A stretch of 32,430 nt of DNA from a virus, in IMG/VR virus record IMGVR_UViG_3300025305_000072, positions 1-32,430 of that record, one strand, 5' to 3'. Positions 1 to 32,430 of this stretch are shown here, in pieces. The notes under the pieces were generated by a model. That model worked only from the letters and a program-made list of their open reading frames with translations, did no database searches and was not told the DNA's origin. A program made the position numbers and the translations under genes. Each line of letters starts with the position of its first letter. Position 1 is the stretch's first letter.

Positions 1-5
1 GGGGA

Positions 6-32
6 TGGGTGGGGCAATACCGCCCCCACCCA
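6..32 (-). terminator. Strong G/C hairpin after the leftmost gene
   Basis: A perfect 9-bp stem (6-14 with 24-32) with a 9-nt loop lies just beyond the stop codon of the leftward gene that ends at 42. Its position suggests transcript termination or 3'-end protection. No T-tract follows inside the window on either strand, so a classical intrinsic terminator is not proven, and the sequence to the left is missing. Confidence 0.35.
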
Positions 33-41
33 CCACCGTAG

Positions 42-332
42 CTACCCTATCTTATTCCACCTTCCGTCCTCTCTCCCCTCATACAGATCGATCCCGTCAG
101 TCTCCTTTGCAAGATCGATAGCACCCTCACGAAGTGCTTTCATCTGGATGGCTTGACTGTTCAGTCTAGCTAGCTCATCATTCCGCCTCTTGAACACCTC
201 GGCCAGCTTCTCGAACGCCAGTAGTGCATCTACCGGGTCCTTAGTTAGGGCGATCCCTATCGTGTCGGCTACCCAGTACGGCGTTTCGAGATTCGCCATT
301 AGCTCGTTCGCCTCTTGGTCAATGTCAAACAT
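42..332 (-). CDS. Small protein of unknown function (96 aa)
   Basis: I do not recognise this protein. It is mostly charged and probably helical, with an Ala/Leu-rich middle followed by an Arg/Lys/Asp-rich helix (about residues 30-75). No cysteine pairs or membrane segment are seen. I set the start at the ATG at 330-332 because GGGAGG lies 5 nt upstream on the minus strand. A longer reading from 404 would run through a sigma70-like promoter at 373-401, so that extension is unlikely. The gene stands alone behind its own promoter and repeat cluster, like the next two leftward genes, which suggests shared control. Confidence 0.7.
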   Translation of the reverse strand: MFDIDQEANELMANLETPYWVADTIGIALTKDPVDALLAFEKLAEVFKRRNDELARLNSQAIQMKALREGAIDLAKETDGIDLYEGREDGRWNKIG

Positions 333-372
333 TTTTCCCTCCCTTGTTGGGTTAACTTCCGCTGACACATGA

Positions 373-401
373 AGCATATCAGGGTAACATCCTAGTGTCA
401 A
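373..401 (-). promoter_or_regulatory. Sigma70-like promoter for the gene at 42-332
   Basis: On the minus strand a perfect TTGACA (396-401) is followed by a 17-bp spacer and TATGCT (373-378). The sequence CTGA directly precedes the -10 box. The spacing is ideal and the start codon follows about 35 nt beyond the expected transcription start. Three other promoters in the window have the same design. Confidence 0.7.
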
Positions 402-439
402 CACACCAACAAAATGAAGAAATAATAGATTGTAGAAAT

Positions 440-579
440 GGTACGGACGTCATATAGAAATGGTACGGACGTCCTTATTATTAATGGTACGGACGTACCG
501 TCCTAGTATAGAGTGCTTCGCACACTTATTTATTTAAAAAAAAATGGTACGGACGTGGTGCGAGTGCGGGTGCGGGCGA
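440..579 (+). repeat. 11-bp direct repeat, cluster A
   Basis: Exact copies of GGTACGGACGT begin at 440, 462, 486 and 546. Degenerate copies follow at 557 and 569 (the latter GGTGCGGGCGA). All are in the same orientation. The first two are 22 bp apart and the last three are 11-12 bp apart, close to whole helical turns. The cluster lies between the DUF932-like gene and the -35 box of the next leftward gene; the nearest copy starts 38 bases upstream of that -35 box. An A-run (about 536-544) and a G/C-rich foldback (572-578 with 591-597) also lie in this gene-free stretch. Confidence 0.9.
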
Positions 580-606
580 GTCCGGAGACCCGCCCGCCCG
601 CTGTAC

Positions 607-1362
607 TTAGTTCAAACACACTTCACCCAGAAGATTGTGAAGTCTTTGGGTTGAAGGTTGAAGATCTTGAAAGTTACGATTCTTTAAGATCTCTGTGGTG
701 GCATTGTTAAATGCCCATACGCTACGGTCTTCAAACTCTTCATGTCTTGGGTTCCTAAATTCTTTCAGAACCTTCTCGCCGTATGACCATGGAAACACTC
801 TACGGTCTGCACATTGCACGATTAGATCATGAGTTTCAGAGTCACTGAGAAGTCTATCACGATATTGTTCTATTTTCTCAGAGTGTCTCGTGTACTGATC
901 TTCGATCTTCTCAACCATGCCATAGATCCGAACGTGTAGTTCATGTTCTACGTTCGCTGTGTGCTTGTGCTTGGCAATGAAGTCTCCGTAGAAGTCTAGG
1001 TTCTCACAGACCATGACCACTAAACCGGAGGCGATACCTGCAGAGAATCTCTTGTCGTGAGAATTGCGGAGACCGATAGCAATTTCATAATCAGAATTCT
1101 CTGATAGAAGACCTTCTTTCTTGATCTTCATTACTCCAAACAAGTTGGCACCTTCATATTTGATATCGCCTAGCTTGCCCGGAAATAGCCCATACTGACT
1201 ATCGCTAACGTTCCACCCACGATAATCGAGTGCGTGCTTTACTTGGTCCACAAACCGCCCATGTGCCAACGGTACATGAGTGCGTGTCTGTGGTGGTGTT
1301 TCGGAACGATAGACTTCCGTCTCCGTAACTTCGTTACTCGTGATCAGTGTCGCTCGTGCCAT
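607..1362 (-). CDS. DUF932-like phage/plasmid protein (251 aa)
   Basis: The central segment (about residues 95-125) reads as a Gly-Leu-Arg-Asn-Ser-His-Asp-Lys block followed by a hydrophobic strand and a Val-Cys-Glu-Asn-Leu block. This is the signature I associate with DUF932, a family common on plasmids and phages and of unknown biochemical role. The C-terminal third contains a probable helical or coiled segment (residues 140-175). The ATG at 1362 has a good upstream AAGGGAG. The upstream region holds a weak promoter-like sequence (TATTAT at 1430-1435, poor -35) and repeat cluster B. The family call is from memory of motifs. Confidence 0.75.
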   Translation of the reverse strand: MARATLITSNEVTETEVYRSETPPQTRTHVPLAHGRFVDQVKHALDYRGWNVSDSQYGLFPGKLGDIKYEGANLFGVMKIKKEGLLSENSDYEIAIGLRNSHDKRFSAGIASGLVVMVCENLDFYGDFIAKHKHTANVEHELHVRIYGMVEKIEDQYTRHSEKIEQYRDRLLSDSETHDLIVQCADRRVFPWSYGEKVLKEFRNPRHEEFEDRSVWAFNNATTEILKNRNFQDLQPSTQRLHNLLGEVCLN

Positions 1363-1489
1363 AATAAAAACTCCCTTTCAAAGTGACCTGCCTTACTTCT
1401 CGATCCTATCAAGGTAATACCATATGATCATAATAGCGAATGATTCACAAAATGAGAGAAGAGAAGATTCTTTTTTATACTCGGATCAT

Positions 1490-1557
1490 GGTACGGACGT
1501 CTCTTGATTGTGGTACGGACGTAAACAACTTCTTTCTCTTGATTGTGGTACGGGCGC
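1490..1557 (+). repeat. 11-bp direct repeat, cluster B
   Basis: Exact GGTACGGACGT copies begin at 1490 and 1512, exactly 22 bp apart as in cluster A. A near-copy, GGTACGGGCGC, begins at 1547. They fill most of the gene-free stretch upstream of the DUF932-like gene and downstream of the GP88-like gene. The remaining gene-free bases (1363-1489) are A/T-rich and carry only a weak promoter-like sequence. Confidence 0.85.
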
Positions 1558-1588
1558 GGATCGGAACCGGGCCCGGGCTCGGGCCTTA

Positions 1589-2257
1589 CTAATGCCATGG
1601 ATAGCTCACGTTCGGAACAGTTTTGTCCCAACAAGCCCGACATTTAAAGTCCGGCCCGTCACACTTGCCACCTTTGGTATTGTAATCCTCGTCTGCGTGA
1701 TTCTTCGCAGGACACGAATACCCGAACGCTTCACCGTCCTTATGTACTGTTGACGTATTTTTAAAGCCCGCTACAGGTGCCCCGTCTATCATATGTGTAG
1801 AGACACGTACACATAGATTGTCTGGGAAATCTCCGTATTGTTTTAGATATTGCCTAACGAATTTATATTCCCTAGTGGGAATCCAGTGTTTTGTTTTAGG
1901 TGTACCTTCCGCAACTAATACAATGTTTCGCAAGTGCTCCACACTTTGGAGATCGCCGGAGTCATGCCACCGAAAAACTTCCGCATTGTTGATACCTTTA
2001 ATCATGTTCGGTACCCAATCGGGTAAATCTAGGGCCTGATACCTACGCTCCATAGCGTTTAGTGTAGTATGGAAACAGTACCGGCCCCCCATTGCGTAGC
2101 AATCGAAACATACGGAACCCTTAACTTTCCGTAATTTAGACCCCGTAATGCAACGTTGTGCCGGTGTACTAATAGCGTAGCCCGGCATTTTACTTGGAGC
2201 AGAGAATCCACCCACGTATTCCCTAGCTTGTTTAACTGTCGGAAGTGCAATAGCCAT
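1589..2257 (-). CDS. GP88-like phage protein (222 aa)
   Basis: The N-terminal third resembles the 'gene product 88' family of phage proteins. It has a single cysteine at residue 36, a Gly-Ser-Lys-Leu segment, then Cys50-Phe-Asp-Cys53-Tyr-Ala. An Arg-Trp-His-Asp-Ser-Gly-Asp-Leu block follows near residues 96-103, and a cysteine-rich tail ends in a Cys-x-x-Cys pair near residue 207. The conserved cysteines suggest metal or iron-sulfur binding; the activity of the family is not known to me. AAGGGGG precedes the ATG at 2257 at good spacing. It is transcribed alone from a strong promoter with repeat cluster C upstream. Confidence 0.75.
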   Translation of the reverse strand: MAIALPTVKQAREYVGGFSAPSKMPGYAISTPAQRCITGSKLRKVKGSVCFDCYAMGGRYCFHTTLNAMERRYQALDLPDWVPNMIKGINNAEVFRWHDSGDLQSVEHLRNIVLVAEGTPKTKHWIPTREYKFVRQYLKQYGDFPDNLCVRVSTHMIDGAPVAGFKNTSTVHKDGEAFGYSCPAKNHADEDYNTKGGKCDGPDFKCRACWDKTVPNVSYPWH

Positions 2258-2280
2258 AGTGGCCCCCTTTAAGTTGATAT

Positions 2281-2309
2281 AATATACACAACTATAGGAA
2301 GCTTGTCAA
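2281..2309 (-). promoter_or_regulatory. Sigma70-like promoter for the GP88-like gene
   Basis: On the minus strand TTGACA (2304-2309), a 17-bp spacer and TATATT (2281-2286, five of six consensus bases) precede the gene by a short leader. The nearest 11-bp repeat of cluster C begins 37 bases upstream of the -35 box. Confidence 0.75.
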
Positions 2310-2346
2310 CTAGAGAACAAAGAGAAGACACACGACACTGAATAGA

Positions 2347-2450
2347 GGTACGGGCGTGGTACGGGCGTGGTACGGACGTGGGTACAGACACGGTACGGAC
2401 GTTTGAGGTGGTACGGACGTAAAGATACTGCTTGGAAATGGTACGGGCGT
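2347..2450 (+). repeat. 11-bp direct repeat, cluster C
   Basis: Seven units match GGTRCGGRCGT: 2347, 2358 and 2369 are perfectly abutting tandem copies; 2381 is degenerate; 2392, 2410 and 2440 are good copies. All are in the same orientation. The exact 11-bp period in the first part puts every unit on the same face of the helix. It is the densest of the four clusters and lies between the GP88-like promoter and a dyad-rich region. Confidence 0.92.
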
Positions 2451-2859
2451 GGATATTAGAGGATTCGGCTGAAGGAGGTGTGACAATCTGGTGGTGCGTT
2501 TTTTTATAAAACCCCACCTGACAGCTGTTTGGGGAAGTGCCCCAAATAGAGAAGACCGCCACTAGGACGAACTCGTGCCAGAGAAGACCTAGTGACGGCC
2601 TACAAACCGAACGCCCTAAGAGCGTCCGTCTTGCGATTGTAGCTGGGAATATAAACCCAGTTCGCTAAAGGGGCTACTAGTAACTTACTCTTATACTAAT
2701 AACACTAAAAGACTAATTAATTAGTATAAGTGTAACTAGTAGAAGACTTATTAAGTCTAACAGTAATTTACTAGTAACTACTTTTCGGGAGCTTGTCAAG
2801 ACCCTAGCCATTAGTTGCTCAAAACTAGTCATCGAAAGAGCAGGGGGGCTACTTCTCTG
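2451..2859. other. Gene-free region with multiple dyads, next to terS
   Basis: No convincing gene lies here. From left to right it holds a perfect 7-bp hairpin (2528-2546, TTTGGGG paired with CCCCAAA, 5-nt loop), an imperfect 11-bp dyad (2556-2566 with 2588-2598) flanked by a direct repeat of AGAGAAGACC, a 5-bp hairpin (2643-2660), and an A/T-rich block (about 2674-2783). The A/T-rich block contains a perfect 11-bp inverted repeat (CTTATACTAAT at 2690-2700 with its complement at 2720-2730), a 7+1+7 palindrome (2744-2758) and three copies of an ACTAGTAAC-like word. A TTGACA on the minus strand (2794-2799) lacks a good -10. Replication origin, packaging site or regulatory RNA are all possible. 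Confidence 0.5.
2690..2758. repeat. A/T-rich inverted repeats
   Basis: Two dyads lie side by side. The first is CTTATACTAAT (2690-2700) and its exact complement (2720-2730) around a 19-nt spacer, with outer arms (about 2674-2684 and 2732-2742) that pair with one mismatch. The second is AGACTTA-T-TAAGTCT (2744-2758). Such A/T-rich dyads are typical of protein-binding or strand-opening sites. Confidence 0.7.
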
Positions 2860-3318
2860 CTACGAAACTAATGTGATATCACTGTCTCCTGTTCCAAGGA
2901 TTGATTCAAGTTTTTCTTTCAGTTCACTTTCTATTTCAGCGGAGCTTCTATGTTCTACTGTTACGGTAGTGTTATCACTAAAGAGTTTCTCTGTCTTGGC
3001 TAGGATTTCCAGTGCCCTAACTCTCACGGAGGATGCGTTGTCATCATCACTAGCTTCGGCCTTCAGCTTAGATATAATCCATTCTTTCGAGAGTGCCTCC
3101 TGATCTTTTCTTGCCGTGATTTTTTGTTCTTTGAGTTCTTGGACACGGGTTTTGATGTGCGGTTTTTTCATCATCTTTGACCCTTCGTTCTGTGCTACTT
3201 GCCGGGTCGATCCATTATGGTCATAGGCTTTGACGTATGCATCCGTGTACGTTTCTCCCTTAGCTACGAGGCTAGCGAACACAGCCTGTTTCGGGGTCAG
3301 GGTTCTACCATTAGCCAT
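2860..3318 (-). CDS. terS: Terminase small subunit (152 aa)
   Basis: The N-terminus begins Leu-Thr-Pro-Lys-Gln and continues with a Thr-x-Ala-Tyr-x-x-Ala-Tyr pattern (about residues 23-32). This is the usual DNA-binding start of Terminase_2-type small subunits, which recognise viral DNA and hand it to the large subunit for packaging. A Lys/Glu-rich helical middle and an acidic tail fit the oligomerisation and large-subunit contact regions. The length is normal. AGGAGGTGAT directly precedes the ATG. The large subunit is not adjacent: the next gene leftward is the GP88-like gene beyond 600 bp of gene-free DNA, so terS stands alone, which is unusual. Confidence 0.75.
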   Translation of the reverse strand: MANGRTLTPKQAVFASLVAKGETYTDAYVKAYDHNGSTRQVAQNEGSKMMKKPHIKTRVQELKEQKITARKDQEALSKEWIISKLKAEASDDDNASSVRVRALEILAKTEKLFSDNTTVTVEHRSSAEIESELKEKLESILGTGDSDITLVS

Positions 3319-3420
3319 ATCACCTCCTATTTATGCTTGAGACATTACTACTAACCAACCTAACCGTGCCCATCGACAGCAGTCAATTCCCCCTGATCTT
3401 GAACGTGGGACATTGATCCC

Positions 3421-3449
3421 TTGACATAATCTGCTCACACTGATATTCT
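3421..3449 (+). promoter_or_regulatory. Sigma70-like promoter of the nine-gene rightward operon
   Basis: TTGACA (3421-3426), a 17-bp spacer ending in CTGA, and TATTCT (3444-3449) lie about 38 bp upstream of the first ATG at 3487. It is the only strong promoter I see for the operon that runs to 5932. It lies in the divergent gap (3319-3486) between terS and this operon. Confidence 0.75.
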
Positions 3450-3486
3450 TATTTCCGACACTGCTTCGACAGGAGAGGTGAGAAAA

Positions 3487-3858
3487 ATGGCTCAACCATA
3501 CGACATGAAGATCACACTGACGTTCAACTGGGTCTGCACTGAGGCTGAGAGTGAAGAGGACGCTATCGAGAAAACTCGTGATGCTCTGGGAGATATGAAA
3601 TCTTATATCGACTCACCGCTGAACCAACACTGGTACGGTGAGCATTTCCGTGTTGACGGGGCCGAGTCGGGCGTTCGCTTTGAAAAGGTTTCGATAGAGA
3701 TTTTGGACGGGGATTCGGACTTCACCCACGACTACGGTCACCGCTCACCTTCTTGGATAGAGATCAACCAACCAGACCTCTACCGCAAACTTAGAAAATC
3801 AGGAGAACTAACATATGAGGAAGGTGTTGGTCACCACTGGCGGGGATCGAGGAAATGA
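3487..3858 (+). CDS. Unknown protein, first gene of small-gene operon (123 aa)
   Basis: I do not recognise it. It starts with a strand-rich segment (Met-Lys-Ile-Thr-Leu-Thr-Phe), followed by an acidic helix with a Glu-Ser-Glu-Glu-Asp-Ala-Ile pattern (about residues 20-35). Small phage proteins often combine a beta strand and helix in this way. The C-terminal half has several His, Trp and Tyr residues. The ATG at 3487 is preferred over a GTG at 3478 because AGGAGAGG is well spaced from it. It overlaps the next gene by 4 bp (ATGA), so translation is probably coupled. Confidence 0.7.
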   Translation: MAQPYDMKITLTFNWVCTEAESEEDAIEKTRDALGDMKSYIDSPLNQHWYGEHFRVDGAESGVRFEKVSIEILDGDSDFTHDYGHRSPSWIEINQPDLYRKLRKSGELTYEEGVGHHWRGSRK

Positions 3859-4058
3859 AAACCGCCAAGATTCTAGGTGCCATAGCCTACGAGATAGGTT
3901 GCCCAGACTGTGGGCCATCTGCCGAAGTTGAGGGGCCGGATGGCCGTGTGAGCTTTGTACTCAATGTGGAGTTTACCGACTACGATCAGGCATTCTGCAT
4001 AGATTGTAGCAACTACCTCAAAATGCCCCGCATTCCCAAGAAAGTGAGGTCACTGTAA
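3855..4058 (+). CDS. Small putative zinc-binding protein (67 aa)
   Basis: The sequence has Cys-Pro-Asp-Cys near residue 17 and Cys-Ile-Asp-Cys near residue 48, about 30 residues apart. This is the layout of a single zinc ribbon. The rest is short strands with a basic tail (Pro-Lys-Lys-Val-Arg). The start overlaps the preceding stop and the stop abuts the next ATG. It could bind nucleic acid or a host protein; nothing narrower can be supported. Confidence 0.7.
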   Translation: MKTAKILGAIAYEIGCPDCGPSAEVEGPDGRVSFVLNVEFTDYDQAFCIDCSNYLKMPRIPKKVRSL

Positions 4059-4361
4059 ATGAAAAACACGAATGACTTTTCTCATGTGGATATGAAGCTG
4101 GATTCTGAGATCAGTAAATTGCAGGGAAGGACTCTTGTTGAGCAAATTGATGTATTGTCTCAACGCCTAGACATCGAGACAGAACATCGATGCAACGACT
4201 GTCGTTCATTGCAGGAAAGAGTTCATGTATTAGAAAAAGTTGCTCATTCATTGAATGAAAAAGTTGATGTACTAGGAAGGGTTGCAATGATCTTGATTGA
4301 AAGGTACGACTCAGATGTTTTGGAGGAGGAAAGGAACGGTCATGCAAGTCAGAGTGAATGA
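4059..4361 (+). CDS. Coiled-coil protein with internal repeats (100 aa)
   Basis: From residue about 26 to 85 the protein is heptad-like. It contains three related stretches of the form Leu-x-Glu-x-(Ile/Val)-x-Val-Leu, and the last two are exactly 14 residues (two heptads) apart. A Cys-x-x-Cys pair lies at about residues 45-48. It probably forms a dimeric or trimeric coiled coil. The ATG follows the preceding stop with no gap. The function is unknown. Confidence 0.65.
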   Translation: MKNTNDFSHVDMKLDSEISKLQGRTLVEQIDVLSQRLDIETEHRCNDCRSLQERVHVLEKVAHSLNEKVDVLGRVAMILIERYDSDVLEEERNGHASQSE

Positions 4362-4596
4362 CAACGAAACCGTAGAAGTCAGGCCCGAAAGTGAGTGGGT
4401 AATTCTGCGGTACATCTATGAACAAATGGAAGGGAGTATCGGCATCCAGACCGGAGTCCACTACTTGGAACGTCTGTGTGGTATGGATAGGGAGACAGCA
4501 GAGAAGGTGTGCGAGGCTTGGAGATATGGGGCAGTAGATATTCCAAAGATTCTGTATGTCGGCCAAAACGGCCCAGAGTGGAATTCGGCCCCATGA
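4342..4596 (+). CDS. Unknown small protein (84 aa)
   Basis: I do not recognise it. It opens with a short beta-like segment (Gln-Val-Arg-Val-Asn) and continues as amphipathic helices with a Trp-Val-Ile-Leu-Arg-Tyr segment. The ATG at 4342 is chosen over an upstream in-frame ATG at 4297 because GGAGGAGGAAAGG precedes it. It overlaps the coiled-coil gene by 20 bp and the next gene by 4 bp. Confidence 0.65.
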   Translation: MQVRVNDNETVEVRPESEWVILRYIYEQMEGSIGIQTGVHYLERLCGMDRETAEKVCEAWRYGAVDIPKILYVGQNGPEWNSAP

Positions 4597-4802
4597 ATGT
4601 AGCCATATTCACTTTATCCGACATGATTGTTCAGGGCCTTATGACCATGTGTATTGGTTACCTGATTTGCAATGCCATCCATGACCGGAGCCCACTGTTT
4701 GGAAAGTCTGTGCGGAATGCGTTACGAGAAGATCTAAAGGTTCCGCCACCCAAGGTGGATACCAAGCACAAGTGCCCACGTTGTGAAGAGAAACTCAGGT
4801 GA
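4593..4802 (+). CDS. Small membrane protein with C-terminal Cys pair (69 aa)
   Basis: Residues about 4-25 form one hydrophobic segment, probably a transmembrane helix. A basic/amphipathic middle follows, and then a Cys-Pro-Arg-Cys motif near the C-terminus, preceded by His-Lys. The start at 4593 gives the ATGA overlap seen throughout this operon. It could anchor a metal-binding tail at the inner membrane, for example to modify host envelope functions, but that is inference. Confidence 0.65.
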   Translation: MNVAIFTLSDMIVQGLMTMCIGYLICNAIHDRSPLFGKSVRNALREDLKVPPPKVDTKHKCPRCEEKLR

Positions 4803-5089
4803 AGATCAGCGTGATGTACGCTCTTTATGTTCATGGCATCTCTGCAAATGTGGATGCAGATGACTGTCCAGCGATGCGTCTTTGCCAAATGGCAGAAGAC
4901 CGTGAGGCAATAGGAAGATCTTATATTGAAGTGGATTTATCTGATGGCAGGATTCGGGCCGAACTTCTTTCGGGAGCGGAAGCGTATAGTGCAGACCCCT
5001 ACCCGAACAAGAAGTGGAGCAATGAAATATCCCAAGAGGCTCAAAGAATTTTCAACGCTATCCATGAGTGGGAACGGGTACGGGACTAA
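4799..5089 (+). CDS. Unknown small protein, GTG start (96 aa)
   Basis: The reading frame opens with a GTG that overlaps the preceding TGA (GTGA). An in-frame ATG at 4814 is the alternative start. The N-terminal half alternates strands and Cys-containing turns and the C-terminal half is helical and acidic. I recognise no family. Confidence 0.6.
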   Translation: MKISVMYALYVHGISANVDADDCPAMRLCQMAEDREAIGRSYIEVDLSDGRIRAELLSGAEAYSADPYPNKKWSNEISQEAQRIFNAIHEWERVRD

Positions 5090-5409
5090 CCTTGTACAAT
5101 CTTGATATCGAAACGCTGATAGATTTTGCCGGAGAAAACGCACAACTATACGGGAATGGCACATCTGTAACAGGAAACATATGGGTCAACTGCACAGTTG
5201 CTTTTCGATATATCGATAGGGAGGGTAACGAAACTAATCGTGTAGTAGAACCGAGGAGAGTTTGGAGAACGAGAGATAAAGATCAGTTAATGTTGTCAGG
5301 ATGGTGCTACACAAGGAGATCTCCACGCACATTTTACTATGACGGAATCAGGGATATATGTACTGGAGGAATTGGATTACAATATATTATACAAGGAAGG
5401 GACATATGA
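5068..5409 (+). CDS. Unknown small protein (113 aa, start uncertain)
   Basis: The frame is open from 5068 (GTG) to 5409 and overlaps the previous gene by 22 bp. There is no good ribosome site at the GTG, so the exact start is uncertain. The protein is rich in Tyr, Arg, Thr and Trp and looks beta-rich. It ends with an ATGA overlap to the next gene, which supports it being translated. No family is recognised. Confidence 0.55.
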   Translation: MGTGTGLTLYNLDIETLIDFAGENAQLYGNGTSVTGNIWVNCTVAFRYIDREGNETNRVVEPRRVWRTRDKDQLMLSGWCYTRRSPRTFYYDGIRDICTGGIGLQYIIQGRDI

Positions 5410-5693
5410 ATACCACATCGTTTGGAACGGGTTCGGTATCAGTTGAGGAGGAAGACATTATGCGTGGGGCAAATGATCACCCATATAGACTTTGCGTTGA
5501 CACTTTCAAAACAAAAATACTACTCTATTCAAGGTACATGGAGTTGGCTAAAGGGCCACCTCGTGACAATGATATAGCCGATGAAGCGATCACGATGCTA
5601 AAGGATATAGAAAACTCGCTTTACTTGGCGTTGGACACAGCTTATCTGGATGGAAGACATGATGGATTGGTTGATGCATCGGAGTACAAATGA
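5406..5693 (+). CDS. Unknown small helical protein (95 aa)
   Basis: The ATG at 5406 overlaps the preceding stop and follows GGAAGGG. A longer reading from 5358 is less likely. The C-terminal two thirds look helical, with a Leu-Ala-Leu-Asp-Thr-Ala-Tyr-Leu-Asp segment. No cysteine pair, membrane segment or known motif is seen. Confidence 0.65.
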   Translation: MNTTSFGTGSVSVEEEDIMRGANDHPYRLCVDTFKTKILLYSRYMELAKGPPRDNDIADEAITMLKDIENSLYLALDTAYLDGRHDGLVDASEYK

Positions 5694-5932
5694 GGACAGT
5701 TGAAGCACGTCGTTTGCACAAAAGGTGTTTACGCAACGCCCGTATTTATGGACACAAACCTGTTTTAATCTCGCACCACGGGGCACTTGCATTGTACGGA
5801 TGCATGGGTTGTGAAAAGACAATGGAAGTGTGGGACTCTCCTGCCATAACGAATGGCCCGATGGATCAATCCCTGTGTGATATCAGTCCGAAGTTTCTCA
5901 GGAGAATATTGATTAGGTTGATATCAATATAA
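5690..5932 (+). CDS. Small Cys-x-x-Cys protein, last gene of operon (80 aa)
   Basis: It starts with an ATGA overlap. The N-terminus is basic (several Arg, Lys, His), a Cys-Met-Gly-Cys motif lies near residue 38, and single cysteines occur earlier and later. A zinc-binding fold is possible. Repeat cluster D begins 1 bp after its stop codon. Function unknown. Confidence 0.65.
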   Translation: MRTVEARRLHKRCLRNARIYGHKPVLISHHGALALYGCMGCEKTMEVWDSPAITNGPMDQSLCDISPKFLRRILIRLISI

Positions 5933-5933
5933 A

Positions 5934-5969
5934 GGTGCGGACGTGGGTACGGACTTTAGGTGCGGACGT
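5934..5969 (+). repeat. 11-bp direct repeat, cluster D
   Basis: Three units, GGTGCGGACGT (5934), GGTACGGACTT (5946) and GGTGCGGACGT (5959), are spaced 12 and 13 bp. The orientation is the same as in clusters A-C. Unlike those clusters, it lies directly behind a rightward operon and has no leftward promoter nearby. The rest of the gap to 6088 holds only hairpins. Confidence 0.8.
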
Positions 5970-6036
5970 GGGTGGGGAGGAAGACCCGCAGAGCAGCCTA
6001 TAAATCGACGGGAGGGCGATCAGGGTGCCCTGCGGG

Positions 6037-6064
6037 AGGCGTGAAAAAGGGAGAAACCACGCCT
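6037..6064. terminator. Hairpin between convergent operons
   Basis: AGGCGTG (6037-6043) pairs perfectly with CACGCCT (6058-6064) around a 14-nt loop and is followed on the plus strand by TTCCTTT. A smaller palindrome (CAGGG-TG-CCCTG, 6021-6032) lies just left. The site separates the end of the rightward small-gene operon from the end of the leftward replication operon, so it may serve one or both as a terminator. The T-tract is imperfect. Confidence 0.4.
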
Positions 6065-6088
6065 TTCCTTTATGTCAGAGATGCAAAG

Positions 6089-6301
6089 CTAAGAAGAAAA
6101 GTCTTCGGAGGCAATCCCCAAGGATGAATCGCACGCTCTACATTTGTACCTTGGTGGATTTGTACGGTGTATCATTCCACAATCGCAACGGGTACCGGGA
6201 TCAAATGGTCTCATTACCCATCCACAAAAATGACAATACTTGTCCCTTGATTGTCCGTTATCCGTGTTACAGCGAGGACAATAGATGGGCTCTTTAGCTA
6301 T
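6089..6301 (-). CDS. Double zinc-ribbon protein, likely AUA start (70 aa)
   Basis: The minus strand encodes four Cys-x-x-Cys or Cys-x-Cys motifs: CPRC and CHFC about 12 residues apart, then CDC and CRAC about 14 residues apart. This is the pattern of two consecutive zinc ribbons and is very unlikely by chance. The frame has no ATG, GTG or TTG before the first motif, back to an in-frame stop about 110 bases upstream. The best start is ATA at 6299-6301, preceded at 4-5 nt by AAGGAGG and overlapping the upstream TAG as ATAG, the same geometry as the ATGA couplings elsewhere here. Alternatively a -1 frameshift fuses it to the winged-helix protein. It may bind DNA, RNA or a host polymerase. Confidence 0.75.
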   Translation of the reverse strand: MAKEPIYCPRCNTDNGQSRDKYCHFCGWVMRPFDPGTRCDCGMIHRTNPPRYKCRACDSSLGIASEDFSS

Positions 6302-6552
6302 CCTTCCTCCTTGGCTGGTAGGATTCGATATGCCATGCGAGGTTGTGGTACCCCAGCTATGTTGGGCTTCGTAACACGCACGACCTGTATCCTCCCAGCT
6401 TCCGATAGTATTCTAAGCCGCACCCTCACCGCATTGCTTGATAGGCCCAAGAGATCACACAACTCATATGTCGTGTAGGCGTCGGGCGGATCTTCCGTAT
6501 TTCCAATGGCTGTTTCTAACTCTGCAATTATCTGTTCTTGCGTCAGGTGCAT
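6298..6552 (-). CDS. Winged-helix DNA-binding protein (84 aa)
   Basis: A helix-turn-helix is visible at about residues 27-58: a Thr-Thr-Tyr-Glu-Leu-Cys-Asp-Leu-Leu-Gly-Leu-Ser segment followed by a recognition helix rich in Arg and Val. A short wing-like stretch (Arg-Ile-Gln-Val-Val-Arg-Val) follows. This is the MarR/GntR-like small winged-helix layout. An AAGGGATAGCG stretch precedes the ATG. It sits 2 bp after the metallophosphoesterase stop, and its own end contains the Shine-Dalgarno sequence of the zinc-ribbon gene. It may regulate phage transcription. Confidence 0.7.
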   Translation of the reverse strand: MHLTQEQIIAELETAIGNTEDPPDAYTTYELCDLLGLSSNAVRVRLRILSEAGRIQVVRVTKPNIAGVPQPRMAYRILPAKEEG

Positions 6553-6554
6553 CG

Positions 6555-7451
6555 CTATCCCTTTATTACGGTTGACCGTTTCGCTTCAAACAAAATGGGG
6601 TGAACACTTACCTTTCCACTCTTGCTTATCTTCAAGCATAGTATGCCTAGGTCCGCGAGAGCCTCCGCTGCGAGCTTGTATATATATTCAGTGGCAAGCT
6701 GGAACGCAGGCGTCCCGATGACTCTCGTGACCCCTCGACTATCGAACCCGCTGTCCATGTACTTATGGTTATGACTACGGATCGCTATGTCGCAGGGCCG
6801 CTTGCGCTGGTAGATCTCTTCGCGCTCGATCATGTGCTCAGCACCTTGCATACTTTTCAGGCACGTTAACGCCTGCTCAGCCCACACGTCGAATGAGTAC
6901 AGCTTACTCATTGAGCCCCTCGTGTGCGCTCTGGTCCCAGCGCGACCGTGGTGAGCTACGTCCAGTCTCACCCCTTCGATATCTATGCGGCGACGGTACG
7001 AGGAGTAGGTGTGAATGTCTGGGTCCTTGACTACGGGGTGTCCTTGCGCCGCCAAGGTTCTCGCGATTCCCTCTTCGGTTTGACCACTACTGCCTGTGTG
7101 GACGGGAGTACCTCTCATGATGTGAATGGCGGATGGCTTGAGTGCGAGTGGCGTTTCCAAAACCTTGAGAGCCATGCCGACCTGTGTACCGCTTAACCTG
7201 CTCGCCAGTTGCGGGGTCTGATGGTGATCTCCATCGATGGCATCACCGTTCAAAATAAAATGAAGTCGCCTGCGTCGTGCCATGGATTTCACAGTGGCCC
7301 AGCCCTCTTCCCAGCATTGAAACAGGTATTTTTGACCTTCACTGGGGCGATATAGACCCCCGTCATCAAGTTCGGTGGGATCTTTATGGCATAAGCCGAT
7401 GGTGGAACCACAGTGTAAGTCCGCACAGATGGCGACAAGATGTCCTGCCAT
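6555..7451 (-). CDS. Calcineurin-like metallophosphoesterase (298 aa)
   Basis: The metal-binding motifs are present in order: Asp11-x-His13, Gly-Asp70-x-x-Asp73, Arg-Gly-Thr-Pro at 113-116 in the place of the usual Gly-Asn-His, His167-His168, and Ser-His227-Asn-His229. The family hydrolyses phosphoester bonds with two metal ions and includes phage nucleases and phosphatases. The third motif is atypical, so activity on nucleic acid, nucleotide or protein is not decided. GAGGGGAGGGG precedes the ATG. It lies between primase-helicase and a winged-helix gene in a replication operon, which favours a nucleic-acid substrate. Confidence 0.8.
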   Translation of the reverse strand: MAGHLVAICADLHCGSTIGLCHKDPTELDDGGLYRPSEGQKYLFQCWEEGWATVKSMARRRRLHFILNGDAIDGDHHQTPQLASRLSGTQVGMALKVLETPLALKPSAIHIMRGTPVHTGSSGQTEEGIARTLAAQGHPVVKDPDIHTYSSYRRRIDIEGVRLDVAHHGRAGTRAHTRGSMSKLYSFDVWAEQALTCLKSMQGAEHMIEREEIYQRKRPCDIAIRSHNHKYMDSGFDSRGVTRVIGTPAFQLATEYIYKLAAEALADLGILCLKISKSGKVSVHPILFEAKRSTVIKG

Positions 7452-7473
7452 ATACCCCTCCCCTCATCATCCC

Positions 7474-7503
7474 AATATCTACCCAACACCTCTAAGGGGT
7501 CAA
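7474..7503 (-). promoter_or_regulatory. Possible weak promoter before the phosphoesterase
   Basis: TTGACC (7498-7503) and GATATT (7474-7479) on the minus strand are separated by 18 bp in the 85-bp gap between primase-helicase and phosphoesterase. The -10 is weak. It could boost expression of the three distal genes. Confidence 0.3.
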
Positions 7504-7536
7504 GCCAATAGGACTAATCCATTATGGTTAATGATT

Positions 7537-9294
7537 TTATACATCCCATTCCCAATAGGATTCGTCCCTTGTCTCAGGCTCATGGTCTGACCATCGTCCG
7601 GTAGCTCGGTTGAAGTTAAGTTGGCAGAACCCATTGGTGCCTATCCATGACCACCTGACCTTCCAGACGTGTGCCTCTGGTGGATCTTGATCACTAGGAT
7701 GTCTCCATACGGTTAAGCCAATGTCAGTCTTACTGAACCAACTTGCACTCCCTGAAATGTCGTGTCCTGTACATACGACCTTTCTTTCGGAGCGTCTATC
7801 GGGAGATATCTTGGCAGGGTGTGCCACAAAAAAGCAATGTATTGATGTTTTCTTGCAGAACTTCTGCACCTTTGTAAGCATCTTGGTAATGGCGTCTGTT
7901 TCACGCTCGTGGGATGGTAGTTCAATGAAGTTGTAGGGGTCTATTACTAAGATGCGTGACCCCATTCTCCACACCGCTTTAGCTGCGACCTCCAAGATTC
8001 CATCTATATCACATGGTCCATCGAGACTGTGATCCATGAACAGGAAGTGATCCTTGCACCATTCAAGTGCGTAGTCTCTCTTCTCTCTACTCATGCGTGT
8101 GCTTGGCCCCTCGAAAAAGGGAGCATCAACAAGTTTCTGTGCAAGCTGTGCCAAGTGTAGTGAGGGTGGCTTCTCGAATGAGCAGAAGACAGTCTTCCAG
8201 CCGTTGCTCCTAGCCAGATTGACACAAACTTGATCGATAAGATCACTCTTTCCACTTGAAGGGAAGCCGGTAACAACTGTCATCTGCCCCGGAACGACCT
8301 GCATGAATCTATCAAGAGATGCTATACCCGTAGATGCACCCCTGATCTGACCCTCTTCGTAAAGCTCAATGTATTCATCCGTGAAGTCGTCTACGGAATA
8401 GAGGCCCACCGTTGGAAGGGGCAACGCATCATCAAATGCATCAAGAAGAAAGCCCTCGCCCTTGTTTTCCAGTGCCTCTGAAGAGTCTTTGTACTTGCCA
8501 AGATCAACCAGCCATATCTTGTCCGTGTTTCCTATACGCCGGATGATCTCGTCTCTCAGGGCATTGCCGGGAGCGTCGTTGTCGCAACAAAGCAGGATGC
8601 GACCTGCCTTCTCCAACTTTTTCTTGGCCCTCCATATGTACTGAAACTTCTTATCCTCCCTTGGGTCAACCTTGCCGTCCTTGACCTTGGAGGGGGCACC
8701 ATTGGGTATCGACACCACCGTGCAGTTGTCTGGCAAATCGCATGAGAGCCAACTCAATACATCTATCTCGCCTTCAACAACAAGGACATCGTTACCTGAT
8801 ACATAAGAATCCATGTTGAAGAAGTCGCGGCACACATTTTCTTGACTGTAGTATTTCTTATCTCCAGTGCTTCTCCACTTGATGGCAACGATGTTGTCGC
8901 TATCCCGGTAAGGAAACCCTACCGCTGGCAGGCTTGTGCCATTAAAGCTATAGGTTCCTTGAACCGTATGTTTTTTGATTACATCATCTGAGATGTGACG
9001 AGACTTCAGGTAAGCAGTTACGTCTGAATTACTGCTGGTGGGAACCTTGATTGGTTTCGGTGCAGTATCGGGAAAGTCTAGGTTGATCGTCTCGTCGTGC
9101 ATCCATCCTCCGCTTACGTTGCAATGATGACAAAAATATTGAACACCATCACCATCGATCTTCAGAGAAAGCGACCTGTCGTGTCTGTGCTTTTCCCTAG
9201 TGTGATGACATTCTGGACATTGTTTTTTGTGTTGTCCTTCGGGGAGGTTGGAAGCTAATTGCTTGATCCCGTTTAATGCAAAGTCGTTATACAC
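7537..9294 (-). CDS. T7 gp4-type primase-helicase (585 aa)
   Basis: This protein would unwind DNA and make RNA primers at the fork. An N-terminal zinc finger uses Cys26-x2-Cys29 and Cys55-x2-Cys58. A Toprim-like primase core shows Glu174-Gly-Glu176 and Asp238-Asn-Asp240. The C-terminal DnaB/RecA-fold helicase has Walker A GFPSSGKS (343-350) and Walker B ending in Asp452, followed by a Phe-Phe-Val-Ala-His sensor strand and a Trp-rich tail. The length matches T7 gp4 (566 aa). The start is a GTG at 9294 with only a weak AAG upstream; no later in-frame Met precedes the zinc finger. It is the central gene of the leftward replication operon. Confidence 0.9.
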   Translation of the reverse strand: MYNDFALNGIKQLASNLPEGQHKKQCPECHHTREKHRHDRSLSLKIDGDGVQYFCHHCNVSGGWMHDETINLDFPDTAPKPIKVPTSSNSDVTAYLKSRHISDDVIKKHTVQGTYSFNGTSLPAVGFPYRDSDNIVAIKWRSTGDKKYYSQENVCRDFFNMDSYVSGNDVLVVEGEIDVLSWLSCDLPDNCTVVSIPNGAPSKVKDGKVDPREDKKFQYIWRAKKKLEKAGRILLCCDNDAPGNALRDEIIRRIGNTDKIWLVDLGKYKDSSEALENKGEGFLLDAFDDALPLPTVGLYSVDDFTDEYIELYEEGQIRGASTGIASLDRFMQVVPGQMTVVTGFPSSGKSDLIDQVCVNLARSNGWKTVFCSFEKPPSLHLAQLAQKLVDAPFFEGPSTRMSREKRDYALEWCKDHFLFMDHSLDGPCDIDGILEVAAKAVWRMGSRILVIDPYNFIELPSHERETDAITKMLTKVQKFCKKTSIHCFFVAHPAKISPDRRSERKVVCTGHDISGSASWFSKTDIGLTVWRHPSDQDPPEAHVWKVRWSWIGTNGFCQLNFNRATGRWSDHEPETRDESYWEWDV

Positions 9295-9299
9295 GGATC

Positions 9300-9476
9300 T
9301 TAATTGTGGACCTTGGACTGTCGTTTGCCCTCCTCTAAACCCAACTGAAAAGCATTATCCATCTGCTCCTCTCTAGACCCATCTTCTATCCCCAACAAAA
9401 GTGCAATCAAGATAGTACAAGTGAACCCGCCGACCAGTATACCACCCACAAAACAACCTACTGCTGCGTCCCCCAT
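9300..9476 (-). CDS. Small membrane protein (58 aa)
   Basis: The frame encodes a Gly/Val-rich hydrophobic helix (about residues 5-30) followed by an acidic then basic tail (Glu-Asp-Gly-Ser-Arg, later Lys-Arg-Gln). The helix probably crosses the inner membrane once, tail inside. GAGGGGG precedes the ATG by 7 nt. It overlaps the end of rusA by 19 bp and ends 5 bp before the primase-helicase start, so it fills what would otherwise be an unusual gap. No family is recognised. Confidence 0.7.
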   Translation of the reverse strand: MGDAAVGCFVGGILVGGFTCTILIALLLGIEDGSREEQMDNAFQLGLEEGKRQSKVHN

Positions 9477-9919
9477 TGATCATCCCCCCTCACCAACTCC
9501 TCAAATGTACTCATTGCTTCTTCTTTATTCTCTATCGGTGCCACCACGATCAAACATCGGGGAGACTCCTTATCCAGCCCATGTTCTATATATTTTAGCT
9601 TGATAGCTCTGTCGTTTTTGTATATCTTGCCTTGCATTGCATCTAGGATTAGACTTTCATCTAGATCTGGCCGTCTTGTTTTATAGAAAATCTTTATACA
9701 AGCAATCAGATCTTCTGTGAATAAGGTATGTCTTACTGGGCACTGCTTGTCAAAGTCTTCAATATACGCGAGAGCCTTTTTCGATTTTATGGGAACCATT
9801 CGACCTTTGATCATGACGAGACGTCGTGAATTCGCCTTACTGCATGGCTCACCATGTATCGTAATGACGCACAGATTGTCATCGAAACCCTTGCGTAATG
9901 ATTGTAGTTTAGCTATCAT
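9458..9919 (-). CDS. rusA: RusA-like Holliday-junction resolvase (153 aa)
   Basis: RusA cuts four-way DNA junctions as a dimer. The N-terminus has the typical Gly-Glu-Pro-x-Ser-Lys-Ala-Asn segment (about residues 23-30). The acidic active-site set follows as Asp85-x-Asp87, Asp93 and Asn102-Asp103, in the order Pro-Asp-x-Asp ... Asp-Ala ... Asn-Asp seen in the family. The length is a little above the usual 120-140 residues. It is the first gene of the leftward replication operon, which has a strong promoter and a dyad directly in front of it. Confidence 0.85.
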   Translation of the reverse strand: MIAKLQSLRKGFDDNLCVITIHGEPCSKANSRRLVMIKGRMVPIKSKKALAYIEDFDKQCPVRHTLFTEDLIACIKIFYKTRRPDLDESLILDAMQGKIYKNDRAIKLKYIEHGLDKESPRCLIVVAPIENKEEAMSTFEELVRGDDQWGTQQ

Positions 9920-9927
9920 TCCTCTGT

Positions 9928-9944
9928 CTCCAGTATATCTGGAG
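9928..9944. promoter_or_regulatory. Operator-like dyad overlapping rusA promoter
   Basis: CTCCAG-TATAT-CTGGAG is a perfect 6-bp inverted repeat with a 5-bp spacer. It touches the -10 box (9943-9948) and covers the expected transcription start, the usual place for a repressor site. It also contains the GGAG that would serve as rusA ribosome site. The winged-helix or ribbon-helix-helix protein could bind it; this is untested inference. Confidence 0.55.
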
Positions 9945-9971
9945 AATAACTATAGTGAATATGGATGTCAA
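9943..9971 (-). promoter_or_regulatory. Sigma70-like promoter of the leftward replication operon
   Basis: TTGACA (9966-9971), a 17-bp spacer and TATTCT (9943-9948) on the minus strand. The -10 is identical to that of the rightward operon at 3444. On the opposite strand only a TATAGT (9951-9956) without a good -35 could drive the divergent rightward operon. Confidence 0.75.
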
Positions 9972-9987
9972 ATAAGGGGGTAATCCT

Positions 9988-10251
9988 TTGGCACAAACGA
10001 CACAGAGGTTCAGGGTCTACGAGAATATCGGCCCCCCTCCGCCCCATTCAGGACCGCCTACAAAATGGGGATATCTACCTCTCGACACGGTGTCGATTGG
10101 AGACCTGATTGAGGTGACGTTGGAAGAAGACGAAGCAAAACATAAGGTGAATGCTGTAAGAAGTTACGCAGGACGTGTAGCAAAAAAAACGGGCCGAAAG
10201 TTTTCGGTTAGAATTACTGACTATGGTATAGGAATTTGGAGAACTCAATGA
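9988..10251 (+). CDS. Small conserved phage protein, paralogue 1 (87 aa, TTG start)
   Basis: The second half resembles a small phage family that reads Tyr-x-Pro-(Leu/Phe)...Gly-Asp...Ala-x-Arg...Gly-x-Lys-Phe...Arg...Gly-(Ile/Val)-Trp-Arg. It begins with TTG at 9988, preceded by AAGGGGG. The next gene is a clear paralogue, matching at the Tyr-Pro start of the core and the Trp-Arg end. The function is unknown; the core looks like a small beta domain. It is the first gene of the rightward recombination operon. Confidence 0.7.
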   Translation: MAQTTQRFRVYENIGPPPPHSGPPTKWGYLPLDTVSIGDLIEVTLEEDEAKHKVNAVRSYAGRVAKKTGRKFSVRITDYGIGIWRTQ

Positions 10252-10535
10252 GTAATGGCAGCAACAACACATCAGATAGTTTCGTGGACGGAGTACAAAT
10301 CCTTGATGACATCGAGGTTCCACCACGCAACATACGTCCTAGCTACCCCTTCAATTCGTTGGAGCCGGGACAATGCTTTATGGTCGAATGCGAAGACAAG
10401 AAGCATGAGGCAAGCATTCGGTCAATGGCGGTAGGTCGCAATCGAAAGGCCAAAGACAGTGGTCAGGAGCATTACTACATCGTGCGTAGGATTCCTGACA
10501 CAGAGTCAACCGTGGGAGTGTGGAGACAGTCATGA
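10248..10535 (+). CDS. Small conserved phage protein, paralogue 2 (95 aa)
   Basis: The core from residue about 31 (Tyr-Pro-Phe-Asn-Ser-Leu-x-x-Gly) to the end (Val-Gly-Val-Trp-Arg) matches paralogue 1. An extra Ser/Asn-rich N-terminus of about 25 residues precedes it. The start at 10248 uses ATGA overlap and a GGAG. The pair looks like a tandem duplication that has diverged. Role unknown. Confidence 0.7.
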   Translation: MSNGSNNTSDSFVDGVQILDDIEVPPRNIRPSYPFNSLEPGQCFMVECEDKKHEASIRSMAVGRNRKAKDSGQEHYYIVRRIPDTESTVGVWRQS

Positions 10536-11368
10536 ACCTTACCAACGATTACGGCGCACCAGAATCAATCGTAGCGGCTGTTAGGAATGATCCCTACACA
10601 AAGGACGGGGCAGACTTCAGCGTTACTGAATTGATCAAGCCGCCTCAGATACGACGCCTGCAAATCAAGCATGAAGAAGAGATTAGTGTGGACGTTAGGG
10701 ACGAGGTCTGGAAGTTGTTGGGTAAAGGGGTACACGCTGCCCTTGAGCAAGCTGGTGACATAGGGATAAAAGAGCAGCGACTTCATGCCGAACACGAAGG
10801 GGTGACGATTAGTGGTGCTATCGACCTTGTTCTTGACGGAGTTGTCACTGATTACAAAGTCACTTCAGTGTACAGTGTTCAGCGTGGGCTGAAAGAGGAT
10901 TGGGAAAAGCAGTTGAACCTTTACGCATGGCTTCTGAGAAAGAATGACATAGTCGCAGAGAGTCTCAGGATCGTGACGATATGTCGTGATTGGATGAAGA
11001 GCCGTTCTTATAAGCATGACTATCCCCGGTCTCCCGTAGTGGTACTCAAGGTTCCTTATTGGAGCGATGAGAGACAGGACAGGTATGTAGACGATAGGGT
11101 TAGGATACATACACAGGAAGAAACAGTGCCTTGCACTCCAGAGGAGCAATGGGCACGGGGAGTGTATCGGGTTGTGGGTGACGTCAAGAAACAGGCTGTC
11201 TTCGACACCCTAGCAGACGCAGCAAAATTTATTAATAAGCAGAAGACCGGAGCCTATCAGATTGTTGATGCTCCCGGCAAATACATTCGATGTGAGAGTT
11301 GGTGTGAGGTCGCGGATTTTTGTCCACAATGGCAACGAACGGGAGCAAGAAATGGCAACAGAAAGTAA
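10532..11368 (+). CDS. PD-(D/E)XK exonuclease, RecB/Cas4-like (278 aa)
   Basis: Motifs occur in the usual order: Gly-Lys-Gly-x-His68, Glu81, Gly-x-Ile-Asp98, Asp107-Tyr-Lys109, and Gln127-Leu-Asn-x-Tyr-Ala. The last one is typical of the RecB/Cas4 branch. Three cysteines in the C-terminal 25 residues resemble the iron-sulfur cluster ligands of that branch, although the matching N-terminal cysteine is not evident. It would resect double-strand ends to give single strands for the annealing protein encoded next, as in Red-type recombination. The ATG at 10532 overlaps the preceding stop. Confidence 0.8.
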   Translation: MNLTNDYGAPESIVAAVRNDPYTKDGADFSVTELIKPPQIRRLQIKHEEEISVDVRDEVWKLLGKGVHAALEQAGDIGIKEQRLHAEHEGVTISGAIDLVLDGVVTDYKVTSVYSVQRGLKEDWEKQLNLYAWLLRKNDIVAESLRIVTICRDWMKSRSYKHDYPRSPVVVLKVPYWSDERQDRYVDDRVRIHTQEETVPCTPEEQWARGVYRVVGDVKKQAVFDTLADAAKFINKQKTGAYQIVDAPGKYIRCESWCEVADFCPQWQRTGARNGNRK

Positions 11369-12089
11369 GGTGCCCACAAGAGGAGAAGTTTGGCGTCGGT
11401 TCAGAAAGATCGACATGACGCCCTACCATCAGGACATCAATGGATTCACCTACGTCCCATGGTCTAGAGCATGGTCAATTGCCATGGATGAATTCGGTGA
11501 CTATTTGGCGATTCACTGGCACGGGGGCAAGGATAATAATGGTGTCATGAGAGATGTCACTTTATATCCCGGTGGTACCGGCTCCGTAACATGCAGCGCA
11601 TCTTTCGATGGCGAAAAGTACGGAGAGATGACGCTTGCCGTCATGGACTATCGAAACAAGGCCATCGTCGAGCCTGACTCTGTTGAAATACAGAACGCAA
11701 GGCAACGGTGCCTGACCAAGCTGCTCGCCAGTCTTGGACTTGGATTGTATCTCTGGGAAAATGATGGTGTCTTTCCAGAGGAGACAACGCCCAAGACGGC
11801 TCCGAAGAAAAAGGCTCCAGCCAAGAAGAAAGCTGCACCTAAGAAGAAGGCTGCGCCCAAAGAAGAAGCCGTGGACGACAAGGATACACTTGCCGACTTG
11901 ATTCCACAGTTGACGGCAAAAACAAATGAGCTTGTTAATGCTGGTTGGGAGCCGGACGATAAAACCAAGGCAGACATTAAGTCGGCCATAAAAACACAAG
12001 ATGCAGACGCAGTGAACAAGTTAATTACAATGTTGAATGACGTTACCCCAGCGGCTTTAGCCCTACATGGAGAAGATGCAAATGCCTGA
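11352..12089 (+). CDS. Single-strand annealing protein, Sak3/DUF1071-like (245 aa)
   Basis: The family anneals complementary single strands during phage recombination. The N-terminal Phe-Thr-Tyr-Val-Pro-Trp-x-x-Ala-Trp (32-41) and the later Arg-Gln-Arg-Cys-Leu-Thr-Lys...Leu-Gly-Leu-Gly-Leu-Tyr (117-133) are hallmarks I associate with DUF1071. A Lys/Ala/Pro-rich linker (about 147-172), resembling histone-like tails, joins a C-terminal helical acidic domain. The ATG at 11352, after GGGAG, overlaps the nuclease gene by 17 bp. The long in-frame reading from 11262 is less likely. The linker probably adds non-specific DNA binding. Confidence 0.82.
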   Translation: MATESKVPTRGEVWRRFRKIDMTPYHQDINGFTYVPWSRAWSIAMDEFGDYLAIHWHGGKDNNGVMRDVTLYPGGTGSVTCSASFDGEKYGEMTLAVMDYRNKAIVEPDSVEIQNARQRCLTKLLASLGLGLYLWENDGVFPEETTPKTAPKKKAPAKKKAAPKKKAAPKEEAVDDKDTLADLIPQLTAKTNELVNAGWEPDDKTKADIKSAIKTQDADAVNKLITMLNDVTPAALALHGEDANA

Positions 12090-12393
12090 CTACAAGAATA
12101 TGCCAAAACTCGACTTCGGAATTTGGCCCAACCAATTCAAGAAGTCGTCGAAGCACCCGATCAAGACGGGTACCATCGAGATGACTGAGACTTTGCTGAA
12201 GGCGATGCTTGAACGTGCAAAGGGAGGGGAGATGCCTGTCCTGTCCGTGGCGATATGGGAGCGAGTGAGCAGGAACAACCGCACATATGAAAATGCACAG
12301 CTTCAACTCAAGCCTTCTACGGGGCACACGGATACCCCTCCGTCCCCCGAAGAAAATGATGAGGAAGAAGATGAATATGGCCTCCCCTTCTAA
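12082..12393 (+). CDS. SSB-like protein with acidic tail (103 aa)
   Basis: The protein has a short body followed by a tail of consecutive Glu/Asp ending Gly-Leu-Pro-Phe. This resembles the acidic Ile-Pro-Phe ends of single-strand DNA-binding proteins, which recruit partners. The middle segment (Val-Ala-Ile-Trp-Glu-Arg-x-Ser-Arg-Asn-x-Arg-Thr-Tyr) reads like a strand-turn-strand of an OB-type fold. Its place directly after the annealing protein supports a role on single-stranded DNA. The start at 12082 is chosen over two upstream in-frame ATGs because of GGAG spacing. Confidence 0.65.
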   Translation: MPDYKNMPKLDFGIWPNQFKKSSKHPIKTGTIEMTETLLKAMLERAKGGEMPVLSVAIWERVSRNNRTYENAQLQLKPSTGHTDTPPSPEENDEEEDEYGLPF

Positions 12394-12571
12394 GAAATCT
12401 TTTCTTCTTAGGCTGGACGAGGAAACGCTAGAGAAACTTCGTAGCTTGGCAGAAGATAACCAAATGCCTTTAGCTAGATTGTTGCGTAATATACTAACAG
12501 ACTATTTGGAGGACGTATCATTAACGAAACCACAGAAAGAGAAAGAGACTGTACCGTGGTGGATGGAGTAA
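12371..12571 (+). CDS. Ribbon-helix-helix protein (66 aa)
   Basis: Residues about 9-45 match the Arc/MetJ/CopG pattern: a short strand Ser-Phe-Leu-Leu-Arg-Leu followed by Asp-Glu-Glu-Thr-Leu-Glu-Lys-Leu and a second helix ending Ile-Leu-Thr-Asp-Tyr-Leu-Glu. Such dimers bind DNA through the strand and often occupy direct repeats one helical turn apart. It is the best local candidate for binding the 11-bp repeats. The start may be 12371 or 12377 (two nearby ATGs after GAGGAAGAAG). It overlaps the genes on both sides. Confidence 0.72.
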   Translation: MNMASPSKKSFLLRLDEETLEKLRSLAEDNQMPLARLLRNILTDYLEDVSLTKPQKEKETVPWWME

Positions 12572-13059
12572 AGAACAACGGAAACGCATTAGCCTGTGTC
12601 GTGCTGTTCATAGACAGCTTTGCATTTGATAATGATGCTCTGGCTTCCATAGAAACACGCCATACAAAAGAATGTGGAATCCACGACTACATGTCTGACG
12701 AAGACAATCCTGCGGAGTATGACGAGGACTTGGGTGGAGAGAACCATGCCTCCTACGAAGCACTCAAACATCTATACTCCTGCACATGCGACCCGTCGAT
12801 AGAGGCAGTCTTCGAGAGAGGCGACGGCGAAAAGTTGTTCGTTCCACTTCGACTAAGCGACGTTAAGGAGGCCCATCCTTGGCTGGAGGATGATGAAAAA
12901 ACCGTGCCAAGGTTGGCGGTAGCCAGAGAGCTTGGACCGGAAAGCCCCTTGGTTAAAAAGATGATGCCATTCTTCATGAAACTAATGGGCCATAATCTTT
13001 ATCAGTTAGATTTTCAGTCAAAGTTTCCCGGTGGCGTAGACAACACAAGACCTCATTGA
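12556..13059 (+). CDS. Unknown acidic protein (167 aa, GTG start)
   Basis: I do not recognise it. It is acidic, with Asp/Glu-rich stretches near residues 49-60, and has cysteines near residues 40, 76 and 78. It begins with GTG at 12556 or 12559, overlapping the ribbon-helix-helix gene. It ends in a TTGA overlap with the next gene, so it is probably co-translated with the recombination module. Confidence 0.65.
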   Translation: MVDGVKNNGNALACVVLFIDSFAFDNDALASIETRHTKECGIHDYMSDEDNPAEYDEDLGGENHASYEALKHLYSCTCDPSIEAVFERGDGEKLFVPLRLSDVKEAHPWLEDDEKTVPRLAVARELGPESPLVKKMMPFFMKLMGHNLYQLDFQSKFPGGVDNTRPH

Positions 13060-13577
13060 AGGCCATACCATTCGATGGGGAAATGATTGAGTTGGCCCAT
13101 GAGTTAGCTAATGACATGGGAGAGATCCACAACTCGATCACCAAGGGAAGTGGTAATGCTGCCGGTTTTCTGGGCGAGATAGCGATCCGCAAGTATTTGG
13201 GGGCACCCCCCATGAGTACCAAGAATTACGATTTTATATACAACGGTGATCGCATAGAGGTCAAAACCAAACGACGCACGGTAAGGCCACTCGGCCATTA
13301 CGATGTATCCGTCGCCAAAACAAGTGACCATCAACGTCCCGACTGGTACTGCTTCCTGTCCCTTGAATTTGGCAGGGAAATAGATGGTCGGTATTACGAC
13401 CTTAAAAACGTGTGGTACTTGGGTGTGTTGTCATACGAAGACTTCTGGAATAGGGCGACACAGTGGAAGAAGGGTCAGGTCGATGAAAGCAATGGGTTCG
13501 TAACCCTAGTTGATATGTATAACGTCCCCATCAGGGAATTAAAATTTAAGGATGGCTTGCATGAAACGTATACTTGA
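13056..13577 (+). CDS. PD-(D/E)XK-like nuclease-fold protein (173 aa)
   Basis: Gly-Phe-Leu-Gly-Glu41 opens the fold, Tyr-Asp59-Phe-Ile-Tyr follows, then Ile-Glu68-Val-Lys70-Thr-Lys. This is the catalytic Asp...Glu-x-Lys pattern of restriction-like endonuclease folds. The family is frequent in phages, but I cannot name a substrate. The start is TTG at 13056 overlapping the previous stop (TTGA). It is separate from, and unlike, the exonuclease at 10532. Confidence 0.7.
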   Translation: MKAIPFDGEMIELAHELANDMGEIHNSITKGSGNAAGFLGEIAIRKYLGAPPMSTKNYDFIYNGDRIEVKTKRRTVRPLGHYDVSVAKTSDHQRPDWYCFLSLEFGREIDGRYYDLKNVWYLGVLSYEDFWNRATQWKKGQVDESNGFVTLVDMYNVPIRELKFKDGLHETYT

Positions 13578-13647
13578 TACGATAGGTGACCTTGGTTTTG
13601 TTGTTGCGATACTACTAGTCCTAGTCATAATGCTATCTAATCTTTGA
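13561..13647 (+). CDS. Tiny membrane peptide (28 aa)
   Basis: After a charged N-terminus of about 10 residues, the remaining 18 residues are almost entirely Val, Leu, Ile, Ala and Met, enough for one membrane helix. AAGGATGG lies 8 nt before the ATG. It overlaps the nuclease-fold gene by 17 bp and the ParB-like gene follows closely. It may be a membrane-active peptide, but expression is unproven because of its size. Confidence 0.5.
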   Translation: MKRILDTIGDLGFVVAILLVLVIMLSNL

Positions 13648-13679
13648 CCGGGAAAACGATTGAAGATCAAGGAGAAATC

Positions 13680-14603
13680 ATGATCGTACAAGAATTGTCA
13701 ATCAATGATTTGAAACCGTCCAAGGATCAAATACGCAAGACATTCAATGAGGAAGAATTGAATGATCTTGCGGAATCATTAAGGGCAGAGGGACAGCAAG
13801 TCCCAATTAAGGTAAGGCCGAATGGATCAGGGTACGAGATAGTCTTTGGGCACAGAAGAGTGGCAGCCTCCAAGCTGGCAGGCTTCACGACGGTGCTAGG
13901 TATTGTTGAAGATTCGGATGACGAGGCGGCACTCGTCCAACAAACGTTGGAAAACGAAGCGCGTCAGGATGTTCCCTACCTTGAGAAGGCGAAGGGATAC
14001 CAGAATCTTTTAGATCAACTGGGATGCAGTGTATATAAATTGTCAAAAAGAATAGGGGTGCCGCACAATACCGTCATGGATGCTTTGAATGTTCTGGAGG
14101 GCCATCGACATGGCGTTATTGCTAACAACACCATCAAGAATAAATCTACCCTAAGTGCTGGTAGGACTGCTGAGATTGTTGTAAAAGTGAAGGGTAGTTG
14201 GGAAGAAAAGAAAAATATGGCTGATAAATCCAACACGGAAGAGTTGTCGCAGGTGCAGCTTCGTGAAGTAATTACGGAATACAACAAGGCTTCTAGTCAG
14301 GGAGAAAAAGACCGAGTCATTAAAACTCGGCACCCAAAGCTCAAGGGGTTCACCTTCCGGCAACAACTCAAGGCAGGATCACATATAGAAAATAAACAGA
14401 AGAGAGAAGAAAGGCGGGCCCAGTTAACAGATGAGCCTGTTGTTAAGGATTACACATTGGCGATCACCGCCTTCAGCGAGGCAATCCAACAGGCAGAACG
14501 CTTCCGCACAAAGTTTTCGCCAGAGGCGATACAATTTATTGAACATAAGCATGCCTTGGTCACGAAAAAAATCCTCAACCTTGAAGGACTGTTAAATGAC
14601 TAA
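13680..14603 (+). CDS. ParB/Spo0J-like protein (307 aa)
   Basis: Gly-His-Arg-Arg (57-60) is the CTP-binding box of the ParB N-terminal domain. Glu-Asn-Glu-Ala-Arg-x-Asp (91-97) is the second box. A helix-turn-helix with Leu-Ser-Lys-Arg-Ile-Gly-Val (about 121-127) follows, and the basic C-terminal half is likely helical. ParB proteins load on a specific site and spread; phage versions can act in partition, regulation or as nucleases. No ParA ATPase is seen, so it is an orphan here. The ATG at 13680 after AAGGAG is preferred over a TTG at 13644. Confidence 0.8.
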   Translation: MIVQELSINDLKPSKDQIRKTFNEEELNDLAESLRAEGQQVPIKVRPNGSGYEIVFGHRRVAASKLAGFTTVLGIVEDSDDEAALVQQTLENEARQDVPYLEKAKGYQNLLDQLGCSVYKLSKRIGVPHNTVMDALNVLEGHRHGVIANNTIKNKSTLSAGRTAEIVVKVKGSWEEKKNMADKSNTEELSQVQLREVITEYNKASSQGEKDRVIKTRHPKLKGFTFRQQLKAGSHIENKQKREERRAQLTDEPVVKDYTLAITAFSEAIQQAERFRTKFSPEAIQFIEHKHALVTKKILNLEGLLND

Positions 14604-15033
14604 AATCCCATATTATGAACAATGCAAGATTGCCTACTTCGATGCTCTCTACGCGGCGATACGCCTACATGCCCAAGGGAAAGGTCGAGCGAAGACAAAG
14701 AAGAAACTTTGGACTAATGTTATGGATATGTGGGACCAAGAAAGTGACATCCCGGCACCTACTCTTAGTTGGCTTAACAACCATCATCCAGAGTTTCATC
14801 AATGGTGTCTTAAACAAAATAAATTAATTCTTGACTGCAACGAAGGTCTTTTCGTTCCCACCAACAAGGAAGAAATTGATCATTGGGTCACATTTGTTCA
14901 GAAGCCAAGGCAAGAAGGATGCGCCCGATCTAATAACGGGCAACAAGATCTGATTGCCGAGAAAAACCCTGAAGCGTCTCGCGGGTTATTCAGGACGGTA
15001 CTTCAAGCATTGCTGCCACCACCGAATCATTAA
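14596..15033 (+). CDS. Unknown protein (145 aa)
   Basis: I do not recognise it. It has a basic segment (Arg-Ala-Lys-Thr-Lys-Lys-Lys near residues 31-37) and Trp/His-rich stretches (Trp-Leu-Asn-Asn-His-His, Trp-Cys-Leu-Lys). It overlaps the ParB-like gene by 8 bp, which suggests coupled translation. Confidence 0.65.
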   Translation: MTKIPYYEQCKIAYFDALYAAIRLHAQGKGRAKTKKKLWTNVMDMWDQESDIPAPTLSWLNNHHPEFHQWCLKQNKLILDCNEGLFVPTNKEEIDHWVTFVQKPRQEGCARSNNGQQDLIAEKNPEASRGLFRTVLQALLPPPNH

Positions 15034-15048
15034 TAAGAGGTACATGCT

Positions 15049-15207
15049 ATGCGAAGAACAATCCGAATCATGTTCGCGTGTCTGACCATTGGTATCAGGC
15101 ATGCTTTCCAGTACGGCTGGCTAGCTGCACATACGCACTGGCTTCTCGAAAGATCGAGGCACCAGTTCGAGATTGTCGAATTTGCCTGTGAAAGTGGAGA
15201 GGAGTGA
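15049..15207 (+). CDS. Small protein, last gene of rightward operon (52 aa)
   Basis: The sequence is rich in Arg, His and Trp, with an amphipathic or weakly hydrophobic middle and an acidic end. AAGAGG is 8 nt before the ATG. It converges with the leftward virion/lysis operon, leaving only 13 bp between stop codons. A weak hairpin (15219-15223 with 15236-15240) followed by TTT may end the transcript. Confidence 0.55.
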   Translation: MRRTIRIMFACLTIGIRHAFQYGWLAAHTHWLLERSRHQFEIVEFACESGEE

Positions 15208-15220
15208 GGTCAGCCCCGGC

Positions 15221-15529
15221 CTACCAAGGAGGAGCTAGGCTTTCGGTGGTCGGGGTGCGCTGCTCTGCGACCTCTGCGCTAACCTGCGCCTTCATGTCGT
15301 CGAGATCGACCTTGCTTTCCACCCATCCCTGCACGTCGCTTTCCGTAAGGTTTGCGAAAGGGATAAACGGTGAACCCTCTTCATAGTGGAAGTTGGATGT
15401 CCCGATCACTGAGGAACTGACCCCGTCTTCGCTTCCCGTGAAACGCCAATGGACAACAAAGACAACGTCCTGCTGTCCCTCGCTTTCCTTTTTGCATTCA
15501 AGTTGTACAAAATCCCATGCGTAATCCAT
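15221..15529 (-). CDS. DUF7936-like phage protein (102 aa)
   Basis: The order of features fits a small phage family I know from marine phages: Val-His-Trp-Arg in the first third, then Phe-Ile-Pro-Phe-x-x-Leu-Thr-Glu-x-x-Val-x-Gly-Trp-Val, and a Pro-Trp terminus. Its function is unknown; in such genomes it often sits near structural genes, as it does here, last in the leftward virion and lysis operon. Confidence 0.7.
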   Translation of the reverse strand: MDYAWDFVQLECKKESEGQQDVVFVVHWRFTGSEDGVSSSVIGTSNFHYEEGSPFIPFANLTESDVQGWVESKVDLDDMKAQVSAEVAEQRTPTTESLAPPW

Positions 15530-15540
15530 GTGTGCTCCAG

Positions 15541-16167
15541 TTATTTTATCAGTAACGCAATTCCGGCCCCGGCAACAACATAAGGAACTGCACCTCCAAG
15601 TTTACTCAAGAAGCTGGAATTGGCTACCCTCTTCCATGCATCAGACTCTTCGTTGAGCGCAGTGATCTCAACCCTGAGTGCCTCATTCACCTTTTTCTCC
15701 AGCAGCCACATCGAATCTAGAACTACGATCCTACCTTGGAGCAGGAGGTTATCTGCTTCGAGTGTCTGGACCTGTACCTGATAGGCCGCCACCTCTTCTT
15801 GATGGTCTGATTCGACCCCATCCAGAATCACTTCTAATCCCTCGTAAGCCTGTAGGCTGTCTCGTAGGGTTTCGATGCCCTCGCTGAAGCTCCTAGAGGC
15901 TGCTGAGGCCACTGTGATCGCTTCGGAGCGTACCTGAGCTAGTGAGTCGTGGACCTGTGCCAGACTATCGAGGAGTGCCTCGTATCCTTCGTTGGCTTCC
16001 TCGACCTGTCGCTCAAGTTCGATACGTTCTTCTTCCAGAATCTTGACACGAACTTCTGCCGCGATTGCGTCAGACTTGGCACCACTCACATAGTTGTACC
16101 CGAGCCCCAGTAAGAGGATGACCCCGGCAATTGCAAGTATTGATTTCAGGTTCACGTTCTGTCCCAT
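15541..16167 (-). CDS. Spanin-like coiled-coil protein (208 aa)
   Basis: An N-terminal hydrophobic helix (residues about 9-28) is followed by a long heptad-rich, acidic coiled coil (about 35-185). A second hydrophobic helix lies at the C-terminus (about 190-207). With the endolysin and holin genes directly upstream, a role in disrupting the outer membrane is likely. A normal inner-membrane spanin lacks the C-terminal helix, and no lipobox cysteine is seen, so it is neither a classical two-component nor a classical unimolecular spanin. It overlaps the endolysin gene by 16 bp. Confidence 0.6.
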   Translation of the reverse strand: MGQNVNLKSILAIAGVILLLGLGYNYVSGAKSDAIAAEVRVKILEEERIELERQVEEANEGYEALLDSLAQVHDSLAQVRSEAITVASAASRSFSEGIETLRDSLQAYEGLEVILDGVESDHQEEVAAYQVQVQTLEADNLLLQGRIVVLDSMWLLEKKVNEALRVEITALNEESDAWKRVANSSFLSKLGGAVPYVVAGAGIALLIK

Positions 16168-16613
16168 CTGGCTGGAGCAGGTCTTCCGATCATACCCCTG
16201 ATGTCCACATGTGTGAATGTATGGTACCTGCCCAAGCCAAGTAAGTCGCTTTCGGGGTGCCCCTCGATAAGGTCGGCCAGTTCCGATGGGCTCGTGCCCA
16301 CCTTAACGATGTCGGCTGCGCCCAGTGTCAGGTGCATCGAGTTTGCCACACCACCTACGACCCTGTTGTAGTCGGCATCCCTGAACCAGCTATTGATAAG
16401 TACCGGGGCAACGCCACCTTCTTCTCGTACCCATTCGAGTACGTCGATCAGCCGGTACGCATTACTGAGCATCCATAGTGGAGGTGCAGAAAGGGATACC
16501 CCTTGATTAACTCTGCCTACGTCGCTGATTTCCAGTGCGGAAAAGTTCTTTATGCACCGATCTGCAAGGCGTGAGTTGCAGGTCGAGACCCATTCATTCT
16601 TCGTCATCTTCAC
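16152..16613 (-). CDS. M15-type peptidase endolysin (153 aa)
   Basis: Ser-Met-His94-Leu...Gly-Ala-Ala-Asp101-Ile and His135-Val-Asp137 are the zinc-binding motifs of Peptidase_M15_3 enzymes, which cut peptide cross-links of peptidoglycan. A Trp-Phe-Arg-x-x-x-Tyr-Asn-x-x-Val-Gly-Gly-Val segment upstream completes the family pattern. No signal peptide is evident, so export depends on a holin. The start is GTG at 16613 or ATG at 16607; both overlap the holin gene. Confidence 0.85.
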   Translation of the reverse strand: MKMTKNEWVSTCNSRLADRCIKNFSALEISDVGRVNQGVSLSAPPLWMLSNAYRLIDVLEWVREEGGVAPVLINSWFRDADYNRVVGGVANSMHLTLGAADIVKVGTSPSELADLIEGHPESDLLGLGRYHTFTHVDIRGMIGRPAPARWDRT

Positions 16614-16911
16614 GGAACCTTGGATCGTTGTCCAACAGGTCTGGTTGCCGTGGACGCTTGACTGCCTCTGCTATGCCGGACGCTACTGCACCGACCTGTG
16701 GTCCCAGATACTGTGCGACCCGTGGGCCGCCAGCCCATGCCAACAATCCAACCGCCAAGCTGCCCATAAGAACGTAGGCAGGTTCGGGTACGTCCCAAAC
16801 GATGGAGTCAAGTACGATAATTACACCGATAAATATTAGCGATGCGGTCAACAGGGTTCTGGCTGCACTCAGGCTCCCACGTTCGTCCGTGAGTATTTCC
16901 TTGATAGCCAT
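16594..16911 (-). CDS. Holin-like membrane protein (105 aa)
   Basis: Two to three hydrophobic segments (about 18-38, 45-62 and a weaker one to 85) are followed by a charged, acidic C-terminus. Size, topology and the place just before the endolysin fit a holin that times inner-membrane permeabilisation. GAGAGG precedes the ATG. The stop of the giant gene abuts its start. Confidence 0.7.
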   Translation of the reverse strand: MAIKEILTDERGSLSAARTLLTASLIFIGVIIVLDSIVWDVPEPAYVLMGSLAVGLLAWAGGPRVAQYLGPQVGAVASGIAEAVKRPRQPDLLDNDPRFREDDEE

Positions 16912-19900
16912 CTACGGCCTCTCGCCTAACACCTGTTCTATTAAATCTCTGTCTTCTCTGATGTCTGCCATTATATCCAGCATTTCCCGCAAGTGGTCGT
17001 CCCGTGTTTCAATCATTCGGTACAACATGCTTCGCTTGCCTTTTTCAGAGAGGTCGCGCCTTTCAAGCAAGTCATCACGGTCCTCTCGCCATTCGTCCAT
17101 GAATCTCTTCATATGACTCAAGCGGTCCTTATGGCGTAAATACTCTTCGTGTTTTTCCTCGTATTCTTGCGCCTTGCCCTCTGGTCCGTAACGACGCCTC
17201 TTCTCGATCTGGCCTAATGTGGTTACAATTTTATTAACATCTTCCAGCATTTCGTAAAAGTCTTCTTGGTAGCCACCGCCCCTTGCGGGATCAAATAAAA
17301 GGTCGCCAAGCATAGGGGTATTGACAAGCGTTTGGGTATTGAAACCCGACTCGCGCCCTCGTCTATCAAGGGGAGACAAGCCAACTATCTCACCAATCAA
17401 CGGGATCGGGAAGTCGGCTGCCGTTCCTACGATATTATCGTCGTGAAATTCGGCGGCAATACGATCTGCTGTTGCCAGCCCATACGCCCCTATCGTTCCA
17501 AAGTATTGGCGTAGCATGTATTCCAGTTTCATTGGCGATGTAAGAAAATCCGCATTCCTGACGAGTGGAATCTTGTTGATGCCACCGGACAGTTTCTTGC
17601 TAAGATAACTGGTGTATGGATTGAACTGTTCAGGGGCAGATACACTTTCCGACATCCATGATGGTACGATCCTGTCTCGTTGGAATACGTCCCTGTTGTT
17701 CATTGCGTCCCACACGGGACGTATGATCTGGGGTCTCAAGTCGAGACTGAGGGATGCCTGTACTTGACGCTTTACTTCACCCCTTACATCCCTGAAATCA
17801 TGTTCTTCTTCCACAATAGCACGGGCTATCTGTTCAGGGATCGTCTTATACAGAACACCTACTTCAAACGGAATCGGGATCTTGACGCCCGGCATCCCAT
17901 CTCCGAGAGGTATAAGCCACCAATCATTTTTCATGTCCTCTCTGGCGTTCTTGTATTCCTCCTCGTCATGCATAGCCATGTAATAGAGAAGTGTCATACT
18001 TGAGATAAACAAGCCTCTTCCGAGTACAACGCCCGCACGTCTCGCTTGATGCAACCCTGAGTCCGGGCGAATTCTTTTTTCGTTCGACAATATACCGGGC
18101 GCATCATAGGCACCCAAATGTGTTCGGGCCATGACATCAAGACCTTGGATTCGGCCATTCAGGAATGGTGCCATGGATGTTATGATACTGAACAACGGGT
18201 TGGACCCACGACGGCCATAGTTGATAATCTCCATGGCCTCCAATGTTGCCTGCGCCGCATTGCCATCTGTTTGTGCCATTACCGTATCGTAGACGGCCAT
18301 GCGGGTAGCCACCTCGGACTGTTTTGACATGCGGCCCAAAGCGTCCCATGCCAGTAAAGTAATATCTATGGGACTTGACCATTTCATCTCGCCCTTTGAA
18401 AGCATCTTGACGGTCGTTGCCGTCGATCTTGACGGGTCGGGTGACCAGTCAACACCGATTCCTAGTCCTCGTTTTTCCGCCTTCTCTACAATATCGGGAT
18501 CAATGACATTTTGTAGTGTCTTGAATATCAACTCCATTCCGCCACCGAACGTGACGGAAGCCTGCATACTGTCCCTTATGATGTTCTTTAACTGGAATGC
18601 CGGTGATCGAGTTACCAACTCACGCAACAATGTCGAAGATCCGACAACAATTCTGGAGAGACCCCTGTTAAGTCTTTCGCTCTCGCCAAGGACGGGTATC
18701 TTCCCGAAAAAGTCCTCTATCATTTGACGGGGACTCAAGGCTACGGACATTGCTGATTTCGCCAGCATAGCGTCCGCAACCAGATATTCTTGCTCGGAGC
18801 CATTTTCAAGGATATTGGTTTCGAGCTTGATTTCGTTCGCCTCCAATTTCTTATGGTCTTGCAAGATATCTTCTAATTCTTCGCGGGTTGCGTTCGGCAG
18901 ACGTTCCCTGACCTTAGCCAAGTCAGCTTTATATGTACTCTCGGTAATCCCCTTGGTCTTGACAATGAGTGATGTATCCCAGCCCTTGGCCTCGGCAATC
19001 TTTTTCTGCCTTCTCCTTATTTTCTCGATAGCATCAATCTCTGCTTTAAGCTCTTGCACTTCACTATAGCTTGGATGCTGAGATTCTTCTGTAATCTGTT
19101 TTTGCCCCATCGCGTCATCTATACGCTTCTTGAGAGCGTTGTATCTCCTGCGCTTCCATGCAGGAACGACGGCTAATCTAATGGCGGTACCGGAATTAAC
19201 CTCGTCACGCATTGTCCGGCTTGCCGCAATGTTTTCCATTGATTGTTCAAGAATGGTCCGCACATTCTTGGTTACATTAAAAATTAGGTTGTCATTAATC
19301 TCGTGGAAGCTGCCATCGAGATATTTATCGATAAGGGGGTCGCCTCTTACCGGCTCTCCTCCATGGTTGTCATACGCCGTCTCTGCGTCCTTCTTCTCCT
19401 GCTCTCTCTTCTGGTACTCTTCATTATTTATGTTGACCAATGTGCCGTCACTCGCCAGTGCGTCTGGATGTTTTTTGCCTTCGGGATCAACCGGGTCTTC
19501 TTTCACATAGAATGGGATATAGGGCATTGACTGCATGAAATCCTTGCGCGATTCGGAAACCAGCCCGGCGTCATGTGCAAACTGGATCAGGTGCCAATTG
19601 AAATCAGCATATTCCCGTTCAAATTTCAGGGCAGCAAGTGATGGTTTATCTCCATCTCCGGCCTCCCGGTTAACCCGATCTATTGTAGCAGCTACCTCAT
19701 TATACCCCTTGTCTAACACATCTGTTGTTTCAGACTGATGTACCTTTCCTACTACAACGTCGTAAAAACTACCCTTTAGGGTGCCGTCCTTGAGTCTTCT
19801 TGTATTACGTTCTTCTTCCGGCCATTTTTTGCCCTTCTTACGAGGGTTTGCCCTTTCGTACAGGGCGTTCAGTTCCCTTATCCTCGTTTCAAGATCGAGA

Positions 19901-22900
19901 GCGAGATCGGCTTGGTTCTCTCTTCGGGCCATGATGAGATCATTGTGCGCCGATCTCATTGCGGTTTGGATTCCTTCCACTCGACGCATTGTCATATAGG
20001 TCATGACCATTCTTTGGGCATCACCAACCTTTATCTCGCCCCACGGCCATTTCCTGCCGGGTCCATCAATCTCAACAATGGTTTTGAATATCTCGTTAAG
20101 ACCCTTTACGGCCCTTCCCTCTCTTGTGAGTGGGACGTGCTGGAAGCCGCCTTTGACATAGCTGATCATCCCGTATTTCATAATGCCGGGAATAAAGTTC
20201 AATGCATTGTCAGCAAATCGCCATGCCGCTATCGCCGAATTCTCGGCAAGTACGCCTAGCGTGGTACCGTAACGCTTGACTTCCTTGTCATACGACTTCT
20301 TGCTCGACAGCCACTGGAAAATACGCTTGTCCATAAGGCGGCCCCTGAGCATCTCTTTTTTGGTGCGCGTGATGGCTTCCTCTAATTGGGCACCATTTTC
20401 TATTGTATTGCCGTCAGGGTCTTGGAGAGTCATTCCGTCTATAACTTGCTTGCCTCCGGGATCTAGTTCCGCCGTTATGATCCCCATGTCAGCAAATTCC
20501 TGTAGCAACAACTCTTCTTTCTCTGACATGACAGAGCTATTATGACCAAACCGGAAACTGCGGAGATCTCTCGGTGATACTGGCATACGGTAGGCGAGGG
20601 CTCGACCGTCCTTTATCCTGAAATAGGCGTCAAGGGCGGCTGGCCCAACATTGCCGTCCTCTAGTGCAGCCAAATTGAGTACCGACAAGGACGTTTTTGG
20701 TGTACCGTCGATATCTGCCCGTGCCCTGAAGTCGTTGATAAGAGAATCTAGAAGAGATTCCGTGGGTTTTTTCTGTGATTCCTCGGCAGCGTCAACTCTC
20801 GACATAACGATTCTGTCGGCAACCTCTTCTATCTTATCCCTGTCTTTTGTCTTGATTGCCCGAATTAACTCTTTCACGTCTTCAGGCTTGGCACGATCAA
20901 TAAGCTGAAGGTCTGCTGCCTTGCGCTCCAGCCTGCCCTCCCGCTCCCTGCGATCAACCAGTTCCCTGTTCTGGATCTTCTCGAAAACTCTTATGACGGG
21001 AAGGATATCGGTATCTTGTGCAGCCCCGGCCATTGCCTTGAATCGTCCCCTCAACTCACGCTTGATCTTGCCTATCGCCCCAACAGATTTTGCCGCCGGG
21101 ATCTTGCCCTGAGCGAGTGCGTCCAAGATGTGTACGGAAGTCTCTTCTGTAAGGTCGGCATCCGTTTTATCTTGATATCCCTGTACATCCCTCACCCATT
21201 CGCGCCAAGTAAGGCCCTCGGCAGCGGCGTCCGGGTCAACTTCTACGGGAACCTTGGTGTGGCCGAATTTCTCTAGGGCCTTTCGTTCCCATACCTTCAT
21301 GTTTTTGAGTATGTGGATATGGGCACCCTCATGTGCCACGGCATGTTTCATGAGGTCATCAATATTGGCATCAGTAATCTTGCCAAACTCTCGTGCGATC
21401 TGTGAAAGATTGAATGTGATCTGATTGCCGTAATTCTGTAGAGAGGAAACTGCGCCGTTCGTATAGGCTGGCCTATATATTGGCTTGTTATTCTTATCCA
21501 ACTTGAGCTTGGGCCTGCCGTTCTCCATTACTACATTGCCCGTTTTCGGGTCCGTCTCCATCTCAAAGGCACCCAAGAAGGTGACATCCTCAACTTGCTT
21601 TCCAAGAAGTTCAGCATTTTGTTCTATCTCGAAAACTATTTCTGTTTCGTTGGGAAGCCCGGCCTCCTTGATATATTTTATTGCTATATTTCTCCATTCC
21701 TTGATGGTCTTGCCTGCCACGACCAGATTATCAACATCCTGCTTGCTTTCATGAGGCGATTTAGGAATAGCTCCCTCTTGTTTTTGTAGTCTCCTGAGTT
21801 CTTTGCGTCTTAGTAAATTCTCCCTGCCTATAGGACTTTTATCTTGTTGTTGTTGGGAGCCAAGAACGCGCTCAAAAACTGTCATCTTCTGAGCGTCACT
21901 CAGATTGCTCCACGAAAGATCATTGCCGACCGCATCATTCATCACCCGTTGGAAGGCTTTTGTTCGGGTCGGGTTCTTGGGTACGTCGTAGTTCTTTGCC
22001 TCAAGCGTTGCCTTGATAAGCTCTACGTCCACCGGCTTACCCGCCTTGACAAGGTTATCGTAAATCTCTTTTACTTTTTTGAATGCCGGTTCGGCAAGTA
22101 CCGTGGTCCAAGGCCCGGCATAAACCCTGTCCCTTCGTACAGGCTTGTCCTGTGACTTACTGTCCTCCAGCTTCCTATCGGTTTCGGGAATGGATCTAAT
22201 GTTTATAATTTGATCCAAGGCACTACTTGCATTCTTGGCATCTAACAAGGACTTAACCGTATTCTCAACTTCCCCGATGGACATGTCAGTGTCCCGTGGT
22301 CTACCGCTCAATTCTGCGATAAGGGCAGCCTGTTCCGGTGTCGCACCTATCCGGTCAGCAATAAGCTCTGGCGATTCCTGATCATTCTCCAGATTAGCGA
22401 GCCTTTGTTCTATCTCGGCTCTATCGACACCCTTATTTTCTATCTGTAATTCCAACGCCACTTTTTGCAGATTAACGCCTTCTTGCCCGGAAACGGTTTC
22501 GGTCATCGGGGTTCTACTGTACTCAATTCCCCGACCTTCGTATTCCAGATGCACGCCCGCAGGCTTCTTGTATTTGGTTTCTTCGAGTAACGCTGCTTCC
22601 TTTTCTTTGAGGATCTGCATTTTTTCGGACACGGCTGCTTGCTTCTGTTCCGCCTCTTCACGCAATTGCTCTAAGGCTTCCGGCGACAGTTCCCCGTCCT
22701 GAGCTTGTTGTCTTGCTTCGGCCCTCTTCTTGGACGATTCCTTCTCTGGGTACCTCCGACGGTACTCATCGAGGCGTGCCTTGGCATCAACATAACGGCC
22801 TTCGTGGTAGTCGAGGAGCGCCAGACGTTCGAGTTCTAATTTCATTTCCTCCGTGCGGAGGAGGTTCTGCTCGTACTTGTTCTCGTCTATCCTTTCTTCC

Positions 22901-24876
22901 AATTCTTCCAATCCATCCAGCTTTTCTTCCAGAGCTTTAAGATTCTCTCCGTCTGGATCAACCTCGGCAGCAATCTCTTCAATGACTCCGTCTCTATTTT
23001 TGGGGCCTTTGAAACGAGCGGTGATATGCTCCCATACCGCTCCCAGTTTATATGTGGGTGGTGAAGAAAGATGTTCTATACCGAGAGCAGGCTGTCCGGC
23101 AGACTCGATAGCTCGCTCCTGCGCCTGAACGCTTACCAAGAGTGTCTCAAGTTTTTTCTTATATTCAATTAGTTCAGGATCTGCCTTCTCGGCAATCTTC
23201 TTATCGACCTTGGCAATCTCCTCATTGACCATGTCAGAGGTGAGGACTTCCAAATCCAACTCGTCGAGTTCGGCCTGAGCCTCAGCATTGTCTTGCTCTT
23301 CGAGAACGGCGGGCATTGTACCATTCCAAGTCCCATTCTCGACCATCTTCAGGGCCTCTCGATACCTGATCATCTCCCTGCCGTAGTTTACCAGTTCATC
23401 TGCAAGTTGTGCGCTGTCTGATTCATGTTGCTCTTCAATTTTCTTTTCCGCTGCTTCGCGTTGATTCTTTGTCTTTAATTTACGCTTGCTTAACCGCTTC
23501 AATCGATCATCGCGTAGTTGATCAATCTTATTTTTCTGTTCGGCGTGTATCTCGCTAGCCCGCTTATCGATATCCGTGTCGTTGCCCGTGAGTACCTGTT
23601 GCCGGATTTTCTCTTGTTCCTCGGCGTGCGCCTTTTCCTCGTTATATTGGTCCTCAGTGATCTCTCCCTTATTGTAGCGTTCCTCAATAGCAGCGAAGTC
23701 CGGGCCGGTAACCATGTTATCGACTTCGTCGGCAGTGTATTTGCCGGTTTCGAGAGCATGTGTAAATGATTTGCCAGCTTCTACACGCGCCTGATATTTC
23801 CCGCCTCGTACCCTGATACCGGCAGCAGATCGCACATACATGGAAGCTATGATATCGGCAACGGCACCAACCTCACCGCCAATGATGGCTTCCTTCAGGG
23901 CTTCGGTGCCAGCATTTTCCAAAGCGTCTTCGTCGTAGAGAACCTTGGCTAGCACAGACTGGAGGAACCCTGCGCCACCTTCCTGAATGGCTTCCTCGGT
24001 AGCTTGCTGGGCAGCAGACTGGAACATCTTGCCAGTTGTCATATCGATGCCCTTCTCAATTGCATCCGGGCCGAATCTCCCTGCGAGCCTGCTGACGGGC
24101 ATCATTTCAGTCCACCCTAGACCAAGACCGCCCAAGAGAGCCGCCACTTCCGTGCCCTTGCCGACATCCCTTCCGGTACGCTCCTCGTAGTCAGCGACCA
24201 TTCCGGCCTGTTGGCCTGCGCCCATGAGCATCGCGCCCCCATAGGCCGCGTATGGACCTACATAGGGAATGAAGGCGGTTCCTGCCATGGCCGCTACCTG
24301 ACCCAGTCCCATGGCTAGTTGTGGTAGGTTGGCGTCCCGGTACACCGGATCGATTTCGTCGTAGAGGTCTTGTAGTTTCTTTCTCAGTTGCTTTTCGCGA
24401 TCCGTATCCTTGTCGGGCGTAGCAAGTCCGAGGAGTCCCTGTTCGGCCATGAGCGCGAACTGTTTCGCTCCTCGTGGGAAGGCTTTTACGGCCTCAAAAG
24501 CAGATCCGAGAAGTGTGCCCTCTTTCTCTGGGACTGGGTCTTCTATACCTAACGAGGCAATGCCAGTCCTATCTCGGCCCGTCCGTGCGGCATCGTCCCC
24601 TCGTGTCGGGAACCCTCGTGTCGGGAACCCGGAAGATTCCTGCCGCGTAGGGAATCCCCGCGTAGGGAATCCCTGCGTAGGGAATCCTGAAGACTCTTCT
24701 TGGGGAGAGAATCCTCTTGTAGGAAATCCTCTTGTAGGAAATCCTGAAGATTCTTCTTGGTCGGGAGGAGGAGAACTGGACCCAGTTACCCTACGAATAA
24801 ACCGGGCACGTTCCTCTGGGGACATGCCCGGCGGTATTCGCACAACCCTGCCGTCAGATAAGGTAATTGTTTCCAC
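16912..24876 (-). CDS. Giant polyvalent virion protein with zinc-peptidase motif (2654 aa)
   Basis: In order: a Pro/Gly-Phe-Pro-Thr-Arg-rich N-terminus with a pentapeptide array; a hydrophobic Gly/Ala-rich helical region (about 185-260); a long Glu/Lys-rich coiled coil (about 370-800); His1182-Glu-Gly-Ala-His1186, a zinc-peptidase motif, with Glu1245 as possible third ligand; further helical segments; a Phe-Ala-His-Asp-Ala-Gly-Leu...Pro-Tyr-Ile-Pro-Phe-Tyr block (about 1770); and an LPD38-like domain (about 2165-2290) with Asn-Tyr-Gly-Arg-Arg-Gly and Pro-Phe-Leu-Asn-Gly. Such proteins are packaged in the virion and enter with the DNA, in the role of T7 gp16. The start is a GTG at 24876 with a weak ribosome site. 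Confidence 0.8.
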   Translation of the reverse strand: METITLSDGRVVRIPPGMSPEERARFIRRVTGSSSPPPDQEESSGFPTRGFPTRGFSPQEESSGFPTQGFPTRGFPTRQESSGFPTRGFPTRGDDAARTGRDRTGIASLGIEDPVPEKEGTLLGSAFEAVKAFPRGAKQFALMAEQGLLGLATPDKDTDREKQLRKKLQDLYDEIDPVYRDANLPQLAMGLGQVAAMAGTAFIPYVGPYAAYGGAMLMGAGQQAGMVADYEERTGRDVGKGTEVAALLGGLGLGWTEMMPVSRLAGRFGPDAIEKGIDMTTGKMFQSAAQQATEEAIQEGGAGFLQSVLAKVLYDEDALENAGTEALKEAIIGGEVGAVADIIASMYVRSAAGIRVRGGKYQARVEAGKSFTHALETGKYTADEVDNMVTGPDFAAIEERYNKGEITEDQYNEEKAHAEEQEKIRQQVLTGNDTDIDKRASEIHAEQKNKIDQLRDDRLKRLSKRKLKTKNQREAAEKKIEEQHESDSAQLADELVNYGREMIRYREALKMVENGTWNGTMPAVLEEQDNAEAQAELDELDLEVLTSDMVNEEIAKVDKKIAEKADPELIEYKKKLETLLVSVQAQERAIESAGQPALGIEHLSSPPTYKLGAVWEHITARFKGPKNRDGVIEEIAAEVDPDGENLKALEEKLDGLEELEERIDENKYEQNLLRTEEMKLELERLALLDYHEGRYVDAKARLDEYRRRYPEKESSKKRAEARQQAQDGELSPEALEQLREEAEQKQAAVSEKMQILKEKEAALLEETKYKKPAGVHLEYEGRGIEYSRTPMTETVSGQEGVNLQKVALELQIENKGVDRAEIEQRLANLENDQESPELIADRIGATPEQAALIAELSGRPRDTDMSIGEVENTVKSLLDAKNASSALDQIINIRSIPETDRKLEDSKSQDKPVRRDRVYAGPWTTVLAEPAFKKVKEIYDNLVKAGKPVDVELIKATLEAKNYDVPKNPTRTKAFQRVMNDAVGNDLSWSNLSDAQKMTVFERVLGSQQQQDKSPIGRENLLRRKELRRLQKQEGAIPKSPHESKQDVDNLVVAGKTIKEWRNIAIKYIKEAGLPNETEIVFEIEQNAELLGKQVEDVTFLGAFEMETDPKTGNVVMENGRPKLKLDKNNKPIYRPAYTNGAVSSLQNYGNQITFNLSQIAREFGKITDANIDDLMKHAVAHEGAHIHILKNMKVWERKALEKFGHTKVPVEVDPDAAAEGLTWREWVRDVQGYQDKTDADLTEETSVHILDALAQGKIPAAKSVGAIGKIKRELRGRFKAMAGAAQDTDILPVIRVFEKIQNRELVDRREREGRLERKAADLQLIDRAKPEDVKELIRAIKTKDRDKIEEVADRIVMSRVDAAEESQKKPTESLLDSLINDFRARADIDGTPKTSLSVLNLAALEDGNVGPAALDAYFRIKDGRALAYRMPVSPRDLRSFRFGHNSSVMSEKEELLLQEFADMGIITAELDPGGKQVIDGMTLQDPDGNTIENGAQLEEAITRTKKEMLRGRLMDKRIFQWLSSKKSYDKEVKRYGTTLGVLAENSAIAAWRFADNALNFIPGIMKYGMISYVKGGFQHVPLTREGRAVKGLNEIFKTIVEIDGPGRKWPWGEIKVGDAQRMVMTYMTMRRVEGIQTAMRSAHNDLIMARRENQADLALDLETRIRELNALYERANPRKKGKKWPEEERNTRRLKDGTLKGSFYDVVVGKVHQSETTDVLDKGYNEVAATIDRVNREAGDGDKPSLAALKFEREYADFNWHLIQFAHDAGLVSESRKDFMQSMPYIPFYVKEDPVDPEGKKHPDALASDGTLVNINNEEYQKREQEKKDAETAYDNHGGEPVRGDPLIDKYLDGSFHEINDNLIFNVTKNVRTILEQSMENIAASRTMRDEVNSGTAIRLAVVPAWKRRRYNALKKRIDDAMGQKQITEESQHPSYSEVQELKAEIDAIEKIRRRQKKIAEAKGWDTSLIVKTKGITESTYKADLAKVRERLPNATREELEDILQDHKKLEANEIKLETNILENGSEQEYLVADAMLAKSAMSVALSPRQMIEDFFGKIPVLGESERLNRGLSRIVVGSSTLLRELVTRSPAFQLKNIIRDSMQASVTFGGGMELIFKTLQNVIDPDIVEKAEKRGLGIGVDWSPDPSRSTATTVKMLSKGEMKWSSPIDITLLAWDALGRMSKQSEVATRMAVYDTVMAQTDGNAAQATLEAMEIINYGRRGSNPLFSIITSMAPFLNGRIQGLDVMARTHLGAYDAPGILSNEKRIRPDSGLHQARRAGVVLGRGLFISSMTLLYYMAMHDEEEYKNAREDMKNDWWLIPLGDGMPGVKIPIPFEVGVLYKTIPEQIARAIVEEEHDFRDVRGEVKRQVQASLSLDLRPQIIRPVWDAMNNRDVFQRDRIVPSWMSESVSAPEQFNPYTSYLSKKLSGGINKIPLVRNADFLTSPMKLEYMLRQYFGTIGAYGLATADRIAAEFHDDNIVGTAADFPIPLIGEIVGLSPLDRRGRESGFNTQTLVNTPMLGDLLFDPARGGGYQEDFYEMLEDVNKIVTTLGQIEKRRRYGPEGKAQEYEEKHEEYLRHKDRLSHMKRFMDEWREDRDDLLERRDLSEKGKRSMLYRMIETRDDHLREMLDIMADIREDRDLIEQVLGERP
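24601..24745 (-). repeat. Array of 15-bp coding repeats (Gly-Phe-Pro-Thr-Arg)
   Basis: Three local groups encode seven Gly-Phe-Pro-Thr-Arg/Gln units in the giant protein: two identical 15-mers (24601-24630), three near-identical ones (24644-24688) and two identical ones (24716-24745). Units within a group match at DNA level but groups differ. The groups are separated by Gln-Glu-Ser-Ser spacers. This pattern suggests recent local duplication. Confidence 0.9.
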
Positions 24877-24903
24877 AATTTATAATGTCTTATGTTATGG
24901 ATG

Positions 24904-26925
24904 TTACTCTGGCTGTTCCTTTGCAAACTCTGCCAGAACCATGTTGCGTCTCTCTTCGGGAAGTTCGGTCAAAGTCCGACGTAACTGCATTTCGTCGAGT
25001 TCTGAAGCGTCCTCCATTAGTCTACGTACAAGCTCTTGGTCACTAAGTTGCCCAAGCTCATTGACGTAAACCGATAGCTGTTCCTCAAATCCAGCCCCAC
25101 CACTGACGCCACCCCTTCCTTCGGTCCATTTTGCTGTCGCTATGGGCAAGCCAAATCGCCCTTCTACTGCAGTAGGTATTATTCCGCTTGGACCCATATA
25201 GTACCTCTCCATTATTTTACGCAGCCTCGTTTGGTAGTTATCATACGCTGTTCTCTCCGGCGATCCCTCCTTAGCGAACCTGTCACCGGGAGCATATAAC
25301 CTTGCGTCATTAACGAGGTTTTCAATCACTTCTTGCATCGCCGGATCATGCCGATAATTCTCCGCTTGGATTTCTGCCGCCCCAAGTGCGGCCTCATAAT
25401 CTATTCGGGCCGATTCCAGATCGACCGCGCCACGATGCCTTTCTTTAAGCAAGTCAATTTCCGACTTCATGAGATTTATTGCCTCTGTTCGTGGCAAGTT
25501 CGCAATATCCTGTAGGCGTTTCGTCTCAACATTACGATATGCCTCTTGCGCGGTGTTGTAGTCTATCATGCCCTTATCTAACAGGTCGGCGATTTCCTTA
25601 GTCTGCGTTGCAATATCCTCACGAATTGTCTTGTCACGAGTGGTTATGCCAGTTATGACATTCTTGTATTTGTCAGGATCTCTGCTAGTGTCCAGCACCA
25701 ATGAAGACAGGTCTCCAAAGAGTCTGGCTGTTCTCAGGCTATCTATCTCTTCGCCCGTCAACATTTGCTCATCAAGCTCTGCTAGTCTTTCCATGCGAGT
25801 ACCGTACAGTTCTTCGTGGCCCAACCTTGTAGCCAATGCGGATGCCTCTCTGTGTTTTTCCGCAGCTATGTCTTCTGCGGTTCTTGTGGTCAGCAGGTCT
25901 CTGGTACCCTGAATTAGCTCCCGTCCCTCTTCTATATTGCCGCTAGGAACCCCGGACCAACTAGTTCTTCTAACCCCTGAGCCTGTTGTTGCAGGGAGAA
26001 GTTCAAATCCACTAAGCCTCTCCACAAGCGAAGCACGGCCCTCTTCCGCTTGCTGTGCTGCTCGTTCCTCTTCCGTCGGAACATCGAAGCCTGCTTGTAG
26101 GGCATGTGCGACCGGATCGAATTGAGGAACCTCGTCTGGATCTGCGCCCGCATCCCTTCGTTGCACCAGCCACGAAACCTCTTCATCGCTCTCGGCGTCC
26201 CTGATCCTCTCGGCAAACCGTATCTGACGGTTTTGTGCTGCCAGTGCTTCTCTATTACGCCTCCTAGCTTGTTCAGGTCCAACGTCATGTGGGCCGGTTC
26301 GTCGAGGCACGGGTTCCTGACGACCCCTATAGTCTCCTAGCTCGACAGGGTCCAAGTCCCCTCGTCCCCTTATCCATTCTCGATGAGCTTCCGATTCACC
26401 ACGCAGAAGTGATTCCGCTTCTTCCCTAGCCCCCGGAACCGCCGCATAAAGCCTCTCCACCGCCGTCAGACCCGAATCCCCTCCGAAACCTCTCCCTGCT
26501 TCTTCAATTTCTTCTTCGGTTGGATGAGAGCCGCCATGATAATAGCCCGGTATCAGGCCGCCAGATGCCGCCATCATTGGGGGCTGTGGACCCATGGGAG
26601 ACTGTGGACCCATCTCTTGCGTGGCTATGCCCCGCTGAAGATCGGCCATCTCCATCTGGTCGGGAGGCATCCCTGCGCCCATTGATGGATCTGCGCCAGT
26701 GATACCAGCAAACTCCTGTTTTACCTTATCGTCTACCGTGGGCGGGTTCGCTGCCTCGTGCTGGGCACGCCTTGCTTCGTCATCTGCACGAACCTTTGAC
26801 CTACGACTCATCTCTAGGGTGATCGGATAGGAATCAATCTCTTCGTTACCACCCTGAGTGCCAAGAGCCGTAAGCTCGGGATCAGAAAGATTTTCTAGGT
26901 ATCGTTGTTGCTGAATTATATTCAT
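24904..26925 (-). CDS. Virion protein, helical (673 aa)
   Basis: The first 120 residues are acidic and Met/Pro/Gln-rich. A Gly-Gly-Leu-Ile-Pro-Gly-Tyr...Gly-Gly motif lies at 122-132. The remainder is mostly charged helix with long Ala/Glu/Arg stretches and probably coiled coil (about 400-640). Its place before the giant protein, and the motif shared with the next two genes, suggest an internal core or ejection protein comparable in position to T7 gp15. This is inferred from position and composition; I see no enzymatic motif. Confidence 0.65.
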   Translation of the reverse strand: MNIIQQQRYLENLSDPELTALGTQGGNEEIDSYPITLEMSRRSKVRADDEARRAQHEAANPPTVDDKVKQEFAGITGADPSMGAGMPPDQMEMADLQRGIATQEMGPQSPMGPQPPMMAASGGLIPGYYHGGSHPTEEEIEEAGRGFGGDSGLTAVERLYAAVPGAREEAESLLRGESEAHREWIRGRGDLDPVELGDYRGRQEPVPRRTGPHDVGPEQARRRNREALAAQNRQIRFAERIRDAESDEEVSWLVQRRDAGADPDEVPQFDPVAHALQAGFDVPTEEERAAQQAEEGRASLVERLSGFELLPATTGSGVRRTSWSGVPSGNIEEGRELIQGTRDLLTTRTAEDIAAEKHREASALATRLGHEELYGTRMERLAELDEQMLTGEEIDSLRTARLFGDLSSLVLDTSRDPDKYKNVITGITTRDKTIREDIATQTKEIADLLDKGMIDYNTAQEAYRNVETKRLQDIANLPRTEAINLMKSEIDLLKERHRGAVDLESARIDYEAALGAAEIQAENYRHDPAMQEVIENLVNDARLYAPGDRFAKEGSPERTAYDNYQTRLRKIMERYYMGPSGIIPTAVEGRFGLPIATAKWTEGRGGVSGGAGFEEQLSVYVNELGQLSDQELVRRLMEDASELDEMQLRRTLTELPEERRNMVLAEFAKEQPE

Positions 26926-26965
26926 CTATCAATCACTTATGTGGTCACTTTCCCCGGACGCTGCG

Positions 26966-29557
26966 TTATCCTCCGAAAAACTTTGCTTCGCGCTGGGCTG
27001 CCGCTTCTGCTGCTGCTGCTGCTGCTTCCTGCTGCTGTTGATATCGATAATACGCGCCATATCCATGAGGGTCAGGTTGTCCAGCCTGTGGGTGCCCCTG
27101 AGGGAATACTGCCCCTGTTCGTGGGCTAGTTGTCTCCGGCTGCTGTCCGGGTGGACCACTGGGGAATAGGTCTCTGCCCAAACCCGCTAAAGAGAAACCA
27201 TGTCTTCCCCCCGTTGTTTCTACGGGCTGATTCTGTGCCGCCCACATTCCTGCTCCTGCAATACCGGCACCGAGTGCCCTTTCTCCAGAAGAAAGCATCG
27301 GATTATATCTTGCCTGATGCGTGATATTCTGGTAAGGCAGGCCGCTCATCTGTCTTCTCATCCAATCGAGACGTTTCTCAGGATCGTCCTTGGCCTTTTG
27401 CCATTCTTCTCTCGCAGTATCGTATCCAGCCTGTATACGTCTGGCTTCCTTCTCGCCAGCCGCACCCATTGTCCGCAGTCTTTCTAGCTGCTGTGCCTGT
27501 TGCTGGCCGCCCAGTGTTGCCTGTTGACCACCTATACCAGCCAACTGTCCATATAGCCCTGCTTCACCGCCAAGGGCTCCCTGTTGGCCTCTCCATAGGT
27601 CAGACATAGTGCCAAAGCCCTGTTGCTGCATACCAGCCGCTGCCGCTTGCTGGGCTGCTTGCTGTGATGCTGCCTGTTGCTCTGCCGTCAACTGTTGTCC
27701 AGTGCCAGCAAATTGTGCTGCCCTGTCCGATTCAAACGCTGCTCTGGCTTCACGCTGTGCATCTGCGTAAGCCTTTCCGGTAACGTCGGCTATCTGCTGG
27801 GTTGTTTGCTGGCCTATCATCCCCTCTTCTATAGCTCGACGATATCCTCCCGTCCCGCCCATTGCGGTCTGGGAAGCTACCTCCGCCCTTTGACGCGCCG
27901 CCTCGTCTCGTATTGCCTGTATCTGAGGATCGAGTACGCCTTCAGTGTATTGTGAAACGTATGGGTCCAAGGCACCTGCTGCTCTCTGCATTTCTGGAGT
28001 AGCGGCCTGTTCGCCTATACTTCTGGCTCTTGCTGCAGCTTCTGCGCCAGCTTCAGTCATGCCAGCAGCAGCAGCCTGCGCCTGTTCCTGTGCCAATGGT
28101 GCGTAAGCACCAAACTTTCTTGCCATCGCGGCCTGTTCTGGTGCAAGACTGCCAACTCCTCGTGCTGCATCACGCATTGTCTGTTCAGCTTGAAGTGTTG
28201 CTTGTGGACCTGCACCCTTTCCAAATGCACCATAACCAGCCTGAGCAGCCGCCTCTAATTCGGTGGGTGCTGCAATAAATGGACCCTGATACGCTTCATA
28301 CGGCCTTGTGCCAGCTTCCATAATGCCTGATTTAATAGCCGCCCAGTCTCCTGCCACCTCCGGTGAAACAAATGATTGGGTAGAAAAGAAGTCGCTTGGG
28401 CCGCCATATCCAGAATATGCGGCGGGCCTTGCGTAGTTTGGTGATACCGCTTGAGACTGATACCGTGGAGGAGCCGCAGTTTGCGGTTGACCCGGAGAAG
28501 GTTGCCCTCCACCACCCGGACTACCCGGTGGTCCAGTATCTGGACCGCCCGGCACGCCGCCTTGCTGCTGTTGATACTGAGCAAGTCCCGCCGGATCATT
28601 CAAGAATGGATCGGATCGTGATCCCGTACCAGCAGCAGTAGCGGGAGTCCATGGATCGAATCTACCACCACCCCATTGCGGGGCCGGTGGTCTACCCGAC
28701 TGAGGGCCACCACCCGGACCACCCGGTTGCGCCATCATCATCCCGCTAGGCTGCTGCATTCCTCCACCCCATCCACCACCACCCGGTGCGGCAGGACCAC
28801 CCATAAGTGGCTGTTTTCCAAAGCCGCCCGGAGGGGCTCCCATGGGCTGCTGCATTCCGCCACCCCACTGACCTCCGCCACCACCCGGTTGCATTCCCTT
28901 ACTACCACCCCACTGACCTCCGAACTGATAGCCCGGAATCTTGCCACCCGCAGCACGACCCATTGCTATGGATTCATAAACCGAGGATTGCCTGTCTCTC
29001 GGACCGAGTAAACCTCTCACCCCTCTTATAAGTTTGTCTTCAAGAGCCCCAAACACTTCCCCTCCTTTATCCCAGCCACGGCGGGCGGCTGGCCGCAATC
29101 TATCCTCCACGGCTACCCCTATCCTATCCAGAGTAGGTTTGCCAACCAGAGCCGTTATTCCTGCACTCGGCCCTTCCCTAGCCATGCGTTCCAACGCTGT
29201 TTTTATGCGGCCCCCAATACGTCGATCAATGTCTCTCTGCCTCTGCTGATCCTCTGGCGAGAGTGGGCTAAGCGTATCACGGTTTAATAATAGTCTTGTC
29301 AGGTTAAATGGCTGTTGACCTATTCCCATCTCTCTCAAGGGAGAGTCCCCTCCGTAGTAGTCTCTCTCGACTGATTCTGCCCAATCCAGAGAATGTCTTT
29401 GGTCTCCATTTCTTCTAAGCTCCCTCTTAACCTTGCCCTTGATTAAATTTCTATTTATAGGAGTTTCTTGGGAAACAACGGACTTCAGTATTTCTGTACC
29501 TACCCCTACTTTTCCCCCACCCCGATAACGATGTTTCTTACGCATATTCTTCACCAT
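26966..29557 (-). CDS. Gly/Gln/Ala-rich virion protein (863 aa)
   Basis: A basic N-terminus is followed by a helical region. Gly-Gly-Lys-Ile-Pro-Gly-Tyr-Gln-Phe-Gly-Gly (204-214) leads into a Gly/Pro/Met/Gln-rich disordered stretch (about 215-380). The C-terminal half is Ala/Gln/Arg-rich helix, with a Leu-Asp-Pro-Tyr-Val-Ser-Gln-Tyr segment that I associate with marine phage internal virion proteins. It overlaps the upstream virion gene by up to 20 bp; the start may be 29557 or the ATG at 29545. The Ala/Gln-rich helix and the shared motif suggest an internal head protein injected with DNA. Confidence 0.65.
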   Translation of the reverse strand: MVKNMRKKHRYRGGGKVGVGTEILKSVVSQETPINRNLIKGKVKRELRRNGDQRHSLDWAESVERDYYGGDSPLREMGIGQQPFNLTRLLLNRDTLSPLSPEDQQRQRDIDRRIGGRIKTALERMAREGPSAGITALVGKPTLDRIGVAVEDRLRPAARRGWDKGGEVFGALEDKLIRGVRGLLGPRDRQSSVYESIAMGRAAGGKIPGYQFGGQWGGSKGMQPGGGGGQWGGGMQQPMGAPPGGFGKQPLMGGPAAPGGGGWGGGMQQPSGMMMAQPGGPGGGPQSGRPPAPQWGGGRFDPWTPATAAGTGSRSDPFLNDPAGLAQYQQQQGGVPGGPDTGPPGSPGGGGQPSPGQPQTAAPPRYQSQAVSPNYARPAAYSGYGGPSDFFSTQSFVSPEVAGDWAAIKSGIMEAGTRPYEAYQGPFIAAPTELEAAAQAGYGAFGKGAGPQATLQAEQTMRDAARGVGSLAPEQAAMARKFGAYAPLAQEQAQAAAAGMTEAGAEAAARARSIGEQAATPEMQRAAGALDPYVSQYTEGVLDPQIQAIRDEAARQRAEVASQTAMGGTGGYRRAIEEGMIGQQTTQQIADVTGKAYADAQREARAAFESDRAAQFAGTGQQLTAEQQAASQQAAQQAAAAGMQQQGFGTMSDLWRGQQGALGGEAGLYGQLAGIGGQQATLGGQQQAQQLERLRTMGAAGEKEARRIQAGYDTAREEWQKAKDDPEKRLDWMRRQMSGLPYQNITHQARYNPMLSSGERALGAGIAGAGMWAAQNQPVETTGGRHGFSLAGLGRDLFPSGPPGQQPETTSPRTGAVFPQGHPQAGQPDPHGYGAYYRYQQQQEAAAAAAEAAAQREAKFFGG

Positions 29558-32414
29558 ATGGTTCCGGCAAAACTTCCTGTAAGTCGAGAGGAGGAGGCTG
29601 TTGTGGTGAGCCCGTCCGTCCCATCCTTACCTCGTCCTGCATTTGTTCTAGTATTGCGGCACCCTCATCCGTATTTCCATTACCTAGCCCACTGACCACG
29701 TCGGCAGCCACGATAAATTCGCCCTTGCTGAGAGCTACTGGCTGCGCTTCAGGGGTACCAGTATCGGCTGTAACAAGAACGTCATCTGCCATGCCGTCGC
29801 CCTCACCTGTCAGTAGTCCGCCTTCTTGCATGGGCATTTCCGGCCTTCCTAACTGCTGGGGTACCTGCATAGGCGGCATTGCCTGCTGAGTAGGTGGTGC
29901 CAATCCCTCTGCTAGTTTCAATAACTCTTCTTCGCCAAAGGCTTCTATATATCCCTGAATAATTTCAGCACTGCCCGGATCGTTTGGAGACATCAACGCC
30001 TTTCTGACTGCTGCCTCGACCTGACCCATTAATCCAGCGTCTATAGCACCACCTTCTGCCCTCCTGATGGGTGGCGCATAACTTTCAACGCGAGGTCTCT
30101 GGTTCATTCGCTGTAACATATCCGCAGTAGCACCAGATCCCGGAACGCCAGACCTCCTGAAGTCAGCCGCTGTTACGGGCATATTGGCGGGATCAAATCC
30201 CGGCCCGAATATTGTCGGCCCCTGAGTCTGTGCTGGCTGCCTTCTCTCGTCGAACAACCCAAGACTCGGTGGTGGAGGCGGCGGCGGTGCAGGGGCAGCA
30301 GGCGGCTGAGTTGTTGCCGGTTGGGTCGGAGTCGTTGGCCTACGTCCGCCTCTTCCTCCTCCTCTACGCCCCCCTCCTCTACGGCCTCCTCCTCTTTGTG
30401 TGCCCCTCGGTATTCGTGTACTAGCTAAGTCGGGATCTCCTGTTTCTCCGGGTCCGCCCCTGTCAAAGTCCTCATCAGTCATGTCCAGCCCCAGTCCCAT
30501 GCTCATTGGGTCAATTCCCATCATGGGCGGTGGTGGAGGTGGTAGAGGTGCTGCTGCTGCCGTTTCTGGAACAACATCGGAAATATCATCTATATCCATA
30601 CCCGGAGGTGGTGGTCCCATTGGTGGCGGACCAGCCATGGGCGTCACTTGAGGGCCACCACCCGGAGGTGTTTCGCCTGCCATCGCCGCCCTACGACGTT
30701 CACGTTCAAGGGGGCTTGGAATCGAGGAGGGTATGCTCGCCAGCATATCTCGCGTTAAGCCCGGAAATCCGCTAACGGTAGGTGCCGATGGAGGTCCCAT
30801 CGGAGGCTCCACACCCGGAGGTGGCATTGGCGGTGCCATCGGTGGAGCAGGTGGACCAGCCATTGGTGGCGCTGCCATGGGCGGTGGAGGTATAGCCGGA
30901 GGCGGCACTGGAGGGGCACCACCCGCTGGCGGAAGGTCCATAGGTGGCATTTGCGGAGGTACTGCGGCCATTGTGTCTGGTATAACATCAGCCATTTCCT
31001 CTAATCCCGGTCCCGGTGGTGCCGCTTCTACTGGAGGCAATACAGGGGCCGGAGGTGGAGGCTCAATGGGAGGTGCCGCAGGCGGTGGAGCAACTGGCGG
31101 TGCCATTGGCATTGGAGCCGGAGGAGCCGCAACTGGCGGAGCCGGAGGCATTGGAGCCGGAGGAGCTACTACTGGAGCAGCAGGCGGGGGCGGAGCCACT
31201 GGTGCTTGTGGCACTGGTGGCGGCGCAGCCGCTACTGTTTCCGGCGCAGCTTCCGCGACTTCTTGCATTAATTTTTGTTGCTCAACAACTTGATCAGCCT
31301 CATCGGCTTGTTGTTCTGCCTGAAGAGCTTCTATCTCGGCTATCTCTTTTTCTTCTGATCCCTTCTCTTTAGTAACAGCTTTCCTTGCATCCTCAACCCT
31401 AGTTTTTGCCTGTTTTGCCAACTTTTTGGCCTGCTCATCTATTGCCGAAAAATCGCCGACAGGAGGAATTGCTTCTGGTATTATCGGTGGCAATTCCATC
31501 GGTGGCGCAGCGACAGGAGCCGGTTGCGGGAACATAGCTGGAGGAGCATATGGCATAGTAGCTGCCATTCCCGGAGGCTGAACAGGTGGTGGTGGAAGCA
31601 TAGGTGGTCCCATGCTAGGTGGCGGTCCCATAGGCGGAGCTACAGGTGGAGCCATAGGCAGCCGTGGTGGAGCAGCAGGAACTGGCATTGCCTGTGCTGG
31701 TCCCATCCTAAACGGTGGGAATCTGCCACCAACCTGATAACCCGGAACCATTCCACCGAAACGTCGTCTGGCGTACAGGCTGTCATATTCTGGAACCATT
31801 CCACCGCCAAAGCGGCCAACCGCAGGTTGAGGCTGTGTTGCTTGTGACCCTAACCCAAACCTTTGCCAAGTATTTGTAGTTACCGGGCCATGTATGGTTC
31901 CTACCTGCCCCGCTTGTGGCATGGCACTGGGGCCACCCATCACACGAGTTCCCCCTCCTCCGCCTGCTCCAACATCAAGACCTTCACTCTCCCTCTGTTC
32001 TTCTAGGCTAGCTTTCTCAGCACTTAATATTGCTGCCAACTGTCCCTTGCTTACTGAACCGCCTCCAGCCTTGAGGGCATTTTCAAGCTTGTCGCCAAAA
32101 CTTAGACCTTTTATTCCACCTTCCTTCCAAGCGTCCTTTGCTGCATTTAAAGCCTTATCGAACGTATAGCCCGTCGCACCCGCTGATAGGGCATCAGTCC
32201 AACTACCACCTGCGACCTTAGTTCCGAGTGCGCTTATACCAGCAGACGCTAGCGGTCCTATACCGGGAATAAATGATACAGCGGCGGGAATAAGTTTCTT
32301 GAAGCCTTTTTTGATACCTCTCCATAAGCCACCAAAGATGAATGCGGGAACATAACCGCCATTGGCGTACACCATTGGGACCTCACCACCATCAGCGAGC
32401 CCGTAAGGAGGCAT
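29538..32414 (-). CDS. Pro/Gly-rich virion protein with RGG tract (958 aa or longer)
   Basis: Two Gly-Gly motifs open the protein (9-29), followed by a membrane-active-looking Ala/Gly helix (about 40-100). Gly-Gly-Met-Val-Pro-Gly-Tyr-Gln-Val-Gly-Gly lies at 220-230. A long Pro/Met/Ala-rich region (about 235-640) contains a coiled coil (321-390). An Arg/Gly-only tract lies at about 673-692, and a conserved end carries Ala-Leu-Ser-Lys-Gly-Glu-Phe-Ile-Val-Ala-Ala-Asp-Val-Val, which I know from marine podovirus structural proteins. In-frame codons before the ATG at 32414 read Ala-Gly-Gly-Gly-His, so the gene may start beyond the window. Confidence 0.65.
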   Translation of the reverse strand: MPPYGLADGGEVPMVYANGGYVPAFIFGGLWRGIKKGFKKLIPAAVSFIPGIGPLASAGISALGTKVAGGSWTDALSAGATGYTFDKALNAAKDAWKEGGIKGLSFGDKLENALKAGGGSVSKGQLAAILSAEKASLEEQRESEGLDVGAGGGGGTRVMGGPSAMPQAGQVGTIHGPVTTNTWQRFGLGSQATQPQPAVGRFGGGMVPEYDSLYARRRFGGMVPGYQVGGRFPPFRMGPAQAMPVPAAPPRLPMAPPVAPPMGPPPSMGPPMLPPPPVQPPGMAATMPYAPPAMFPQPAPVAAPPMELPPIIPEAIPPVGDFSAIDEQAKKLAKQAKTRVEDARKAVTKEKGSEEKEIAEIEALQAEQQADEADQVVEQQKLMQEVAEAAPETVAAAPPPVPQAPVAPPPPAAPVVAPPAPMPPAPPVAAPPAPMPMAPPVAPPPAAPPIEPPPPAPVLPPVEAAPPGPGLEEMADVIPDTMAAVPPQMPPMDLPPAGGAPPVPPPAIPPPPMAAPPMAGPPAPPMAPPMPPPGVEPPMGPPSAPTVSGFPGLTRDMLASIPSSIPSPLERERRRAAMAGETPPGGGPQVTPMAGPPPMGPPPPGMDIDDISDVVPETAAAAPLPPPPPPMMGIDPMSMGLGLDMTDEDFDRGGPGETGDPDLASTRIPRGTQRGGGRRGGGRRGGGRGGRRPTTPTQPATTQPPAAPAPPPPPPPSLGLFDERRQPAQTQGPTIFGPGFDPANMPVTAADFRRSGVPGSGATADMLQRMNQRPRVESYAPPIRRAEGGAIDAGLMGQVEAAVRKALMSPNDPGSAEIIQGYIEAFGEEELLKLAEGLAPPTQQAMPPMQVPQQLGRPEMPMQEGGLLTGEGDGMADDVLVTADTGTPEAQPVALSKGEFIVAADVVSGLGNGNTDEGAAILEQMQDEVRMGRTGSPQQPPPLDLQEVLPEPYGEEYA
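30339..30398 (-). repeat. Arg-Gly-Gly coding repeat
   Basis: About 20 codons encode repeated Arg-Gly-Gly-Gly-Arg units. Arg/Gly tracts bind nucleic acid in many proteins. The DNA is an imperfect CCTCCTC/TACG repeat. Confidence 0.75.
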
Positions 32415-32430
32415 GTGTCCACCCCCAGCC

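Follow-up and report, generated by a model that had tools for sequence, protein, structure and literature searches.

Words bound by terminase are repeated near terS, the gene for the terminase small subunit, in cosB and pac sites, and T4-type promoter-early stem-loop cassettes place a terminator hairpin and an early promoter between exchangeable genes; we know of no direct-repeat array in such cassettes. Stoperators of cluster A mycobacteriophages (L5, TipsytheTRex) are short asymmetric intergenic sites of 13 bp that are oriented with transcription (PMC9283540, PMC4351075), and stoperators and Rap1 provide precedents for orientation-dependent blocks (PMC9283540, PMC10310618). The Start Associated Sequences (SAS) of cluster K mycobacteriophages are short, non-palindromic, one-way repeats of one genome part; each includes the ribosome-binding sequence and sits 3-7 bp ahead of a start codon (PMC3203893). 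Corndog (cluster O) carries many copies of a 17-bp repeat, partly intergenic, to which no function is assigned (PMC4351075).

Exploring a stretch of 32,430 nt (the window), the record of a linear IMG/VR virus without assigned genus, we found arrays of an 11-bp direct repeat that are likewise short, asymmetric, intergenic and oriented with transcription. They differ from stoperators in that the word is arranged in tandem arrays and occupies the interval from terS to terL plus one nearby site, rather than the whole genome. L5-type phages are temperate and carry an integrase, whereas the tyrosine integrase domain (PF00589) had no match in the 22 fragment records searched here, with the positive control recovered in 14 of 14. 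Like the SAS, the arrays are one-way and belong to one part of the genome; however, they sit close after stop codons, the distance from the last copy to the next start being mostly at least 72 bp for conserved genes, and the motif has no AGGAG. The Corndog repeats, in contrast, are palindromic, have no meaningful orientation and fall inside genes in about a third of cases. As in cosB and pac sites the repeats adjoin terS, but here there are several arrays per genome, and as in the T4-type cassettes a terminator and a promoter may accompany them. A literature search found no paper on the motif itself and, as far as we found, the arrays are a conserved, apparently undescribed cis element of uncultured marine podoviruses related to SAR11 phages.

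A search of the window for GGTRCGGRCGT returned 14 exact copies, all on the plus strand and all within four clusters, arrays A to D. Allowing up to one mismatch gave 17 copies inside these clusters, again all on the plus strand, while dinucleotide shuffles averaged 0.03 exact copies and 1.2 copies with up to one mismatch, and none of 100 shuffles reached the observed counts. At up to two mismatches the background climbs to 19, so that weaker copies are not to be counted. The earlier note, which spoke of nearly 20 units in four gene-free clusters of a single orientation, was thus somewhat high in its count and right about the rest: all four arrays lie outside likely genes, the ORFs overlapping them (e.g. 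513-710 and 2269-2562) being unsupported. Its statement that the repeat is absent elsewhere in the window was borne out save for one site with up to one mismatch at 18029 on the minus strand, a number expected by chance. We assign the arrays to the minus strand, which reads ACGYCCGYACC along the genes.

Read in this direction, terS (2860..3318, minus strand; Pfam PF03592, 6e-06; PHROG 51, 1e-12) is followed by array C (2347..2450, minus), which has six exact copies (2347, 2358, 2369, 2392, 2410 and 2440) and whose position is kept in relatives. A sigma70-type promoter, TTGACA-17-TATATT (2281..2309, minus), lies 37 bp past array C and ahead of a gp88-like gene (1589..2257, minus; PF17338, 7e-25). 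Array B (1490..1557, minus; exact copies at 1490 and 1512, a one-mismatch copy at 1547) is found 32 bp past the stop of this gene, with the GC-rich hairpin GGCCCGAGCCCGGGCC in between, and is followed by a DUF932-like gene (607..1362, minus; PF06067, 7e-07). Array A (440..579, minus; exact copies at 440, 462, 486 and 546, a one-mismatch copy at 569) begins 28 bp after the DUF932-like gene stops, and 38 bp beyond the array a second sigma70-type promoter, TTGACA-17-TATGCT (373..401, minus), precedes a gene of 120 aa and unassigned function (42..404, minus; start likely the ATG near 331). Array D (5934..5969, minus) carries GGTGCGGACGT at 5934 and 5959 and a one-mismatch copy at 5946; it lies where two convergent operons meet at their 3' ends, marking the end of the leftward one, and no leftward promoter or gene start was found in its neighbourhood. 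The gene-oriented order of terS, array, gp88-like gene, array, DUF932-like gene, array, small genes, terL and portal varies among relatives. One contig (L035) repeats the left end of the window including array A and continues with the counterpart of the 42-404 gene and then further arrays. Searches of Rfam and for tRNAs gave no matches. Between terS and array C the window also holds dense ACTAGT-based inverted repeats (2640-2780), and L014, L015 and L032 likewise have an ACTAGT-rich stretch with a TTGACA box after terS. An open frame before array D (about 6090-6297, minus), which closes the leftward operon and is without a usual start codon, contains several CxxC-type pairs (YCPRC, YCHFC, CDC, CRAC). 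Elsewhere, an ORF of 2654 aa spans 16912-24876 (minus), and G001, G002 and G003 each have a long counterpart (1922-2731 aa).

Helical phasing, also proposed in the earlier note, held for the window in part. Copy spacings are 22, 24, 60 and 23 bp in array A, 22 and 35 in B, 11, 11, 23, 18 and 30 in C, and 12 and 13 in D, some of them near whole turns, but phasing is not general in relatives: among 135 spacings in 59 non-redundant arrays the commonest was 13 bp (32 cases), and a 10.5-bp periodicity was weak for spacings above 13 bp (R=0.18, p ~0.04).

Scanning viral contigs for two motif copies at most 30 bp apart yielded 37 stretches. Three were dropped as likely coding repeats (L009 and L018, with spacings of 18 and multiples; L016, a low-complexity coding string), leaving about 30 uncultured phage records, several of which represent the same or nearly the same virus. 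Within each motif-bearing record every exact copy shares one orientation, and in the longer records the copies are limited to one region; the longest (52.7 kb) has five exact sites, all at 49,971-51,922. In aligned homologous arrays the motif columns were 99% and 95% identical compared with 78% and 61% outside, and by this measure the motif is under purifying selection. A profile over 194 sites, [A/g]CG[CT]CCG[T/c]ACC[T], has no dyad symmetry, and its flanks carry little information except for a C preference three bases before the motif. The copies are thus clustered rather than spread at random density, far above the shuffles, and sampled close relatives with enough sequence carry the motif with the exception of L230, which has another repeat. 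A conserved one-way motif in relatives supports the suggestion that this is a phage-specific cis element and not low complexity. A scan of bacterial genomes for pairs of the motif brought up no host regulon among the matches listed; those that we looked at, or classed from their spacing, proved to be repeats in coding sequence (many from Streptomyces, spacing 18) or Phycisphaerae palindromes. The latter, GGTACGGGCGTCTCGCCCGT-type repeats dispersed in L080, L126, L133, L123 and other Phycisphaerae contigs, appear unrelated to the phage arrays. A pair scan with GGTACGGYCGT was discarded, the examined matches (L184, L189, L191) looking like coding repeats. Long GCC-rich repeats with 5- and 10-bp period were seen in L049 (8200-9350).

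For a motif-blind test, aligned TerS proteins were used to fetch 80 terS loci. Copies of CCGYACC follow terS in 15 of 17 relatives with TerS identity of at least 51% and enough sequence, the two exceptions being L200, with only ~300 bp available, and L230, with its different repeat. Sequence was sufficient at 76 loci; in 38 of them one or more CCGYACC copies occur on the terS strand within 450 bp after the gene, compared with 6 for the reverse complement. Below 51% identity the core survives at many loci as GACACCCGTACCTC, CGACCGTACC or a similar word, and other distant loci have a different one-way word in the same place (TCGATTCCTCA, CGATCCCTCCT, TCGATTCCACC, CTCGCTTCTCC); in some, the search for the most repeated 11-mer found no repeat. 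Single replacement words, found by this search, are only suggestive, because in some loci it also returns words of 4-7 copies upstream of terS; their consistent placement just after terS is the stronger point. No exact motif copy lies upstream of terS among the relatives that cover that side, apart from array D of the window lineage. In L229 and L261, lineages with a variant motif, arrays also follow each gene of a series, and in distant lineages no copies in reverse accompany the minus-strand genes of the terS-terL interval. We also observed, about 30-60 bp after terS, a GCGCAGAGGCTCTTTC-like stretch with partial dyad symmetry (e.g. L021 1190-1210, L230, L243), which is kept even where the array word differs and is a candidate cleavage or packaging element. 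In L249, L234 and L235, GGGGAAATTTTCCCC-type palindromes lie beside the CCGTACC copies after terS.

The arrays are confined to the terS-to-terL interval, array D being added in the window lineage. The upstream neighbour is a known, conserved gene for 53 arrays and lies on the same strand in 49; for the other 4 the closest ORF upstream is a small one on the reverse strand, with a plus-strand gene immediately ahead of it in at least 3. A strict intrinsic terminator was found in the 150 bp leading up to 14 of 55 arrays, compared with 1 of 249 control stretches, and behind none. In 12 of these 14 arrays the T-run stops 11-14 bp short of the first copy, a spacing that rests on ~10 independent hairpins because some of these arrays are homologous. 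Promoters matching at least 10 of 12 consensus bases lie within 100 bp after 19 of 58 arrays (1.7% in the control, 0 of 56 upstream stretches). Compact gene gaps would tend to impose the order terminator, array, promoter on any element, and this order alone is therefore weak evidence. The 20 bp after the last copy are 72% AT. For ten arrays the next gene is convergent, leaving no start to serve, and together with array D these arrays are evidence against a purely promoter-linked role. After the gp88-like gene, and beside an array, we noted a micro-ORF of ~25-33 codons with one hydrophobic stretch in L014 (~4115-4192), L021 (~2385-2466), L027 and L030, in gene-oriented coordinates.

Our preferred reading, held tentatively, is that the arrays are binding sites for a phage protein that would form stoperator-like polar barriers at the ends of transcription units; the one-way word, which dozens of related viruses share or have replaced, probably serves a viral protein as the place to land and so to mark the ends of genes or close them off. 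A sequence-specific, probably phage-encoded protein would bind the arrays, and the bound arrays would act as barriers in one direction wherever a gene of the separately transcribed series between terS and terL reaches its 3' end, halting RNA polymerase that had overrun, or paused at, the end of a unit. Each gene would be insulated from its neighbours and the phage could alter when the barrier is in force, all within a marine podovirus group without detected integrase. The binding of a protein, its action on RNA polymerase and its phage origin are what we infer from the sequence. A position 11-14 bp past the T-run is, given the footprint of RNA polymerase, about where a DNA-bound obstacle would hold polymerase paused there. 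The single orientation of all exact copies per contig, the placement after same-strand genes (in L229 and L261 too), the convergent cases, the lack of exact copies ahead of terS in relatives, the purifying selection on the motif and the position of array D at an operon end speak for polar barriers. Against them, only a quarter of the arrays have a strict terminator, the minus-strand genes of distant lineages are without reversed copies, other operon ends of the window are without an array (e.g. the convergent boundary near 15.0-15.2 kb), and in 023Pt_psg01 the five GGGCCCACCC sites of the terS-terL interval, a word picked post hoc, stay in one orientation though the flanking genes switch direction. 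A Rho-loading (rut) reading was rejected, since rut sites need less than the strict 11-bp conservation seen here.

The most widely kept array is the one right after terS, which fits packaging or replication equally well. The main rival, possible although we consider it rather unlikely, is that the repeats are cosB- or pac-like recognition sites bound by the small terminase, the array behind terS being the original. The strand bias of CCGYACC after terS fits this explanation, as does the finding that in many lineages lacking this core a different one-way repeat begins 50-350 bp beyond terS; several such arrays lie beside or between AT-rich palindromes (AAAAAAGTTTTTT, GGGGAAATTTTCCCC), with convergent genes beyond and no promoter. 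The repeat word also shifts as TerS diverges, but such divergence would hold for any other phage gene. One site per genome would be expected for packaging, yet the window has four arrays, array D elsewhere, and most relatives have several; the window clade, L229 and L261 have equally good arrays after other genes over ~5 kb, and these seem to fit polar barriers better than terminase recognition. Contig ends near terS were discarded as evidence of genome ends, the ends being spread and repeats breaking assemblies.

The enrichment of strong promoters within 100 bp after the arrays, with arrays A and C lying 37-38 bp from -35 boxes, would suit operators through which a phage repressor or activator sets the timing of early genes, and in HTVC027P the genes lying in this interval are expressed on a schedule of their own (PMC12753301). 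We regard this explanation, the operator or enhancer of the earlier note, as unlikely: that note's view agrees with the arrays that have a promoter but not with the many that have none. The distance from array to -35 box ranges over 23-58 bp with no clear phase, not every strong promoter of the interval is accompanied by an array, and no strong promoter lies directly behind array D, the convergent cases after the DUF932-like gene, L014 4205, L040 5318 or L027 2124. Replication iterons bound by a phage initiator, which we hold to be improbable, would account for direct repeats with adjoining AT-rich DNA and for the ACTAGT-rich inverted repeats beside array C; however, there are several arrays per genome, their positions are set by gene boundaries, and they do not adjoin the primase-helicase or other replication genes. 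It seems very improbable that the arrays are boundary or recombination modules to which no protein binds and which persist because they offer short homology when genes are exchanged. The gene series varies among relatives while the repeats persist, and a Sak annealing protein is encoded, but 11-bp words are short for homology and the motif bases are held far more strictly than the flanks.

As to the protein that would bind the arrays in our preferred reading, a 66-aa ribbon-helix-helix protein (MNMASPSKKSFLLRL...; 12374..12571, plus strand), with Pfam matches just under the curated cut-offs, is a weak candidate. All contigs that have the motif and extend over the replication module encode it, and so do L048 and L049, where the array region is not covered or not comparable; L047, a contig with a variant motif, yielded no match. 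ParB (PF02195) was identified in 5 of 14 motif-bearing or related records; G003 (33.4 kb) and G007 (23.5 kb), both with the motif, lack it. ParB was therefore rejected as a general binder, and this distribution, together with the non-palindromic site, leaves a ParB-type centromere unsupported. Other candidates (an 84-aa winged-helix-like protein and ORFs of 80 and 111 aa) were set aside as not general or without a known domain.

If arrays of this kind stop transcription one-way, orientation-dependent protein barriers would extend from lysogeny control to lytic growth. More generally, and with considerable doubt, marine phages without detected integrase may place polar, protein-bound repeat arrays as barriers at the ends of single-gene units, the word having been exchanged repeatedly among lineages together with its cognate protein; this would be a lytic counterpart of stoperators, possibly derived from a terminase recognition site. 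Words replaced between lineages at a kept place offer natural pairs for finding the binding protein. The nearest isolates include HTVC023P-type podoviruses (TerL 56-61%, portal 41-45%), phage DSL-LC04 and others, and HTVC027P has no RNA polymerase gene (PMC12753301). Within the genome parts examined, ACGYCCGYACC was not found in HTVC023P-type isolates, whose repeat sequences differ, and the searched passages of the paper on HTVC023P-type genomes make no mention of such repeats (PMC9599517). In HTVC023P itself a 33-bp unit stands directly behind terS in three copies, and a later gap has related words with a TTGAGAATA core, both picked post hoc; the phage appears to carry an equivalent of the arrays, which makes the question testable in culture. 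Its gaps also hold micro-ORFs similar to those found after the gp88-like gene.

Follow-up and report, generated by a model that had tools for sequence, protein, structure and literature searches.

A hidden viral gene for a double zinc ribbon, with a probable AUA start at an ATAG stop-start overlap

Introduction

In S. aureus, AUA starts were reported for infC, ccpN and citZ (PMC13009471). Extended Shine-Dalgarno (SD) sites accompany infC and ccpN as well as cvfC1, a gene with an AUU start whose product is a 61-aa putative zinc finger (PMC13009471). In reporters, expression from non-canonical starts was ~10% of that from AUG in poor medium, and ccpN reached up to 30% in rich medium (PMC13009471). 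With an E. coli coupling reporter that had no SD sequence, downstream reading was lost when AUGA was replaced by AUAA, and UAAUA reached 0.4% compared to 24.7% for UAAUG (PMC9955659). It was also found that released ribosomes are guided by an SD sequence to an AUG that lies on the same side of the stop as the SD sequence itself (PMC9955659). The RNA-unfolding model of coupling and the gene pairs that overlap as ATGA (-4 nt) have been reviewed (PMC12548453). For ribosomal frameshifting in E. coli, X_XXZ_ZZN and Z_ZZN are motif types that have been named (PMC4066793).

Here we analyzed a small open frame in a viral sequence of 32,430 nucleotides (IMG/VR record IMGVR_UViG_3300025305_000072; the whole stretch is called the window). 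Like the S. aureus genes, this frame combines an apparent near-cognate start with a strong SD sequence and, like cvfC1, it encodes a small predicted zinc protein. Unlike them, it is viral, its start overlaps a stop and it is known from sequence alone, whereas the S. aureus genes are bacterial, are backed by retapamulin ribosome profiling and reporters, and several of their starts are conserved. Compared to the ATGA (-4 nt) coupled pairs, the junction in the window has the identical geometry, an SD sequence and a polycistronic strand, but it reads ATAG instead of ATGA or NTGA. The site has an SD sequence and a favourable geometry but not AUG, and a reduced yet real expression would be the likeliest outcome.

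Results

The zinc-ribbon frame and its family

The zinc-ribbon frame, the ATAG junction, the winged-helix gene and the phosphoesterase gene are all on the minus strand (Table 1), a point on which the preliminary description was silent. The zinc-ribbon frame is -1 relative to the winged-helix gene and reads IAKEPIYCPRCNTDNGQSRDKYCHFCGWVMRPFDPGTRCDCGMIHRTNPPRYKCRACDSSLGIASEDFSS, followed by a stop. The preliminary description of this DNA had noted 70 codons with four paired-cysteine motifs and no preceding in-frame ATG, GTG or TTG, and this is what we see: the pairs are CPRC, CHFC, CDC and CRAC, of which CDC is a CxC and the other three are CxxC, and the frame is open from 6412 with none of the three start codons upstream of the first cysteine. 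ATG first appears in this frame inside the gene, at 6214 and 6175. As had been claimed, standard gene callers would therefore miss the gene. The frame is more than a chance product: a loose pattern of four cysteine pairs within one open frame occurred 5 times in 200 simulated windows. Raw codon-usage scoring was also applied to the frame, and it is uninformative here because cysteine-rich frames score low by this measure.

Table 1. Coordinates of the features at and around the ATAG junction (positions in the window)
Feature	Position	Strand	Remarks
Double zinc-ribbon gene	6089..6301	-	70 codons from a putative ATA start, then TAG; Zn-PE-wHTH module member at a new position
ATA, putative start codon	6299..6301	-	gap-free alignment with the ATG of L062, L063, L066 and L067
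TAG stop of winged-helix gene	6298..6300	-	overlaps ATA as ATAG
AAGGAGG, Shine-Dalgarno-like	6306..6312	-	4 nt before ATA; predicted anti-SD pairing -9.5 kcal/mol
Predicted mRNA hairpin	6295..6335	-	GGAGG and AUA inside the stem; minimum-energy fold of 6360-6241
ATC, rival near-cognate start	6284..6286	-	2 codons before first Cys; 19 nt past AAGGAGG
Winged-helix-like gene, 84 aa	6298..6552	-	conserved directly after the phosphoesterase in relatives
Metallophosphoesterase-like gene, 298 aa	6555..7451	-	centre of the conserved module

In the viral collection, protein and pattern searches with the window frame matched only a near-identical contig, and searches of solved structures and NCBIfam returned weak generic matches at most. 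The family was reached by searching with the neighbouring phosphoesterase and not with the zinc-ribbon frame. In 24 related viral loci a double zinc-ribbon gene is located immediately upstream of the phosphoesterase, and a winged-helix gene directly after it. The window frame was compared to a profile of 21 relatives from which the window sequence was left out; an earlier comparison with the window sequence inside the profile was circular and was dropped in its favour. Against all six frames of the window, this profile gave an E-value of 9e-6 for the zinc-ribbon frame and 0.18 for the runner-up. The score of 22.5 bits indicates a match beyond the cysteines alone, as none of 3000 cysteine-preserving shuffles reached it (best 19.1), nor did any of 3000 shuffles that also kept P9, G27 and G42 (best 21.9).

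Over 22 sequences, including the window, the residues C8, R10, C11, C23, C26, W28, C39, C41, C54 and C57 are invariant. All eight cysteines are thus conserved, which removes a doubt that was raised when the frame was first described. The window member is divergent, with 24-35% identity to its relatives, and we judge it a member of the family because it keeps the cysteines, R10 and W28 and its profile score lies above those of all shuffles. On these comparisons, the frame is a genuine gene, a diverged and relocated member of the zinc-ribbon family, and the hidden double zinc-ribbon gene proposed earlier gains homologues in 24 loci. We infer that its protein binds zinc.

The family resembles Pfam DZR (PF12773) in having two successive cysteine-pair ribbons, of which the first is the better conserved half. 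At E < 0.01, 21 of the 22 family members match DZR; the window copy is the exception (no match at E 0.01), and its best weak match is Zn_Ribbon_1, with an E-value of 0.078. Unlike DZR, the family carries a signature of its own, CPRC...CxxCxW, and the window copy has a CxC third pair and a longer loop in the second ribbon.

The conserved module and the relocation of the zinc-ribbon gene

The zinc ribbon, the phosphoesterase and the winged helix form a conserved module (Zn-PE-wHTH). For the phosphoesterase, weak matches to Metallophos were obtained with 5 of 11 members. The constant company of the zinc-ribbon gene suggests a role shared with the phosphoesterase and the winged helix, and for its molecular role we can offer a guess: a small zinc-stabilised adaptor or a nucleic-acid-binding partner of the phosphoesterase/winged-helix pair. 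The winged-helix stop in the window lies 260 nt past the end of the phosphoesterase, and the relatives have it mostly at 252-281 nt (listed range 233-323). The window TAG looks genuine because its distance fits the relatives. In several module loci (among L050-L128), such as L068 and L082, the zinc-ribbon gene is absent beside the phosphoesterase. Among genome contigs no relatives of the phosphoesterase were found. Two weak zinc-ribbon matches in MAGs showed no Zn-PE-wHTH module in the stretches searched. On a Bathyarchaeota MAG contig (L143), a zinc-ribbon frame has a CPRC...RFCWLCGWD signature, with no phosphoesterase or winged-helix neighbour found in the 3.9 kb searched.

The gene order of the window differs from that of the relatives. 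Its zinc-ribbon gene follows the winged-helix gene, two genes downstream of the phosphoesterase, and is not immediately upstream of the phosphoesterase as in the 24 relatives; in another record (G022) the copy is ~4 kb upstream. As position varies in the family, the odd position of the window copy weighs little against its homology. In the phosphoesterase tree the window falls within the clade L050-L058 (support 99/98), on a long branch whose exact placement is unsure. In the other members of this clade, no zinc-ribbon gene was found near the phosphoesterase or in the remainder of the fragmentary records that were searched. In L052 and L053, which are closely related, the sequence directly downstream of the winged-helix gene seems to differ by a complete small gene. 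From these sequences, the slot behind the winged-helix gene, where the window carries its zinc-ribbon gene, looks labile. The new gene order may be the result of a move within the genome or of a loss that was followed by a regain.

The other relocated zinc-ribbon copy, that of G022 (L129), is located at ~1435-1683 of the reverse complement of its record. The sole canonical start before its cysteines is a TTG 23 codons away, and just upstream a T6 tract follows an out-of-frame ATG. We do not claim this copy as a second non-canonical start, since the TTG start and the T6 tract give ordinary readings.

The ATAG junction

The ATAG stop overlap with AAGGAGG just ahead of it, as first described, is found at the junction with the spacing given in Table 1, and the ATGA couplings that were said to exist elsewhere in the stretch do exist, for example at 3855-3858, 5690-5693 and 9916-9919. 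AAGGAGG appears 8 times across the window, and the predicted anti-SD pairing of the one at the junction ranks among the stronger sites in the window. The same letters are also read as codons at the C-terminal end of the winged helix (AAG GAG G), whose gene ends AAG GAG GAA GGA TAG. The presence of AAGGAGG before ATA may be partly coincidental, as it encodes the charged tail of the winged helix (AAG GAG GAA). The minimum-energy fold of the 120-nt piece that contains the predicted hairpin has a z of -2.05. The hairpin, itself only a prediction, is in line with a model in which coupling works through RNA unfolding (PMC12548453).

Canonical starts are found in all 24 relatives, 22 with ATG and two with GTG (L074 and L085, where the L074 start was taken as the GTG two codons before the cysteine), and three further family members also start with ATG; the window has ATA. 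In the relatives, the distance from the start to the first cysteine ranges from two to seven codons. The ATA of the window is seven codons ahead of this cysteine, the same as the ATG in the four relatives named in Table 1; M-A-H-N-L-H-Y-C of L066, for example, aligns with I-A-K-E-P-I-Y-C of the window without a gap. In relation to the end of the upstream stop, all 24 relatives start at -14 to +8 nt (14 nt after to 8 nt before), and the window at +4. The contig of a second assembly has the same ATAG, with 2 differences over 15.2 kb, and may not be independent of the assembly of the window. Among the relatives, the ATA is shared only by this near-identical contig.

The preliminary description left the choice between AUA initiation by tight coupling and a -1 slip. 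The apparent AUA start is favoured by its offset in common with relatives, by the coupled starts of the relatives and by the ATAG of the second assembly; the frameshift is not favoured, as discussed below. A check of the ATAG site in relatives was also proposed there, with an ATG expected if the base were a sequencing error. An ATG is indeed present in the relatives, but their gene stands at a different locus, and this ATG does not show that the base of the window is a sequencing error.

Discussion

We consider the gene genuine, and its translation by stop-start coupling at AUA with Shine-Dalgarno help, at a reduced yield, probable. Ribosomes that complete the winged-helix gene would unfold the predicted hairpin which holds GGAGG and AUA, and AAGGAGG would hold those ribosomes near the overlapping AUA. 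Initiation with fMet would then take place at the AUA that overlaps the winged-helix stop, and the zinc-ribbon output would be some fraction of the AUG level. Both the initiation at AUA and the role of the hairpin in it are what we infer from the junction. A broader proposal is that the relocated gene is held at a low, dose-set expression, that its AUA initiates only through stop-start coupling together with a strong SD sequence, and that it represents a class of overlapping genes invisible to gene finders; this we hold tentatively, as conceivable rather than probable.

One other option is that the start codon was lost after the relocation, with little or no translation and a gene that is starting to decay. 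This would agree with the canonical start of all 24 relatives that have the gene beside the phosphoesterase, with the failure of AUA in the coupling reporter without an SD sequence (PMC9955659), and with the same-clade relatives whose searched records lack the gene, so that it is seemingly dispensable. Yet the frame is intact and keeps all eight cysteines in spite of its divergence, which argues for a long-kept constraint (though the loss could be recent), a strong SD sequence is present at a usable spacing, and ATAG is seen in two assemblies; decay seems unlikely to us. Initiation might instead take place at the AUC, 11 nt past the winged-helix stop. AUC is near-cognate, as AUA is, and its two-codon offset is the ATG position in L060, L065, L070, L078 and others, but AAGGAGG is far from it, only a weak AAAGAG is nearby, and AUA is closer to both the stop and the SD sequence. 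We regard the use of AUC as quite unlikely.

The -1 slip at the internal SD sequence, which would create a winged-helix/zinc-ribbon fusion near the stop, was not supported by the analysis and is very improbable. The zinc-ribbon frame is indeed the -1 frame and is open far back into the winged-helix gene, with an SD-like stretch just before the stop. However, an X_XXZ_ZZN heptamer, a Z_ZZN tetramer and an A/T run are all absent from the overlap, re-pairing at -1 is poor for the codons ahead of the stop, the winged-helix gene ends at its conserved place, and in the relatives each of the two proteins has a gene of its own, the two genes are not adjacent and no fusion is needed. There is a similarly slight chance that the base was misread and that the virus in truth carries ATG, as the ATG or GTG of all relatives might lead one to think. 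The second assembly also has ATAG, although possibly not independently, and a G at 6299 would remove the TAG and extend the winged helix by 28 codons, so that it would end 344 nt past the phosphoesterase, compared to the 233-323 nt listed for relatives. As for the sole use of the internal ATG at 6214, the first canonical start in frame, it would yield a protein of 41 residues that has only the second ribbon, dropping the best conserved half of the family, and no clear SD sequence is seen upstream of it; we find this scarcely credible.

If coupled initiation at AUA works here, ATAG (and ATAA) overlaps would be usable coupling junctions beside ATGA, and gene callers that require ATG, GTG or TTG may overlook small coupled genes. 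It would also show whether a near-cognate start, inactive when coupling acts without an SD sequence, becomes usable when a strong SD sequence is added to coupling. Independent of AUA, the analysis defines a conserved zinc-ribbon/phosphoesterase/winged-helix module of uncultured viruses; the small zinc gene of this module can disappear or change its place.

Some other features were observed in the window. On the plus strand, 6038-6073 holds a GGCGTG/CACGCC hairpin with a 14-nt loop and then TTTCCTTTAT, which may together terminate the plus-strand genes that end at 5932; our hairpin scan allows loops of 3-8, so this hairpin is not in its list. Two 21-nt direct repeats, 25 nt apart, are located at 5933-5978 in the gap between convergent genes. 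On the minus strand, 16912-24876 encodes a protein of 2654 aa that contains an LPD38 large polyvalent-protein domain.
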